A DNA stretch of 64,000 bases, taken from Alphaproteobacteria bacterium SS10 (GTDB lineage Bacteria > Pseudomonadota > Alphaproteobacteria > TMED2). Every line of letters starts with the position of its first letter. The stretch's first letter is position 1. Made by a program: the position numbers and the translations under genes. The stretch covers positions 62,001 through 126,000 of the forward strand of contig JAHCML010000004.1 of NCBI GenBank assembly GCA_019192455.1, read 5' to 3'. The notes below the pieces were generated by a model. It did not search any database, had not been told where the DNA came from, and was given only the letters and a program-made list of their open reading frames with translations. Shown here piece after piece: positions 1 through 64,000 of this stretch.

Positions 1-597
<597 letters not shown>

Positions 598-679
598 AGG
601 GAAATTGGACGACTGACCTTTTTATTCGACCGATCGGCAAACTCAGCCGCGGTTACGACAGATCATTAGGAGAGCTCCT

Positions 680-3600
680 ATGAGTGATGTGGCACAGATT
701 TTCGGACAGACGCCTACGGCGCCGAGCTTCGACCAGATCCGCATCTCAATCGCCAGCCCAGAGCAAATTCGCTCCTGGTCCTTCGGTGAGATCAAAAAGC
801 CTGAGACGATTAACTACCGGACCTTTAAGCCAGAGCGGGATGGCCTGTTCTGTGCCCGTATCTTTGGTCCTATCAAGGATTACGAGTGCTTGTGCGGTAA
901 GTATAAGCGCATGAAATATAAGGGCATTATCTGTGAGAAATGCGGTGTTGAGGTTACCTTGTCGAAGGTGCGTCGCGACCGCATGGGCCACATCGAGCTG
1001 GCCGCGCCAGTTGCCCATATCTGGTTCCTGAAGTCCCTGCCAAGCCGGATGGGCCTGATCGTCGACATGACGCTCAAGAACCTTGAGCGCGTGCTCTATT
1101 TTGAGAGCTATGTCGTTATTGAGCCTGGCCTGACCGATCTTGAGCCGCTGCAACTCCTCTCTGAAGAAGAGTATGTGCAGGCACAAGACGAGTACGGCGA
1201 AGAGAACTTCGAAGCCTCCATCGGTGCTGAAGCGGTCAAGAAGATCCTTGAGCGTATCGACCTTGAGGAAGAGCGCGAGATCGTCAAAGAAGACCTCCGC
1301 GAGACCGGTTCTGAAGCTAAGCGTAAGAAGCTGGTGAAGCGCCTGAAGCTTCTTGATGCCTTCATCGAGAGCGGTGCCCGCCCTGAGTGGATGATCCTGG
1401 AAGTTGTTCCTGTGATCCCGCCTGAGCTTCGTCCACTGGTGCCATTGGATGGTGGTCGTTTCGCGACCTCTGACCTGAACGATCTGTATCGTCGGGTGAT
1501 TAACCGGAACAACCGTCTGAAGCGTCTGATTGAGCTTCGCGCACCTGACATTATCGTCCGGAACGAGAAGCGGATGCTTCAAGAGTCCGTCGATGCGCTG
1601 TTCGACAACGGCCGTCGTGGCCGGACCATTACCGGTGCGAACAAGCGTCCACTGAAATCCCTCTCAGACATGCTGAAGGGTAAGCAGGGTCGCTTCCGTC
1701 AGAACCTGCTCGGTAAGCGGGTCGACTATTCCGGTCGTTCCGTGATCGTTGTTGGTCCAGAACTCAAGCTGCACCAATGTGGTCTGCCGAAGAAGATGGC
1801 CCTCGAGCTGTTTAAGCCGTTCATCTACCACAAGCTGGAGATGTACGGCATGGCGTCCACGATTAAGGCCGCCAAGCGTATGGTCGAGAAGACCCGACCA
1901 GAGGTTTGGGACATCCTTGAAGAGGTGATCCGCGAGCACCCGGTTCTCTTGAACCGTGCGCCGACACTGCACCGCCTCGGCATTCAGGCGTTTGAGCCGA
2001 CCCTCGTTGAGGGTAAGGCGATCCGTCTGCACCCGCTGGTTTGTACCGCGTTCAACGCTGACTTCGACGGTGACCAAATGGCGGTGCACGTACCGCTGTC
2101 ACTGGAAGCCCAGTTGGAAGCGCGCGTCTTGATGATGTCCACCAACAACATCCTGTCGCCTGCCAACGGTAAGCCGATCATTGTGCCGTCCCAGGATATC
2201 GTCCTTGGTCTGTACTATGTGACCTGGGAGCGTGATGACATCCTCGGCGATAAGATCGAGGGGATTGACGATATCGCGAGCCTGGCCGCCGCTTACAAAA
2301 ACGGCGACGTCATGCTGGTCGACACCTCCGGTGATCAGCCACGTGTGATCCAGGATAAGGTCGAAGATCCAGAAACTGAGCTGGCGAAGAAGCACATCGA
2401 TGCTTACGCGGTGCCTTACTTCCGCGGCATTGGTGAGATTGAGCATGCGCTGCATGCCGGTGACATCACCGTCAACGCCCGGATCAAAACCCGTTACCGC
2501 ACCAAAGATGCGGATGGTAACGAGGTGCTGATGAAGGTTGTGACGACCCCAGGCCGGATGATCCTTGCTGATCTTCTGCCACGTCACCACCAGGTTCCGT
2601 TCTCTCTCGTCAACCGACTGCTGACCAAGAAAGAGATCACCAACGTGATCGACACGGTCTATCGCCATGCGGGTCAGAAAGAGACGGTCATCTTCTGTGA
2701 CCGCATGATGGCCCTCGGCTTTAACTATGCGTGTAAGGCCGGTATCTCCTTCGGTAAGGATGACATGGTCATCCCAGGTACCAAGGTGCCATTGCTGGAT
2801 ACCGCGCAAGATCAGGTCAAAGAGTTCGAGCAGCAGTATCAGGACGGTCTGATCACCCGCGGTGAGAAGTATAACAAGGTCGTCGACGTCTGGTCCGCAG
2901 CTACTGAGAAGGTTGCCGATGAGATGATGAAGGTTATGTCTGCCGGTCGTCCGGAAGAGGGCATCAACTCGGTCTTCATGATGGCGCATTCCGGTGCTCG
3001 TGGGTCACCAGCACAGATCCGCCAGCTGGCGGGTATGCGTGGTCTGATGGCTAAGCCTTCCGGTGAGATCATCGAGACGCCAATTACCTCGAACTTTAAA
3101 GAAGGTCTGACCGTGCTCGAGTACTTTAACTCGACCCACGGTGCCCGTAAGGGGCTGGCCGATACCGCGCTGAAGACGGCGAACTCGGGTTACCTGACCC
3201 GTCGTCTGGTCGATGTGGCCCAGGACGCCATTATCGTTGAGCATGATTGCGGCACGGCTGAAGGTCTGACCACCAAGGCAATCGTTGATGGCGGCGACGT
3301 CATCGTCGATCTGGCTGAGCGTATTCTGGGTCGTGTCACGGCCGAGAAAGTGGTCGATCCACTGAGCGATGAAGTCATCGTTGAAGCTGGTGAGCTGATC
3401 GATGAGAAGATGGCCGATGCAATTGAGACCGCTGGTGTCGATAGCGTCAAAATCCGCTCGGTTCTGACCTGTGAAACCAAAACTGGCGTTTGCGCCATGT
3501 GCTACGGCCGTGACTTGGCCCGCGGCACCATGGTCAACACCGGTGAGGCTGTCGGCGTTATCGCTGCACAGTCGATCGGTGAGCCTGGTACCCAGCTAAC

Positions 3601-5023
3601 CATGCGGACCTTCCACATTGGTGGTGCGGCCCAGCGTGGTGCTGAGCAGAACTCGGTTGAGAGCACCGTCGATGGCTCGCTCAAAATTGAGAACCGCAAC
3701 GTCGTTATGGACAGCCGCGATCTGCCGATCGTGATGGGCCGTAACACCGAGCTGGTGCTGCTCGACAGTGCTGGTCGTGAGCGTGCACGTCACCGTGTGC
3801 CTTACGGTACCAAGCTGTTGCTCGATGAGGGCGGCGCGATTGAAAAGGGCCAAAAACTGGCTGAGTGGGACCCCTACACCATCCCGGTTATCACCGAGAA
3901 GGCGGGTACCATTAAGTATCTGGACCTGGTCGATGGCGTGTCGATCCGTGAAGTGACTGATGAGGCGACCGGTATTGCCTCTAAGGTTGTCACCGATTGG
4001 CGCCAGCAGCCGAAAGGCTCTGACCTCAAGCCACGTCTGGCATTACTCGACGAGAAGGGTGAAGTCGTCAAACTGGCCAATGGCCTGGATGCGATGAACT
4101 ACCTGTCGGTTGACGCCATTCTGTCGGTTGCCGATGGCATCGAGGTGAAAGCTGGTGACGTCATCGCGCGTATCCCGCTGGAAAGCTCCAAGACCCGGGA
4201 TATTACCGGTGGTCTGCCACGGGTGGCTGAGCTGTTCGAGGCCCGTAAGCCGAAGGACTTCTCAATCGTCACTGGTATCGATGGCCGCGTTGAGTTCGGT
4301 AAGGACTACAAGAACAAGCGCCGGATCATCGTCACGCCTGAAGGTGAAGATGCAGAGCCACAGGAATATCTCATTCCGAAGGGTAAGCACCTGGCCGTGC
4401 GTGAGGGCGATTTCGTCTCTAAAGGCGACGCGCTTCTCGATGGTACGCCAGTGCCGCATGACATCCTGGCGGTGATGGGGGTTGAGGCTTTGGCCGACTA
4501 CCTGATCAACGAGATCCAGGACGTCTACCGTCTGCAAGGTGTGAAGATTAACGATAAGCACATCGAGGTGATTGTTCGCCAGATGCTGCAGAAGATCGAA
4601 ATCACCGAGCCTGGCGAAACCACCTTCCTGACCGGCGAGCAAGTGGACCGCTTCGAGTTTGAAGCGGAAAACGAGAAAGCCGCGAAAGAGGGCGCGCTTC
4701 TGGCCAAGGGTATCCCTGTCCTGCAGGGCATCACCAAAGCCAGCCTGCAAACCCGTTCCTTCATCTCCGCCGCGTCGTTCCAAGAGACGACCCGGGTGCT
4801 GACCGATGCCGCTGTGAACGGCAAGGTCGACACGCTGGAAGGCCTGAAAGAGAACGTGATTGTGGGTCGTCTGATTCCGGCCGGTACCGGTTCCGTGGTC
4901 AACCACATCAAGCGCATCGCCGCTGGTCGGGACAAAGAAATCCTGGCCAACCAGCCAGAGCCGGAGACCCCCGCTCTGCCAGAAGCCGGCGAAGGCGCAG
5001 AAGAGACAACCAACGTCGCTTAA
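680..5023 (+). CDS. rpoC: RNA polymerase beta' subunit
   Basis: Full-length beta' subunit of RNA polymerase, 1447 residues, normal for Alphaproteobacteria. The N-terminal zinc ribbon ([10 protein letters not shown]...CEKCG) begins near residue 71. The Mg-binding catalytic motif NADFDGD is at residues 459-465. The second zinc cluster ([15 protein letters not shown]) sits near residue 934, next to the bridge-helix/trigger-loop region with [19 protein letters not shown]. The start ATG at 680 follows AGGAGAG at 668-674. The C-terminal tail is Glu/Pro/Ala-rich. It follows rpoB by 94 bases and ends just before a strong terminator. Confidence 0.99.
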
Positions 5024-5044
5024 TTAGCTGCGACAGGTTAAGAC

Positions 5045-5078
5045 AAAGAAGGCCGCTCCATCCGGGGCGGCCTTCTTT
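5045..5078. terminator. Bidirectional intrinsic terminator, rpoC and acyl-CoA synthetase
   Basis: AAAGAAGGCCGC at 5045-5056 pairs perfectly with GCGGCCTTCTTT at 5067-5078, giving a 12-base-pair stem with a 10-base loop and a T-run on the plus strand. On the minus strand the A-run becomes a T-run, so it can also end the convergent gene, whose stop codon (5078-5080) touches the stem. Confidence 0.93.
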
Positions 5079-6703
5079 TATTGCCCGTTCAGTTGTTTGC
5101 GTAGTTCACGCCGCATGATCTTGCCGGTTGTGGTCATGGGCAGGGCCGTCATGAACTCAATCACCCGCGGGTATTCATAGGCTGCGAGGTTCTGCTTCAC
5201 ATGGCCAGCAATCTGATCCCGCAGCTCATCGCTTGGCTCAAAGCCTGGGTTCAGGACAATAAAGGCCGCCACAATCTCACCCCGGGTGTCGTCTGGCTGC
5301 CCGATTACGCCAGCCATCTGCACCGCCTCATGCTTGATCAGGCAGTCCTCAATCTCTGCCGGGCCGATCCGGTAGCCGCTGGAGGTAATGACATCATCAT
5401 TGCGACCAATGAATTTGAAGCGGCCACTAGCGGTCAGCATTCCCCGATCGCCGGTTTTGAGCCAACGGCCCTCTGGCCCTTCAACAAATTTCTCAGCCGT
5501 GGCGTCTGGTTTGTTCAGATAGCCGATAAACATCACGGGGTCCGGGCTTAGGACCGCGATTTCCCCCTCCTGGCCGACGGGATTGCGGGTGCCCGTTTCT
5601 GGATCAATCACCGCAACCTCATGTCCCGGTACGGCAAAACCCATGACCCCAGGCTCCGCCGGGGCCAGGGCGGCGCAGGAGGAGACAATCATGTTGCATT
5701 CGGTCTGGCCGTAAAACTCATTGATCGTGCAGCCCAATGACTCGCGACCCCACTCAATCAGCTCAGAGCCTAAGTTTTCTCCGCCGCTGGCGACCGATCG
5801 CATGGTCACTCGCCGATCCTTGGCTTGGCGCATCAGCTTTAGCGCGGTGGGCGGCAGAAAGGCGTTCTTGATGCCAAAGCGTTCAATCAGGTCAAACGCA
5901 GCCTCGCCGGTGAATTTCTCAAATCGATGGGCGACGGTTGGAATGCCGTGATGAAGGGCGGGCATCAGCACATCAAGCAAACCGCCAATCCAGGCCCAAT
6001 CGGCGGGGGTCCAGAACAGATCACCGGGGTGGGGTAGGAAGTCATGGCTCATCTCAACCCCTGGTAGATGACCCAATAGAACCCGATGAGCGTGGAGCGC
6101 GCCTTTGGGGCTGCCCGTGGTGCCTGAGGTGTAGATCAGAATGGCCGGATCATCGGCATTGGTTTGCTTGGTCTCAAAACTTGGAGCCTGATCGTGCAGC
6201 GCGGCTTGATAGTCGACCGAGCCATCTGCCGACCCATCGATGGTAATCACCTGCCGGAGCTTCGGCAGGTGATCCCTTAGCGCTGCTATCCTCGACGCGC
6301 CCTCAGCATCGGTGATGATTGCGGCGGCTTCAGAATCTTGGAGGCGGTGGAGCAGGGCTTCCGGCCCAAACAGTTTGAAAAGGGGCAGGGTGACCGAGCC
6401 GGTTTTCAGAATGGCGATATGGGCGATTGCGGTTTCCGCCCGCTGCGGCAATAGGACGGCGATCCGACCACCCGTTAACCCTTCTGCAGCCAGATAGTTT
6501 GCCAGGCGGTTTGATTGCTCGAATAAATGACCGTAGGTGATGTTTTGCGTCTTGCCGCCATTGCCGACATCTATAATCGCAAGACGACCCGGTTCGGCCT
6601 TGGCCCATCGATCGCAGATATCAGCCGCGATATTGAAGGTTGCTGGCACTGCCCATTGGAAGTGGCGGCGGGTTTCTTCAACTGTCGGGTATTTTTTGAG
6701 CAT
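5078..6703 (-). CDS. AMP-forming acyl-CoA synthetase (acetyl/medium-chain type)
   Basis: ANL-superfamily AMP-binding enzyme that activates a carboxylic acid to its CoA thioester through an acyl-adenylate. The start at 6703 (MLKKYPTVEETRRHF) gives 541 residues, the usual length; an upstream in-frame extension to 6955 is Arg/Pro-rich and unlike the family. Visible motifs are the ATP-binding IYTSGTTGSPKG loop, the GEFYGQTE-type motif seen as NEFYGQTE, the TGD motif (WLKTGDRG), the hinge (KFIGRNDDVITSSGYRIGP) and the C-terminal TTTGKIMRREL with the regulatory lysine. The substrate cannot be fixed from sequence; it resembles the Acs-like medium-chain or acetyl group. It stands alone, convergent with rpoC. 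Confidence 0.9.
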   Translation of the reverse strand: MLKKYPTVEETRRHFQWAVPATFNIAADICDRWAKAEPGRLAIIDVGNGGKTQNITYGHLFEQSNRLANYLAAEGLTGGRIAVLLPQRAETAIAHIAILKTGSVTLPLFKLFGPEALLHRLQDSEAAAIITDAEGASRIAALRDHLPKLRQVITIDGSADGSVDYQAALHDQAPSFETKQTNADDPAILIYTSGTTGSPKGALHAHRVLLGHLPGVEMSHDFLPHPGDLFWTPADWAWIGGLLDVLMPALHHGIPTVAHRFEKFTGEAAFDLIERFGIKNAFLPPTALKLMRQAKDRRVTMRSVASGGENLGSELIEWGRESLGCTINEFYGQTECNMIVSSCAALAPAEPGVMGFAVPGHEVAVIDPETGTRNPVGQEGEIAVLSPDPVMFIGYLNKPDATAEKFVEGPEGRWLKTGDRGMLTASGRFKFIGRNDDVITSSGYRIGPAEIEDCLIKHEAVQMAGVIGQPDDTRGEIVAAFIVLNPGFEPSDELRDQIAGHVKQNLAAYEYPRVIEFMTALPMTTTGKIMRRELRKQLNGQ

Positions 6704-7158
6704 TGAGCGGCTGGTTGGGCTTTCATTTTGTTTCAATAAGCCGGGTTCAGCACGCCCGCGCAAGATTCTTGCCCCACACCGCTTGACCTGGGATAGGCGC
6801 ATGCATAGTATCCGCGCCACGCTGACTGGGGGTTGGCCGTGGGCATGAGGTTTCGTGTTCAGACGCAGCCCCAGATTACGGACAATCCCAAGCAGTGCGG
6901 GCGGGCGACGCCGCGCGGTTTGACCGGTCTTTTGAGACCAGATCATCACCGCCAAATCACCCGTTGTAGATAGTCATCGACGAGATCCGACGCGGATCAC
7001 TGGCCCATCCCAACATTTTTGGGACGCTAGGATGCGCGGTTGCGGGTCTTTGTTTTGTTGCAAGTTTCGTTGGGACGTGGCTTAAACCGCCGACCGAACG
7101 GGCAAAGTGCCTCGACGGTTATACGTTTTGACAGTTTTTCAGGAGCGAGCGTACGGCG
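6704..7158. other. Divergent intergenic region, acyl-CoA synthetase / rpsL
   Basis: 455 bases without a convincing gene. Two small hairpins are visible: GATCCG/CGGATC at 6984-6998 and TCCCAA/TTGGGA at 7008-7024. Promoters for both flanking genes must lie here, but I see no strong -35/-10 pair. AGGAGCGAG at 7141-7149 is the ribosome-binding site of rpsL. Confidence 0.5.
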
Positions 7159-7530
7159 ATGCCGACGATCAACCAGCTGATCCGCAAAGGGCGGACCGAC
7201 AAGCCACGGATTAACAAGGTGCCGGCCATGGAGGCCTGCCCCCAGAAACGTGGCGTCTGCACCCGCGTCTACACGACGACCCCGAAGAAGCCGAACTCGG
7301 CCCTGCGTAAGGTGGCACGTATCCGCCTGACCAATGGCTATGAAGTGACCGGCTACATTCCGGGTGAAGGCCACAACCTGCAAGAGCACTCCGTTGTGAT
7401 GATCCGCGGCGGTCGTGTGAAGGATTTGCCTGGTGTGCGCTACCACATTATTCGCGGCACGCTTGACACCCAGGGTGTTAAAGACCGTCGCCAGCGTCGT
7501 TCCAAATACGGCGCTAAGCGTCCTAAGTAA
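7159..7530 (+). CDS. rpsL: 30S ribosomal protein S12
   Basis: S12 sits at the decoding centre of the small subunit. The 123 residues match the family length and include [25 protein letters not shown] and the PGVRYH motif. The streptomycin-site lysines (Lys43 and the Lys of GGRVKDLPG) are both present, so no classical resistance substitution is seen. The ATG follows AGGAGCGAG. It begins the str operon and is separated from rpsG by only 15 bases. Confidence 0.99.
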
Positions 7531-7545
7531 GAAGGAAGTTAGAGG

Positions 7546-8016
7546 ATGTCTCGTCGTCGCCGCGCGGAAAAACGCGAAGTCCTACCCGACGCCAAATTTG
7601 GTGATCAGGTCCTTAGCAAGTTCATGAACGTGCTGATGCTTGACGGTAAGAAGTCTGCATCTGAGCGCATTGTCTATGGTGCCCTCGATCTGATCGAGAG
7701 CCGCATGAAGACCGATCCGGTCGCTGCCTTCCATGAGGCGCTGGACAATGTGAAGCCATTCCTGGAAGTCCGCTCCCGCCGGGTTGGTGGTGCGACCTAT
7801 CAGGTGCCAGTTGAGGTCCGCGCTGAGCGCGCCCAGGCTCTCGCTATTCGTTGGATCATTGGTGCTGCCCGCAACCGGTCAGAGAAAACCATGATCGATC
7901 GTCTGGCCGGTGAGTTCATGGATGCCGCCCAACAACGTGGCGCGGCCATCAAGAAACGTGAAGACACCCACCGGATGGCAGAAGCCAACAAGGCGTTCTC
8001 GCACTACCGCTGGTAA
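7546..8016 (+). CDS. rpsG: 30S ribosomal protein S7
   Basis: S7 nucleates assembly of the 30S head by binding the 3' major domain of 16S rRNA. The protein is 156 residues long, begins [15 protein letters not shown] and carries the typical [12 protein letters not shown] and AFSHYRW-COOH end. The start follows GAAGGAAGTTAGAGG closely. It lies between rpsL and fusA in the standard str operon order. A 139-base gap with several hairpins follows. Confidence 0.99.
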
Positions 8017-8028
8017 TCAAGTTTGGCT

Positions 8029-8135
8029 AGGCCGGTTGCTTTGCATCCGGCCTGGTCCATATGAGAGGCCGTCACTGCTTGGCCCTCTCTCCCAAACAGA
8101 GCTGAATGTAGCCCTTCCAATCCGGTAGGGCTTTT
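8029..8135 (+). promoter_or_regulatory. Structured rpsG-fusA intergenic leader
   Basis: Three inverted repeats lie in the gap. AGGCCGG/CCGGCCT pairs 8029-8035 with 8047-8053. GAGAGGCC/GGCCCTCTC at about 8070-8098 pairs with one bulge. AGCCCT/AGGGCT pairs 8110-8115 with 8127-8132 and is followed by a TTTT run. The last looks like a weak terminator or attenuator ahead of fusA, or a ribosomal-protein binding leader; which one is not decided by the sequence. Confidence 0.5.
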
Positions 8136-8155
8136 CGTCGAGATGGAACGAAATC

Positions 8156-10240
8156 ATGGCTGAAAACACCGCCGCCACACCGCTTAATATGTATCGCAAT
8201 ATCGGCATCATGGCGCACATCGATGCTGGTAAGACGACCACCACCGAACGGATCCTGTTCTACACGGGTAAGTCCTACAAGATTGGTGAAGTCCACGATG
8301 GTAACGCCACCATGGACTGGATGGAGCAGGAGCAAGAGCGCGGGATTACCATTACCTCCGCTGCGACCACTGCGTTCTGGAAAGATCACCGGATCAACAT
8401 CATCGACACCCCCGGCCACGTTGACTTCACCATTGAGGTTGAGCGTTCCCTGCGGGTCCTCGATGGCGCGGTTGCTGTCTTCGACAGTGTCGCCGGCGTT
8501 GAGCCACAGTCCGAGACTGTTTGGCGCCAGGCTGACAAATACGGCGTTCCACGGATGTGTTTCGTGAACAAAATGGACCGTACCGGTGCCGACTTCTATC
8601 GCTGCGTCGATATGATGGTTGATCGCCTCGGTGCGACCCCGCTGGTTACCCAACTGCCAATCGGCTCCGAAGCTGACTTTGCTGGCGTCATCGACCTGGT
8701 TCGCAACGTTGCGATCATCTGGGACGGTGAAAACTTGGGTGCATCCTTCCACGACGAAGAGATCCCAGCCGACCTCAAAGAGAAAGCCGAAGAGTATCGC
8801 ACCACCATGATCGAGCTTGCCGTTGAGCAAGACGAAGCTGCGATGGAAGCTTACCTCGAAGGTGAAGAGCCTTCTGAAGAGAAGCTGAAAGAGTGCATCC
8901 GTAAGGGCACCATCGCTGGTGAGTTCGTGCCAGTGCTTTGCGGTACCGCATTTAAGAACAAAGGCGTTCAGCCGCTGCTCGATAGCGTCATCGACTTCAT
9001 GCCATCACCGCTCGACGTTGGTGACGTGAAAGGCGTTAAGGTCGACAGCGATGAGGCGGATAGCCGTCCATCTTCCGCTGACGCGCCATTCTCAGCGCTG
9101 GCGTTCAAGATCATGAACGACCCGTTCGTTGGTTCCCTGACCTTCGCGCGGATCTATTCCGGTAAGCTTGAGGCTGGTTCCTACGTGCTGAACACGGTTA
9201 AGGAGCAGAAAGAGCGCATCGGTCGGATGCTGCTTATGCACTCCAACAACCGGGAAGAGATCAAAGAGGCTGAAGCTGGCGATATCGTCGCCATCGTTGG
9301 TCTGAAAAACACCACCACGGGTGACACGCTTTGCGATAGCTCAGCGCCAATCATCCTGGAGCGTATGGAATTCCCAGATCCGGTTATCGAGATTGCGGTT
9401 GAGCCTAAGTCCAAGGCCGACCAGGAGAAGATGTCCACCGCCCTGCAGCGTCTGGCGGCTGAAGATCCATCCTTCCGCGTCTCTGTAGATCACGAGAGTG
9501 GCCAGACCATCATTAAGGGGATGGGCGAACTCCACCTTGAGATCATCGTCGACCGGATGAAGCGTGAATTTAAGGTCGATGCGAATATTGGTGCACCACA
9601 GGTGGCCTATCGCGAGACCCTGGGTAAGGTCACTGAAGTAGACTACACCCACAAGAAACAGTCCGGTGGTTCCGGTCAGTTTGCCCGCATCAAGCTCAAC
9701 TTTATTCCTGGTGAGCGTGGCGCAGGTTACGAATTCTCCAGCAGCATTGTTGGTGGCTCGGTACCGAAGGAATACATCCCAGGCGTTGAGAAGGGCCTGG
9801 CATCCGCGAAGGAAAGTGGCGTGATCGCTGGCTTCCCCGTGGTCGATTTCTCAGTTGAGCTGATCGACGGTGCCTATCACGAGGTTGATAGCTCGGTCAT
9901 GGCGTTCGAGATCGCGGCCAAGGCTGCCTTCCGTGAGGCCATTGCCAAGTCAAACCCGCAGCTGCTTGAGCCTGTGATGAAGGTCGAAGTTGTGACCCCT
10001 GAAGAGTACATGGGTGACATCATCGGTGACCTGAACAGCCGACGTGGCCAGGTGGCCAACATGGACCAGCGCGGCATTGCGCGCGTCGTTGAAGCCATGG
10101 TGCCTCTTGCAAATATGTTCGGATACGTTAATAACCTGCGCTCCATGAGCCAGGGCCGGGCGAACTACTCCATGCAGTTCGACCATTATGAGCCAGTGCC
10201 GCAAGCGATTGCGGATGAGGTGAAAGCCAAAATGGCCTGA
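8156..10240 (+). CDS. fusA: Elongation factor G
   Basis: Translational GTPase EF-G drives translocation of tRNA and mRNA and, with RRF, ribosome recycling. The 694 residues are the normal length. G1 is [10 protein letters not shown] near residues 22-31, G2 includes the [10 protein letters not shown] segment, G3 is DTPGHVDF and G4 is NKMD. Domains II-V follow with the domain IV loop [12 protein letters not shown]. The ATG lies a few bases after a GGAACGAAA region. The gene sits in its usual place between rpsG and tuf. Confidence 0.99.
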
Positions 10241-10319
10241 TTGCTTCCTGGCAATCGAAACAAGACATGGGGCCCATGCGAGTTGCAAAGGTTGCAATTC
10301 TCTTTCGGTCCCGTTATCT

Positions 10320-10349
10320 GAGGGCGCCCTCGGTTAAGTGGGTGCCCTC
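10320..10349 (+). promoter_or_regulatory. Hairpin in the fusA-tuf gap
   Basis: GAGGGCGCCC at 10320-10329 and GGGTGCCCTC at 10340-10349 form a 10-base-pair stem with one G-U pair and a 10-base loop. No T-run follows. It could be an RNA-processing or attenuation site in the 220-base gap before tuf. The rest of the gap shows no clear promoter; a GGAGAG ribosome-binding site precedes tuf. Confidence 0.45.
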
Positions 10350-10460
10350 AACACTGCGGTTAAGTTGAATTTCCCAGTTGGGTAATCCGCGAAGCCGAAG
10401 TGCTGACATCAATTAGTTGACTATGAAGAGCGAGAGCTCGCGCCTGACGGAGAGTGTAAA

Positions 10461-11651
10461 ATGGCGAAGGAAAAGTTTGAGCGTAATAAGCCGCATGCCA
10501 ACATTGGCACCATCGGCCACGTTGACCACGGTAAAACCTCGCTGACCGCAGCGATCACCAAAGTGTTGGCTGAAGCTGGCGGCGCTGAGTTCCAGGATTA
10601 TTCCTCGATCGATAAGGCTCCTGAAGAGCGCGCTCGTGGTATCACGATCTCTACTGCACACGTTGAGTATGAGACCGACAACCGCCACTATGCTCACGTT
10701 GACTGCCCAGGTCACGCTGACTACGTGAAGAACATGATCACCGGTGCTGCCCAGATGGATGGCGCTATCCTGGTTGTGTCTGCTGCTGACGGCCCAATGC
10801 CACAGACCCGTGAGCACATCCTGCTCGCTCGTCAGGTTGGTGTCCCAGCTATCGTTGTCTTCATGAACAAAGTTGACCAAGTCGACGACGAAGAGCTTCT
10901 CGAGCTCGTCGAAATGGAAATCCGTGAGCTGCTCAGCTCCTACGATTTCCCAGGCGACGATATTCCAATCGTTAAAGGTTCCGCTCTTGCTGCTCTCGAA
11001 GACAGCAACGACGAGATCGGCAAAAACGCGATCATGGAACTGATGGCTGAAGTTGATAAGTACATCCCACAGCCTGACCGTCCGAAGGATCGTCCGTTCC
11101 TGATGCCTATCGAGGACGTGTTCTCGATCTCAGGTCGCGGTACCGTTGTGACCGGCCGTGTTGAGCAGGGTGTTGTTAACGTTGGTGACGAAGTTGAGAT
11201 CATCGGCATCCGCGACACCTCGAAAACCACCGTCACCGGTGTTGAAATGTTCCGTAAGCTGCTTGACAGCGGTGAAGCTGGCGACAATATTGGCGCGCTG
11301 CTTCGGGGTACCAAGCGTGAAGACGTCGAGCGTGGCCAGGTTCTGGCTCAGCCCGGTTCCATCACGCCGCACACCAGCTTCTCTTGTGAGGCCTACATCC
11401 TCACTAAAGAAGAAGGTGGTCGTCACACCCCGTTCTTCACTGATTACCGTCCGCAGTTCTACTTCCGGACCACTGACGTGACCGGTTCATGCAAACTGCC
11501 TGAAGGCACCGAGATGGTGATGCCAGGCGATAACGTGACCATGGAAGTCGAACTCATCGCACCAATCGCGATGGACGAAGGCCTACGTTTTGCTATCCGT
11601 GAAGGTGGCCGCACTGTCGGCGCCGGCGTGGTGGCGAAAATTAATAAGTAA
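10461..11651 (+). CDS. tuf: Elongation factor Tu
   Basis: EF-Tu delivers aminoacyl-tRNA to the ribosome as a GTP complex. It has 396 residues with G1 [10 protein letters not shown] at about residues 19-28, the RGITI switch I, DCPGHADY (G3) and NKVD (G4), then beta-barrel domains II and III ending VAKINK. The ATG follows ACGGAGAG. Only one tuf copy is seen here; a second copy elsewhere is common in the class. Codon choice is strongly biased, as expected for a very highly expressed gene. Confidence 0.99.
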
Positions 11652-11929
11652 GCTAATCAGCTTATTTAATGCGAAATGTGGGCGGTACTTTCGTGCCGCC
11701 CCATTACAACGCTCCGGTGCCTCGCTTTAACGTGTGGCCCGCCCCGGCGACAGGCCGGGACCCGTTACCCCGAGGGGTAGCGACTTAGCTGTCTTAAAGA
11801 AGATGGCGACTTTGTTGTTTGAACGCCGGCCGGTGGTGACTGCCGCCGGACGAGTTTTGAAGAGCCTGATCCAACTGTCTTTGCAAGGGTGCAAGGATAA
11901 GGGATCGGGGTAATTGAGGTTTTGTGACC
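11652..11929 (+). promoter_or_regulatory. Structured tuf-rpsJ leader
   Basis: A 278-base gap with a series of hairpins: TAAGCT/AGCTTA overlapping the tuf stop (11649-11664), GGGCGGTAC/GTGCCGCCC (11680-11701, UUUC loop, one G-U pair), CCCGGC/GCCGGG (11743-11759), and CGTTACCCC/GGGGTAGCG (11763-11782). This looks like an S10-operon leader. In gammaproteobacteria that leader is bound by L4, but the equivalent here is unproven. No clear T-run terminator or strong promoter was found. Confidence 0.5.
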
Positions 11930-12238
<309 letters not shown>

Positions 12239-12297
12239 GCACAGCGAGTAAGGATTGCCTGCCAATTGAACGGCGGGCGTGTTGAGAGGTTTGAACA

Positions 12298-13155
12298 ATG
12301 AGTGCAGTAGCGTCCCGCACCGGTGTGATTGCCCGCAAGATGGGCATGACGCGTGTGTTCGCGGAAGACGGCACCCAGGTGCCAGTCACCGTGCTGAAGC
12401 TCGAGAACTGCCAGGTTGTGGCTGTCCGCTCTGAAGAGAAGGACGGTTACACCGCAGTCCAGCTTGGCGCCGGTGCCGCGAAAGTTAAACGCACCGCTAA
12501 AGCCCAGCGCGGCCACTTCGCAAAAGCGAAAGTCGAGCCAAAGCGTAAACTGGCTGAATTCCGGGTTGCCCCAGAGAACGTGCTCGAGCCAGGTGTTGAG
12601 ATCACCGCCGATCACTATGTTGCTGGCCAATTCGTCGATGTTATCGGTCAGTCGATCGGTAAAGGTTTCGCCGGTGCCATGAAGCGTCACAACTTCGGTG
12701 GTCTGCGCGCGACCCACGGTGTTTCGATCTCTCACCGTTCACACGGTTCCACCGGTCAGTGCCAAGACCCAGGTAAGGTCTTCAAAGGCAAGAAGATGGC
12801 CGGTCACATGGGTGACGAGCGTGTCACTCAACAAAATCTTAAAGTTCATGCAGTCGACGTCGAAGAAGGCGTGATCCTGGTTCGCGGTGCCGTCCCTGGC
12901 GCCAAGCAGGGCTGGGTGCTGGTTCGTGACGCGGTCAAGAAGGCTCGTCCTGACGATGTGCCACTGCCTGCCGCGTTCCGTTCGGCTGATGAGCCAAAAG
13001 CTGAGGAAGAGGCCGCTGCTCCTGCTGAGGAAGCTGTGACCGAGGAAACCGCAGCTGAAGAGACCGCTGCAGAAGCAACCGCTGAAGCTCCAGCTGAAGA
13101 AGCGCCAGCCGCTGATGCAGCTGACGACGCTGGCAGCGATAAGAAAGAGGGTTGA
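12298..13155 (+). CDS. rplC: 50S ribosomal protein L3 with acidic C-terminal tail
   Basis: L3 binds near the 3' end of 23S rRNA and helps start 50S assembly. The core (residues 1 to about 227) has the family features [27 protein letters not shown] and GHMGDERVT. Residues from about 228 to 285 form a long extension made almost only of Ala, Glu, Pro and Thr, ending DKKEG, which is absent from typical L3 (about 210 residues). The tail is acidic and probably disordered. The start follows GAGAGG. rplD begins 5 bases downstream. Confidence 0.98.
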
Positions 13156-13160
13156 GACCG

Positions 13161-13781
13161 ATGAAGGTCGAAGTCAAAAGCCTGGCCAATAAGAAGGTCG
13201 GTGAGATCGAGCTGAGCGATGAGGTCTTTGGCCTCGAGCCCCGCGCTGATCTGATCGCCCGCGCCGTGAACTACCAGCTGGCTAACCGCCGCGCCGGTAC
13301 GCACAAGGTTAAAGGTCGTTCGGAAGTTTCCGGCACCTCCAAGAAGCCTTGGCGCCAAAAAGGTACGGGTAATGCCCGTGCCGGTAGCCTGCGCGCTCCA
13401 CAGTTCCGCGGTGGCGGTGTCGTGTTTGGCCCAACGCCACGCGATCACGGTTTCTCGCTGAACAAAAAAGTTCGCAAACTGGCCCTGAAAACCGCCCTGT
13501 CTACCAAGGCGAAAGAAGGCAAGCTTATCGTCATCGACGATGCTAAGGCTGACGGTCCTAAGACCAAGGCTCTGGTGTCTTCTTTGAGCGGCCTCGGCGT
13601 GACCTCAGCTGTCATCGTCGCCGGTCAAGAGCTGGACATGAACTTCGCACTGGCTTCCCGCAACATTCCAAATCTGGATGTGCTGCCAAGCCAAGGCGCC
13701 AATGTTTACGACATCATTCGTCGCGATACGCTGATCCTGACCAAGGATGCGGTTGCGCAACTCGAGGAGCGCCTGAAATGA
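13161..13781 (+). CDS. rplD: 50S ribosomal protein L4
   Basis: L4 lines the exit tunnel and in many bacteria represses its own operon. From ATG 13161 ([11 protein letters not shown]) it has 206 residues; a TTG nine bases upstream is less likely because AGAGGG at 13146 is well placed for the ATG. The loop [23 protein letters not shown] that reaches into the tunnel is intact, and [11 protein letters not shown] follows. The stop overlaps the start of rplW (ATGA), so translation is coupled. Confidence 0.98.
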
Positions 13782-14107
13782 GCCGCCACGGGGTAAACGC
13801 AAGCCAGGTTAAGGTGTCAAAGGAACGGATGTACGATCTCATCCGCTCCCCGCTGATCACCGAGAAAGCCTCGGTTATCGCTGAGAACAACCAAGTTGCC
13901 TTCCGCGTGCCGCTGGATGCCAGCAAGCCGGAGATCAAGGTCGCTATTGAGACCCTGTTCGACGTCAAGGTGACCGGCGTTAACACCATTGTCCAAAAGG
14001 GCAAGGTGAAGCGCTTCCGCGGCACCATGGGCAAACGCTCGGATGTCAAAAAAGCAATCGTGACGCTGGCTGAAGGTCAGTCAATCGACGTCACGACCGG
14101 TATTTGA
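13778..14107 (+). CDS. rplW: 50S ribosomal protein L23
   Basis: L23 lies at the tunnel exit and is the docking site for trigger factor and SRP. The protein is 109 residues; the conserved part starts at [15 protein letters not shown] (residue 18) and includes [20 protein letters not shown]. The first 17 residues extend the usual N-terminus. The ATG at 13778 overlaps the rplD stop, which favours this start, although the Met at residue 18 is an alternative. Confidence 0.98.
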
Positions 14108-14121
14108 TGGTGGATTGAACC

Positions 14122-14952
14122 ATGGCATTGAAACAGCATAACGCAACGACCCCAGGTCGCCGCCAGCTGGTCCTCGTGGACCGCAGCGATCTGTGGCGCG
14201 GTAAGCCAGAGAAGGGCCTGACCGAAGGTCTGACCAAATCTGGTGGTCGTAACAACCACGGCCGGACCACGGTGTTCCACCGCGGCGGTGGTCACAAGCG
14301 CCGTTATCGCATGGTCGATTTCAAGCGTCGGAAGTTTGACGTTCCAGCGACCGTTGAGCGTCTGGAATACGATCCAAACCGCAGCGCGTTTATCGCTCTC
14401 ATCAAGTATGAAGATGGCGAGAAGTCATACATCCTGGCGCCACAGCGTCTGGCAGTTGGTGACACCGTAATCTCCGGCAGCCGTGTCGATGTCCGTCCGG
14501 GCAACGCCATGCCGCTGAAGAACATGCCGGTCGGTACCATCATCCACAACATCGAGCTGAAGCCCGGTGCTGGTGGCAAGATGGTTCGCTCCGCTGGCAC
14601 CTTTGCCCAGCTGGTTGGCCGGGACACTGGTTACGCACAGATCAAGCTGACCTCTGGTGAGCTTCGTGTTGTGCGCGCTGAATGCATGGCCACGGTCGGT
14701 GCCGTTTCAAACTCCGATCATGGCAACCGCAACCTCGGTAAGGCTGGCCGCAAGCGTTGGTTGGGTGTTCGCCCAACGACCCGCGGTGTTGCCATGAACC
14801 CGGTTGATCACCCCCATGGTGGTGGTGAAGGCCGGACCTCTGGTGGCCGCCACCCTGTGACCCCATGGGGTAAGCCGACCAAAGGTAAGCGGACCCGTAA
14901 GAACAAAGCGACGGATAAGTACATCATCCGCCGCCGCAAATCCTCGCGATAA
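14122..14952 (+). CDS. rplB: 50S ribosomal protein L2
   Basis: L2 binds domain IV of 23S rRNA and supports subunit joining and peptidyl transfer. Its 276 residues match the family. The sequence has [20 protein letters not shown]-like basic segments, and the conserved [23 protein letters not shown] loop near the C-terminus contains the essential histidine. The ATG is 14 bases after the rplW stop. No anomaly was seen. Confidence 0.99.
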
Positions 14953-14978
14953 GCCAAGCGGATAGGAACTAAAAGCTC

Positions 14979-15257
14979 ATGGCACGCTCAGTTTGGAAAG
15001 GGCCGTTTGTAGACGGCTACCTGTTGAAGAAGGCAGAGAAGGCTCGCGCCTCAGGCCGGAACGAGATCATTAAGACTTGGTCTCGCCGTTCGACCATTCT
15101 GCCGCAATTCGTTGGCCTGACCTTCGGTGTCTACAACGGCCAGAAGTTCATTCCGGTTTTGGTGTCGGATCAGATGATCGGCCACAAATTCGGTGAATTC
15201 GCGCCTAGCCGTACCTACTACGGCCACGGTGTCGATAAAAAAGGTAAGAGGGGCTAA
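14979..15257 (+). CDS. rpsS: 30S ribosomal protein S19
   Basis: S19 sits in the head of the 30S subunit close to the A-site finger. The 92 residues begin [18 protein letters not shown] and contain the family signature [18 protein letters not shown]. The start follows GGATAGGAACT. It is separated from rplV by 5 bases in the standard S10 operon order. Confidence 0.99.
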
Positions 15258-15262
15258 CCACC

Positions 15263-15646
15263 ATGGGTAAGCCAGCAAACAAACCGCGTCAGGCGGAAAA
15301 CGAAGCACGCGCTGTGGGCCGCATGTTCCGCGGCAGCCCGCAAAAGCTGAACCTGGTCGCCGCCATGATCCGTGGCAAGCCAGTCAACAAGGCGCTGCTC
15401 GACCTGGAATTCTCCACCCGTCGCATCTCTCAGGATGTGAAGAAGGTGCTGGAGAGTGCCATCGCCAACGCTGAGAACAACCACCAGTTAGACGTCGACC
15501 GTCTGATTGTGGCTGAGGCTTATGTCGGCAAAGCCATGGTGATGAAGCGTTTCCGCGCTCGCGCCCGTGGCCGGGTTGGCAAAATCCTAAAGCCATTTAG
15601 CAACGTCACGATCGTCGTCCGTGAGCAAGCCGAGGAGGCTGCGTAA
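15263..15646 (+). CDS. rplV: 50S ribosomal protein L22
   Basis: L22 contacts all six 23S rRNA domains and its beta-hairpin helps form the exit-tunnel constriction. The 127 residues include [25 protein letters not shown] and the hairpin tip [26 protein letters not shown] Lys/Arg-rich N-terminus and AEEAA end are normal variants. Its stop is two bases from rpsC. Confidence 0.99.
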
Positions 15647-15648
15647 AG

Positions 15649-16350
15649 ATGGGCCAGAAAGTTAACCCAATCGGTCTCCGCCTCGGTATTAACCGGACCT
15701 GGGACAGCCGTTGGTTCTCCGACAATGACTACGGCAACCTGCTGCATAAGGATCTGAAACTTCGTAAGTTTCTGACCACCAAGCTGAAGCAGGCTGGCGT
15801 TAGCCGCATCATCATTGAGCGCGCTGCGAACAAAACCCGCGTTTCCATTCACACTGCCCGTCCAGGTGTTGTGATCGGTAAAAAGGGTGCTGATATCGAT
15901 AAGCTGCGCCAGACCCTGTCTGACATGATTGGCGGCGAAGTCTCGCTGAACATCATTGAGATCCGGAAGCCGGAGCTAGACGCCACCCTGATCGCCGAGA
16001 ATATCGCTGGTCAGCTCGAGCGTCGGGTTTCCTTCCGCCGCGCGATGAAGCGGGTTGTCCAGAACGCCATGCGCCTTGGCGCTGGTGGTATCCGGGTCAA
16101 CTGCGCTGGTCGTCTTGGCGGTGCGGAAATCGCCCGGACCGAATGGTACCGCGAAGGCCGTGTGCCACTGCACACGCTCCGCGCTGACATTGATTACGGT
16201 GTCGCTGAGGCACTCACCACCTACGGGATCATCGGGATCAAGGTGTGGGTCTTCAAAGGCGAGATCATGGAACATGACCCCATGGCACAAGACAAGCGTC
16301 TGGCTGAACAACAGCCCGCTGGTCGGCCCCAAGGCGGTCAAGCTGGTTAA
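15649..16350 (+). CDS. rpsC: 30S ribosomal protein S3
   Basis: S3 forms part of the mRNA entry channel and its helicase activity. It has 233 residues with an N-terminal KH domain ([14 protein letters not shown]) and the C-terminal S3 domain ([38 protein letters not shown] in broken form). The [14 protein letters not shown] start is diagnostic. A 74-base gap follows before rplP, the largest inside the S10 cluster. Confidence 0.99.
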
Positions 16351-16424
16351 CAATTAGATTTACTTCAGACCGCGGCCGTCACCATCGACGTTGATGGAAC
16401 TGAGCGGTTGAGGAGTGAGGAACG

Positions 16425-16844
16425 ATGCAAAGTCCAAAGCGAACAAAGTATCGCAAGCAGCATAAGGGCCGGATTCACGGTGTTGCCCAAGCGGGTACCA
16501 AACTGAATTTCGGTGCCTATGGCCTGAAGGCTCTTGAGCCGGAGCGTCTAACCGCGCGCCAGATCGAAGCTGCTCGTCGTGCGATTACCCGCCACATGAA
16601 GCGTCAAGGTCGCCTCTGGATCCGTGTATTCCCGGATATCCCTGTCTCGTCCAAGCCTGCAGAGGTCCGGATGGGTAGTGGTAAGGGTTCACCTGAATTC
16701 TGGGCTGTTCGCGTTAAGCCAGGCCGTGTGATCTTCGAACTGGACGGTATTCCTGAGGAAATCGCCCGTGGTGCGTTCGAGCTCGCTACCGCCAAACTGC
16801 CGATCAAGACGCGTTTTGTGACGCGTTCCGTGGAAGGAGCCTAA
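16425..16844 (+). CDS. rplP: 50S ribosomal protein L16
   Basis: L16 lies at the A site of the large subunit and is needed for a late assembly step. The 139 residues show [16 protein letters not shown] at the start, then [14 protein letters not shown], and the [18 protein letters not shown] motif that carries the arginine-hydroxylation region in other species. The start follows GAGGAGTGAGGAACG. It is followed by rpmC after three bases. Confidence 0.99.
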
Positions 16845-16847
16845 GTC

Positions 16848-17423
16848 GTGACCGCCGCGATCGATTACTTCAACAAGACCAACGATGAGTTGGCCGAAGA
16901 GCTGCTGAACCTGAAGAAAGAGCAATTCAATTTGCGCTTTCAGAAGTCCAGCGGACAACTCGACAACACTGCACGTGTTCGCCAAGTGCGCCGCGACATC
17001 GCCCGGGTGAAAACCATCCTTGGCGCCCGCGACGATGCTGGTAACGCGCTGCCACATGCCCTGCTGCCTCGCCCTGTTGATGACAAGGTGAAAGCCGAGC
17101 GTGCGGCGAAGAAAGCTAAGGCGGGCGAGAAGGCCGCTGAAGCTGCGAAGGCCGCTCCTAAGCCGAAGAAGGCTGCTGCTAAGAAGCCAGCTGCCAAGAA
17201 GGTTGAAGAGAAGGTCGAAGCAAAAGAGACCGAAGCTAAGAAGGCGCCAGCTAAGAAGGCACCGGCTAAGAAAGCAGCTCCAAAGACCGCTGCTGAGAAG
17301 CCAGCCGCCAAGAAGGCTGACACCGAAGAGAAGAAACCGGCCGCGAAGAAGGCTGCGCCTAAAAAGGCTGCACCTAAAAAGACCGCTGCCAAAAAAGCCG
17401 CTGCTGCGGATAGCCAGGAGTAA
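16848..17423 (+). CDS. rpmC: 50S ribosomal protein L29 with long Lys/Ala-rich tail
   Basis: L29 sits at the tunnel exit beside L23. Residues 1 to about 68 are a normal L29 ([23 protein letters not shown], then [18 protein letters not shown]). Typical L29 stops there. This one continues for about 120 more residues composed mainly of Ala, Lys, Pro and Glu, with repeated AAKK, PAKK and APKK units, like the C-terminal domain of histone H1 or bacterial HU/H1-like tails. The frame is unbroken, and the stop is followed by rpsQ after seven bases, so the tail is not a chance run-on. The start is GTG 16848 after GGAAGGAGCC. Confidence 0.96.
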
Positions 17424-17430
17424 TTGAGCG

Positions 17431-17679
17431 ATGCCGCGTCGTGTTCTGCAAGGCAATGTGGTCTCCAACAAAGGTGACAAGACCGTCACCGTGTTGGTCG
17501 AGCGCAAGGTGAAGCACCCGATCTACAAAAAGTTCATCAAGCAGTCCAAGCGGTACGCCGCCCATGACGAGAAGAACGAGTATCAGGTCGGTCAGAAGGT
17601 GTTCATCGAAGAGTGCCGCCCGATCTCTAAGCGGAAGACCTGGAAGGTCGTCAGCTTGGTGGATGCGCAAGCCTCTTAA
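17431..17679 (+). CDS. rpsQ: 30S ribosomal protein S17
   Basis: S17 is a primary 16S rRNA-binding protein of the 30S body with an OB fold. The 82 residues include [26 protein letters not shown] and the family motif [27 protein letters not shown]. It follows rpmC by seven bases and precedes rplN by 84 bases containing an inverted repeat. Confidence 0.99.
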
Positions 17680-17688
17680 GTTTTAGTC

Positions 17689-17706
17689 GGTAGCGATATC
17701 GCTGCC
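17689..17706. promoter_or_regulatory. Near-perfect palindrome before rplN
   Basis: GGTAGCGAT and ATCGCTGCC form an 18-base palindrome with one G-T position and no spacer. A second inverted repeat, GTTACC/GGTAAC, lies at 17725-17737. As DNA this could be a dimeric protein site; as RNA it would be a poor hairpin without a loop. Function is unknown. Confidence 0.35.
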
Positions 17707-17763
17707 ATTTGGAAGTTGAAGTTGGTTACCCGGTAACGGGTCTCCTTTGATGGGATTTGAAAG

Positions 17764-18132
17764 ATGATCCAACAAGAGACCAAATTGGATGTCGCAGACA
17801 ACAGCGGCGCCCGGGCGGTTCAGTGCATTAAGGTGCTGGGCGGTTCGAAACGGAAATATGCCTCGGTCGGCGACGTTATCGTCGTGTCGGTCAAGGACGC
17901 TATTCCACGTGGTCGGGTTAAAAAGGGTGATGTGCACCGCGCTGTCGTGGTTCGCACCGCCAAAGAAATTCGACGCGCCGACGGTACTTCGATCCGTTTC
18001 GATCGGAATGCTGCCGTGTTGATCAATAAGTCGAACGAGCCGATTGGCACCCGTATCTTCGGGCCAGTCACGCGTGAACTGCGTGGCCGTGCGTTCATGA
18101 AAATTATCTCCCTGGCACCAGAGGTGTTGTGA
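17764..18132 (+). CDS. rplN: 50S ribosomal protein L14
   Basis: L14 lies at the subunit interface and helps form bridge B8. It has 122 residues with [30 protein letters not shown] at the start and [22 protein letters not shown] near the end, both diagnostic. It opens the spc part of the cluster. Its TGA stop overlaps the ATG of rplX. Confidence 0.99.
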
Positions 18133-18482
18133 TGGGTAAGGCATTGAATAAGAGCCCAGGCGGCAGCGGTAAGCTGAAGCTGAAAAAGGGTGATGAAGTC
18201 GTCGTCCGTACTGGCCGCGACAAAGGTAAGAAGGGTGAGATCCTGAAAGTGATCCCCGCGGAAAACCGTGTGGTCGTTCAGGGTGTCAACATGGTGACCA
18301 AGCATCGCCGCCCGACCCCCACCGCTGCCGGTGGTATCGAGCGGATCGAAGCCCCGATCCATGCTTCCAATGTTGGTCTGGCTGACCCCAAGACCGGCGA
18401 CGCAACCCGGGTGTCCTATAAGTTTTTGGAAGACGGCAAAAAAGTGCGCGTCGCCAAGGGCTCCGGCGAGCAGATTGATTGA
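18132..18482 (+). CDS. rplX: 50S ribosomal protein L24
   Basis: L24 is an early 50S assembly protein bound near the 5' end of 23S rRNA. From ATG 18132 it has 116 residues with a KOW motif ([21 protein letters not shown]) and the signature [17 protein letters not shown]. The ATG overlaps the rplN stop (TGATG) and is seven bases from AGAGG, so it is preferred to the GTG three bases upstream. Residues 4-14 form a short Gly/Ser/Lys-rich N-terminal addition. Confidence 0.98.
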
Positions 18483-18496
18483 TGGTGGACGGAACA

Positions 18497-19036
18497 ATGG
18501 CCCGTTTGAAACAAGAATATATCGATACGATTAAGCCAAAGCTCAAAGAGCAGTTTGGCTACACCAATGACTTCGCTGTGCCGGAGCTGGATAAGATCGT
18601 CATCAATATGGGTGTGGGTGAAGCGGTTGCTGACAGCCGCAAGCTGCAGAACGCCGTAGAAGAGCTGACCCTGATCGCTGGTCAAAAGCCAGTCGTGACC
18701 AAGGCGCGCAAATCTGAAGCTAGCTTCAAGATCCGCCAGGGTATGCCGATCGGTTGTAAAGTGACCCTGCGCCGTGAGCGTATGTACGAATTCATGGATC
18801 GTCTGGTGAACATCGCCATGCCACGTATCCGTGACTTCCGTGGCGTTAGCCCAAACAGCTTCGATGGTCGTGGCAACTACGCCATGGGCATTAAAGAACA
18901 GATCGTCTTCCCAGAGATCGAGTACGACAAGATCGACAAGGTCCGGGGCATGGACATCATCATTTGCACCACCGCGAATACGGATGATGAAGCGCGCGCG
19001 CTGCTCTCCGAATTCCACGTGCCGTTTGCCAAGTAA
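18497..19036 (+). CDS. rplE: 50S ribosomal protein L5
   Basis: L5 is part of the central protuberance and binds 5S rRNA. From ATG 18497 ([20 protein letters not shown]) it has 180 residues, the family length; earlier in-frame starts at 18479 and 18482 would add unlike residues. Conserved parts are [27 protein letters not shown] and [22 protein letters not shown]. The start is preceded by GGACGGA. Confidence 0.99.
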
Positions 19037-19050
19037 GGGGCGAAAACGAG

Positions 19051-19356
19051 ATGGCCAAGAAAAGTTCAATCGCGAAGAACGAGCGTCGTCGCAAGCTGGT
19101 CGCTAAGACCGCTGCACGCCGTGAGCGTTTGAAAGAAATCGCCAGCAATAAAGAGCTTCCAGCAGAAGAGCGGTTCGCTGCTCGCCTGAAGCTTGCTGAG
19201 ATGCCGCGCAACGGTAACCCAACCCGGGTCCGTAATCGGTGCGAGCTGACCGGCCGCCCACGCGCTTTCTATCGTAAATTTAAACTGTCGCGGATTGCGC
19301 TGCGTGAGCTTGGCTCACAAGGCAAAATCGCCGGCATGACCAAATCCAGTTGGTAA
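19051..19356 (+). CDS. rpsN: 30S ribosomal protein S14
   Basis: S14 is a late-binding 30S head protein. The 101-residue length and the absence of the CxxC pairs identify the zinc-independent long form usual in proteobacteria. The C-terminal [26 protein letters not shown] and [11 protein letters not shown] motifs are intact. It sits between rplE and rpsH with short gaps. Confidence 0.99.
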
Positions 19357-19377
19357 GAACCAGGGGCCTTTGAAACC

Positions 19378-19776
19378 ATGTCAATGAGTGATCCACTGGG
19401 CGATCTGTTGACCCGCATCCGTAACGGTCAACAAGCACGCAAGAACACCATCACGGCGCCACTGTCGAAGCAACGTACCAACGTGCTCGACGTGCTGCAG
19501 CGTGAAGGCTACATCCGCGGTTACACGCAGGCCGAAGAGCGTAAAGGTCTCTCTACGCTCACCATCGAGTTGAAATACTTCGAAGGTCAGCCAGCGATCA
19601 AAGAGATTGCCCGCGTATCGAAGCCAGGCCGTCGCGTCTATTCGAAGATTAAGGATCTGCAACGGGTCTATAACGGCCTGGGCATTTCGATCCTATCGAC
19701 CCCACGTGGTGTGATGTCGGACCAAGAAGCTCGCGCAGCCCATGTGGGCGGCGAAGTTATCTGCCGCGTCTACTAA
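19378..19776 (+). CDS. rpsH: 30S ribosomal protein S8
   Basis: S8 binds the central domain of 16S rRNA and in E. coli also regulates the spc operon. The protein has 132 residues from ATG 19378 (130 from the second in-frame ATG at 19384, MSDPLGDLLTRIRN, which fits the family best). The end STPRGVMSDQEARAAHVGGEVICRVY is typical. AGGGG lies upstream at about 19363. Confidence 0.98.
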   Translation: MSMSDPLGDLLTRIRNGQQARKNTITAPLSKQRTNVLDVLQREGYIRGYTQAEERKGLSTLTIELKYFEGQPAIKEIARVSKPGRRVYSKIKDLQRVYNGLGISILSTPRGVMSDQEARAAHVGGEVICRVY

Positions 19777-19813
19777 GTCGGGTTTGGAATTCAGCAGAGC
19801 GAAAGCAAAGCAG

Positions 19814-20347
19814 ATGTCACGTATTGGAAAACACCCTGTCGCCGTCCCAACTGGCGTTGACCTGAAGCTGGCCGGCAAAGTGCTGACCGCTAAAGGTAAG
19901 CTGGGCGAATTGGCGATGACCGTCGTTGATGACGTTGTGACCACGCTGGAAGATGGCAAAGTGACCATCACGCCAGCTAATGAATCACGTCAGGCACGGC
20001 AAATGTGGGCAACCACCCGCACCCTGATCAACAACATGGTCACCGGCGTGTCCGAAGGCTTCCAGATCAATCTGGAAATCGCGGGCGTTGGTTATCGTGC
20101 TGCCGTTCAGGGCAAGGATCTGGTCCTGCAACTCGGCTTCAGCCATGAAGTGCGCTATCCGATGCCCGATGGCATCAAGATCGCCACGCCACAGCCGACC
20201 CGTATTGAGATCACCGGTGCTGACAAACAGCGCATCGGTCAGGTCGCCGCGGAAATCCGCAGCTATCGTCCGCCAGAGCCTTACAAAGGCAAAGGCATCC
20301 GTTATGAACACGAGACCATCCTGCGTAAGGAAGGCAAGAAGAAGTAA
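19814..20347 (+). CDS. rplF: 50S ribosomal protein L6
   Basis: L6 lies near the sarcin-ricin loop at the factor-binding centre. From ATG 19814 (MSRIGKHPVAVP) it has 177 residues, the normal size. An upstream in-frame ATG at 19742 lies within rpsH and is rejected. The family end RPPEPYKGKGIRYEHETILRKEGKKK is present. Gap to rplR is 12 bases. Confidence 0.99.
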   Translation: MSRIGKHPVAVPTGVDLKLAGKVLTAKGKLGELAMTVVDDVVTTLEDGKVTITPANESRQARQMWATTRTLINNMVTGVSEGFQINLEIAGVGYRAAVQGKDLVLQLGFSHEVRYPMPDGIKIATPQPTRIEITGADKQRIGQVAAEIRSYRPPEPYKGKGIRYEHETILRKEGKKK

Positions 20348-20359
20348 GGAAGTAGTGCG

Positions 20360-20719
20360 ATGAGCACCCGTAATCTTCGCCTGCGCCGCCAATTCCGCGT
20401 GCGCAACAAACTAGCCAAACGGCGCAATGGTCGCGTCCGTCTGAGCGTTTACCGCTCGGGCAAGCACATCTATGCCCAGGTGATCGATGACATGAAAGGC
20501 CACACCCTGGCCTCTGCCTCGACCCTGCAAAAAGACGTGCTGGGCAAAGCTAAAACCGGCGCTGACACCGAAGCCGCAAAGCTGGTCGGTAAGACCGTTG
20601 CTGAGCGCGCGATCAAGGCAGGCGTTAAAGAAGTCGTGTTTGATCGCGGCGGTTACCTATTCCACGGTCGGATCAAGGCGCTGGCGGATGCCGCGCGTGA
20701 AGCCGGTCTCGAGTTTTAA
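20360..20719 (+). CDS. rplR: 50S ribosomal protein L18
   Basis: L18 binds 5S rRNA and helps bring it to the central protuberance with L5. The 119 residues include [30 protein letters not shown] and the C-terminal [26 protein letters not shown]. It is followed after 17 bases by rpsE. Confidence 0.99.
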
Positions 20720-20736
20720 GAAGAGAGCACATAACC

Positions 20737-21381
20737 ATGTCGCAACGTCAGGAACGTTCGGATCGCGGTGATCGCCGCGATAATCGCGAAGACAGCGATC
20801 TGATCGAAAAGCTGGTCGGCATTAACCGTGTCGCCAAAGTGGTGAAGGGTGGCCGTCGCTTCGGCTTCGCAGCCCTCGTCATCGTTGGCGATGGTAAAGG
20901 CCGCGCAGGTGCTGGTGCTGGTAAAGCCCGCGAGGTGCCTGAGGCAATTCGTAAAGCTACCGATCAAGCCAAGCGCAACATGGTCCGCGTGCCTCTGCGT
21001 GAGGGTCGCACCCTGCACCATGATGGCAAAGGCCACTTTGGCGCCGGGCGCGTGATCGTCCGCTCCGCACCTCCAGGTACCGGTATTATTGCTGGTGGCC
21101 CGATGCGTGCGATCTTTGAAGCTCTTGGTGTTCAGGACGTCGTGGCAAAGTCCACCGGCACCTCGAACCCACACAATATGGTGAAGGCGACCTTCGATGC
21201 GCTTTCCAAGATTGCTAGCCCACGCCAAGTGGCTGCCCGCCGCGGCAAGAAGGTTAGCGATATCCTGGGTGCAATGAAGGAAGATCAGCAACCGGCTGCT
21301 GCCGACAATGCTGATGCCGCCGCAAATGATGCAGCGCCAGCTGAGGCCGCTGCTGAGAAGACGGAGAAGACCGATGGCTAA
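20737..21381 (+). CDS. rpsE: 30S ribosomal protein S5 with acidic C-terminal tail
   Basis: S5 contributes to decoding fidelity and mRNA unwinding at the entry site. The 214-residue protein starts with an Arg/Asp-rich stretch, then has the family core ([53 protein letters not shown]). The last 30 or so residues are an Ala/Asp/Glu-rich tail not found in short S5 proteins. The end overlaps rpmD by eight bases. Confidence 0.98.
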
Positions 21382-21574
21382 GGCAAAAGCTGCTGCCACG
21401 CTCAAAGTGCGCCGGATTAAAAGCGGCATTGGCCGCCCACAGGATCAGAAAGCCACCCTTCAAGGGCTTGGCCTGACCCGCATGAACCGTGTGCGTGAAT
21501 TGGAAGATACCCCCTCTGTGCGGGGCATGATCGATAAGGTGAAACATCTGGTCGAGGTGCTGCCAGCCGAATAA
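21374..21574 (+). CDS. rpmD: 50S ribosomal protein L30
   Basis: L30 is a small late-assembly protein of the large subunit. From ATG 21374 ([22 protein letters not shown]) it has 66 residues. The motif [33 protein letters not shown] is diagnostic when read across the gene. The longer in-frame opening at 21308 lies within rpsE and is rejected. Overlap with rpsE suggests translational coupling. Confidence 0.98.
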
Positions 21575-21640
21575 TCGGATGGTGGCATTGCGACCCGTGG
21601 GCTGATTGGCCCCAGGCCAAATAGCTTTAGGAATTGAACG

Positions 21641-22123
21641 ATGAAACTCAACGAGATCAGCGATAACCAAGGCGCCCGTAAATCCCGTACCCGGGTTGGT
21701 CGCGGTATTGGTTCCGGTAAAGGTAAGACCGGTGGTCGTGGCGTGAAGGGTCAGAAGTCCCGTAGCGGTGTTGCGATCAAGGGCTTTGAAGGCGGTCAAA
21801 TGCCGCTTTACCGTCGCCTGCCGAAGCGCGGCTTTAACAACAAGAACTTCCGCACTGAGTATGCGGTGGTGAATGTTGGCCGTCTGCAAAAGGCAATCGA
21901 TGCCGGTAAGGTTGACGCGAAGAAGCCAATCACGGCTGAAGTTCTTCAGGAAGCTGGCCTGGTCGGCAAGCTGAAGGCTGGTGTTCGCCTGCTTGCTAAA
22001 GGTGAGCTCAAAGCTAAGGTCCAGATCGAAGTGGCCCGCGCCTCTAAAGCTGCTGTGGAAGCGGTTGAAAAGGCTGGCGGCAAAGTCACCGAGACCGTGT
22101 CTGCGCCTGCCGCAGCTGAGTAA
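21641..22123 (+). CDS. rplO: 50S ribosomal protein L15
   Basis: L15 is an assembly protein of the large subunit. It has 160 residues with the Gly/Lys-rich N-terminus ([22 protein letters not shown]) and the [18 protein letters not shown] motif. The ATG follows TAGGAATTGAACG. It precedes secY by 208 bases, which include a GC-rich hairpin. Confidence 0.99.
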
Positions 22124-22140
22124 GATTGCAGAAGTTTTTA

Positions 22141-22173
22141 GGGGGCGTCTGGCAAAAGCTGCTGGGCGCCCCC
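22141..22173 (+). promoter_or_regulatory. GC-rich hairpin before secY
   Basis: GGGGGCG at 22141-22147 pairs with CGCCCCC at 22167-22173 across a 19-base loop. No T-run follows. It could lower expression of secY and adk relative to the ribosomal genes upstream, as part of the 208-base rplO-secY gap; the remaining gap shows no clear promoter. Confidence 0.45.
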
Positions 22174-22331
22174 ATCTGCACCTAATTGCCTGCTCTATTG
22201 CACTGTGGGAGCCCAGCCTTTAAACCGGTGTGGCTTCTAATATTTGGTACATCTTTACCGTCTGATTTTGGCCATTCGGCCCAATTGATCAGGCCCTATC
22301 GATTGGCACTTGCGAAGGATATCCAACGCAG

Positions 22332-23678
22332 ATGGCTTCAGCCGCGGAACAACTGGCAGCGAACCTAAACTTTGGGGCGTTTGCCAAAGCAACCGAGCTT
22401 AAAAAACGGATCCTTTTCACGCTGGCTGCGCTGGTCGTGTACCGCTTCGGCACCTATCTGCCGCTGCCTGGTATCGATACCCAGATCATGCAAGACATCT
22501 TCAATCAGAACCAGGGCGGTATCCTGGGGATGTTGGATGTGTTTGCCGGCGGCGCCTTTGGCCGCATGAGCATCTTCGCGCTCAACATCATGCCGTACAT
22601 CTCGGCCTCCATCATCATGCAGTTGATGACCACCGTCTCCCCGAAACTCGAGGCGTTGAAGAAGGAAGGCGAGACCGGCCGTAAGACGATTAACCAATAC
22701 ACCCGCTACCTGACGGTCATCCTGGCCTCGGTTCAGGCTTATGGCCTGTCCGTTGGCATGGAAAACCTGACCACTGGTACTGGTGAGACGGCGGTCATTG
22801 ATCCAGGCCTGTTCTTCCGGGCAACCGCTGTGATCACCCTGTTGGGTGGCACGATGTTCCTGATGTGGCTGGGTGAGCAGATCACCGCCCGGGGCATTGG
22901 TAACGGTATTTCCCTGATCATCTTTGCCGGCATTGTCGCTGAGCTTCCACGCTCCATGGCCTTCCTGTTTGAGCAGGTTCGTATTGGCGCCATGTCTGTC
23001 GCAATCCTGTTCGGCATCGCCATCATGGTGGTTGGTGTGATCGCGTTCTGCGTCTTCATGGAGCGGGCGCAACGCCGCGTATTGGTTCAGTATCCAAAAC
23101 GCCAGATGGGCAACCGGATGTATGGTGGCGATAGCACCCACCTGCCGTTGAAGCTCAACACCTCTGGTGTGATCCCACCGATCTTCGCGTCTGCTTTGCT
23201 GCTGCTGCCCCTGTCTGCTGTCAGCCTGTCCGGTGGTACCGGTCCAGCTTGGCTGCAAACCGTGAGTGCCCAGCTGCAGCACGGCCAGCCAACCTTCATG
23301 GTGCTCTACGCGGCCCTGATCACCTTCTTCGCGTTCTTCTACACCAGCATCGTGTTCAACCCCGATGATGTGGCGGACAACCTGCGCAAGTATGGTGGTT
23401 TCGTTCCTGGGACGCGCCCAGGTCAGAATACGTCTGAGTATCTGCAGCGGGTTCTAAATCGGATCACCTGCATTGGTGCCGCCTATCTGGTGCTGGTCTG
23501 TATGATCCCGGAATTCTTGATCTCACAGAATGCCTCGGTGCCGTTCTATTTTGGCGGTACCAGTTTGCTGATTGTTGTGACCGTGACCATGGATACGGTT
23601 AGCCAAATTCATTCCCATATGCTGGCCCACCAATATGAGGGGCTGGTCAAAAAGACAAAATTGCGGGGGAGACGCTAA
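22332..23678 (+). CDS. secY: Preprotein translocase subunit SecY
   Basis: Central channel protein of the Sec translocon in the inner membrane, working with SecE, SecG, SecA and the ribosome. The 448 residues show ten hydrophobic segments and family motifs: VYRFGTYLPLPGID near residue 36, GMLDVFAGGAFGRMSIFALNIMPYISASIIMQL, and the cytoplasmic loop with the SecA/ribosome contact region (FVPGTRPGQNTSEYL). It is followed by adk after five bases, the usual alphaproteobacterial pair. No rpmJ or infA lies between secY and rpsM. Confidence 0.99.
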   Translation: MASAAEQLAANLNFGAFAKATELKKRILFTLAALVVYRFGTYLPLPGIDTQIMQDIFNQNQGGILGMLDVFAGGAFGRMSIFALNIMPYISASIIMQLMTTVSPKLEALKKEGETGRKTINQYTRYLTVILASVQAYGLSVGMENLTTGTGETAVIDPGLFFRATAVITLLGGTMFLMWLGEQITARGIGNGISLIIFAGIVAELPRSMAFLFEQVRIGAMSVAILFGIAIMVVGVIAFCVFMERAQRRVLVQYPKRQMGNRMYGGDSTHLPLKLNTSGVIPPIFASALLLLPLSAVSLSGGTGPAWLQTVSAQLQHGQPTFMVLYAALITFFAFFYTSIVFNPDDVADNLRKYGGFVPGTRPGQNTSEYLQRVLNRITCIGAAYLVLVCMIPEFLISQNASVPFYFGGTSLLIVVTVTMDTVSQIHSHMLAHQYEGLVKKTKLRGRR

Positions 23679-23683
23679 AAACC

Positions 23684-24298
23684 ATGCAACTGATCATGTT
23701 TGGCCCGCCCGGTGCGGGTAAAGGAACCCAGTCAGCCCGTTTAGAAGAGCGCTATGGCTATAAGCAGCTCTCAACCGGCGACATGCTGCGTGAACTGTCC
23801 AAGAGTGGCACTGAGCTTGGCAATCAACTCAAAGAAGTTCTTGAATCTGGTCAGCTCGTCTCTGACGACATCATGGTTTCCATGATTGAGCAACGGATCC
23901 AGCAGCCCGATTGCAAGAACGGCTTCATCCTTGATGGCTTCCCACGTACCGAGGCCCAGGCCAAGGCGCTGGATGAGATGCTGTCGAAGAATGGCAGCCA
24001 GATCGACGCCGTGGTCGTGATGGAAGTCGATGAAGATGAGCTGTTCAAGCGCATCGAAAACCGCGCCAAGGAAGCCGGTGAGGGCAATGCCCGCGCTGAT
24101 GACAACGCGGAAACCCTGCGCAAGCGGCTTGAGGTCTACCACAACGATACCGCACCGGTTTTGCCCTTCTATGTGGCGAAAGGCGTGGTGAAGCGTATCG
24201 ATGGCATGGCCGAAATGGATAGTGTGACAGCGGCAATTGAAGCCAGCCTGGGCCTTGGCGGCCCAGCGGATGAGCGGAAAGCTGCCCCTGGCATGTAA
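23684..24298 (+). CDS. adk: Adenylate kinase, short form
   Basis: Cytosolic enzyme interconverting ATP + AMP and 2 ADP. It has 204 residues with the P-loop GPPGAGKGT at residues 7-15, the AMP-binding STGDMLR and DGFPRTEAQ motifs. Between LFKRIENR and AETLRKRLEVYH the usual LID domain with its four zinc-site cysteines is replaced by a short linker. This short form is common in Alphaproteobacteria. The residues beyond SLGL are a small C-terminal addition. Confidence 0.98.
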   Translation: MQLIMFGPPGAGKGTQSARLEERYGYKQLSTGDMLRELSKSGTELGNQLKEVLESGQLVSDDIMVSMIEQRIQQPDCKNGFILDGFPRTEAQAKALDEMLSKNGSQIDAVVVMEVDEDELFKRIENRAKEAGEGNARADDNAETLRKRLEVYHNDTAPVLPFYVAKGVVKRIDGMAEMDSVTAAIEASLGLGGPADERKAAPGM

Positions 24299-24320
24299 CC
24301 TGGTTTCACCAGGAAATTGG

Positions 24321-24340
24321 CCGGGGTTCGCCCCGGTTTT
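24321..24340 (+). terminator. Intrinsic terminator after adk
   Basis: CCGGGG at 24321-24326 and CCCCGG at 24331-24336 close a stable TTCG tetraloop and are followed by TTTT. A small CCTGG/CCAGG hairpin lies just upstream at 24299-24313. It separates the spc operon from the rpsM promoter. Confidence 0.8.
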
Positions 24341-24395
24341 GATGATTGGCCCCGTATCCCAGTAAATGCAGGGCTGATGCTTTCATTGTGGATGC

Positions 24396-24423
24396 TTGAC
24401 AGCGGGGGGCTTCTCCCTATACT
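24396..24423 (+). promoter_or_regulatory. Sigma-70 promoter of the alpha operon
   Basis: TTGACA at 24396-24401 and TATACT at 24418-24423 are separated by 16 bases, close to the housekeeping consensus. The downstream CCGCCCG is a GC-rich discriminator, as in stringently controlled promoters. Transcription should start near 24430 and read rpsM-rpsK-rpoA-rplQ. Confidence 0.88.
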
Positions 24424-24429
24424 CCGCCC

Positions 24430-24673
24430 GCATTCCGGCTACCGCGATGTTTTTGCAACTAATTAAACTGGCGCTCATGACGCTGGTGACGGGTTGTAAA
24501 GGCTGGCAGCTGGACACCAGTTTGCTGACACAAGACACAGGTCTCGATACCGGGCCGATTTATCGGTTCTCGTCGAGGCCTTTTGAGCGTTTTACCCGAA
24601 CCACGTTTGGCCGGGTTTTATGAAACTGATGGTGACCGTCTGGTTCGGTTGCCAAGACAGATGGAGATGACAC
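24430..24673 (+). promoter_or_regulatory. Long structured 5' leader of rpsM
   Basis: About 240 untranslated bases. GGTCTCGA (24540-24547) pairs with TCGAGGCC (24573-24580, one G-U), enclosing CCGA/TCGG (24555-24566), and the outer stem is followed by TTTT, which is terminator-like. In E. coli this operon is repressed by S4; no rpsD is present here, so the ligand, if any, is unknown. GGAG at 24663 is the rpsM ribosome-binding site. Confidence 0.55.
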
Positions 24674-25042
24674 GTGGCGCGTATTGCTGGCGTCAACATT
24701 CCGACGAATAAGCGGGTGGAAATTGCCCTCCGCTACATTCACGGCATTGGTCCTCATTCGGCCAAGCAGATCTGTGACAAGATCGGAATTGAGAGCGCAA
24801 CCCGGGTAAACCAACTGACCGAAGATCAGGTCGTTCGTATCCGTGAAACCATTGACGCTGACTATTCGGTTGAGGGTGACCTTCGCCGTGAAGTCGCGAT
24901 GAACATCAAGCGTTTGATGGATATGGGCTGCAACCGTGGCCTTCGCCATCGTCGTGGCCTGCCAGTGCGCGGTCAACGGACCCACACCAACGCTCGGACC
25001 CGTAAGGGCCCAGCCAAGCCAATCGCTGGTAAGAAGAAGTAA
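24674..25042 (+). CDS. rpsM: 30S ribosomal protein S13
   Basis: S13 is at the top of the 30S head, contacting P-site tRNA and L5. It has 122 residues with [48 protein letters not shown] and a basic tail. The start is GTG 24674 after GGAG at 24663. It opens the alpha operon behind its own promoter. Confidence 0.99.
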
Positions 25043-25047
25043 TCATC

Positions 25048-25443
25048 ATGGCTAAACAACAAGCTGCAGGCCGCGTGCGTCGCCGCGAGCGGAAGAACAT
25101 CACCGCTGGCATTTGCCATGTGAACGCGACCTTCAACAACACCCTGATCACCATCTCCGATGCCCAGGGCAATGCGATCTCCTGGTCCTCCGCTGGTAGC
25201 CAAGGCTTCAAAGGCTCGCGGAAGTCGACCCCTTACGCAGCACAGGTTGCTGCTGAGGATGCTGGTCGTAAAGCCCAAGAGCACGGGATGAAGACCCTGG
25301 AAGTTAACGTGAAGGGCCCAGGCTCAGGCCGCGAAAGCGCGCTTCGTGCTCTGCAGTCCATCGGCTTCCAGATCACCAGCATTCGCGACGTTACGCCAAT
25401 TCCACACAATGGCGTCCGTCCACCGAAGAAACGCCGCGTCTAA
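25048..25443 (+). CDS. rpsK: 30S ribosomal protein S11
   Basis: S11 forms part of the 30S platform and mRNA exit channel. It has 131 residues with [39 protein letters not shown], and [13 protein letters not shown], followed by [17 protein letters not shown] at the end. It follows rpsM by five bases. A 235-base structured gap precedes rpoA. Confidence 0.99.
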
Positions 25444-25463
25444 TTAAGACAGGCAACTGAATT

Positions 25464-25553
25464 TGGCGCTGGTCCGAAAGACCGGCGCCATTTGCTGCGC
25501 TAACCACAGCATTGATCGGTTTTGGGATGGCTTTGGATCCGGTTACGGATCCA
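25464..25553 (+). promoter_or_regulatory. Two hairpins in the rpsK-rpoA gap
   Basis: TGGCGCTGGTC (25464-25474) pairs with GACCGGCGCCA (25480-25490; one G-U) around a CGAAA loop and is followed by TTTG, a weak terminator shape. TGGATCCG (25534-25541) pairs perfectly with CGGATCCA (25546-25553). Together they suggest attenuation or mRNA processing between the S11 and RNA polymerase alpha genes. Confidence 0.5.
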
Positions 25554-25678
25554 CCCACGGCAGATCGGGACAGGAAGGCGCTGACCGTTCATTCGAACTG
25601 CCCGGATGATCGGACGACCTCAACCCGGCAGAGGGGTGCTTTAAGCCGCGCCCCGCATTTTATGAGGTGGCTTTAACC

Positions 25679-26698
25679 ATGATTATTCAAAAGAACTGGC
25701 AAGAACTGATTAAGCCTAACCAGCCAATGGTTCAGCTGGGCGACGATGCGGAACGCGCTGCGTCCATCACCATTGAGCCGCTGGAGCGTGGCTTTGGCTT
25801 GACCATCGGTAACGCGCTGCGCCGCGTTCTGCTGTCGTCGCTGCAAGGTGCCGCTGTGACCTCGATCCAGATCGAAGGCGTGCTGCACGAGTTCTCTTCC
25901 ATCCCAGGTGTGCGTGAAGACGTCACCGATATCGTTCTCAACATCAAAACCCTTGCCCTGCGTATGCACGCAGAGGGCACCAAGCGGATGCGCCTGGTTG
26001 CTGAAGGCCCAGGTGAGGTGACCGCCGGTGCGATCGAAACCGGTGCTGACATTGAGATCATGAACCCAGATCTCGTGCTCTGCACCCTCGATGCTGACGC
26101 TAAGCTGGTTATGGAGATGACCGTTGAGACCGGCAAAGGCTACCGTCCAGCTGCTCAAAACCGTCCAGAGGACGCGCCAATCGGCCTGATCCCAGTGGAC
26201 AGCGTTTTCTCTCCAGTCCGTAAAGTCGCCTATAAAGTCGACAACACCCGGGTTGGTCAGATCACTGACTATGACAAGCTGTCGATCTCGATTGAGACCA
26301 ATGGCGCTGTCTCCCCAGAAGATGCGCTGGCGCTTTCCGCCCGCATCCTTCAGGACCAGCTGCAGGTCTTCATCAACTTCGAAGAGCCAAAAGATCAGCA
26401 ACCAGAGGAAGAAGCTGGCGAACTGCCATTCTCCAAGCATCTGCTGCGTAAGGTTGATGAGCTTGAGCTGTCTGTCCGTTCGGCTAACTGCCTGAAGAAC
26501 GACAACATCGTCTATATCGGTGACCTGGTTCAGAAGACCGAAGCTGAAATGCTCCGCACCCCGAACTTTGGCCGCAAGTCCTTGAACGAGATTAAGGAAG
26601 TGCTGAGCCAGATGGGTCTGCATCTCGGCATGGAAGTTGAGAGCTGGCCACCAGACAACATCGAAGAGCTCGCTAAGAAACTGGAAGAGCCCTTCTAA
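25679..26698 (+). CDS. rpoA: RNA polymerase alpha subunit
   Basis: Alpha dimer starts assembly of RNA polymerase, and its C-terminal domain binds UP elements and activators. From ATG 25679 ([15 protein letters not shown]) it has 339 residues. The N-terminal domain has [27 protein letters not shown] (dimer/beta contacts); the C-terminal domain has [23 protein letters not shown] and [16 protein letters not shown] at 25667 would add four residues and is less likely. Confidence 0.99.
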
Positions 26699-26707
26699 GA
26701 CTTACCC

Positions 26708-26737
26708 GCTATCCCCGGCTGACCGGTCGGGGATAGC
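26708..26737 (+). terminator. Hairpin after rpoA, partial terminator
   Basis: GCTATCCCC at 26708-26716 pairs with GGGGATAGC at 26729-26737 and is followed by CCTTTATCC. The T-run is short, so read-through into rplQ, 113 bases downstream, is likely. Confidence 0.55.
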
Positions 26738-26850
26738 CCTTTATCCGGGCCATGGTGGCCCATCCCGAGCGTACTGCTAGTTGGGCGTTCGGATTTGCAA
26801 TCGGGCTCTAATGTTAAGAGCACCGGCTTAGTTAAAAGAGGAGTGAAGCC

Positions 26851-27270
26851 ATGCGACACCGTCGTTCCGGCCGTAAGCTAAATCGTGAAGCAAGCCACCG
26901 TAAGGCGCTGTTTGCGAACTTGTCCAAGTCACTGATCCAGCATGAGCAGATCGTGACCACCCTGCCAAAGGCAAAAGACCTGCGTCGCGTTGTCGACAAG
27001 CTGATCACCCTCGGTAAAAAGGGTGGCCTCGCTAACCGTCGCCGCGCCTTTGCCACGCTTCGTGATGACGAGCTGGTTGCTAAGCTGTTTGACACCCTGG
27101 CTGAGCGTTACAAAGAACGCCCAGGTGGTTACACCCGCGTTCTGAAGGCTGGCTTCCGCTATGGCGATGCTGCCCCAATGGCCGTGATTGAGCTGGTCGA
27201 CCGCGACCCAGATGCCAAAGGCTCTGGTCAGGTTGATGCTGATGAGACCGATGCCGCAGATGCTGCGTAA
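26851..27270 (+). CDS. rplQ: 50S ribosomal protein L17
   Basis: L17 sits near the tunnel exit of the large subunit. The 139 residues show [28 protein letters not shown] and [28 protein letters not shown]. The C-terminus is a short Asp/Ala-rich tail. The start follows AAGAGGAG. It is the last gene of the alpha operon, and its end overlaps a small lipoprotein gene. Confidence 0.99.
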
Positions 27271-27568
27271 CATCCTGATCCCTGGCGCTTTAGCTCGACT
27301 GCACGCGCTGCTGCTAATCCTCGTAGTGATGGCGATTGCCGGCTGCGAAGAATTGCGGCGGACGGAATCGGGTATTGAGCCCTCCGCACGTGAGCAGATT
27401 GATCAGTGCCTGGCATCTTGTCAGCGTGATCACTCCATCTGCCTGGAGAGCACGGCGCCAGACACCTCGCATTCTAGCTCTTTTGCCGCTGCCCAGCAGT
27501 GCGATCGTGGCCTGAGCTCTTGCTTTGATCTGTGCCGCGGTATTGGCGATCAGCCTGCCACGTTCTAA
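27251..27568 (+). CDS. Small cysteine-rich putative lipoprotein
   Basis: Unrecognised gene of about 105 residues if started at ATG 27251 (or ATG 27260), overlapping the end of rplQ. The N-terminus is a signal peptide with a hydrophobic run ([10 protein letters not shown]) and lipobox AIAGC, so the mature protein would be lipid-anchored. The mature part has six more cysteines with mirror-image spacing: C-x3-C-x6-C, then C-x6-C-x3-C. This suggests a disulfide-linked helical hairpin in the periplasm. A strong terminator follows, so it would be the last gene of the alpha-operon transcript. No known family is assigned. Confidence 0.65.
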
Positions 27569-27589
27569 GACGATTTCTATGTTAAGCGT

Positions 27590-27620
27590 AAAGCGCGGTA
27601 CCAGACGGTGCCGCGCTTTT
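27590..27620 (+). terminator. Intrinsic terminator of the alpha operon
   Basis: AAAGCGCGGTACC (27590-27602) pairs with GGTGCCGCGCTTT (27607-27619) through 13 positions with one G-U pair, an AGAC loop and a TTTT tract ending at 27620. It closes the ribosomal run before the htrA-type gene. Confidence 0.88.
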
Positions 27621-27673
27621 GCTTTGCGTGGGCGCCGCCGGTGACCTACATCCAATAAACCGACTGATCTGGA

Positions 27674-29119
27674 ATGCTCTTGAGCCAAGCCATGCGCCTT
27701 CTCACCGCCCTATTGTTTGCCCTGACCCTGCTGCTCCAGGCCCCTGCATTCGCGCAGGATGATAGCCGGAACACCATGGCGGATGATGAGGCCGTGCCGG
27801 AAACCCGAGAGCAAATTCAGCTCTCCTTCGCCCCGCTGGTTCGCGAGGCGACCCCGGCCGTCGTCAACATCTTCACCAGCAAGCGTGTTGTTCGCCCGGC
27901 GAACCCGTTGTTCAACGACCCGTTCTTCCGGCGTTTCTTTGGTGACCGGCTTGGCCCACAACGCCAGCAGGACCAGAACTCCCTAGGCTCAGGCGTGATC
28001 GTCCGGGCTGAGGGGCTGATTGTTACCAATGAGCATGTGGTGCGTGGGGCCGATGAAATTCGTGTTGTCCTGTCTGACCGGCGGGAGTTTGCCGCCCAGG
28101 CGATCCTGGAGGATGAGCGGACCGATCTGGCCGTCTTGCGGATTATTGATGAACTGTCTGAGCCGCTGCCGGCCCTTGAGTTTTCGGACAGTGATGAAGC
28201 CGAGGTGGGGGATATCGTCCTCGCCATCGGTAACCCCTTTGGTGTTGGTCAGACGGTAACCAGCGGCATTATCTCAGCGCTGGCCCGCACCGATGTTGGG
28301 GTCAATGACTACTCCTTCTTCATTCAGACCGATGCCGCCATTAACCCGGGTAATTCCGGTGGTGCCTTGCTTGGGCTCGATGGTCGGTTGCTGGGGGTGA
28401 ACACCGCCATCTTTTCCCGCGATGGTGGTTCGCTCGGCATTGGTTTTGCCATTCCGGCCAATATGGTTCGGACCGTCGTCCTAGCGGCAGAGGAGGGGGG
28501 CGAGCTGCGCCGCCCATGGATTGGCGCCAATGGTCAGCCGGTGACCCCAGACCTCATGCGGGCCATTGGCATTGACCGCCCCGCCGGCGTGTTGCTTACC
28601 CGTATTCATCCTGACGGCCCGGCCGATCGGGCGGGGCTTGAGATTGGTGATGTCATTCTGGGCATTAACAACCGCATGGTCGATGACCCCGGTGCCCTTC
28701 GGTTCCGGGTGGCCACCCTGCCAGCCGATGAACAGACATCCCTCGACTATTGGCGCGATGGTGAGCGGGAAGAGGCTGAGATTATTCCGGTCCTACCGCC
28801 ATTTGATCCTGAACCGGACACGACGCTCCTCGGCGGGCGTCACCCGCTATCCGGTGTTTCCGTATCCAACCTGTCACCAGGCTTGGCTGAGCAGCTGGGT
28901 TTCAATGGCGACCCGGAAGGGGTGATCATTTTTGATATCGCCCCACGCAGCGCAGCGCGCCGGTTCGGCTTCCGGGTTGGTGATGTGGTGCTGTCGATCA
29001 ACGGCACTAAGATCGAAGAGGTGGACGCCCTTGCGGCCATTCTTCGTCAGCCGTCACGCACCTGGGATGTCTCTCTGCGACGGGGTGAGCGCGTCATCAA
29101 TGCGGTCTTGAGAATTTGA
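27674..29119 (+). CDS. HtrA/Deg-family periplasmic serine endoprotease
   Basis: Do-type protease/chaperone acting on misfolded envelope proteins. The 481-residue precursor has a signal peptide (cleavage near APAFAQ, residue 28). The trypsin-like domain carries the catalytic triad His121 (TNEHVV), Asp151 (TDLAV) and Ser228 (GNSGG). Two PDZ domains follow (about 275-365 and 385-478). The loop PNPLFNDPFFRRFFG resembles the Deg LA loop. The start is ATG 27674; ATG 27692 is an alternative. The stop overlaps the start of rarA. DegP and DegQ cannot be told apart from this alone. Confidence 0.95.
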   Translation: MLLSQAMRLLTALLFALTLLLQAPAFAQDDSRNTMADDEAVPETREQIQLSFAPLVREATPAVVNIFTSKRVVRPANPLFNDPFFRRFFGDRLGPQRQQDQNSLGSGVIVRAEGLIVTNEHVVRGADEIRVVLSDRREFAAQAILEDERTDLAVLRIIDELSEPLPALEFSDSDEAEVGDIVLAIGNPFGVGQTVTSGIISALARTDVGVNDYSFFIQTDAAINPGNSGGALLGLDGRLLGVNTAIFSRDGGSLGIGFAIPANMVRTVVLAAEEGGELRRPWIGANGQPVTPDLMRAIGIDRPAGVLLTRIHPDGPADRAGLEIGDVILGINNRMVDDPGALRFRVATLPADEQTSLDYWRDGEREEAEIIPVLPPFDPEPDTTLLGGRHPLSGVSVSNLSPGLAEQLGFNGDPEGVIIFDIAPRSAARRFGFRVGDVVLSINGTKIEEVDALAAILRQPSRTWDVSLRRGERVINAVLRI

Positions 29120-30450
29120 GCGGGTCAAAAGCACAGCAAGCGCCGGGGCTGTTCGCCGCCGATGCGCCGCGACCGCTGGCCGATCGCCTCCGTCCCGGTG
29201 ACCTGACCGATATTGTTGGCCAGGACCATTTGGTTGGCGCGGATGGCACCTTGACCAGGCTGTTTGCCGATGGCCAGTTGCCGTCTCTAATCCTTTGGGG
29301 GCCGCCTGGTTGCGGTAAGACATCGACCGCACGGTTGGTGGCAGGGCATACCGACCTCGCCTTTGAGCCGTTATCGGCTGTCTTCTCTGGTGTTGCTGAC
29401 CTTCGTAAGGTCTTTGACCGTGCCGCCGAGCGTCGGGCGGCCGGGCAGGGAACTTTGCTCTTCGTTGATGAGATCCACCGCTTCAACCGGGCCCAGCAGG
29501 ATGCCTTCCTCCCCTATGTTGAGGAGGGGGTGGTGACCCTGGTCGGTGCTACGACCGAGAACCCGTCCTTCGAGCTGAACGCGGCCTTGCTGTCCCGCTG
29601 TCATGTGCTGGTGCTGAAGCGGTTGGAGAGCAGCGCACTGAACCAGCTGCTCGACCGTGCCGAGGCTGAGCTAGGCAAATCACTGCCATTGGAAGCAGAG
29701 GCCCGGGAGACACTTTTGGCCATGGCCGATGGTGATGGGCGCTACCTAATCAATCTAGTCGAGCAGATCGCCGGGATTGAAGAACCGCTGGATAGTCAGG
29801 CGCTGATGGCCCGGCTGCAGAAGCGGGCGCCGGTCTACGATAAGGGGCAGGACAGCCACTACAATCTAATCAGCGCCTTGCATAAATCCGTTCGGGGATC
29901 AGATGCGGATGCTTCCCTTTATTGGATGGCGCGGATGTTGGCCGGCGGTGAAGACCCGCATTACATCGCCCGGCGCCTAGTCCGTATGGCGGTTGAGGAT
30001 ATTGGCCTCGCCGATCCGCAAGCCGTTGGTGTGACACTCGAGGCCTGGCAGGTTTATGAACGCCTCGGCTCACCAGAGGGTGAATTGGCATTAGCCCAGG
30101 CGGTTATCTATCTCGCCACCGCACCGAAGAGTAATGCAGCTTACAAGGCCTACAAGTCGGCGGTCCGTTCGGCCAAGGAAACCGGCTCACTAACCCCACC
30201 AGCCCATATTCTGAATGCCCCAACCAAGCTGATGAAGGAAATCGGCTATGGCGCCGGGTATGAGTATGACCACAACGCGGCCTCTGGCTTCTCAGGGCAG
30301 GACTATTTCCCCGATGAGATGCCGCGGCAGCAGTTCTACGAGCCGGTGGAACGTGGATTTGAGCGAGAGATCAACAAGCGGTTGGCCTATTGGAACCGGT
30401 TGCGCGGCGAACGCTCTAGCGCTACCGATGGCACCGGTTCTGAGGAATAG
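29116..30450 (+). CDS. rarA: Replication-associated recombination protein A (AAA ATPase)
   Basis: MgsA/WRNIP1-type clamp-loader-like ATPase acting at stalled replication forks. Walker A is GPPGCGKT at residues 62-69 and Walker B is LLFVDEIHRF near residue 115; the sensor TTENPSFELNAALLSR and the C-terminal tetramerisation domain (YWMARMLAGGEDPHYIARRL) are present. The length of 444 residues is normal. The start is the TTG at 29116 inside a TTGA overlap with the protease stop; no ATG is available at the family N-terminus. Confidence 0.96.
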   Translation: MSGSKAQQAPGLFAADAPRPLADRLRPGDLTDIVGQDHLVGADGTLTRLFADGQLPSLILWGPPGCGKTSTARLVAGHTDLAFEPLSAVFSGVADLRKVFDRAAERRAAGQGTLLFVDEIHRFNRAQQDAFLPYVEEGVVTLVGATTENPSFELNAALLSRCHVLVLKRLESSALNQLLDRAEAELGKSLPLEAEARETLLAMADGDGRYLINLVEQIAGIEEPLDSQALMARLQKRAPVYDKGQDSHYNLISALHKSVRGSDADASLYWMARMLAGGEDPHYIARRLVRMAVEDIGLADPQAVGVTLEAWQVYERLGSPEGELALAQAVIYLATAPKSNAAYKAYKSAVRSAKETGSLTPPAHILNAPTKLMKEIGYGAGYEYDHNAASGFSGQDYFPDEMPRQQFYEPVERGFEREINKRLAYWNRLRGERSSATDGTGSEE

Positions 30451-30465
30451 GTAAGGCAGTTCGAT

Positions 30466-30858
30466 ATGGCGGTCTCAATCCCCACCATCTTGGCGGTGGC
30501 CGGTGGCGGTGCCTTGGGCGCTGTGAGCCGCTATGGCGTTGGGGTTGCGATGGGGCGGTGGCTTGGGCATGGGTTTCCCGTGGCCACGCTGACTGTGAAC
30601 ATCGTTGGCTCTTTTGCCATGGGTGTTCTGATTGCCCTGCTGGCCCATTATGGCGGCGGTCAAACCCTGCGTGCCTTCCTCGCCGTTGGTTTTTTGGGTG
30701 CCTTTACCACCTTCTCTGCCTTCTCCCTTGATACCATTCTATTGGTTGAGCGGGGGCAAACAGGGTTGGCGGCAATCTATGTGGCGGGCTCGGTGATTGG
30801 GTCTGTCGCAGGTCTTTTTCTAGGGCTGCATCTGATTAGGCAGCTGGTGGCGTCATGA
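30466..30858 (+). CDS. crcB: Fluoride exporter CrcB/FluC
   Basis: Small inner-membrane fluoride channel that works as a dual-topology dimer. The 130 residues have four hydrophobic segments, the GGALGAVSRY start motif, TLTVNIVGSF (with the pore Asn) and GFLGAFTTFSAFS (the phenylalanine box region). No fluoride riboswitch is visible in the 15-base gap upstream. It overlaps the next gene by ATGA. Confidence 0.95.
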   Translation: MAVSIPTILAVAGGGALGAVSRYGVGVAMGRWLGHGFPVATLTVNIVGSFAMGVLIALLAHYGGGQTLRAFLAVGFLGAFTTFSAFSLDTILLVERGQTGLAAIYVAGSVIGSVAGLFLGLHLIRQLVAS

Positions 30859-31883
30859 GTGATGAACAGAACAAACAAGAAGATGGCGGCACTGGCGTCC
30901 AGCATCGGCATGTTACGGCGGATGAGGATGGCATGCGCCTCGACCGCTGGTTCAAGGCGCATTTCCCACAGCTAAGCCATGGCCAGCTTGAGAAGCTGCT
31001 GCGTAAAGGTCAGATCCGGGTGGGCGGCAGCCGGGCCAAGGCCTCAACCCGGATTGAGAAGGGGCAGAAGCTGCGTATTCCGCCAATGCCCGCTGGTGCC
31101 AGCTCTCCGAAGCCAAAGCGCTATAAGGCACCCGCGCCAACCGCGTCGGATCGCCAGGCTTTGGAGCGCATGACGCTGTTTGAGGATGACGCCGTTCTGG
31201 TCGTGAATAAGCCGGAAGGATTGGCCGTGCAGGGGGGCAGTAACCAGACCAAGCATCTGGATGCCATGCTGCGCGCAAAGGAAAAGAACGGCGAGGTGCC
31301 ACGCCTAGTTCACCGCCTGGACAAGGATACAAGCGGTGTCATGGTGCTGGGCAAGACCGCAGCCGCCACCCGCAAGTTGGCGAGTGCCTTCCGTGCCAGG
31401 GATAGCTTTAAGCTCTATTGGGCGCTCACGGCCGGTGTGCCAACCCCATTGGAAGGGGATATCGATGCCGCCCTCGCCAAATCCGGTGCGCCAGGGCGCG
31501 AGAAGATGGGCGCCGATGATGAGGATGGCAAACGGGCAGTCACGCGCTACGCCACCATTGATCACGCTGGCAAACAGTCAGCTTGGTTGGCACTCCGCCC
31601 GATCACTGGGCGAACCCACCAGCTGCGGGTTCACCTGGCGCTGATCGACCGGCCAATTCTTGGTGACCGTAAGTATGGTGGACCTGAGAGCCGACTAAAC
31701 GATATCGCCAATAAGCTGCATCTGCATGCCCAGCGCCTGATCCTGCCTCACCCAACGCGCGGCATGATTGATGTTGAGGCACCACCACCACCGCACTTCG
31801 TTGCCAGCCTTAAGACCCTGGGCTTTGCCTTGGTCGATGGCGCCTCCGGCTATGACCGGTTGTTAGAGGCGGAAGGTCTCTAG
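30855..31883 (+). CDS. RluC/RluD-type 23S rRNA pseudouridine synthase
   Basis: Converts specific uridines of 23S rRNA to pseudouridine. The N-terminal S4-like domain (GMRLDRWFKAHFPQLSHGQLEKLLRKGQIRV) is followed by the catalytic domain with HRLDKDTSG at residues 153-161 (catalytic Asp156). Later motifs are ITGRTHQLRVHLA and LGDRKYGG. The 342-residue length fits RluC. It is translationally coupled to crcB. Which uridine it modifies cannot be read from sequence alone. Confidence 0.93.
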   Translation: MSDEQNKQEDGGTGVQHRHVTADEDGMRLDRWFKAHFPQLSHGQLEKLLRKGQIRVGGSRAKASTRIEKGQKLRIPPMPAGASSPKPKRYKAPAPTASDRQALERMTLFEDDAVLVVNKPEGLAVQGGSNQTKHLDAMLRAKEKNGEVPRLVHRLDKDTSGVMVLGKTAAATRKLASAFRARDSFKLYWALTAGVPTPLEGDIDAALAKSGAPGREKMGADDEDGKRAVTRYATIDHAGKQSAWLALRPITGRTHQLRVHLALIDRPILGDRKYGGPESRLNDIANKLHLHAQRLILPHPTRGMIDVEAPPPPHFVASLKTLGFALVDGASGYDRLLEAEGL

Positions 31884-32117
31884 CCGCAAACCCGAATCAC
31901 GGCCCGATTCGCCCCTAAATTTCCTGTGGATGACTTGGTGTTGCCTGTCCGCCTCGGCGATTTTTGCCGGTTCGGGCTGAAAACTGAGTCGGAAATCACA
32001 CACTCGATTCTCTCGGCCCCAGTTTTTCGTCGCTTCGCTCTTAATCCGCCTGTCTGCCCTTGTTCCGGGTTGGGGGCGACCATACCCTTCGATCATCGAA
32101 TGAGAGGGATATGACCA
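31884..32117 (+). other. Intergenic region before the His-rich lipoprotein
   Basis: 234 bases with no gene that I trust; short openings on both strands lack family support. A GAGAGGG ribosome-binding site lies about ten bases before the ATG at 32118. A weak TTGTTC - 17 bases - TACCCT pair near 32058 might be a promoter but is far from consensus. Confidence 0.35.
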
Positions 32118-34037
32118 ATGTGGCAGAAGGCTCCATCGGCGCGTGTCAAGGCGTTGGTAACGGTCGCGGCAGGATTGAGTGTCATCGTCGGATGCGCGCA
32201 GTTCGACCAACCAACGCCTAGATACTGGGAAATCAGGCAGATTGCCCCGCCAATCACAGCAGTTGAGGTGGCTCCTCATCTGGGTCAGCCAACATTCACC
32301 CAGGGTGGTCCGCCGGTATTTGCCGGTCAGCCCCCGAATCCCCGGTTGCCATTAGCGCCGCTACCAACCCAGATTGGTGGCGAGCCGATGAATACCGGTG
32401 CGTTCCACCATCGCAATATCAATCGGCAGTATCGTCTTGGGGCGACAACGCAGCCGGTTTTGACGCCTTCGGGATCGCTCGGCGTGGCGCCGCAGCTTCC
32501 GAGTGCGCCGCCGCCACCTGTGTTCCAGCCTGGCCCGTTCCAGCAGATCACGGTGGATCATGAGCGTACGGCCTATGGTGGTCTCTACCCGTTAATGGAA
32601 GAGCAGCGCGCGCCAGCCTTTGGTGTGCTGGGTGCCCAACAGTTGCAGCAGGCCCGCATCGCTAACGAGCGTGTGAGCGATCAGGTCAATGCGCTGCAGC
32701 CGAACACCCTGTTGCCGCCAAATGATCCCGGCAACCCGCTTCACCAGATCCCGCGGCGTACCGGCAGCGTTCAGCTTGGCCCGCCAGCAGTTTATGGCGC
32801 GCCACCTTATACGCCCGTTCAGCATTTCCCGCCGACCATCACGGTGACGGGTCAGCCGCTGGTGCATGGTGCGCCTGGTCTCGGTACCGGTATGCCCATG
32901 CGTCCCTCGGGCTTTGCAGGGCACTACGCCCCGGCGCGTCCAACCCATCAGCATCCAGTGCCAGCATTTGGCTTCTTAGACCCAGCGCGTGATCCACTGC
33001 GCCCTGAGCCGATCCTGCTTGATGGTGTGCGCCCGGTTGATCCAATTGATCCGCGTATGGCGCCGCAGCAGCATTACCATGCGGGACATCCCCATGGTCT
33101 GCACTCACATGGCGCTCACCCACACATCATGCAGCATGGTGTGCCAGTTGTTGGCACCATTGCCGGTGTGCCGAGCCCACAGCCAACCGTTGGTGCCCAC
33201 GACCCGCTCGATGCTGGCGCCACCTTCCGTTATCCAGCGCAACCAGCCTTCGGCACGATGCAGGGCTTGTTGACGGCGCCGCAAACCGGCCCAGGTGCGC
33301 TTGGCTCAAGCTTCATTGATCCGACCACCGGTCACCCACGTGATTTCCGGCACACGATCCTGACGCCAGAGACGATGGACCCGCGCAATGTGAACCGGAA
33401 GGCGCTGGATCGCCTGTCGGCTATGTCCCTGCGCGGCTACACGGTTGAGAAGACGGTTGGTAACGGCACCATGCGCCCACCAGCGTCTAACACCACCACC
33501 GGCATGACCAGCGCCCGCGCTGCGCCATACTGGCAGATGATTGCCGATGATGTGGCCGATCAGATGTTCCTAGCGAACCCACCTGGTCGCGACTTCTACT
33601 ATATCGAGCCAGGTACTGCGTTCCGTAACCAGGTTCAGGACAACATCTTCCGGGATATGCTGACCAAGGCGCTGAAGCAGCGCGGTGCCCAGATCGCACC
33701 GGAGCCAGAATATGCGACCGCCTTTGTTCGGATGAAGGTCGATCTGTTTGACCTCAACCCACTTGCCCGTGCCGGAAAGCTGAACCCACCTGACTACACG
33801 CCAGTGTTCCGTAACAGCGGTCACATGATGCTGGTGCTAGATCGGGGTATTGTTGAGACCCGCGGCCGTGACTTGCTGCCGACCAACAATCCGAACCTCG
33901 GCTATCCGAGCCTCTCAAACGTTGATCCGTTCGTCCGTCCCTATACCGGGATTATGGCTAGCGGCCTGGTTGAGAAGCGTAACAAGGCGGCCTACCGGAT
34001 CCACGGTGCGTACTACATCGACCGAACCGGTATCTGA
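32118..34037 (+). CDS. Pro/His-rich putative lipoprotein of unknown function
   Basis: I do not recognise this 639-residue protein. It has a signal peptide with a lipobox (SVIVGC, Cys26), so it is probably anchored in the envelope. Residues from about 30 to 430 are rich in Pro, Gly, Gln and His and look disordered. A stretch at residues 314-341 holds nine histidines, mostly as HxH and HPH, and could bind metal. The last 190 residues (from about 450: YWQMIADDVADQMF ... ALKQRGAQIAPEPEYA) look folded, ending PYTGIMASGLVEKRNKAAYRIHGAYYIDRTG. It is bounded by its own leader and a strong terminator, and it interrupts a run of genes that usually sit together. Confidence 0.85.
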   Translation: MWQKAPSARVKALVTVAAGLSVIVGCAQFDQPTPRYWEIRQIAPPITAVEVAPHLGQPTFTQGGPPVFAGQPPNPRLPLAPLPTQIGGEPMNTGAFHHRNINRQYRLGATTQPVLTPSGSLGVAPQLPSAPPPPVFQPGPFQQITVDHERTAYGGLYPLMEEQRAPAFGVLGAQQLQQARIANERVSDQVNALQPNTLLPPNDPGNPLHQIPRRTGSVQLGPPAVYGAPPYTPVQHFPPTITVTGQPLVHGAPGLGTGMPMRPSGFAGHYAPARPTHQHPVPAFGFLDPARDPLRPEPILLDGVRPVDPIDPRMAPQQHYHAGHPHGLHSHGAHPHIMQHGVPVVGTIAGVPSPQPTVGAHDPLDAGATFRYPAQPAFGTMQGLLTAPQTGPGALGSSFIDPTTGHPRDFRHTILTPETMDPRNVNRKALDRLSAMSLRGYTVEKTVGNGTMRPPASNTTTGMTSARAAPYWQMIADDVADQMFLANPPGRDFYYIEPGTAFRNQVQDNIFRDMLTKALKQRGAQIAPEPEYATAFVRMKVDLFDLNPLARAGKLNPPDYTPVFRNSGHMMLVLDRGIVETRGRDLLPTNNPNLGYPSLSNVDPFVRPYTGIMASGLVEKRNKAAYRIHGAYYIDRTGI

Positions 34038-34121
34038 TCGAGGCTTAGAACGAAATCTCGGCTTGGAGCGTGCGACCCCCTCATCCCCCTCTCCACCCCC
34101 CGCAAGTTCCGAGACGATGAA

Positions 34122-34158
34122 GAAAGGAGTGCCCCCCAGGCACTCCTTTCGCCTTTTG
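34122..34158 (+). terminator. Intrinsic terminator after the His-rich lipoprotein
   Basis: GAAAGGAGTGCC (34122-34133) and GGCACTCCTTTC (34139-34150) form a perfect 12-base-pair stem with a CCCCA loop, followed by GCCTTTTG. It isolates the lipoprotein gene as a single transcription unit. Confidence 0.9.
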
Positions 34159-34251
34159 AGGCTTTAGTCTGGGGCTTTTTTTGGGACGGCCAATAGGCTA
34201 TTCAGACGCCAACCGAATTCGCCCCTCAAGCCAGAAGGCAGCCCCCGCCTC

Positions 34252-34965
34252 GTGCTTCACGCATCCCGCCCCATTCTGATCCTATTTGATTGCGACGGTA
34301 CCTTGGTCGATAGCCAGTTCTCGATCATTGCCGCGATGAATTCTGCGTTTAAGGCAGAGATGATGAGCCCGCCTGATGCGGAAGCGATCCGCCGCGTGGT
34401 TGGTCTTCCCCTGGTTGAGGCAATTCAACGGCTGTTGAGTGATGATCAACTAGAGGCACCACCGCCAAATTTGGCGAGCAAGCTAGCCGAACACTACAAG
34501 GAAGCGTTCTCCGCTCAGCGTGAGGATGAGAGCCTGCATGAGCCGCTCTTCCCGGGTATTGAGGGGGTGATCAAAACCCTACATGAGGCGGGTGCCATTC
34601 TCGGCGTGGCAACGGGCAAGTCCCATCGCGGGTTGGTTGCGACACTTGAGCGGCACCACATGCTGCCACTGTTCTCCACACTTCAAACCGCCGATATCGG
34701 TCCGGGCAAACCAAACCCAGCCATGCTGTACCGGGCACTGGAAGAGACCGGTGTTGAGGCGGCCGATTGCGTAATGATCGGCGATACGGTGTTCGATATC
34801 GAGATGGCACGCAGCGGCAATGTGCGGTCCATCGGTGTCAGCTGGGGCTATCACCCTAGTGAGGATTTATTGGAATACGGTGCCAATGTCTTGGTGCGGC
34901 GGGCAGAGGAGTTGCTGCCCGCTATCCGTGATTTGTTAAGCGATGCGCTTCACGAGAAGGCTTAG
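34252..34965 (+). CDS. HAD-IA phosphatase, phosphoglycolate phosphatase-like
   Basis: Hydrolase of the haloacid dehalogenase superfamily, subfamily IA. Motif I is FDCDGTLVD with the nucleophile Asp13 and Asp15, motif II is GVATGKS, motif III the GKPNP lysine, and motif IV IGDTVFD. The alpha-helical cap lies between residues 20 and 90. The 237 residues start at GTG 34252 with only a weak ribosome-binding site. The physiological substrate is not evident; phosphoglycolate is a common match for this group. Confidence 0.9.
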   Translation: MLHASRPILILFDCDGTLVDSQFSIIAAMNSAFKAEMMSPPDAEAIRRVVGLPLVEAIQRLLSDDQLEAPPPNLASKLAEHYKEAFSAQREDESLHEPLFPGIEGVIKTLHEAGAILGVATGKSHRGLVATLERHHMLPLFSTLQTADIGPGKPNPAMLYRALEETGVEAADCVMIGDTVFDIEMARSGNVRSIGVSWGYHPSEDLLEYGANVLVRRAEELLPAIRDLLSDALHEKA

Positions 34966-34972
34966 AACAAAA

Positions 34973-37051
34973 ATGAAGAAGCTTTTTATCGGTTTACTGG
35001 TTGTAGTCGTGTTGATCGTCGGTGGTGTTGCCGCCTTCGTCGCAACTTTTGATGTTGAGCGCTACCGCCCGGAGATTGAAACCCAGGCCACCAATGCCAT
35101 CGGTCGCAAGGTTGAGTTGGCCGGGCCAATGTCGATTACCTTCTGGCCTAGCCTGGCGATCACCATCCGTGATGTGACCATCGCCAACCCTAGCTGGACC
35201 GAGGCTAAGCATCTGCTGCGCGCAGGCTCCATCGATCTATCAATCGCGATCATGCCGCTGTTGCAACGCCAGATTGAGATTGAGCGGGTGTTCCTGGACG
35301 ATATCGATTTAGCTCTCGAAGAGACCGCCAATGGTGAACAGAACTGGCGCCTGCCAATGTTTGACCAAGCAGGTTCGGCCCAACAGCAGAGTGCAGATAC
35401 CGGTAACGGTGCTGCCGGTCCTGGTCTTGATCTTGCGGTATCGCAAATCTCTCTAAACCAGATCCGTTTAAGCCATCGTAAGGCTCGTCCAAACGACACG
35501 CCATTGACCCACGAACTTGTGCTGAACCGGGTGACTGTCCGTGCCCCACGTGGTGAGCGACTTGGCCTGGATGCGGAAGGTGTGTTCGCCGGGGAAGAAT
35601 TCAACATTGGTCTGCGTGCAGGCACGCTGGCCGAGATCCAATCGAAAACCCCATTCACCATGGATTTCACCGCCGCTGTTGTAGGCTCTGATCTCCAGGT
35701 GCAGGGCGAGGTGGATCTAAGCCAGGGCTTTGCGGGTGACTTCAGCGTTGCGATGCAGGGGCCCCGGTTTGCTGATCTATCCCGGATCATCGTCGGCAAC
35801 CCATCATTGCCATTGGGCGAACCCTACCGGGTGTTGACCCGTGCCCGCGTTGGCGCGATGCAGTACCAGCTGTCAGACATCTTGGTCGAGTTTGGCGCGA
35901 GCCGCATGGCCGGTTCGCTTAACCTCGCCATTGAGGATGGTCGACCAACCGCCACGGGCGCCCTGGTTAGCGAGACGCTAACCCCCGACGACTTTGCCAT
36001 GGCACCCCGCGATCCAAGTGTGACCGAAGAGGGCCGTGCCAGCGGTGGTCGTGCACCATCAGAGGCACCAGCCCCCATTCCATGGTCCGCCTTGCAGACC
36101 GTTGATGTTGATCTGTCCGTCGACCTGAAAGCGATCCAGGCCGCAAATGGCCCGATCGGCAGCGGTAAGGGGCGCATCAAGCTAAACGGTGGTCGCCTTG
36201 ATGCTGCGCCAATTGAGGTGAATGTCGGCGGCGGCCGTATCCTTGCCTCCCTGGCAGCGGAAACCACTGGCGCTTTCGGCCTGCAGGCCAATGGGGCTGG
36301 GATTGATTACGGGGCGACCCTGGCAGCGTTGGGTGTGACCCAGGCGGTTGAGGGCAGCACTGACTTCGCAGTTAATCTGGCGGGCCGTGGTGCAACGGTT
36401 CCGGCCATCCTGTCCGGCCTGAATGGTCAGATCACCATGGATGGTGGCAATGGCCGCATCCTGACTGAGTATCTGGACTCAAAATGGATCGATAAAATCC
36501 GTGAGGCGTCACCGCTGCCGTTGGATTTTGAGAGTACGCTCATGCATTGCGCCATCACCTCAATCGGGATTGAGAATGGCCTGGCTGAAATCACCGAGAC
36601 CATGGTCGATACTGCCGCGCTGACCCTGGCTGCCGCTGGTCGCTATTCCCTCGCGGAGGATCAGCTGGACATGGTGATGCGGGTACGCCCAAACACGCGG
36701 GCCACCGCTGGCCTCTCCGCACCGTTGAAGGTGTCCGGCCCACTTAGCAATGCCAGCATCAATATCGATGCCCAGGGTCTCGCCCGTGGCTTGGGTGATT
36801 TGGTTGGCGTCAATTTGGGCAGCTTCCCAGTGCCCGTGAATACAAACCCAGATGGCGGTGCAGAGGCATGCCGCTTGGCTTCGCGCCAAGCAACCAACAA
36901 TCCACAGAGCCCGGTTGGTGGTGCCCTGCAGAACTTGCTGCAAGGCCAGGGTGGTGAAGGCAGCGGCAATGCTGTTGAGGACACCCTCCAACAGCTGCCT
37001 GAAGGCACGGGTGACGCGGTTCGCGGCTTGTTTGACCGTCTGACCCGCTGA
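34973..37051 (+). CDS. AsmA-family envelope protein
   Basis: Large inner-membrane-anchored periplasmic protein of the AsmA group, implicated in outer-membrane biogenesis and phospholipid traffic. From ATG 34973 (MKKLFIGLLVVVVLIVGG) it has 692 residues: one N-terminal membrane segment, the AsmA start domain (DVERYRPEIETQATNAIGRKVELAGPMSITFWPSLAITIRDVTIANP) and a C-terminal AsmA domain (DMVMRVRPNTRATAGLSAPLKVSGPLSNASINID). The region at 350-380 is Pro/Ala-rich. An in-frame ATG at 34943 lies within the HAD gene and is rejected. Confidence 0.93.
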   Translation: MKKLFIGLLVVVVLIVGGVAAFVATFDVERYRPEIETQATNAIGRKVELAGPMSITFWPSLAITIRDVTIANPSWTEAKHLLRAGSIDLSIAIMPLLQRQIEIERVFLDDIDLALEETANGEQNWRLPMFDQAGSAQQQSADTGNGAAGPGLDLAVSQISLNQIRLSHRKARPNDTPLTHELVLNRVTVRAPRGERLGLDAEGVFAGEEFNIGLRAGTLAEIQSKTPFTMDFTAAVVGSDLQVQGEVDLSQGFAGDFSVAMQGPRFADLSRIIVGNPSLPLGEPYRVLTRARVGAMQYQLSDILVEFGASRMAGSLNLAIEDGRPTATGALVSETLTPDDFAMAPRDPSVTEEGRASGGRAPSEAPAPIPWSALQTVDVDLSVDLKAIQAANGPIGSGKGRIKLNGGRLDAAPIEVNVGGGRILASLAAETTGAFGLQANGAGIDYGATLAALGVTQAVEGSTDFAVNLAGRGATVPAILSGLNGQITMDGGNGRILTEYLDSKWIDKIREASPLPLDFESTLMHCAITSIGIENGLAEITETMVDTAALTLAAAGRYSLAEDQLDMVMRVRPNTRATAGLSAPLKVSGPLSNASINIDAQGLARGLGDLVGVNLGSFPVPVNTNPDGGAEACRLASRQATNNPQSPVGGALQNLLQGQGGEGSGNAVEDTLQQLPEGTGDAVRGLFDRLTR

Positions 37052-37076
37052 TCTACGCAAAGCCAGGCATTGATTG

Positions 37077-37775
37077 ATGAAGCGGTTCTATAAGCAAGCT
37101 GGCCTCGGCGAGGATGCTGGTGGTTTGCTCGTCCAGCTAGATGGCCGGACGGTCATGACGCCGACTAAGCAACCCCTAACTGTGCCGAGCAAGAGCTTGG
37201 CCGATGCCATGGTTGCCGAATGGGATGGTCAGGGTGACGAGGTTGATATGGCTTCGATGCCCATGACCGGCCTTGGCTTTGCCGTCATCGACCATGTGGC
37301 GCCAAACCGTGATGGGATTATCGCCCAAATCCGTGGCTACGCCGAAACCGAACTGCTGTGCCACTTCGATGATCGCGATCAGGCGCTGATTGCCCGGCAG
37401 AATGAGTGCTGGAAACCAGTATTGGACTGGGCTGCCGAGGGCTTAAAGCTACCGCTAAAACCCACCGCGGGCATTATGCCGGTTACCCAAGACCCGGATG
37501 TGGTCAGTGGCTATGGCAAGCATCTTGAAGGCTTCGATGATTGGCATTTGACGGCGGTCTCGCAGGCCGTCGGCCTAACCGGCTCAATCCTGCTGGGCCT
37601 TGCCATGGTAACGCGTGAGATCGATGCCGATGCTGCCCATCAAGCCTCCTTGGTTGATGAGCTATACCAAGCTGAGCGTTGGGGCAGTGATGAGGAGGCG
37701 GAGACCCGCCGAGCCAATCTACGCGCCGACCTTGAAATGACGCGCCGGTTTACTGATCTGCTCGACGAAATCTAG
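37077..37775 (+). CDS. ATP12-family F1-ATPase assembly chaperone
   Basis: Homologue of mitochondrial Atp12, which binds the alpha subunit of F1 before hexamer assembly. From ATG 37077 (MKRFYKQAGL) it has 232 residues. Family features are VQLDGRTVMTPTKQPLTVPS, the AEWDGQ-DEVDMASMPMTGL segment, YAETELLCHF and the C-terminal DELYQAERWGSDEEAETRRANLRADLE. This family is characteristic of Alphaproteobacteria and mitochondria. It ends directly against the convergent pmbA gene. Confidence 0.94.
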   Translation: MKRFYKQAGLGEDAGGLLVQLDGRTVMTPTKQPLTVPSKSLADAMVAEWDGQGDEVDMASMPMTGLGFAVIDHVAPNRDGIIAQIRGYAETELLCHFDDRDQALIARQNECWKPVLDWAAEGLKLPLKPTAGIMPVTQDPDVVSGYGKHLEGFDDWHLTAVSQAVGLTGSILLGLAMVTREIDADAAHQASLVDELYQAERWGSDEEAETRRANLRADLEMTRRFTDLLDEI

Positions 37776-39122
37776 TTAGCTACCGGCAATGGTCAGGCCT
37801 TCGATGCGCACGGTCGGTGCATCGACGCCGTATTTCCGCTCCAGATCATCGGCTGGCGTCATGCTCTTAAACATATCGAGCAGATTGCCGGCGATGGTGA
37901 TCTCACTCACCGGGTAGGTGAGGACACCATTCTCAATCCAGAACCCAGCCGCACCGCGAGAGTAATCGCCGGTGATGTTGTTGACGCCCATGCCCATCAG
38001 TTCGGTGACATAGAGGCCGGTACCGGTTTCCTTGATCATGTCTTCAGGGCTAATCGGGCCAGCGGCCAGCATAAGATTTGATGGGCTAGGTGAGGGCGGT
38101 GATGAGGCGCCACGGCTGGCATGGCCGGTGGTTTCGAGCTCTAGCTGCCGCGCAGATCGCAAATCCAAGAACCAGGTGGTGAGCACCCCTGCCTCAACAA
38201 TGTTCCGCCGCATCGGCGCAATGCCTTCCGCGTCAAACGGGCGGGAGCGGAGGCCACGTTTCACAAACGGATCATCAACGATCAGGATCCGCTCACCAAA
38301 GATACGCTCCCCCTTCTTATCTTTGAGGAAGCTGGCGCCCCGGGCAATCGCTGGCCCGTTAATCGCACCGATCAGGTGGCTCAACATCGTCCGTGAGACA
38401 CGCGGGTCGAAGATGACGGGATAGGTGCCAGTCGGGATCTTGCGGGGGTTCAGCCGTTTGATCGTCCGTTCACCGGCCGATTTGCCGATACTGGCCGGGG
38501 GCGGCATATCGCTGCGGAACACTTTGGAGGAGTAGTCGTAATCCCGCTCCATCTTCGTGCCTTCGCCAGCCAACACCGATACGGCGAGTGAGTGGCGGGT
38601 GACGGCATAGCTGCCCCGGAACCCATTGCTGGCGGCAAGTGATACCCGGCTACGGGAATAGCCAGCATCGGCGCCTTCAGAATTGGTGATGCCCTCCACG
38701 GCGCGGGCGGCATCCTCCGCCTCATTCGCGGCCTCAATTAAGCTTTCTGTGCTCGGCTCTTCGGTGTCCACGCTCTCAATATTCGGGAGCTCTTTGGCCA
38801 GTTGGTTCGGCTCTGCGATGCCGGCATAGGGGTCTTCTGGTACCGCCTTCGCCATGGCAACAGCCTGATCGACCAGACGGTTGGCGGCGTCGCCTTGGCG
38901 CTCGCCGGTTGAGACGATGGCCATCTGCTTACCGATAAAGACCCGCAGGCCAATCTCGCTAGATTCGGCGCGCTCAATTGTTTCAGGTTTGCCCAGTCTT
39001 TGGCCGACTGACAGGGACGTTGAATCAAACATCACGGCATCAGCGGCGTCGGCACCGGCACGTTTGGCGCGGTTGATCAAATCTTCCAGGAAACTGGAAT
39101 CGCGGTCGCGATCGTAAGACAT
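37776..39122 (-). CDS. pmbA: TldE/PmbA metalloprotease-family subunit
   Basis: Non-zinc partner of the TldD/TldE heterodimer, which degrades unfolded peptides and matures some modified peptides. From ATG 39122 (MSYDRDRDSSFLEDLI) it has 448 residues. Family motifs are the VFDPRVSRTML-like segment, the GNTRGASSPPSPSPSNL-type loop near the centre of the C-terminal half and TGLYVTELMGMGVNNITGDYSRGAAGFWIENG. The HExxxH motif is absent, as expected for TldE. The partner tldD lies 10.5 kb away at 49624-51057 in the same orientation. Confidence 0.95.
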   Translation of the reverse strand: MSYDRDRDSSFLEDLINRAKRAGADAADAVMFDSTSLSVGQRLGKPETIERAESSEIGLRVFIGKQMAIVSTGERQGDAANRLVDQAVAMAKAVPEDPYAGIAEPNQLAKELPNIESVDTEEPSTESLIEAANEAEDAARAVEGITNSEGADAGYSRSRVSLAASNGFRGSYAVTRHSLAVSVLAGEGTKMERDYDYSSKVFRSDMPPPASIGKSAGERTIKRLNPRKIPTGTYPVIFDPRVSRTMLSHLIGAINGPAIARGASFLKDKKGERIFGERILIVDDPFVKRGLRSRPFDAEGIAPMRRNIVEAGVLTTWFLDLRSARQLELETTGHASRGASSPPSPSPSNLMLAAGPISPEDMIKETGTGLYVTELMGMGVNNITGDYSRGAAGFWIENGVLTYPVSEITIAGNLLDMFKSMTPADDLERKYGVDAPTVRIEGLTIAGS

Positions 39123-39246
39123 GGGGCTGGTCAGTCCTGTTGGGTTGGCCGCGTGCAGACAATGGCGCAACGCGACCCTTGAGGCGGGCTACTTATTGGT
39201 ATGTAACAGCCAGGCAGAGTTTCTCAAGCGCCATCCGGGCAATGCT

Positions 39247-40143
39247 ATGGCCAAATCCGGCCGCCACGATCAGTTTTCAGCAGGAAGTTCGAGAACTTAC
39301 CCGTTGAGCCCGCTCGCCGAGCGCCGGGCGCTTGGCTATCCCTATGCCTGCAACTACCAGCCATTCGTGGTGACAGGCGGCGGGTTTTTAGCTCCGCGCA
39401 CAGAGCCCTGGCCCGAAGATATTAGCTGGCGCAGGGCGCTAGAGGGGCGGCATGCAAGCCTGGCCATCGGTTCTAACCGCTCAACCAACCAATTGGCCCG
39501 TAAGTATATTGGCTGGCCGGAGCCACTGGCGATCCCAGCCTGGCCGGTGCGGGCGATTGGCCTCGACGTACATTTCGCTGCCGCCATTGGCCATTACGGG
39601 GCGATCCCGGCAACCCCGGTTCGCGCATCCGGCACCAGCTGTGATCTGATGCTGGTATGGCTAAACCCCTCTGAGCGGGTGCGCATGGATGAGACGGAGG
39701 CGCTAGGCCATGCCTATGACCGCTACACATTGCCGGTGGATTGCACCGACCTGCCAGTAGCCGTGAGTGAGGTGGATGTTTACGTCCACCGGGCTGGTAC
39801 CTACCCGCTCACCGGTCGGCAATCAGTTGCAATGAAGGAGTTGCCGGTTAGCGGCGCCCTAGACGCCCATGCTGGACGCCTTACCCAACGGATGATGCAA
39901 GAGCGGCTAAGGCGCCGTTATGCGCCTTCCATAAGCCTCCAGCAGTTTGTGGGCGGGAATATTCACAATGCACCGCTGCGCCGGTCTCGCGCCGCCTTGA
40001 TGGGCCAGAGGGCCGTCCCAGCCTGGTCGCCTAAGCTTACCGATGGCGCCGCGCACCATGATGATGTGGCCGGTGTCTTAGGCGGCTGCGCGGGCACAGC
40101 TGGCGGGCAATTTCCCAGGGTGCGCCTGGTTTCCATGGCTTGA
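39247..40143 (+). CDS. Conserved-looking protein of unknown function
   Basis: Unrecognised protein of about 298 residues from ATG 39247 (MAKSGRHDQF); the frame is open back to 39121, but that would overlap the divergent pmbA start. It is probably cytosolic, with no signal peptide. Notable parts are PYACNYQPFVVTGGGF, LAIGSNRSTNQLARKYIG, and VDVYVHRAGTYPLTGRQSVAMKEL. The codon use is less regular than in neighbours, especially over the last 70 residues, where Ala/Arg/Gly dominate. It is followed after 28 bases by the VOC gene. No function is claimed. Confidence 0.6.
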   Translation: MAKSGRHDQFSAGSSRTYPLSPLAERRALGYPYACNYQPFVVTGGGFLAPRTEPWPEDISWRRALEGRHASLAIGSNRSTNQLARKYIGWPEPLAIPAWPVRAIGLDVHFAAAIGHYGAIPATPVRASGTSCDLMLVWLNPSERVRMDETEALGHAYDRYTLPVDCTDLPVAVSEVDVYVHRAGTYPLTGRQSVAMKELPVSGALDAHAGRLTQRMMQERLRRRYAPSISLQQFVGGNIHNAPLRRSRAALMGQRAVPAWSPKLTDGAAHHDDVAGVLGGCAGTAGGQFPRVRLVSMA

Positions 40144-40171
40144 ACAGTTTTGCCGCCTGTATCTTTGGGGA

Positions 40172-40615
40172 ATGTCCTCGCAAGACACCAAACCGAATAA
40201 GTTTGTTTGGAACGAGCTCGCCACCAGCCGCCCGGATCTTTGCCGCGCCTTCTATGGTGAGGTGTTTGGCTGGACGACTGAAGATGTCGACCTCGGTGAC
40301 TTTGGCACCTACTCGGTTTGGATGCTCGACGGAGAGGGGATCGGCGGCATGCTCCATATGGATGATGCCGATGGTGAGCAGCCGATTTCGTTCTGGACGT
40401 CCTATATCGCTGTTGAAGATGTGGATGACACCTCAAAGGCAGTGCTAGACGCCGGTGGATCCATCAAACTGCCACCCACCTATGTGCCAGAGCTTGGCCG
40501 GATCGCGATCATTGCCGATCCCGCCGGTGCTGTAATCGCCGTCATCAATCCAGAGCAGGCCGAAGAGCTGGATGACGAGACGGAGGATGGTGCAGAGGCA
40601 GAGCCTGAGGCCTAG
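40172..40615 (+). CDS. VOC-superfamily (glyoxalase/bleomycin-resistance-like) protein
   Basis: A single vicinal-oxygen-chelate domain of 147 residues, cytosolic. The start FVWNELATSRPDLCRAFYGEVFGWT and the later ISFWTSYIAVEDVDDTSKAVLDAGGSIKLPPTYVPELGRIAIIADPAGAVIAV follow the beta-alpha-beta-beta-beta pattern. The C-terminus is strongly acidic. Metal ligands cannot be assigned with confidence, and the substrate is unknown. Its TAG stop overlaps the stop of the convergent ubiA gene. Confidence 0.88.
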   Translation: MSSQDTKPNKFVWNELATSRPDLCRAFYGEVFGWTTEDVDLGDFGTYSVWMLDGEGIGGMLHMDDADGEQPISFWTSYIAVEDVDDTSKAVLDAGGSIKLPPTYVPELGRIAIIADPAGAVIAVINPEQAEELDDETEDGAEAEPEA

Positions 40616-41562
40616 TACCCAACCTGCGGTGCCACAGCCATCGCAAAGGCGAAGCCAATCAGCACGAGAAAACCAGCCTCCCTATTCGACTTAAAGATGG
40701 CCAGGGCGCTGGCGGGGTCGGTGTCATCCCAATGATTGATCTGCCAGGCGAAATGCAGACCAATGGGCACCATGGCCACCATGGCAATCAACGGCACGCC
40801 GCTTAGGAAGATCAGACCCATCAGCCAACTCATCCACGCACCGGCGTAGAAACTGGCAATGACCGGCTTGCTGGCATCGCCCAATCGTCGGGCAGAGGAT
40901 TTAACGCCCACCTTCTCATCATCTGCGATGTCTTGATGGGCGTAGATGGTGTCATAGCCCAAGGTCCAAAACACAGCCCCCAGATAGATGGTGAAGAGTT
41001 GCCAGGCGAGGGTGCCTTCAATCGCCATCCAACCCACGAAAATTCCCCAATTGAAGGTGAGGCCAAGGAACAGCTGCGGCCACCAGGTGACCCGCTTCAT
41101 CAGCGGATAGGTGACCACCAGGGCGAGTGACAGAATGCCGATGGTGATGGTCTCGACATTGAATTGAACCAGCACGGCGAGGCCAATCAGGCATTGGACG
41201 ATCGTGAAGGCAATTGCCTGGTTCAGCGTGACCTCACCAGCTGGCAGTGGGCGAATGCTTGTCCGTTCAACCTGGGCATCAAGGTCGCGATCCAGGATAT
41301 CGTTGATGGTGCATCCGGCCCCGCGCATCACAACCGCACCGATGGCAAAGAGCAGCGCATACCAAAGCGGGGTCACACTGATCTGCGGCGCGGCCAGCAC
41401 CAGTGACCACCAGCAGGGCAGCAGTAAGAGCCAGGTGCCAATGGGCCGATCCAACCTTGCCAACCGGATATAGGGGCCAAAGCTTGCCGGGCTTACCCGC
41501 TCGATCCAGCTGCGGCGGGAGATGTCGGTATGGCCGTCGGTTATGTTGGCGTCGGTTTGCAC
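40612..41562 (-). CDS. ubiA: 4-hydroxybenzoate polyprenyltransferase
   Basis: Inner-membrane prenyltransferase that attaches the polyprenyl tail to 4-hydroxybenzoate in ubiquinone synthesis. The 316 residues have about eight membrane segments. The first Asp-rich motif is NDILDRDLDAQ, and the second is DTIYAHQDIADDEKVGVKS, both Mg-diphosphate binding. The GTG at 41562 is the only suitable start. It is divergent from rsmE. Confidence 0.95.
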   Translation of the reverse strand: MQTDANITDGHTDISRRSWIERVSPASFGPYIRLARLDRPIGTWLLLLPCWWSLVLAAPQISVTPLWYALLFAIGAVVMRGAGCTINDILDRDLDAQVERTSIRPLPAGEVTLNQAIAFTIVQCLIGLAVLVQFNVETITIGILSLALVVTYPLMKRVTWWPQLFLGLTFNWGIFVGWMAIEGTLAWQLFTIYLGAVFWTLGYDTIYAHQDIADDEKVGVKSSARRLGDASKPVIASFYAGAWMSWLMGLIFLSGVPLIAMVAMVPIGLHFAWQINHWDDTDPASALAIFKSNREAGFLVLIGFAFAMAVAPQVGY

Positions 41563-41657
41563 GATAACGGGCCTAAAGGGTCATGGTGGTTGATCCGCAG
41601 CGGTGAACCCGCTCTATTTTGCGTCTGTGTTTGTCGCAAACCCGCCCGCCTGGTGCA

Positions 41658-42392
41658 ATGTCTGACCCATCAATCAAACCCGCCACAAGGCTGTTCGTCG
41701 AGCCAGAGCTGGCCGCCGGTGCCACGATAGAGCTAGCCGCCGATCAGGCTCATTTCCTCGGCCGGGTTTTGCGTCTGCAGGCTGGTGCCAATCTTTGCCT
41801 GTTCAATGGCCGTGACGGCGAGTGGCTGGCGGTTATTGATGATATCGGCAAGCGCTCAGCCAGCTTACGGGCCACCGAGCAGCGTCGAGCCCAGCCAACG
41901 GGGCCTGCTGGACCTATCCTAATCATCCCACCGATTAAGAAGGCGCGGGCCGACTGGCTGGTTGAGAAGGCAACCGAGATGGGGGTTTCAGCCATCCATC
42001 CGGTCCTCACTGAGCGCACCTCGGTTCGTGACGTAAACCTAGATCGCTGGCGCAAGATCACCATTGAGGCAGCAGAGCAGTGTGAGCGACTCGATTTGCC
42101 CAGCTTGCAGCCCCTATCGCGTCTGTTTCAGGCGCTAGAGCGGTTGCGCGATCACAATGATGTGCTTTGGGCCGCTGAACGGCTGGAAGCACCGCCAATC
42201 ACCGCCGGGTTAGTGGCTGATTTCTCAAGCCTTGCGCTTCTCATTGGGCCTGAAGGGGGCTTTGCGCCTGCGGAACTTGACGCTTTAGCGGAATTGCCAT
42301 TTGTTCATGCGATCAGCCTTGGCCCCCGTATTCTTAGGGCGGAGACCGCAGCACTTGCTGGGCTGACCCTATTACAGGCATCGGCCCCCTGA
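41658..42392 (+). CDS. rsmE: 16S rRNA m3U1498 methyltransferase
   Basis: SPOUT-class methyltransferase that uses S-adenosylmethionine to methylate U1498 of 16S rRNA. From ATG 41658 (MSDPSIKPATRLFVEPEL) it has 244 residues: an N-terminal PUA-like domain (AHFLGRVLRLQAGANLCLFNGRDGEW) and a C-terminal knot with KKARADWLVEKATEMGVS, LLIGPEGGFAPAEL and LGPRILRAETAALAGL. An earlier frame opening at 41619 is not needed. It precedes gshA by 21 bases. Confidence 0.95.
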   Translation: MSDPSIKPATRLFVEPELAAGATIELAADQAHFLGRVLRLQAGANLCLFNGRDGEWLAVIDDIGKRSASLRATEQRRAQPTGPAGPILIIPPIKKARADWLVEKATEMGVSAIHPVLTERTSVRDVNLDRWRKITIEAAEQCERLDLPSLQPLSRLFQALERLRDHNDVLWAAERLEAPPITAGLVADFSSLALLIGPEGGFAPAELDALAELPFVHAISLGPRILRAETAALAGLTLLQASAP

Positions 42393-42413
42393 GTTGGGCC
42401 CGAGGATGCGATT

Positions 42414-43781
42414 ATGTCCGGTCCTACCAAACCCGATCATCTGCCGATCACCGATCATGCCCAGCTGGTGCAGGAGCTATCCGCCGGTTGCAAACCGCCG
42501 CGCGATTACCGCATCGGCACGGAGCATGAGAAGTTCGTGTTCTGTAATCAGCGCCTGACGCCGGTTCCCTATAAGGGGGAGAAGAGCATTGAGGCGCTGC
42601 TGCGCGGCCTTGGTGACGCCAGTGGCTGGACGCCGGTGATGGAGGGGGAGAACATTATCGGCCTCACCGATCACGGTGCCTCTGTCTCGCTTGAACCGGG
42701 TGGGCAGCTGGAGCTTTCCGGTGCGCCGGTTGAGACCATCCATCAGACCTGTACTGAGGTTCGTGACCACCTGGCGCTCGCTGAGAAGGTGGGTGGCGAG
42801 CTTGATCTGGGCATGTTGGGCATGGGCTTCGCGCCCAACTGGCGCCGGGATGAGATCCAGTGGATGCCCAAGGGGCGCTATAAGATCATGCGTGAGTACA
42901 TGCCCAAGCGCGGCAGTTTAGGCCTCGATATGATGTCCCGGACCTGTACGGTTCAGGTCAATCTAGACTTCCAGTCTGAGGCGGATATGGCGCGTAAAAT
43001 GCGCGTCTCACTGGCCCTGCAGCCACTCGCCACGGCGCTGTTCGCCAACTCCCCCTTCACTAAGGGCAAACCCAACGGTTATCTGAGCTATCGCGGCCAC
43101 ATCTGGTCAGATGTCGATAATGATCGCAGTGGTGATCTGCCCTTCGTCTTTGACGAGGGCTTCGGCTTTGAACGCTATGTCGATTATGCCCTCGATGTGC
43201 CGATGTACTTCGTCTATCGCGATGGCAAGTATCTGGATGCCTCGGGCCTATCCTTCCGCGACTTCCTGAAGGGCCAGCTTGAAATCTTGCCGGGCGAAGT
43301 GCCGACCATGTCAGATTGGCGCGATCACCTAACCACCATCTTCCCCGATGTCCGCCTAAAGCGGTTCATTGAGATGCGCGGTGCTGATGGTGGCCCATGG
43401 GGTAACCTTTGCGCCCTGCCAGCCCTCTGGGTTGGTCTTCTCTACAATGATGATGTGTTGGAAGAGGTTGATCGGTATGTCGCCGATTGGACCCAGGAAG
43501 AGCGCTCACGCCTGCGTACTGACGTGCCAAAGCTGGGGCTAAAAACACCGTTCCGTGATGGCACGCTCCAAGATGTGGCGCGCCATGTCCTGCCATTGGC
43601 CCAGGAAGGCCTCCGCCGTCGCAGCCAGCTGGATTGGATCGGCGGGGATGAGAGTGGGTTCCTCGATCCGCTGCTTCAGATTGCCGATAGCGGCATTAGC
43701 CCAGCCCAGGAGAAGCTGAACCGCTTCCATGAGGAGTGGGACGGCGACATCACGCCGATTTACCGTGAGTATGCGTACTGA
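42414..43781 (+). CDS. gshA: Glutamate-cysteine ligase, plant/alphaproteobacterial type
   Basis: First enzyme of glutathione synthesis, joining Glu and Cys with ATP. The 455 residues belong to the GCS2-like group of plants and Alphaproteobacteria and not to the E. coli GshA type. Motifs include RIGTEHEKFVF, GGQLELSGAP, MPKRGSLGLDMMSRTCTVQVNLDF and the MRGADGGPWGNLCALPALWVGLLYN segment. The start follows GAGGATGCGATT. The TGA stop overlaps the next ATG. Confidence 0.95.
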   Translation: MSGPTKPDHLPITDHAQLVQELSAGCKPPRDYRIGTEHEKFVFCNQRLTPVPYKGEKSIEALLRGLGDASGWTPVMEGENIIGLTDHGASVSLEPGGQLELSGAPVETIHQTCTEVRDHLALAEKVGGELDLGMLGMGFAPNWRRDEIQWMPKGRYKIMREYMPKRGSLGLDMMSRTCTVQVNLDFQSEADMARKMRVSLALQPLATALFANSPFTKGKPNGYLSYRGHIWSDVDNDRSGDLPFVFDEGFGFERYVDYALDVPMYFVYRDGKYLDASGLSFRDFLKGQLEILPGEVPTMSDWRDHLTTIFPDVRLKRFIEMRGADGGPWGNLCALPALWVGLLYNDDVLEEVDRYVADWTQEERSRLRTDVPKLGLKTPFRDGTLQDVARHVLPLAQEGLRRRSQLDWIGGDESGFLDPLLQIADSGISPAQEKLNRFHEEWDGDITPIYREYAY

Positions 43782-44032
43782 TGCCCGAGCCTGAAGAGCA
43801 GCCCACAAATAAGGTTGATTGGGCCCCGATTAAGCAAAAGACCGGCGCCATCGCCATGACGGCCCTGTGCTTTATCACCTTTATGCTGGTGGCTGGCGTT
43901 TCAACCGAGGGGCCGCGCGTTGGTGCGATCAATGTGCTGTTATGGGCGCTTAGCTGGTCGCTGCCTGCCTCTGCTGTTATCGGCCTGGTGACAGCGCTGG
44001 TGTTACGACATCGGCAATTGCAGGGGCGCTAA
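43781..44032 (+). CDS. Small two-helix membrane protein
   Basis: Unrecognised protein of 83 residues, translated from an ATG that overlaps the gshA stop (TGATG). An N-terminal charged region is followed by two hydrophobic helices (residues about 23-43 and 50-76), with a short basic end. Coupling to gshA argues that it is real. No function can be given. Confidence 0.6.
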   Translation: MPEPEEQPTNKVDWAPIKQKTGAIAMTALCFITFMLVAGVSTEGPRVGAINVLLWALSWSLPASAVIGLVTALVLRHRQLQGR

Positions 44033-44044
44033 GCCACTTTGCAT

Positions 44045-44323
44045 TTAGTCGTCGTTGGCGGCTTCATGCTTGGCGAAGTCATTCGCCAGATCACGGTGTA
44101 GGCGTTTGCACAACAGCGCCTCACGCTCCTCATTCGGCGCATCGACAATCGCTTTAATTCGCTTCTCAAGCCATGCCTTAGCCTTGGCTTCTTCCGGCTC
44201 ATCGGGATCGGGATCCACATGGGCCAGGGTCTTGGCGATCTCATCAACCTGGGCACGGTTTAGCTCGCTACCGGCCCCCATCATCAGGCCTTTAAGCCAA
44301 TGGGCGAATTGATAGGTCTTCAT
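44045..44323 (-). CDS. Small acidic/basic helical protein, unknown
   Basis: A 92-residue protein, MKTYQFAHWLKGLMMG at the start, then a long charged helical region with PDPDEPEEAKAKAWLEKR and CKRLHRDLANDFAKHE. No signal peptide. It does not share the blocks of the neighbouring paralogue array and lacks its promoter element, so I treat it as separate. The start has no clear ribosome-binding site, so confidence is moderate. Confidence 0.5.
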   Translation of the reverse strand: MKTYQFAHWLKGLMMGAGSELNRAQVDEIAKTLAHVDPDPDEPEEAKAKAWLEKRIKAIVDAPNEEREALLCKRLHRDLANDFAKHEAANDD

Positions 44324-44370
44324 GGGTTTGGTCGATGCTCGTCTTACGCGGGAACGCTAATCACTCGACG

Positions 44371-44862
44371 CTACACACGCCCCATGCCGATGGCTAGGCG
44401 AATTGTTTCACCATCGCGATCATTGCCATGCATGGTGACCCGGGCCTTCTCACCAACGGCGGCCTGGACATCTGGCACGTAGTTCTTCTCAAACAAGGCG
44501 CGGGCATCAGCATCCAGGGCGGACCGCATATCGCTTAGCTCAGTGGCAAAGCTCTCATTATCCTCGAGCCGGGCACGGCGGGTTTTGAGGTCAATGACAT
44601 CTGTTTTGATCGCGCTCGGCATCTGGCTCAACGTGTGGAAATACGGCTTAGCCTTACGCAGTAGTTCGGCGTAATCCCGGTCCATGGCACGGCCATCGCG
44701 GGCCAGGACGGTGTCGATGGCTTGAACCAGTTCCTTGGCATGGGCATTGCCACGAAGGTTCGGCTTTTCCTCGCCTTGAAGCTTGTCGATGCCGGTGGCG
44801 ATGCCAATGACCTCAAGCGTTAGGGTCTCGGCTGAACCGTCTCTTTGGAACTTGGAAAACAT
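44371..44862 (-). CDS. Array family protein, copy 1
   Basis: 163 residues from ATG 44862 (MFSKFQRDGSAETLTLEVIG). Block 1 is LTLEVIGIATGIDKL, block 2 is ELVQAIDTVLARDGRAMDRDY, and the end (ETIRLAIGMGRV) resembles the family C-terminal motif. The PxW block is missing here; the region is replaced by a charged stretch (LKTRRARLEDNESFATEL). No clear ribosome-binding site precedes the ATG. Function unknown; membership in the family is seen by eye. Confidence 0.75.
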   Translation of the reverse strand: MFSKFQRDGSAETLTLEVIGIATGIDKLQGEEKPNLRGNAHAKELVQAIDTVLARDGRAMDRDYAELLRKAKPYFHTLSQMPSAIKTDVIDLKTRRARLEDNESFATELSDMRSALDADARALFEKNYVPDVQAAVGEKARVTMHGNDRDGETIRLAIGMGRV

Positions 44863-44905
44863 ATGTCGCGCTTTGCTGCTTAGGGGATGCAGATTATTGC
44901 GCCAG

Positions 44906-44933
44906 ACCTTGCCCGCTTTTTAGGAAAGTGCGC
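44906..44933 (-). promoter_or_regulatory. Array-type promoter element, copy 1 (weak)
   Basis: Minus strand reads GCGCAC, then TTTC plus 12 bases, then CAAGGT. It has the TTTC and the 16-base spacing of the array elements but a poor -10 like part. Confidence 0.35.
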
Positions 44934-44939
44934 AGCCCG

Positions 44940-45395
44940 TTAACGCCCGCCGCCAGCACTCGCGCGATCACTCAGCGGGGCGTTGGGGGCGGCATCCCCG
45001 GTTGGGCCAGCAAACCAGGCGGCCATCTTCTCAGCTGCGGGGCCCATTTGCGCCTGGAATGCATCGTATCGCCGGTCCCATGCTGGGTTGCGGTCACTAG
45101 CTGGGGCCATGCAATCGGCTGGGGTAACGATTTGAATGCTGGTCATGCACTCAATCTCTGTTAGGCCAATAAGGTGGCGGCGTGATTGGCTTAGGAACTG
45201 GGTGATCTCCGGCTCCATCGCCTTGCGATTGTCTTTCAGGATTCGGTCGATCTTGTGCGCCTGGCGCACGGCTTCTGCTGAGGTGGCAATGCTTTGATTT
45301 GCTTTGCCGAGCTTGGTCGCACCGTTGATTAGGCCGATTGTCTCTAAGGTGACGCTCTCAGCCGTGGGCTTTTTCCATAGCCGCTGAAACCACAT
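44940..45395 (-). CDS. Array family protein, copy 2 (altered C-terminus)
   Basis: 151 residues from ATG 45395 (MWFQRLWKKPTAESVTLETIG), with GGGAGAG ten bases upstream. Block 1 is VTLETIGLINGATKL, block 2 AHKIDRILKDNRKAM, and NPAWDRRY is the PxW block. The C-terminus ends in a Gly/Ala/Ser-rich segment (DRASAGGGR) and lacks the IAxKMG block, so the end may be truncated or out of frame relative to the ancestor. An in-frame start at 45455 is less likely. Confidence 0.75.
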   Translation of the reverse strand: MWFQRLWKKPTAESVTLETIGLINGATKLGKANQSIATSAEAVRQAHKIDRILKDNRKAMEPEITQFLSQSRRHLIGLTEIECMTSIQIVTPADCMAPASDRNPAWDRRYDAFQAQMGPAAEKMAAWFAGPTGDAAPNAPLSDRASAGGGR

Positions 45396-45467
45396 GGGAC
45401 GGACGCTCTCCCTAAGCGATGTTATCTGTTGCTGCCTCATTTCGCGGTGCAGCAAATCGGTATCGGG

Positions 45468-45495
45468 ACATTAGTCGGGTAGGTAGAAAGTGTGA
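45468..45495 (-). promoter_or_regulatory. Array-type promoter element, copy 2
   Basis: Minus strand: TCACAC, TTTC plus 12 bases, TAATGT, with a 16-base spacer. The last hexamer matches a sigma-70 -10 at four of six positions. It lies 73 bases before the ATG. Confidence 0.55.
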
Positions 45496-45548
45496 ATCCA
45501 CCTTCAGCGAGCGGCGGGGTTTTTGCGTCGCGTTATGTTTATCGCAAC

Positions 45549-46046
45549 CTATAGTTTGCCCATCTTCATGGCGATGCCAACGCTCAGGTCCCGACGGGCG
45601 GCACGCTCTACTTCAGCGGTGGGCTTATTGTTGTGTTCCGACAGGACATCATAAGCGAACTCGCGATCAAAGATGCGAGTGGCTTGCTCATCCAAGCCGC
45701 TTTTCAATGCATGTAGCTTTGCCTTCCAGGCTGGATTTGGCTCATGAATTGGAACACTGATGGGAGCCTGTACAGCCATGCGGCGGCCAGTATCAAAGCT
45801 GGCTTTGGTGCCGGTCAGTGCCTGTAGGCCGTCGCGTGTTTTTGTTAGCATGTCACGGACATCTCGACTTAGAACACGGCGGTCGCGAGCCAGGACTGTG
45901 TCGATGCGTTTGGCGTATTTCTCGGCCGCGGTATTGCCGCTGGCATTGTCGGGGCCTCCATCCAGGTCCTTGGCACCCTTAATTAGGCCGATAGTCTCTA
46001 GTGTTACGGTTTCCGCGTCTGGACCTCTGAGCCACTTGCCTATCAT
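45549..46046 (-). CDS. Array family protein, copy 3
   Basis: 165 residues from ATG 46046 (MIGKWLRGPDAETVTLETIG); AAGGAG six bases upstream decides this start over an in-frame TTG at 46052. All five blocks are clear: VTLETIGLIKGAKDL, AKRIDTVLARDRRVL, VRDMLTKTRDGL, HEPNPAWKAKL, and SVGIAMKMGKL at the end. The protein is predicted to be helical and cytosolic. It is the closest relative of copy 4, and the two 3' ends are also similar at the DNA level. Confidence 0.8.
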   Translation of the reverse strand: MIGKWLRGPDAETVTLETIGLIKGAKDLDGGPDNASGNTAAEKYAKRIDTVLARDRRVLSRDVRDMLTKTRDGLQALTGTKASFDTGRRMAVQAPISVPIHEPNPAWKAKLHALKSGLDEQATRIFDREFAYDVLSEHNNKPTAEVERAARRDLSVGIAMKMGKL

Positions 46047-46106
46047 CGCCAACTCCTTCGCTTCGAAACCGGCACGCTGTGGTTTTCTGCGTGTACCGTA
46101 CTCAAA

Positions 46107-46134
46107 ACGCTAAAGTTGGGTATCGAAAGCGCAA
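46107..46134 (-). promoter_or_regulatory. Array-type promoter element, copy 3
   Basis: Minus strand: TTGCGC, TTTC plus 12 bases, TAGCGT; 16-base spacer. TTGCGC shares four positions with the -35 consensus. It lies 60 bases before the ATG. Confidence 0.6.
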
Positions 46135-46156
46135 AGAAATTTGGTTTTGCGGGGGC

Positions 46157-46654
46157 TTATAGTTGGCCCATCTTCATGGCGATGCCGACGCTAAGGTCTC
46201 GCTTGGCGGCCCGCTCAACCTCAGCGGTTGGTTTACCGCCGTGTTCAGCGACAACATCGCTGGCAAAGGTCTGGTTAAAGATGCTGTCGGCTTGCTCATT
46301 CAGGCTGCTTTTCAGGTCTTGCAGCTGGGCCTTCCATTCCGGGTTGGGCTTATGAATGGGCATGATGACCCCGGGGTAAACCGGCACAAACTTGCCAGTG
46401 TCGAAGCTTGCCTCAGTTTTGGTCAGCTCGCGTAAGCCATCTCTTGTTTGGATGAGCAGGTCACGGACTTGCTTATCGAGAACCCGGCCTTCGCGGCGCA
46501 GGACTTTGTCGATCTTCTTGGCAAAGACTTCGGCAGAGACATTGCCGGTCATGTTGTCCTTACTTGGGTCGAGTTCCTTGGCACCTTTGATCATGCCAAT
46601 CGTCTCAAGCGTTATGGTCTCTGCGTCCGGACCTCTGAGCCACCTACCTAACAT
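46157..46654 (-). CDS. Array family protein, copy 4
   Basis: 165 residues from the second of two adjacent ATGs (46654, MLGRWLRGPDAETITLETIG), five bases after GGAGG; the ATG at 46657 is too close to it. Blocks are ITLETIGMIKGAKEL, AKKIDKVLRREGRVL, VRDLLIQTRDGL, HKPNPEWKAQL, and SVGIAMKMGQL. It has the same length as copy 3. Like copy 3 it carries KPTAEVERAA just before the C-terminal block. Confidence 0.8.
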   Translation of the reverse strand: MLGRWLRGPDAETITLETIGMIKGAKELDPSKDNMTGNVSAEVFAKKIDKVLRREGRVLDKQVRDLLIQTRDGLRELTKTEASFDTGKFVPVYPGVIMPIHKPNPEWKAQLQDLKSSLNEQADSIFNQTFASDVVAEHGGKPTAEVERAAKRDLSVGIAMKMGQL

Positions 46655-46713
46655 CATGACCTCCCATCCCTTAACCAAGGGCTTCAAATTTCTCTGCGTT
46701 TTGTGTAGCGCGC

Positions 46714-46741
46714 ACACTAGTTGCGGCTGCCGAAAGCGCAA
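46714..46741 (-). promoter_or_regulatory. Array-type promoter element, copy 4
   Basis: Minus strand: TTGCGC, TTTC plus 12 bases, TAGTGT; 16-base spacer, 59 bases before the ATG. The first ten bases are identical to those of copy 3, while the spacers differ. Confidence 0.6.
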
Positions 46742-46817
46742 AATTTATTGAATTATGAAGGCATGATTTGTGGGTATTATTCTTGTTTGGTGAACAGTGT
46801 GGGTGGTGGGGGCTGCC

Positions 46818-47318
46818 CTAGATTGCCTTCATATGCATGGCAATCTTTAAGCCCTGATCATGGCGTGCATGTTCGCGCCGATCTTTGACTGGTGTGTGTT
46901 GGTGGCGGTCTTGCACACTGCTTGCGTAGTGGGCCTGAAATACGGCCTGGGCCGTTGGCTCCAACTCACGCTTCAGCGCATTGAAACTGCCGGTCCAGTC
47001 AGGGCAGGGCATTGAGGGTTCACCCTCCGGACACATGATCCAGCTATCCTCGCCAATGATACGGCCGCTGCGCTTACGGGATAGGATGTCCAGGCCGTGA
47101 CGCGCACGGGTTAGCAAGGCTTTGGCATCACCGCTGATGCCGCCCTTCTCATGCTTTAAGGCGCTATCGATGCGCTTAACCATTGCGGTCGCGGCATCTT
47201 GGCCATGGACTAGGAGTTTACCTGCCTTAGGCAGTTTATCGGCACCGGTCAGAAAGCCGATCACCTCTAGGGCGACAGTCTCAGCACGGGGTGCGAGTAA
47301 TTGTTGGGCACCAAACAT
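46818..47318 (-). CDS. Array family protein, copy 5
   Basis: 166 residues from ATG 47318 (MFGAQQLLAPRAETVALEVIG) with GGAGG six bases upstream. Block 1 is VALEVIGFLTGADKL, block 2 VKRIDSALKHEKGGI, and PCPDWTGSF stands for the PxW block. Two extra cysteines occur in an insertion (IMCPEGEPSMPCPD). The end is LKIAMHMKAI, a variant of the shared C-terminal block. Confidence 0.78.
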   Translation of the reverse strand: MFGAQQLLAPRAETVALEVIGFLTGADKLPKAGKLLVHGQDAATAMVKRIDSALKHEKGGISGDAKALLTRARHGLDILSRKRSGRIIGEDSWIMCPEGEPSMPCPDWTGSFNALKRELEPTAQAVFQAHYASSVQDRHQHTPVKDRREHARHDQGLKIAMHMKAI

Positions 47319-47366
47319 GGCTCGCCTCCAACCGCCCAATTACTGGGCATTGAAACAACCAGGTTC

Positions 47367-47396
47367 TGCTTACGCCTGTGCTTGGAAAAAGTGCGG
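47367..47396 (-). promoter_or_regulatory. Array-type promoter element, copy 5 (atypical)
   Basis: Minus strand: CCGCAC, TTTTTCC and a longer spacer (18 bases), then TAAGCA. It keeps GCAC-T-rich and a TA hexamer but departs from the 16-base spacing. Confidence 0.35.
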
Positions 47397-47455
47397 TGCA
47401 ATATCAGCGGGCCAGCCATGCCAATTCGATGGCTATAGCTTTCCGGTGACAGTGG

Positions 47456-47923
47456 TCAGCCGCCAGCGCGATGTCTTGGGCGGCGGTCTTCAGTGCCCAG
47501 TCTAGGTGCCTGCGGCTTATTTGCCGGGGCCTCAAGGTCCATTTTGATCGCGACAAAGGTGGCGGTCGGCCCAGCCATATCACGCTTAAACCGCTCATAG
47601 GCCCGGTTCCACTTCGGATCGGGGCCATACTCATCAATCGGGCCGAAGCGGGTGATTTCCTTATGGCCGGTGGGCTTACTGCTTGGCATCTTGCCCAAAG
47701 CTTCCAGCGGTCCTTTAGCGGCTTTGAGATACTCAGCGGTCGGGCCGTCGATCTCAACCTTCGGATGGGTCAGTGCGCGATCAATCTTCTTCGCCAGCCG
47801 TTCTGCCGATTGGTGCGCCAGCATGTTGGTGGCGCCGCGCTTCACATCCTTTAGACCGGTAACAAGACCGACAATTTCAAAGGCGAGGGCATCGGGTTTG
47901 GGCTTGGTGAACTTGCTGAACAG
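47456..47923 (-). CDS. Array family protein, copy 6, CTG start and possible frameshift
   Basis: Family homology extends upstream of the first ordinary start (GTG 47845) to a CTG at 47923: LFSKFTKPKPDALAFEIVG lines up with copy 1 MFSKF. GGAAG lies eight bases before the CTG, and no ATG, GTG or TTG exists in frame upstream. From the CTG the protein has 155 residues with AKKIDRALTHPKVEI and GPDPKWNRAY. The C-terminus (TEDRRPRHRAGG) is unlike the family, while another frame from about 47510 to 47404 reads LDWALKTAAQDIALAAD ... KAIAIELAW, so a frameshift near 47510 is possible. It may be a decaying gene or a CTG-started one. Confidence 0.6.
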   Translation of the reverse strand: MFSKFTKPKPDALAFEIVGLVTGLKDVKRGATNMLAHQSAERLAKKIDRALTHPKVEIDGPTAEYLKAAKGPLEALGKMPSSKPTGHKEITRFGPIDEYGPDPKWNRAYERFKRDMAGPTATFVAIKMDLEAPANKPQAPRLGTEDRRPRHRAGG

Positions 47924-47986
47924 GGCTCTGACTTCCGTGATGTTGGCGGGTTGGTGCGGGTGCGATCCCGCACGCCGGATACCCGC

Positions 47987-48014
47987 AAACTAAGCAGCAG
48001 GCCCGAAAGCATCA
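47987..48014 (-). promoter_or_regulatory. Array-type promoter element, copy 6
   Basis: Minus strand: TGATGC, TTTC plus 12 bases, TAGTTT; 16-base spacer, 64 bases before the CTG. The element is retained although the start codon is not normal. Confidence 0.5.
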
Positions 48015-48041
48015 AATCGGTGGGGAAGTTAGGTCGCTGGC

Positions 48042-48959
48042 TTAAAGCCGCATGCCGCCGACAACCGGCTTATCCGCATCGGCGCGAAGTTGGCCAACCA
48101 CATCGGCGGGCTCGGCCTTCACTCTCGCAACCAGTGCCTCAGCATGGGTCGCTAGGCTCTGCTGAACATGCTCTAGTTTACGGGTCCAGGCGGGGTCTGG
48201 CTTGTGGACGGCAACAAGGCCCTCACCATAGCCAGCACTCTCACCGGTTGGTTGTGAGCTTTTGCTCTCGGCGAGATAGAGGAAGCTGTTGCGGGCCAGG
48301 CCGAGGAAGTGTCGCGCACTTGGGTCCATGGTATCGCCACTATCTTTCAAGACCTTGCCAATCTTCTCTGCCATCCGGGATGCAGCGAGATCGCCATCGG
48401 AGCCATCAAAATTCTTAACCAGCTTCTTTTCACCCAGGATGTAGCCCGCTGTTTCTAGGGCCAGGGTGTTGCCATCGGGGCGCCGTAGGAAGGCGCTGAA
48501 TAGCCGGGCCATGCCAGTTGGTGCTGGAGTATCAATGTTCCAGTCAGTAGCCGTCGACTGCTCAGTCACCCGCTTTTGAACCAGGCCAGCCTCTTCTTGA
48601 AGGGCGCCTTTGAGTTCATCAAGTTTGGCAGCCCATTCGGGGTTCGGCGTTTTGTAGGTGCCGGCATAGCCCGTCATCGCCGCATGGCCGAAGCTCCCGG
48701 AATGGACGATGGCACCGGGCATCGTCTCAAGCTGGCTGAAGGCGCGGTGGGCATTGGTTAGGAAGGCGCGCACATGATTATCAAGCAGGCCGCCATTGCC
48801 GCTAAGCACTTGCTCGATCTTCCGGGCTTGTTTGCCAGCACTCTCTGACAGGAGGCCGCCATTCTCCGCGGATTTTAGTTTGCTAGTGCCCAGGATGAGG
48901 CCAGCGGTTTCCAACGTCACTTCGTTGGCGCCGGGCTGGCGCAGGAACTTCCCAAGCAT
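48042..48959 (-). CDS. Array family protein, copy 7, two fused domains
   Basis: 305 residues from ATG 48959 with GGAG upstream. Residues 1 to about 145 form one family domain (VTLETAGLILGTSKL, ARKIEQVLSGNGGLL, KTPNPEWAAKL). A second begins at about Met150 (MARLFSAFLRRPDGNTLALETAGYILG) and has AEKIGKVLKDSGDTM and HKPDPAWTRKL. The linker TDWNIDTPAPTG joins them. This is an in-frame fusion of two neighbouring copies, with no internal ribosome-binding site at Met150. The C-terminal IAxKMG block is absent from both halves. Confidence 0.8.
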   Translation of the reverse strand: MLGKFLRQPGANEVTLETAGLILGTSKLKSAENGGLLSESAGKQARKIEQVLSGNGGLLDNHVRAFLTNAHRAFSQLETMPGAIVHSGSFGHAAMTGYAGTYKTPNPEWAAKLDELKGALQEEAGLVQKRVTEQSTATDWNIDTPAPTGMARLFSAFLRRPDGNTLALETAGYILGEKKLVKNFDGSDGDLAASRMAEKIGKVLKDSGDTMDPSARHFLGLARNSFLYLAESKSSQPTGESAGYGEGLVAVHKPDPAWTRKLEHVQQSLATHAEALVARVKAEPADVVGQLRADADKPVVGGMRL

Positions 48960-49020
48960 CTCGCAATCTCCAATGGTTGGCGTATGGGCGCGTATATGCG
49001 CGACCCCGAAATTTGGGCCG

Positions 49021-49048
49021 AACCTACGCAGTGCTGTTGAAAGCGGAA
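49021..49048 (-). promoter_or_regulatory. Array-type promoter element, copy 7
   Basis: Minus strand: TTCCGC, TTTC plus 12 bases, TAGGTT; 16-base spacer, 61 bases before the ATG. Only one element precedes the two-domain gene, as expected for a fusion. Confidence 0.55.
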
Positions 49049-49081
49049 ACCGCTAATCAGGCGCAATTGCAGAGATGGTTA

Positions 49082-49531
49082 TCAGATCTGGCCCATCTTG
49101 AGCGCGATCTTCATTGCAGGGTCGGTTTCCGCGACCTTCCCGAGAGCTGCGCGATCATCCCGATCATGTTCACGGCGAAGCTCAATCGCGTAGCGGTGGC
49201 TGAAGATGCGGGTTGCTTGCAGGTCGAGGCGTTCTTGCGCTGCTTCAAACGCGCGGTCACGACCGGCGGCGGTGGTCAATTCACCAATCTGGCCAAGCTG
49301 TTCACTGGCATCGCTAAGGAAGCGGCTCAACTCGCTGTCCATGCTGTGGCGGTTCGCATGAACAACCTTACCCAAGGTCTCCGACAGCGCTTTCGCCGCT
49401 GGTGCCACCGCATCGATGTCCCCGCCACCAAGCTTTGCGGTTCCTTTGACGAGACCAATGGTCTCAAGAGTGACAGCGTCAACAGCTGGAAGTTGATTAT
49501 CAGCGGAACGTTGGAGATATGGCGAGAGCAT
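49082..49531 (-). CDS. Array family protein, copy 8
   Basis: 149 residues from ATG 49531 (MLSPYLQRSADNQLP), five bases after GGAGG. Block 1 is VTLETIGLVKGTAKL, block 2 is weaker (SETLGKVVHANRHSM), and the C-terminus MKIALKMGQI is a clear family end. The PxW block is missing; AGRDRAFEAAQERL takes its place. It is the first gene of the array in the direction of transcription, 92 bases after the tldD stop. Confidence 0.77.
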   Translation of the reverse strand: MLSPYLQRSADNQLPAVDAVTLETIGLVKGTAKLGGGDIDAVAPAAKALSETLGKVVHANRHSMDSELSRFLSDASEQLGQIGELTTAAGRDRAFEAAQERLDLQATRIFSHRYAIELRREHDRDDRAALGKVAETDPAMKIALKMGQI

Positions 49532-49564
49532 GGTTGCCTCCGTGCGCATTATTATGATTGCCGG

Positions 49565-49592
49565 ACGCTAATTTTCTTTATTGAAAGTGCAA
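49565..49592 (-). promoter_or_regulatory. Array-type promoter element, copy 8
   Basis: Minus strand: TTGCAC, TTTC plus 12 bases, TAGCGT; 16-base spacer, 33 bases before the ATG. It is among the best matches to the array consensus and allows transcription separate from tldD. Confidence 0.6.
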
Positions 49593-49623
49593 ACGATATC
49601 CGTCCCACTTGCCAATAGTTGCG

Positions 49624-51057
49624 TTAGGTGGCGGTTCCGCCGACGGTCAGGCCATCAATGCGCAGGGATGGTTGGCCAACCCCAACCGGCACCCATTGGC
49701 CGGACTTGCCGCAGTTACCGATACCGTCATCAAGTGCCAAATCATTGCCGATCATGGTGATCTGACGCATGGCCTCAGGACCATTGCCGATCAGGGTGGC
49801 GCCCTTTACGGCAGGGCCCAGCTTCCCATTCTCAATCAGATAGGCCTCGGTCGCGGAAAACACGAACTTGCCCGAGGTGATGTCCACTGAGCCACCGCCG
49901 AAATTGGCCGCGTAAATCCCGTGATCCACCGAGGCGATCATCTCTTCTTGGGTTTTATCGCCATTCAGCATGAAGGTATTGGTCATGCGTGGCATTGGGT
50001 TATGGGCATAGGATTGGCGGCGGCCGTTGCCAGTGGCGGGGACGCCCATCAGGCGGGCATTCATCCGGTCCTGCATGTAGCCAACAAGCTTGCCGTCCTC
50101 GATCAGTACATTGTGAGCTGATGGCGTACCCTCATCATCAATGGTGATGGAACCACGACGGTTGGCCATGGTGCCATCATCGACGACGGTAACGCCTTTG
50201 GAGGCGACCTGTTCACCCATCAGGCCGGCGAAGGTTGAGGTGGATTTCCGGTTAAAATCACCTTCCAGCCCATGGCCCACCGCCTCATGAAGCAGCACGC
50301 CCGGCCAACCAGCGCCAAGCACCACCGGGATCTCACCGGCAGGGCCAGCAACAGAGCTTAGGTTAACCAGCGCCATGCGCAGGGCCTCATCGACCGTAGT
50401 CTGCCAATAGGCTGGGTCCATCAGCTTGGCATAGGTGATACGGCCACCGCCGCCGAAATTACCGCTCTCTTGCCGGTCGCCTTCACCAACAATGATGCTG
50501 ACATTCAGGCGGACTAAGGGGCGGATATCAGCGCTGCGTTGGCCGTCACCGCGCATAATCTCAACCGCAGACCAAGAACCAGCCAGGGTCGCAGAGACCT
50601 GGCGAACCCGGCTGTCCTTCGCACGGGCATAGGCGTCAATCTTGGCCAGCAGGTCGATTTTGTCAGCAAACTCAACCAGGGCCAGGGGGTTCTCGTCGGT
50701 ATAAAGCGTGACTGATGGGGCAGCGGGCGCCACGGCTAGATGGGCGTTGCGGCCAGAATGAACCGATTGCACCGTATCCATGGCGCGCTTGATCGCGCCC
50801 TCCGATAGCTCGGTGGAGTGTGCATAGCCGAATCGATCCTCGGCAACCGAACGCAGGCCAAAGCCTTGATCGGTATCGTAGGTCGCGGATTTTACGCGCC
50901 CATCATCCCAGACGATGGCTTCTGACTGGCTGTACTGGAGGTAGAGCTCACCATCATCGGCGCCACGCAACGCATCGGCGACAAGCGCCTCAGCCCGTGC
51001 CTGATCAAGGCCGGTTTGGCTGTAGAAAAGATCGCTGGTGGTTTCGAGATGCGACAT
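49624..51057 (-). CDS. tldD: TldD zinc metalloprotease subunit
   Basis: Active subunit of the TldD/TldE peptidase. From ATG 51057 (MSHLETTSDLFYSQTGL) it has 477 residues, the family size; upstream in-frame starts as far as 51147 add unlike sequence. The zinc motif is HEAVGHGLEGD (HExxxH), and a downstream GNCGKSGQ supplies the third-ligand cysteine region. Other family parts are DQGFGLRSVAEDRFGYAHS and SYAHNPMPRMTNTFM. Its partner pmbA is about 10.5 kb away. It lacks the array-type promoter element. Confidence 0.95.
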   Translation of the reverse strand: MSHLETTSDLFYSQTGLDQARAEALVADALRGADDGELYLQYSQSEAIVWDDGRVKSATYDTDQGFGLRSVAEDRFGYAHSTELSEGAIKRAMDTVQSVHSGRNAHLAVAPAAPSVTLYTDENPLALVEFADKIDLLAKIDAYARAKDSRVRQVSATLAGSWSAVEIMRGDGQRSADIRPLVRLNVSIIVGEGDRQESGNFGGGGRITYAKLMDPAYWQTTVDEALRMALVNLSSVAGPAGEIPVVLGAGWPGVLLHEAVGHGLEGDFNRKSTSTFAGLMGEQVASKGVTVVDDGTMANRRGSITIDDEGTPSAHNVLIEDGKLVGYMQDRMNARLMGVPATGNGRRQSYAHNPMPRMTNTFMLNGDKTQEEMIASVDHGIYAANFGGGSVDITSGKFVFSATEAYLIENGKLGPAVKGATLIGNGPEAMRQITMIGNDLALDDGIGNCGKSGQWVPVGVGQPSLRIDGLTVGGTAT

Positions 51058-51198
51058 GGGGCCGTCCTGGTAAGCGGATGAAGGGTCGGTAGCGGTGGTT
51101 GCCGCCATCACATTACTTGATGTGGTAGCAAATCCCAGCCAAGCCATCCCACACTTTCTTTTTTGCGTTTTTGCCGGGGCGGCGCTAAGCCATCAATC

Positions 51199-52581
51199 AT
51201 GGATGACAGCGCAAACCCACAGCCACAACCGGCGAATGATCGCCCACCCGCAACCCTGGCCCCCGAGGTTCCGACCCGGGCCGTGATGCGACCGGCAGAA
51301 ACCGTTGAGGCAGAGGCCGTCTCGGAAGGGGCGAACCGATATCCGTTTCGTGATGTTCAGGGCCGTGCCGCCATGTTGGCCGCTGGTGATGTGCCCTTCG
51401 CACCGGGGCTAAGCGCGCCGGCGGCGGTTAGTCATTTTGCCACCGTTAGTGGTGATAGCCCGGTTGAGGCGGATCGCGAACATCTTGGTTGGCTTTGTTA
51501 CAGCGTGGGCGCAAACCCACCCGCACCCGATGCGACCGAGCATGTGGTTGAGTTCAATGGCTGCTTGGTCCACTGGCGCTTTGATCGCGGTATCTCAACC
51601 TACACGGTTGTTCAACGCCAAGCTGAAGGTGGTGCCTTCGCTAGCCATGCGCTTGATGCCCTGCCAGAGGATTGGTTGACCGGCCTTAATGGTGAACGAC
51701 TCTTCGGCTTGCACTTGTTCTTTGAAGAATCAACAGGGCCAGAGCGCAATCGTGCGGCCTTGGCGCGGTTATTTGGCCGTGATGATTATCTCGGCTGTGC
51801 CGTTGCCGGTGGTCGTGGCCAGCTTTGGGCCGATTGGCATGGTGATGCCGATGGTTTCCCGCGGATCCTGTTGCGCGATGCCGGGTTGGGTAGCCGTGAG
51901 GCGGGTCGGATGGTCGTTGAACTTATCCGCCTGGAGCATGCGCGGGTGATGAGTTTGGCGGCTCACAGCGCGCTTTTGCCGCTGGCGGGCCAGATGGCAG
52001 CCTGGGAACAACGCATGGCACCGGCACAGGGTGATTTGCTGCCTGATGCCGAAGCTGCCCAAACGGTGCGTGAGGGCCTCGCTGCCCATCACGCAGATCG
52101 CGCTGCCCTAGCCGCTGCCTTGGTCGATGGCGATGTGGCACAGGCCGCGCTTGCTGCCCTAGATACTCAACGCTTACCGGGCTTGATGTCACTGAGTGAT
52201 TTCATTGGGCATACCCTCGCTGGGCTTACCCGTGATCTTAAGCAATGGTCTGCCCGCCTCGCTGTGCTGACTGAGAGCTTAGAACTTGCGTTGGCCCAAT
52301 CGGCTGCCGAAGACCGCCAAAGACAGGCCGAGGCCATGCAGTTGCAGACGGCTGTCGCCGCCCGTACGGCGCAGGCCCAGGTTCAAAACCGCCGCCTAGT
52401 GCGGGTTTTGGGCCTTGCCGGATTGACCGCGATCTTTGCCTATCTGGGTCAATTGGTGGGTGAGGGGCTGGCCGCTGCCGGTATTGTCGGCGATGCAGGG
52501 CTAATCTCAATTACCGCTGTTCCGCTTGCGCTAATGGCCGCCTACGCCCTCTTGTTTATGGGCGGTAAAGGCCAGCGCTAG
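51199..52581 (+). CDS. DUF3422-family membrane-anchored protein
   Basis: 460 residues from ATG 51199 (MDDSANPQPQP), divergent from tldD. The pattern fits DUF3422: an N-terminal alpha/beta region with HWRFDRGISTYTVVQ and WADWHGDADGFPRILL, then RMVVELIRLEHARVMSL, a long coiled-coil-like part (SLSDFIGHTLAGLTRDLKQWSARLAVLTESLE) and two C-terminal membrane helices (about 408-435 and 438-455). The family is common in Alphaproteobacteria, and its function is unknown. The first 55 residues are Pro/Ala-rich and probably disordered. Confidence 0.8.
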   Translation: MDDSANPQPQPANDRPPATLAPEVPTRAVMRPAETVEAEAVSEGANRYPFRDVQGRAAMLAAGDVPFAPGLSAPAAVSHFATVSGDSPVEADREHLGWLCYSVGANPPAPDATEHVVEFNGCLVHWRFDRGISTYTVVQRQAEGGAFASHALDALPEDWLTGLNGERLFGLHLFFEESTGPERNRAALARLFGRDDYLGCAVAGGRGQLWADWHGDADGFPRILLRDAGLGSREAGRMVVELIRLEHARVMSLAAHSALLPLAGQMAAWEQRMAPAQGDLLPDAEAAQTVREGLAAHHADRAALAAALVDGDVAQAALAALDTQRLPGLMSLSDFIGHTLAGLTRDLKQWSARLAVLTESLELALAQSAAEDRQRQAEAMQLQTAVAARTAQAQVQNRRLVRVLGLAGLTAIFAYLGQLVGEGLAAAGIVGDAGLISITAVPLALMAAYALLFMGGKGQR

Positions 52582-52808
52582 GGCCCAAAACTAACTTCAC
52601 ATCACCAATAAAGCAGCCCAGGGCAAAATGGCTCACCGCTTGCCCGTAGACCCTGTCTTGTTTTGTCGATAAAACAACGGCCAAATTCGGTTGTTGCATG
52701 ATTATGCTGTGGCGATTGACCCCAGTTATGCCGCTGCCGTTAGTTGCTATATGTTAAGGCGTTCGAGGCACACTCTCGACATGCCTAAATCATTAACACC
52801 GCTCCTGA
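52582..52808 (+). other. Intergenic region upstream of ctaC
   Basis: 227 bases with no gene. A perfect A/T-rich hairpin, TTGTTTT/AAAACAA, lies at 52658-52677 around a GTCGAT loop. The start of the oxidase operon must be here; TTGACC near 52716 is a possible -35, but no convincing -10 is placed correctly. Confidence 0.4.
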
Positions 52809-52823
52809 ATGTGGGACCGTTCG

Positions 52824-53717
52824 ATGCGTAAACTGATGTCCATGTTTCAACCCGCTGGGTTGGTAGCCGTTCTGTTTTTGGCAATTGGCCTCGCCTTTGG
52901 CGCGCCGGTTGTTGAGAGCGCCCTTGCTCAATCTGCGTCTGACCAGGTGGTTGGCGCGCCAGAGCCATGGCAGTTGAACTTCCAAGACGCAGCCTCTCCA
53001 GTGAAGGAGCAGGTCCACCAGTTCCACAACATGCTGCTGGTGATCATCACCGCGATTTCTGTCTTCGTGTTGGCGCTGCTGGCCTATGTCATCATTCGCT
53101 ACAACGAGAAGATGAACCCAGAGCCGTCTAAGACTTCTCACAACACGCTGATTGAGGTTATCTGGACCGCCGTGCCGGTCATGATCCTGATTGTGATTGT
53201 CGTCCCTTCCTTCTCGCTCCTTTACTATATGGACCGCACGCCAGACGCTGATTTGACCATTAAAACAACTGGTTACCAGTGGTATTGGACATACGAGTAT
53301 CCAGATTACAAAGATCTGGAGTTCACCTCGATCATGCTTCAGGAAGACGAGCTTCAGCCTGGTCAACCGCGCCTGCTCGCCACTGATAACGATGTGGTTG
53401 TCCCGGTCGGTGCGAATGTCCGCCTGCTGATCACCGCCGCTGATGTCCTCCATGCCTGGGCAATGCCTGCCCTCGGTGTGAAGAAGGATGCGGTGCCTGG
53501 CCGTCTCAACGAAACCTGGTTCCGCGCTGACAAGCCCGGCATGTATTACGGCCAGTGCTCAGAGATTTGCGGTGAGGGTCATGGGTTCATGCCGATTTCC
53601 CTCCGCGCTGTGCCTATGGCTGAGTTTGAGGCCTGGGTCGAAGAGATGGGTGGTGAGGCGATCACCGCGGCAATTGAGCCGCGACGTTTAGCCGAGGCTG
53701 CCGTTTCCGCTGAGTGA
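52824..53717 (+). CDS. ctaC: Cytochrome c oxidase subunit II
   Basis: Receives electrons from cytochrome c at the CuA centre. From ATG 52824 (MRKLMSMFQPAG) it has 297 residues; an in-frame ATG at 52809 is an equal alternative, as neither has a strong ribosome-binding site. A signal peptide ends near ALAQS, followed by two membrane helices. The CuA ligands are visible as DVLHAW and CSEICGEGHGFM. The C-terminus has a short addition (ITAAIEPRRLAEAAVSAE). Confidence 0.96.
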   Translation: MRKLMSMFQPAGLVAVLFLAIGLAFGAPVVESALAQSASDQVVGAPEPWQLNFQDAASPVKEQVHQFHNMLLVIITAISVFVLALLAYVIIRYNEKMNPEPSKTSHNTLIEVIWTAVPVMILIVIVVPSFSLLYYMDRTPDADLTIKTTGYQWYWTYEYPDYKDLEFTSIMLQEDELQPGQPRLLATDNDVVVPVGANVRLLITAADVLHAWAMPALGVKKDAVPGRLNETWFRADKPGMYYGQCSEICGEGHGFMPISLRAVPMAEFEAWVEEMGGEAITAAIEPRRLAEAAVSAE

Positions 53718-53735
53718 CCTAGATTATCGTTTAAG

Positions 53736-53751
53736 CGCCGGTTCGCTGGCG
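53736..53751 (+). promoter_or_regulatory. TTCG hairpin between ctaC and ctaD
   Basis: CGCCGG and CTGGCG close a TTCG tetraloop with one G-U pair, in the 84-base gap. No T-run follows. It may stabilise or separate the two messages. Confidence 0.4.
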
Positions 53752-53792
53752 ATTTGTAAGACCTTGCAAGACTAGCAATTGCGTTGAATTGA

Positions 53793-55436
<1,644 letters not shown>

Positions 55437-55484
55437 GGGCGGACCCGCTGACCCCAACCTGTGTGGAGCCATATTGGCCAGCCA

Positions 55485-56465
55485 ATGACCGATATCAGTG
55501 TTCAAACACCCGGCAGTTTCGCGGCGGCAGGTGGTCTTAAAAAGACCCAGCCGCCGCAAGCCTCCGTTGGCGACTTCATTACCGTGTTGAAGCCTCGGGT
55601 CATGTCGCTGGTGGTGTTCACCGGTTTTGCCGGCCTGTTGGCCGCACCCGGCTCTATTCATCCGTTTTTGGCTGCGGTTGCTGTGCTTTGCATTGCCGTG
55701 GCTGCTGGTGCCGCTGGCGCCATCAACATGTGGTACGACCGCGATATCGATGCGGTGATGACCCGCACGTTGAAGCGACCAATTCCCCAAGGGCGAGTTG
55801 AGCCAGATACCGTACTCGCCTACGGGCTGATCTTAACCTTCTTCGCCGTTGCCATTATGGGGCTGGCGGTGAATTGGACGGCGGCGCTGCTCTTGGCCGG
55901 TGCCTCTGCCTTCTACGTCTTTATCTACACCATCTGGCTAAAGCGCCGGACGCCACAGAACATCGTTATTGGCGGTGCGGCTGGTGCGTTCCCACCGATG
56001 ATTGGTTGGGCGGCGGTGACCGGTGATGTGTCACTGACGTCGATTGCGCTTTTCTGCACGATCTTCTTCTGGACCCCGCCGCATTTCTGGGCCCTGGCTC
56101 TGTTTAAGCGTGACGATTACGCCAGTGTCGGCATTCCCATGCTGCCTGTGGTGGCTGGTGAGGCCGAGACCAAGCGCCAGATGCTGCTCTATACCATCGT
56201 CTTGCTGCCGATCACCTTGGTGCCAGTGTTCCTTGGCAGCGCGGGCCTGATCTATGGCGCCGTTACGCTGACCCTGGGCCTTATGTTCATCAATCACAGC
56301 GTCACCGTGCTGCGTGAGGATTCTAAGAAGACCCAATACGCCGCCGCTAAGAAGATGTTCGCCTTCTCAATCCTGCATCTGGCGCTGATTTTTGCGGCCC
56401 TGATCGTTGATCGTCTATTGGCCAGCTTTGGCTTTGCGATCAATCTGCCTGGCTTGGGGGGCTGA
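55485..56465 (+). CDS. ctaB: Protoheme IX farnesyltransferase (heme O synthase)
   Basis: Converts heme B to heme O, the precursor of heme A for the oxidase. From ATG 55485 (MTDISVQTPGSFAAAGG) it has 326 residues and about nine membrane segments. Motifs are FITVLKPRVMSLVVFTGF, NMWYDRDIDAVMTRT (Mg-diphosphate site) and the FCTIFFWTPPHFWALALFKRDDYASVGIPMLPVV segment. An in-frame ATG at 55461 is less likely. It lies directly after ctaD, as is usual in the class. Confidence 0.96.
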   Translation: MTDISVQTPGSFAAAGGLKKTQPPQASVGDFITVLKPRVMSLVVFTGFAGLLAAPGSIHPFLAAVAVLCIAVAAGAAGAINMWYDRDIDAVMTRTLKRPIPQGRVEPDTVLAYGLILTFFAVAIMGLAVNWTAALLLAGASAFYVFIYTIWLKRRTPQNIVIGGAAGAFPPMIGWAAVTGDVSLTSIALFCTIFFWTPPHFWALALFKRDDYASVGIPMLPVVAGEAETKRQMLLYTIVLLPITLVPVFLGSAGLIYGAVTLTLGLMFINHSVTVLREDSKKTQYAAAKKMFAFSILHLALIFAALIVDRLLASFGFAINLPGLGG

Positions 56466-56468
56466 TAA

Positions 56469-56828
56469 ATGAGCAGCCTTGAAGAGCGCCCAACCGCCGA
56501 ACAACTTGGCCAGGAAGATGCCGACCGCCCCTTTGATGGGGAGTGGGTGAAATCCCGCCGGTCCGGTAATTGGGCCATTCTCGCCGTGCTGGTTGGCATT
56601 GGCTTGATGTTTTACTTCATCACCATCATCCGGATTGAAGAGGGGGCGAAGGCGCGCGAGCAGGCGGAAGCCCGCGCCGCGGCAGAGCAGGCGCTCGTCG
56701 AATCCTCAATCACCCAGCGTGAACGCAATGCCGATGATGTTGTTCTGACCCCAGCGCTTGAGGCGATTGCCGAAGACGCGGCAGCAGCCGTTGAAGGGGC
56801 AGAAAACAGTGGGGAGGCGGCACAATGA
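56469..56828 (+). CDS. CoxF-like small membrane protein
   Basis: A 119-residue protein with one central membrane helix (residues about 35-55, NWAILAVLVGIGLMFYFITI) preceded by RRSG, the pattern of the small CoxF-like proteins found between ctaB and ctaG in Alphaproteobacteria. The C-terminal half is an Ala/Glu-rich, probably coiled region. The role is presumed in oxidase assembly, from position and pattern. It overlaps ctaG by ATGA. Confidence 0.7.
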   Translation: MSSLEERPTAEQLGQEDADRPFDGEWVKSRRSGNWAILAVLVGIGLMFYFITIIRIEEGAKAREQAEARAAAEQALVESSITQRERNADDVVLTPALEAIAEDAAAAVEGAENSGEAAQ

Positions 56829-57526
56829 CCGACCCTCGATTAGACCCCGCCTATCAGAAGCAGTTGGCGCGCAAGAATGCCCGGGTCATGCTGATCTGCA
56901 GCACCGTGGTCGCTGGTATGATCAGCCTCTCATTCGCTGCTGTGCCGCTTTACGAACTGTTCTGTCAGGTCACCGGCTTTGGTGGCACCACCCAGGTGGC
57001 TGAAGGGGAGCTGGATGCGAGTGAAGCAACCGGCCGTACCATCACGGTTCGCTTTAACGCCGACACCGATCCCCGCCTGCCCTGGCACTTTGATGCTGAC
57101 CAGACCTCAATAGATGTTGAGATCGGCCGATCAAACCTGACCTATTATCGGATCGACAATAAGACCGCCCGCACCACTGCTGGCGTCGCCGCCTATAACG
57201 TCACGCCGCTCAAGGCTGGGAAGTACTTCCATAAGGTTCAGTGCTTCTGCTTCGATGAGCAGGTGCTGAAGGCCGGTGATGGCATGGACATGCCAGTGCT
57301 GTTCTATGTTGATCCAGAGATCCTAGAAGACCGGAAGATGGCGGATGTGGACACAATCACACTCTCCTACACCTTCTTTCCAGCAGATACCGGCGATCTG
57401 AACGAGCAGATCGGCGATTACTATGATAACCAGGGTGTGGCGGTACCAACAAAAGCCTCAACAGGGGCATCAACCGCGGCCGCACCTGCCGCAAACCAGC
57501 CGGATAAGGGACTAATCGATGGCTGA
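56825..57526 (+). CDS. ctaG: Cox11-type copper chaperone
   Basis: Delivers copper to CuB of cytochrome oxidase. The 233 residues start with a cytosolic basic region, one membrane helix (about 22-44) and the periplasmic Cox11 domain. Copper-binding cysteines are in the HKVQCFCFDEQ motif near residue 141. PLYELFCQVTGFGGTTQ follows the membrane segment. The C-terminus is an Ala/Thr-rich tail. It overlaps ctaE by eight bases. Confidence 0.95.
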   Translation: MTDPRLDPAYQKQLARKNARVMLICSTVVAGMISLSFAAVPLYELFCQVTGFGGTTQVAEGELDASEATGRTITVRFNADTDPRLPWHFDADQTSIDVEIGRSNLTYYRIDNKTARTTAGVAAYNVTPLKAGKYFHKVQCFCFDEQVLKAGDGMDMPVLFYVDPEILEDRKMADVDTITLSYTFFPADTGDLNEQIGDYYDNQGVAVPTKASTGASTAAAPAANQPDKGLIDG

Positions 57527-58331
57527 TCCAGTCTACGAAATTGTTGAGGATGGCCCAGGCCACCCCTACCACATTGTTGAACCAAGCATTTGGCCGCTGT
57601 TAAGCGCGTTTGCTGGTGGCCTGCTGGCGACCGGCGCCGTCGTCTATATGCATAGCGGCAGCTGGCTTTGGCTGATCCTCGGCTTTGTTGCTGTCCTCGC
57701 CTGCATGGTCGGCTGGTGGCGCGATGTGATCCGGGAAGCAGTGGTTGAGAAAGCCCATACCGAGATCGCCAAGATTGGTCTGCGCTACGGCATGCTGTTG
57801 TTCATCGCCTCTGAGGTGATGTTCTTCGTCGCGTTCTTCTGGTCATACTTCAATGCGAGCCTGTTCCCGGTTGAGCAGGTGGGTAGTGTTTGGCCGCCAG
57901 TGGGCATTGAAACGGTTGACCCGTTCGATCTGCCACTGATGCTGACCCTGATCCTGCTGCTGTCTGGCTGCACAGTCACCTGGGCACACCACGCGATTAT
58001 GGAAGGACATAAGAAGGAAGCGGTCCAGGGCCTGATCCTGACGGTCGTCCTTGGCGTGATCTTCACCGGCTTCCAGATTTATGAGTATGCGCACGTCCAC
58101 TTTGGTTTCACCGATGGCGTGTACGCCTCTAACTTCTTCATGGCGACTGGCTTCCACGGCTTCCACGTCTTGATCGGCACGATCTTCCTGGCGGTTTGCT
58201 GGTGGCGCTTGACCAGTAATCAGTTCACCCCGAAGAGCCATTTTGGCTTTGAGGCGGCGGCTTGGTATTGGCACTTCGTCGATGTTGTCTGGCTGTTCCT
58301 GTTCGTCGCCATCTACTGGTGGGGCGCTTAA
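57519..58331 (+). CDS. ctaE: Cytochrome c oxidase subunit III
   Basis: Membrane subunit that stabilises subunit I and its D channel. The 270 residues form seven helices, with PSIWPLLSAFAGGLLATGAVVYMH, RYGMLLFIASEVMFFVAFFWSYF, and WAHHAIMEGHKKEAVQGL among the conserved segments, and GFHGFHVLIGTIFLAVCWWRL near the end. It is followed after five bases by the DUF983 gene. Confidence 0.98.
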   Translation: MADPVYEIVEDGPGHPYHIVEPSIWPLLSAFAGGLLATGAVVYMHSGSWLWLILGFVAVLACMVGWWRDVIREAVVEKAHTEIAKIGLRYGMLLFIASEVMFFVAFFWSYFNASLFPVEQVGSVWPPVGIETVDPFDLPLMLTLILLLSGCTVTWAHHAIMEGHKKEAVQGLILTVVLGVIFTGFQIYEYAHVHFGFTDGVYASNFFMATGFHGFHVLIGTIFLAVCWWRLTSNQFTPKSHFGFEAAAWYWHFVDVVWLFLFVAIYWWGA

Positions 58332-58336
58332 GCCAA

Positions 58337-58771
58337 ATGCCTGGTCCACGACCGCATGAACCCGTTTGGTGGCAGGCGGGCCTCGCCTGCCGCTGCCCGG
58401 CTTGTGGTCATGGCCAGATTTTTGAGGGCTTCCTTAAAGTTCGTGATGCCTGCAGCGAATGCGGGTTTGAGCTTGGCAAGCATGACAGCGGCGATGGCCC
58501 CGCCTTCTTCGTTCTATTCCTGCTCTGCGCTGTGATCGCGCCCCTGGCGTTGATCGTAAACAGCATCATGCCGATGCCGGTTTGGCTGATCGGTTTGGTT
58601 TGGGGTGTTGTGATCATTCTCTCAACCCTGGCCCTACTGCGTCCGGCCTTTGGGTTGATGATTGGCGTTCAATACCGCTCCCGCGCGACCGGTAGCGATT
58701 GGGCCTTGCCACCTGAAGAAGAGCGCAAGGCACAGGCTGACAAGAAGACCGAAACCTCAACCGATGCCTAA
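58337..58771 (+). CDS. DUF983-family zinc-ribbon membrane protein
   Basis: From ATG 58337 (MPGPRPHEPVWWQ) it has 144 residues. An N-terminal zinc ribbon with two CxxCG-type pairs (CPACG and CSECG) is followed by two membrane helices and a charged tail. The family is common beside the cta genes in Alphaproteobacteria, and its exact role is unknown. It overlaps the next gene by eight bases (ATG 58764 within it). Confidence 0.88.
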   Translation: MPGPRPHEPVWWQAGLACRCPACGHGQIFEGFLKVRDACSECGFELGKHDSGDGPAFFVLFLLCAVIAPLALIVNSIMPMPVWLIGLVWGVVIILSTLALLRPAFGLMIGVQYRSRATGSDWALPPEEERKAQADKKTETSTDA

Positions 58772-59516
58772 CTCTCTCAAGTCGTTTCGCCCGGGTCTTG
58801 CTATGACGGTGGCCGTGTTAACGGCGCTGCCGGTCCTGCTTGGTCTTGGTACCTGGCAGTTACAGCGATTGGCCTGGAAGACTGAGCTGATCGAGGTGGT
58901 CAATTCCCGCTCTGAAGCGCGGCCGGTGCCGTTGCCGCAAGCGGATGCCCTCAATGACAATTGGAACCACCGTGCCGTTAGTCTGAAGGGGCTATGGCTT
59001 GCCGGAACCGAACAATTCGTCCCGGCCAAAACCCATGACCGCGAGTTGGGTGAGTGGTTGCTGCAAGTTATGTCGCTTGAGGATGGTCGCTCTGTTTTGG
59101 TGAACCGGGGCTGGGTGCCGCTGTGCTGGCGGGAGGATACCTGCCGAGAGCCAGACCCAAGCAGTGAGCAAACGGTTGAAGGCATCCTACGCCTCGGCTT
59201 CCAGCGTGGCCCGCTTGTGCCTGAGAATGAGCCGGATGAGGCACGTTGGTTCTGGTTCGATATCCCAGCAATCGAGGCAACCCTCGATATTGGCCCATTG
59301 CTGCCAGTGGTTATCTTCGTGCACCCGGACACCGATGTGGATGGCGTGCCGCCGATCCCCCAAGTGCCGAGCCTTAGCCTCCGCAACCAGCATCTAAGCT
59401 ACGCGCTGACTTGGTACAGCTTGGCCATTGTGATGCTGGGTGTGTATTTCGCCTTTGGTATGCGCCGTGGGCATAGTGACCGGCTTGAGGCCGCCCGTAA
59501 GGAAGATCAGGAATGA
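58764..59516 (+). CDS. SURF1-family cytochrome oxidase assembly factor
   Basis: Helps insert heme a into subunit I. From ATG 58764 (MPNSLKSFRPGLAM) it has 250 residues: an N-terminal membrane helix, the GTWQLQRLAWKTELI motif, VNRGWVPL, and a C-terminal helix with LRNQHLSYALTWYSLAIVM. An upstream opening at 58662 is the DUF983 shadow. It is the usual last member of the cta cluster. The stop overlaps the next ATG. Confidence 0.94.
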   Translation: MPNSLKSFRPGLAMTVAVLTALPVLLGLGTWQLQRLAWKTELIEVVNSRSEARPVPLPQADALNDNWNHRAVSLKGLWLAGTEQFVPAKTHDRELGEWLLQVMSLEDGRSVLVNRGWVPLCWREDTCREPDPSSEQTVEGILRLGFQRGPLVPENEPDEARWFWFDIPAIEATLDIGPLLPVVIFVHPDTDVDGVPPIPQVPSLSLRNQHLSYALTWYSLAIVMLGVYFAFGMRRGHSDRLEAARKEDQE

Positions 59517-61006
59517 CCACCGCCAATTATCAAGCCCTGGAAGATCACTTCGCCCGCCTAAACGATATCGGCAATGCCATGGGTGTTCTGAACTGGGACC
59601 GGGCGACCATGATGCCGGGCGGTGCGGCTGAGGATCGTGGCGCGCAACTCGCAACCCTCGGTGGTCTCGCTCATTCCATGCTGACCGACCCAAAGGTTGG
59701 CGATTGGCTTGAGGCCGCCACGGGTGAAGGCCTCGAAGGCTGGCAGCGCGCCAACCTGCGTGAGATGCAGCGCAAGCATCGGGATGCCACGGCTATCCCG
59801 CAGGATTTGGTCGAGGCTTTAAGCCGTGCCTGTACACGCTCAGAAATGCTGTGGCGTGAGGCCCGTCAGAAGGCCGACTTCGCCATGCTGCAACCAGCCC
59901 TGGAAGAGGTGCTGCGGCTAACAATTGAGAAGGCGCAGGCGAAGTCAGAACTTTTGGGCGTCGAGCCTTATGCCGCCCTGCTCGATAGCTTTGATCCCGG
60001 CCTTACCCCCGATGCGGTCGATGCCCTGTTTGAAGATCTGGGTGCGTTTCTGCCGGGTTTCCTGGGCGAGGTTCAGACGTATCAAGCATCCCAGCCAAAG
60101 CCGGAAACACCAGCCGGGCCATTCCCAACGGATAAGCAGCAGGCGCTTGGCCGTAAGCTGATGGCCGCTGCTGGCTTTAACTTTGACCAGGGGCGTTTGG
60201 ATATCTCGACCCACCCATTCTGTGGCGGTGGTGGGCCAACCGATATCCGTATTACGACGCGCTATGATGAGGATGATTTCACCTCAGCCCTGATGGGCGT
60301 GATGCATGAGACCGGGCACGCGCTTTATGAGGCTGGCTTGCCAGCTGATTGGCAACGCCAACCCGTGGGCCAGGCGCGGGGCATGACCCTGCATGAAAGC
60401 CAATCCCTCCTAATCGAGATGCAGGCTTGCCGCAGCGATGCCTTCATGCGTTTCCTAGCGCCATTGGTGCGGGAAACCTTTGGTGCCGGTCCGGGTGATT
60501 GGTCCGCTGAGGCCCTGCATTGGCACTACACCCGCGTTAAGCCCGGCTTTATCCGTGTCGATGCGGATGAGGTGACCTATCCGGCCCATGTCATCCTGCG
60601 CTACCGGTTAGAGCGGAAGATGATTGCCGGGGATCTGGCTATCGCCGATCTGCCGGGGGCATGGAACGATGGGATGGAAGAGATGCTGGGCATTCGCCCG
60701 CCCAATGATGGGGTGGGCTGCCTGCAGGATATTCATTGGCCGGATGGTGCCTTTGGGTACTTCCCAACCTATACGCTGGGCGCCTTGACCGCGGCCCAAC
60801 TCTTTGCCGCCATCCGCCGGGATGTGGCTAATCTGGACGACGCGCTGGCCGCTGGTGATTTTACTGGCTTGCTGGATTGGCTTTGCCAGCATATTCACGG
60901 GCAAGGCAGTGTTGATGGCACGATGGAGATCATCAAGGGTGCGACGGGTGAGAGCCTGAGCGCCGAGGCCTTCAAGACGCATTTGCGCACGCGTTACTTA
61001 AGCTAA
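59513..61006 (+). CDS. M32-family metallocarboxypeptidase
   Basis: Cytosolic zinc carboxypeptidase removing C-terminal residues (Taq carboxypeptidase type). The 497 residues are the usual size. The zinc motif is HETGH at residues 265-269, preceded by HPF (234-236) and DIRITTRYDE, and followed by HESQS. The start is within an ATGA overlap with the SURF1 gene, so it may be cotranscribed with the oxidase cluster even though its function is not obviously linked. Confidence 0.94.
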   Translation: MTTANYQALEDHFARLNDIGNAMGVLNWDRATMMPGGAAEDRGAQLATLGGLAHSMLTDPKVGDWLEAATGEGLEGWQRANLREMQRKHRDATAIPQDLVEALSRACTRSEMLWREARQKADFAMLQPALEEVLRLTIEKAQAKSELLGVEPYAALLDSFDPGLTPDAVDALFEDLGAFLPGFLGEVQTYQASQPKPETPAGPFPTDKQQALGRKLMAAAGFNFDQGRLDISTHPFCGGGGPTDIRITTRYDEDDFTSALMGVMHETGHALYEAGLPADWQRQPVGQARGMTLHESQSLLIEMQACRSDAFMRFLAPLVRETFGAGPGDWSAEALHWHYTRVKPGFIRVDADEVTYPAHVILRYRLERKMIAGDLAIADLPGAWNDGMEEMLGIRPPNDGVGCLQDIHWPDGAFGYFPTYTLGALTAAQLFAAIRRDVANLDDALAAGDFTGLLDWLCQHIHGQGSVDGTMEIIKGATGESLSAEAFKTHLRTRYLS

Positions 61007-61010
61007 AGGA

Positions 61011-61027
61011 CCGGCGATAAGCGCCGG
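61011..61027 (+). promoter_or_regulatory. Hairpin in the gap before thrC
   Basis: CCGGCG and CGCCGG pair perfectly across ATAAG, ten bases before the thrC start. It could affect initiation of thrC. No T-run follows, so it is not a terminator. Confidence 0.45.
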
Positions 61028-61036
61028 GGCAGATCG

Positions 61037-62458
61037 ATGCATTACATCTCAACCCGGGGCCAGGCACCGCGGCTTAATTTCACCGACACCATGCTAACGG
61101 GCCTCGCCAGCGATGGCGGGCTTTACGTGCCTGAGAGCTGGCCGACCATGTCCGCCGATGAGCTGCGGGCCCTCGCCAACGCTTCCTATGCTGAGATTGC
61201 GGCGGCTGTTCTGTCTCGTTTTGTTGGTGAGACCATGTCGGCGGAAGAACTAGCCGAGGATATCGGGGCGGCCTATGGCAGCTTCCGGCATGAGGCAACG
61301 GTCCCGCTGAAGCAGCTGGGCGACAACACTTGGTTGCTTGAGCTGTTCCACGGCCCGACCCTGGCCTTTAAGGATGTGGCGCTGCAGCTGTTGGGTCGCT
61401 TCTTTGATCGTGAGCTTACCCGTCGCAATCGTCGGATTACGGTGGTTGGTGCCACCTCCGGTGATACCGGTTCCGCCGCGATTGAGGCGTGCCGGGACCT
61501 GTCGCGGGTTGATACCTTCATCCTGTTCCCTGAGGGGCGGGTGTCTGAGGTTCAGCGCCGCCAGATGACCACCGTGCCGGGTGAGCATATCCACGCAATT
61601 GCCATTCGTGGCAATTTCGATGACTGCCAGGATTTGGTGAAGGCGATGTTCGCCGATGTGCCGTTCCGCGATGCGGTTGGCCTCTCGGCTGTTAACTCGA
61701 TCAACTGGGCCCGGATCATTGCCCAGACGGTCTATTACGTTTCAACCGCGCTGCGCCTTGGTGCACCGGATCGCGCGGTTGGTTTTGCCGTACCAACGGG
61801 CAATTTCGGCAATGTTTACGCCGCCTATGTTGCCCGGCAACTGGGCGTGCCGATTGAGCGGTTGATCATTGGCACCAACCGCAATGATGTGCTGGCCCGC
61901 TATTTTGAGAATGGCGAAATGCGCCTCTCAGCCGTTGAGCCAAGCCTGTCACCATCCATGGATATCCAGATTTCCAGCAACTTTGAGCGGTTGCTGTTTG
62001 AGATGCTGGGGCGCGATGGCGGCGCCGTCGATGGGATGATGAAAGGCTTGCGCAGTGATGGGGTGTTCAGCACTGGCGATAATGAGATGGCCTCGATTGC
62101 CAAGCTTTTCAGCGCCTACCGCGCCGATGACGCGCTGACCAAGGCCACCATCGCCGAGGTTTATGAGCAGACGGGCGAGGTGATCGACCCGCATACCGCC
62201 GCTGGCCTTGCCGCGGTTAAGCAATATCGGGCGGCTAAACCTGCTGATGACGTGCCGCTGGTGTCACTGGCCTGTGCCCATCCGGCGAAGTTCCCTGATG
62301 CCGTTCAGGCCGCAATTGATGTGAGCCCATCTTTGCCGCCACATCTGGCTGATTTACATGATCGTGAAGAGCGCATGACCGTGCTCGACAACGACCTGCA
62401 AATTGTTGAAGCTCACATTAAGGCGCGCAGCCGTGCCGCCGCTCTAAACGCCTCTTAA
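61037..62458 (+). CDS. thrC: Threonine synthase
   Basis: PLP enzyme converting phosphohomoserine to threonine, the last step of the pathway. The 473 residues match the longer (fungal/proteobacterial) class. The PLP lysine is Lys112 in HGPTLAFKDVALQ, and the phosphate-binding ATSGDTGSAAIEA segment follows. VPTGNFGNVYAAYVARQLG is also diagnostic. It precedes the peptidase gene by a few bases. Confidence 0.97.
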   Translation: MHYISTRGQAPRLNFTDTMLTGLASDGGLYVPESWPTMSADELRALANASYAEIAAAVLSRFVGETMSAEELAEDIGAAYGSFRHEATVPLKQLGDNTWLLELFHGPTLAFKDVALQLLGRFFDRELTRRNRRITVVGATSGDTGSAAIEACRDLSRVDTFILFPEGRVSEVQRRQMTTVPGEHIHAIAIRGNFDDCQDLVKAMFADVPFRDAVGLSAVNSINWARIIAQTVYYVSTALRLGAPDRAVGFAVPTGNFGNVYAAYVARQLGVPIERLIIGTNRNDVLARYFENGEMRLSAVEPSLSPSMDIQISSNFERLLFEMLGRDGGAVDGMMKGLRSDGVFSTGDNEMASIAKLFSAYRADDALTKATIAEVYEQTGEVIDPHTAAGLAAVKQYRAAKPADDVPLVSLACAHPAKFPDAVQAAIDVSPSLPPHLADLHDREERMTVLDNDLQIVEAHIKARSRAAALNAS

Positions 62459-62466
62459 CGGTGCCT

Positions 62467-63756
62467 ATGTCTGATCCGAAAACTGAAATGCCCAATGACA
62501 CGCTGAAGGTGACCCGTTTGCCGAATGGCGTTCGGATTATCTCCGATGAGATGCCGGGCCTCGCCACTGTCTCAGTTGGTATCTGGGTTGCCACCGGCGC
62601 GCGGTATGAGCCGGTCGCCCTCAACGGTGCCGCCCATATGCTGGAGCATATGGTGTTTAAGGGCACATCTAGCCGATCTGCGGTGCAGATTGCCTCAGAA
62701 GTTGAGGCGGTCGGCGGGCAAATGAATGCCTACACCACACGGGATACGACAGCGTTCTTCATCCGCCTGATGGCCGGTGATTTGCCAATGGCGGTTGATG
62801 TGTTGACCGACCTATTGCTGAACCCCGTATTGGACCAGGAAGAGCTGGACCGCGAGCGGCAGGTGATCATTCAGGAAATCGGCATGACCGAGGATACGCC
62901 GGATGATCTGATCCATGATCTGTTTCAGGCCACCGCCTATCCGGACCAGGCGCTGGGCCGCCCGATCTTAGGCAGCCGGGAAACCGTGCGCAGTATCAGC
63001 CGCGATGACCTGCGCGACTATCTGCAGAAAAACTATGCCGCTGGCCGTCTCGTCTTCTCCGCTGCTGGTGATGTTAATCATGAGCGGCTGGTTGAGATGG
63101 TGGCCGCCCGCCTTGGCGATCTACCAGCGCCTAAGGGCTATGACTGGGCACCCGCCAATTACCAGGGCGGTGACCACCGCCGCGCCGATGACCTTGAGCA
63201 GGTGCACATCCTGTTTGGCTTCGACGGTATTGGCCCACAGGATGATCTATTCCAGGCGAGCAATGTGCTTTCAACCCTGCTGGGTGGCGGCATGTCCTCC
63301 CGCCTGTTCCAAGAGGTGCGGGAGAAGCGAGGGCTCGTTTACTCCGTCTACAGTTTCGCGAGCCCATCAATCGATAGTGGCCTGTTTGGCATTTACGCCG
63401 GTACGGGCCCCGAACAGGTTGGTGAGTTGGTAAAGGTCACCTGCGATGAGTTGGTGAAACTGACCAATGATCTGAGTGAGGAAGAAATCCAACGCGCCAA
63501 GGCCCAGGCCCGCACGGGCCAGATGCTGGCGCTTGAGAATGCCATGGCCCGGGCTGATTTCTGGGCAAGCCAGATGCTGACCTTCGACCGGGTGATTTTG
63601 CCCGATGAAGTGCTGGCAGAGATTGATGCCGTCGACCATGACCAACTGGTTCAGCTGGTCCGTCGGATGCTGGGGAGCCCACTAACCCTAACGGCCTTGG
63701 GCCAGTTGGGTGGGCTGGAGGATTATGAGCACATCCAAGCCCGGCTCGCCGCCTGA
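62467..63756 (+). CDS. M16-family processing peptidase
   Basis: Zinc peptidase related to mitochondrial processing peptidase beta and PqqL-type proteins. From ATG 62467 (MSDPKTEMPNDTLK) it has 429 residues. The inverted zinc motif is HMLEH at residues 57-61, with the distal glutamate in ERQVIIQEIGMTEDTPDD. An in-frame GTG at 62461 is an alternative start. It follows thrC at once, a common pairing in Alphaproteobacteria. The substrate is unknown. Confidence 0.93.
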   Translation: MSDPKTEMPNDTLKVTRLPNGVRIISDEMPGLATVSVGIWVATGARYEPVALNGAAHMLEHMVFKGTSSRSAVQIASEVEAVGGQMNAYTTRDTTAFFIRLMAGDLPMAVDVLTDLLLNPVLDQEELDRERQVIIQEIGMTEDTPDDLIHDLFQATAYPDQALGRPILGSRETVRSISRDDLRDYLQKNYAAGRLVFSAAGDVNHERLVEMVAARLGDLPAPKGYDWAPANYQGGDHRRADDLEQVHILFGFDGIGPQDDLFQASNVLSTLLGGGMSSRLFQEVREKRGLVYSVYSFASPSIDSGLFGIYAGTGPEQVGELVKVTCDELVKLTNDLSEEEIQRAKAQARTGQMLALENAMARADFWASQMLTFDRVILPDEVLAEIDAVDHDQLVQLVRRMLGSPLTLTALGQLGGLEDYEHIQARLAA

Positions 63757-63784
63757 TCTAAGATATCAGAGCCCTGGCAGCGGT

Positions 63785-64000
63785 ATGCTGTTGCGGTTCT
63801 TTGAGCGGATGCGGCCACAGCGCGCCGCCGATGACCCGCGGGATCGGGCCATCATTGGCCAGGGGCGTGTCTGCCTCGGCCCGCCGCAGCCAACGGACTA
63901 TCAAGCCTGGGCCGATTTGCGTCGGGCCTCACGGGATAGCCTGCAGCCCTGGGAGCCGACCTGGCCGAATGATGCGCTAAGCCGTACCGGCTTTAGCCGT
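63785..64000 (+). CDS. RimJ-like GNAT acetyltransferase (partial)
   Basis: The frame is open from ATG 63785 to the end of the window (72 codons seen). MLLRFFERMRP is followed by RVCLGPPQPTDYQAWADLRRASRDSLQPWEPTWPNDALSRTGF, which matches the start of alphaproteobacterial RimJ-type N-acetyltransferases. An in-frame ATG at 63725, inside the end of the peptidase gene, is an alternative start. The acetyl-CoA site lies beyond the window, so the function is inferred from the N-terminus only. Confidence 0.75.
   Translation, partial: MLLRFFERMRPQRAADDPRDRAIIGQGRVCLGPPQPTDYQAWADLRRASRDSLQPWEPTWPNDALSRTGFSR

Follow-up and report, generated by a model that had tools for sequence, protein, structure and literature searches.

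The 64-kb window, by which we mean the whole stretch of DNA analysed here, contains eight consecutive minus-strand ORFs at positions 44371-49531, flanked by gshA (42414-43781, plus strand) and tldD (49624-51147, minus strand). ORF and profile analysis bears out the initial annotation, which had described eight minus-strand genes and nine domain copies between these two flanking genes: the eight array genes, designated g1 to g8, encode nine copies of one domain of about 160 residues, with g2 representing a two-domain fusion. All feature coordinates given below for the array refer to the minus strand, and E-values that follow gene coordinates are those with which each copy was recovered in leave-one-out profile searches.

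The most upstream array gene, g1 (49082..49531; 4e-16), encodes a single-domain member that lacks the beta-hairpin segment. Its start is probably at 49531, with an alternative at 49549; position 49592, where the initial annotation had ended the array, falls within the promoter-like element of this gene (vide infra). The fusion gene g2 (48042..48959) comprises domains at about 48516-48959 and about 48045-48503 (4e-26 and 8e-30). The next gene, g3 (47456..47923; 7e-23), encodes a member with an aberrant C-terminus, and ATG, GTG and TTG are all absent at its homologous start. The likely start is the CTG codon at 47923, which is preceded by GGAAG, and g3 may therefore be weakly translated. It is followed by g4 (46818..47318; 4e-31), by g5 (46157..46654; 4e-54), by g6 (45549..46046; 8e-53), which was the copy chosen for structural modelling, by g7 (44940..45395; 2e-26) and by g8 (44371..44862; 6e-29). 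The conserved C-terminal helix is missing from g3, from g7 and from the first half of the g2 fusion.

The array genes are real genes, as judged by Shine-Dalgarno-like sequences, which precede most start codons in the family, by in-frame codon bias, and by a dN/dS of 0.22 for g5 and g6, the one pair similar enough for this measurement. Codon bias amounts to 0.53-0.68 in the coding frame versus 0.35-0.48 in the other two forward frames; the antisense bias is similar to the sense bias in several copies, so that codon bias is weak evidence taken alone. The base composition of the array resembles that of the surrounding genes, and no Rfam match was detected within the array region.

Homology and divergence of the copies

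Each copy is recovered by a profile of the others, with E-values from 4e-16 to 4e-54, and for shuffled controls (999 per copy) the best match stays at E >= 0.01. Significant similarity thus connects all nine segments, and the homology among the copies is real. The strong divergence previously noted is also apparent, with pairwise identities that are mostly 20-37% and with g5 and g6 (65% identical) as the sole close pair. A tree of all copies is unresolved and has long terminal branches, which indicates that the expansion is old, as the initial annotation had proposed. The accompanying suggestion of diversifying copies, in the sense of effector, antigen or immunity families, finds no support in the dN/dS of the one measurable pair.

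Copies elsewhere in the genome

The 3.19-Mb genome, in 16 contigs, contains four further copies outside the window, bringing the family to 13 domains in 12 genes on four contigs. One dispersed copy (C5:10302) adjoins glnK-amtB and a second is located at C3:624953. The other two are divergent: the copy at C3:487775 lies 36 bases after a radical SAM/SPASM gene, and the copy at C6:127769 is a 150-residue ORF. The neighbours of the dispersed copies have nothing evident in common.

A shared upstream element

A two-box element, TTkGCRCTTTC-N12-TAGNGTC, is present upstream of every array gene except g4 and of two dispersed copies. The spacing between the boxes is fixed at exactly 12 bases, the second box starts 39-81 bases ahead of the start codon, and the gaps ahead of the genes show little conservation outside the element. 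Within the array, the promoter-like elements are those of g1 (49564..49593, TTTGCACTTTC-N12-TAGCGTC), g2 (49020..49049, TTTCCGCTTTC-N12-TAGGTTC), g3 (47986..48015, TTGATGCTTTC-N12-TAGTTTG), g5 (46713..46742, TTTGCGCTTTC-N12-TAGTGTG), g6 (46106..46135, TTTGCGCTTTC-N12-TAGCGTT), g7 (45467..45496, TTCACACTTTC-N12-TAATGTC) and g8 (44905..44934, TGCGCACTTTC-N12-CAAGGTC), the last being the weakest of the array. The copy designated C3b lacks the element.

A leave-one-out weight matrix locates the expected site in nine of ten upstream gaps, with p <= 0.0005 in seven gaps and p = 0.012 for both of the dispersed copies included; the gap upstream of g4 has no significant match to this matrix. Over about 128,000 window positions, six of the held-out array sites score 18.6-23.2 and that of g8 scores 12.9, to be compared with 11.8-13.3 for the best non-array place in the 64-kb window. 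The element was not found in the rest of the window outside the array. Nine places in the genome lie within two mismatches of the consensus, and six of these precede family members. When a pattern derived from the array only was used to scan the genome, a one-mismatch site at C6:127708 was detected, and the ORF downstream of it is the divergent family member on that contig. This member was not listed by the protein searches that preceded the pattern scan, and a profile from which it is left out recovers it with an E-value of 7e-4 among 3,075 ORFs.

Judging from these sequence patterns, the copies are probably switched on together through the shared element. It may well be a promoter, with TTkGCR resembling a -35 box, TAGNGT resembling a -10 box, and a 17-base spacer that opens with CTTTC. 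Descent since duplication could account for some of the similarity between elements, yet the remaining gap sequence is little conserved. Read in this way, the array would consist of genes transcribed separately under common regulation rather than of one operon. The dispersed copies, which were absent from the initial annotation, and the shared element, which it also missed, are the most informative new facts about the family.

A wider regulon was considered but found little support. Genome-wide, 38 element sites were counted versus 33 for a control pattern. Intergenic element-like sites do precede many orphan genes, but neighbouring control genes are orphans almost as often, and about half of them likewise have no Pfam match above the cut-off.

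Predicted fold and conserved residues

An AlphaFold2 model of the g6 product, based on an 11-row alignment, has a pLDDT of 92 and a pTM of 0.85, and consists of a four-helix bundle with a beta-hairpin. A short N-terminal helix is followed by helices at residues 11-23, 37-58, 61-77 and 105-129 and by three short C-terminal helices, with the hairpin at residues 83-103. The model of the C6 member has the same helix order and no hairpin, although it is not independent, given that the alignment supplied to the predictor included the family.

The structure prediction and fold search proposed in the initial annotation yielded no fold match with a Foldseek E-value below 0.3 in the PDB or among viral models, the best values being 0.39 for g6 and 0.94 for a second member. 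A sequence-profile search of the PDB gave a best E-value of 0.68. With VIA-align, the best Z score is 7.7, to unrelated helical bundles, which is within the chance range for such folds. Cytochrome b562-type and other up-down four-helix bundles share the four-helix arrangement, with middling Z scores of 6.3-7.7 that are in the chance range. However, identity to these bundles is only 6-12%, the family has no conserved haem or metal ligands, and it possesses an extra hairpin and additional C-terminal helices.

G20 and L67 are the sole invariant residues of a 13-row alignment, and E17, G24, A41, I48, L52 and A122 are nearly invariant. The conserved columns are nearly all hydrophobic or glycine, and the 13 rows contain no invariant polar residue that would hint at an active site. 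Given the absence of catalytic residues and the hydrophobic character of the core columns, a role in binding or assembly seems more plausible than one in catalysis. The copies have no signal peptides, and the best 19-residue Kyte-Doolittle mean, 1.1, is too low for a membrane helix, in agreement with the earlier statement that membrane helices are absent. In most copies the N-terminus is short, amphipathic and basic, a weak trend that is not significant in any single copy.

Search for relatives

None of the window copies matches a Pfam-A or NCBIfam entry above the curated cut-off, nor do two of the distant copies. The best PHROGs match has an E-value of 0.12, and the PADLOC profiles for anti-phage defence match none of the eight array proteins. 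Sequence relatives were not found among plasmids, phages, viral contigs or GTDB contigs; the GTDB scan required an exact short peptide pattern and so reaches close relatives only. No relative was detected in 385 genomes from the class Alphaproteobacteria, in 398 from the phylum Pseudomonadota, or in 50 Rhodospirillales-like genomes chosen for having the most similar tldD. The nearest tldD sequences, which are 68% identical, come from Rhodospirillales and unclassified alphaproteobacteria. Weak matches in other genomes (E 0.0005-0.008) were dismissed as chance, consisting of short pieces within larger ORFs or of stretches that run across stops.

Literature searches turned up nothing on this helical family. 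The initial annotation could not assign the domain to any known family, and neither could Pfam, NCBIfam, PHROGs, PADLOC or the sequence and fold searches of the PDB; the profile search that it recommended recovered copies in this genome alone among those searched and no characterised family. Its description of the family as lineage-specific therefore appears to hold at the class level, with close relatives lying outside the collections searched.

The gshA-tldD junction was also compared among related bacteria. Of 80 related loci, 42 have gshA and tldD as nearby convergent genes, separated by as little as 5 bases or as much as about 5 kb, and the gaps hold unrelated genes. Given this variable and unrelated gene content, the array sits at an insertion-tolerant junction.

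Possible functions of the family

Three parts of the picture are established: the copies share an ancestor, their common fold is modelled with confidence, and an element with fixed spacing lies ahead of most of them, including dispersed ones. The explanation that we favour, to which we would give about an even chance of being right as a whole, is that these genes represent an undescribed protein family of small helical proteins enlarged by old tandem duplication and dispersal, and that they encode a co-regulated, lineage-specific set of soluble, non-enzymatic four-helix-bundle proteins with a role in binding or assembly. The upstream element would be a promoter recognised by a single regulator or sigma factor. 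The products would bind instead of catalysing, possibly as interchangeable or mixed subunits or as adaptors. The helical core, made up of helix 1 with its G20xxxG24 and of helices 2-4, would be kept, and the loops, hairpin and termini would vary in ways that change partners or assembly.

A more specific possibility, but a rather unlikely one, is that the products are structural proteins associated with a granule, a membrane or a body, such as phasin-like or coat isoforms co-expressed for one intracellular assembly. Phasins are small soluble helical proteins that lack catalytic residues and occur as several paralogues per genome, and the family resembles them in all of these respects as a way of working. 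The many small, probably co-regulated helical isoforms, the absence of signal peptides and membrane helices, and the weak N-terminal trend described above are all consistent with such a role. However, neither the Pfam phasin family nor other structural families give a match, no single copy has a significantly amphipathic N-terminus, and the gene context differs, with no polyhydroxyalkanoate, granule, vesicle or shell genes adjoining the array. It is also improbable that the family is a decaying, largely non-functional set of orphan repeats, as the truncated copies and the odd start codon of g3 might suggest, given that the frames are intact, the core columns and upstream elements are conserved, and the dN/dS of g5 and g6 is low.

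The initial annotation had mentioned effector and immunity families, and neither idea fares well. In hrp-box and tts-box effector regulons, one promoter element precedes many dispersed single genes, and dispersed genes that share one promoter type and have no relatives, together with similar elements ahead of several orphan genes, could be read as a comparable set of effectors secreted by a contact-dependent system. This is improbable: type III and type IV secretion were each probed by one marker (SctV and VirB4), and the genome has no VirB4 family match and a sole SctV-type protein that is the FlhA of a flagellar cluster. In addition, the element differs in sequence from the hrp and tts boxes and is nearly confined to this family, its genome-wide sites hardly exceed the control, with control neighbours that are themselves often orphans, and the dN/dS value argues against diversification. 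A reading of the array as a set of immunity proteins that counter the toxins of rivals would account for tandem, divergent, small soluble paralogues, but is quite improbable given that no immunity family in PADLOC, Pfam or NCBIfam matches, no toxin genes lie beside the array, the base composition resembles that of neighbouring genes, and dispersed members carry the same promoter-like element. Finally, the gene directly upstream of the copy at C3:487.7 kb encodes a SPASM protein resembling peptide maturases, which raised the idea that the family comprises RiPP-like precursors serving as substrates of a radical SAM maturase. This link was dropped as scarcely plausible: only one of the 12 genes has such a neighbour, the enzyme's relatives in Pseudomonas and Rhizobium plasmids belong to a multi-enzyme cassette that lacks the family, and the C-termini of most copies are conserved rather than hypervariable.

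It is conceivable, but doubtful, that the family of co-regulated bundle proteins builds or docks onto a lineage-specific cellular assembly, with each copy under its own dedicated promoter read by a sigma factor or activator. If so, this deep-branching alphaproteobacterium would deploy a dozen variants of one part simultaneously. Paralogous families restricted to one lineage are common, and they hardly ever offer a functional handle. Here one is provided by a motif that occurs almost exclusively with the family: it predicts co-expression, it has already pointed to a hidden member, and it could lead to the regulator and to the inducing condition.

Outside the family, the site at C8:33292 is the only occurrence of the element that stands out.

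Element sites and neighbouring genes

Outside the family of orphan helical proteins, the highest-scoring site of the two-box promoter-like element (score 22.8) is found at 33.3 kb on contig C8, about 35 bases upstream of the gene for a 303-residue protein (extracted stretch L144, 4293-5268). This protein likely carries a signal peptide; its sequence is repetitive and beta-solenoid-like, with weak similarity to FapA and no family match. An element-like site also precedes the gene for a DUF6782 putative metallopeptidase containing a HELTH motif (L165 1568-2827; contig C3, 1223 kb), and the sequence of this site recurs on contig C16 (C16:3531). Among the top non-family matches in the window is a weak element-like site (51186-51215, minus strand; score 12-13), immediately upstream of tldD. 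On its downstream side, the eight-gene array adjoins a 92-residue ORF (44045-44323, minus strand) that matched no family and is not evidently related to the domain of the array.

At 801 kb, C3 carries another array of orphan genes (L140 4167-8650): three paralogues in tandem, with products of 478, 496 and 464 aa. The second and third are alike at E 7e-25, and a weaker element copy lies upstream of the first. Elsewhere on C3, a divergent family member is found 36 bases downstream of a radical SAM/SPASM gene (L134 4517-5683; 486.5 kb). Relatives of the latter, at 40-52% identity, occur on Pseudomonas megaplasmids, in a cassette with a PEP-utilizing enzyme, a second radical SAM protein and a 2OG oxygenase, and on one Rhizobium plasmid.

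Finally, SS10 is probably motile, since a flagellar and chemotaxis cluster including FlhA, FlaF, FlbT and two flagellins is present at 722-760 kb on C3 (L186 and L185).
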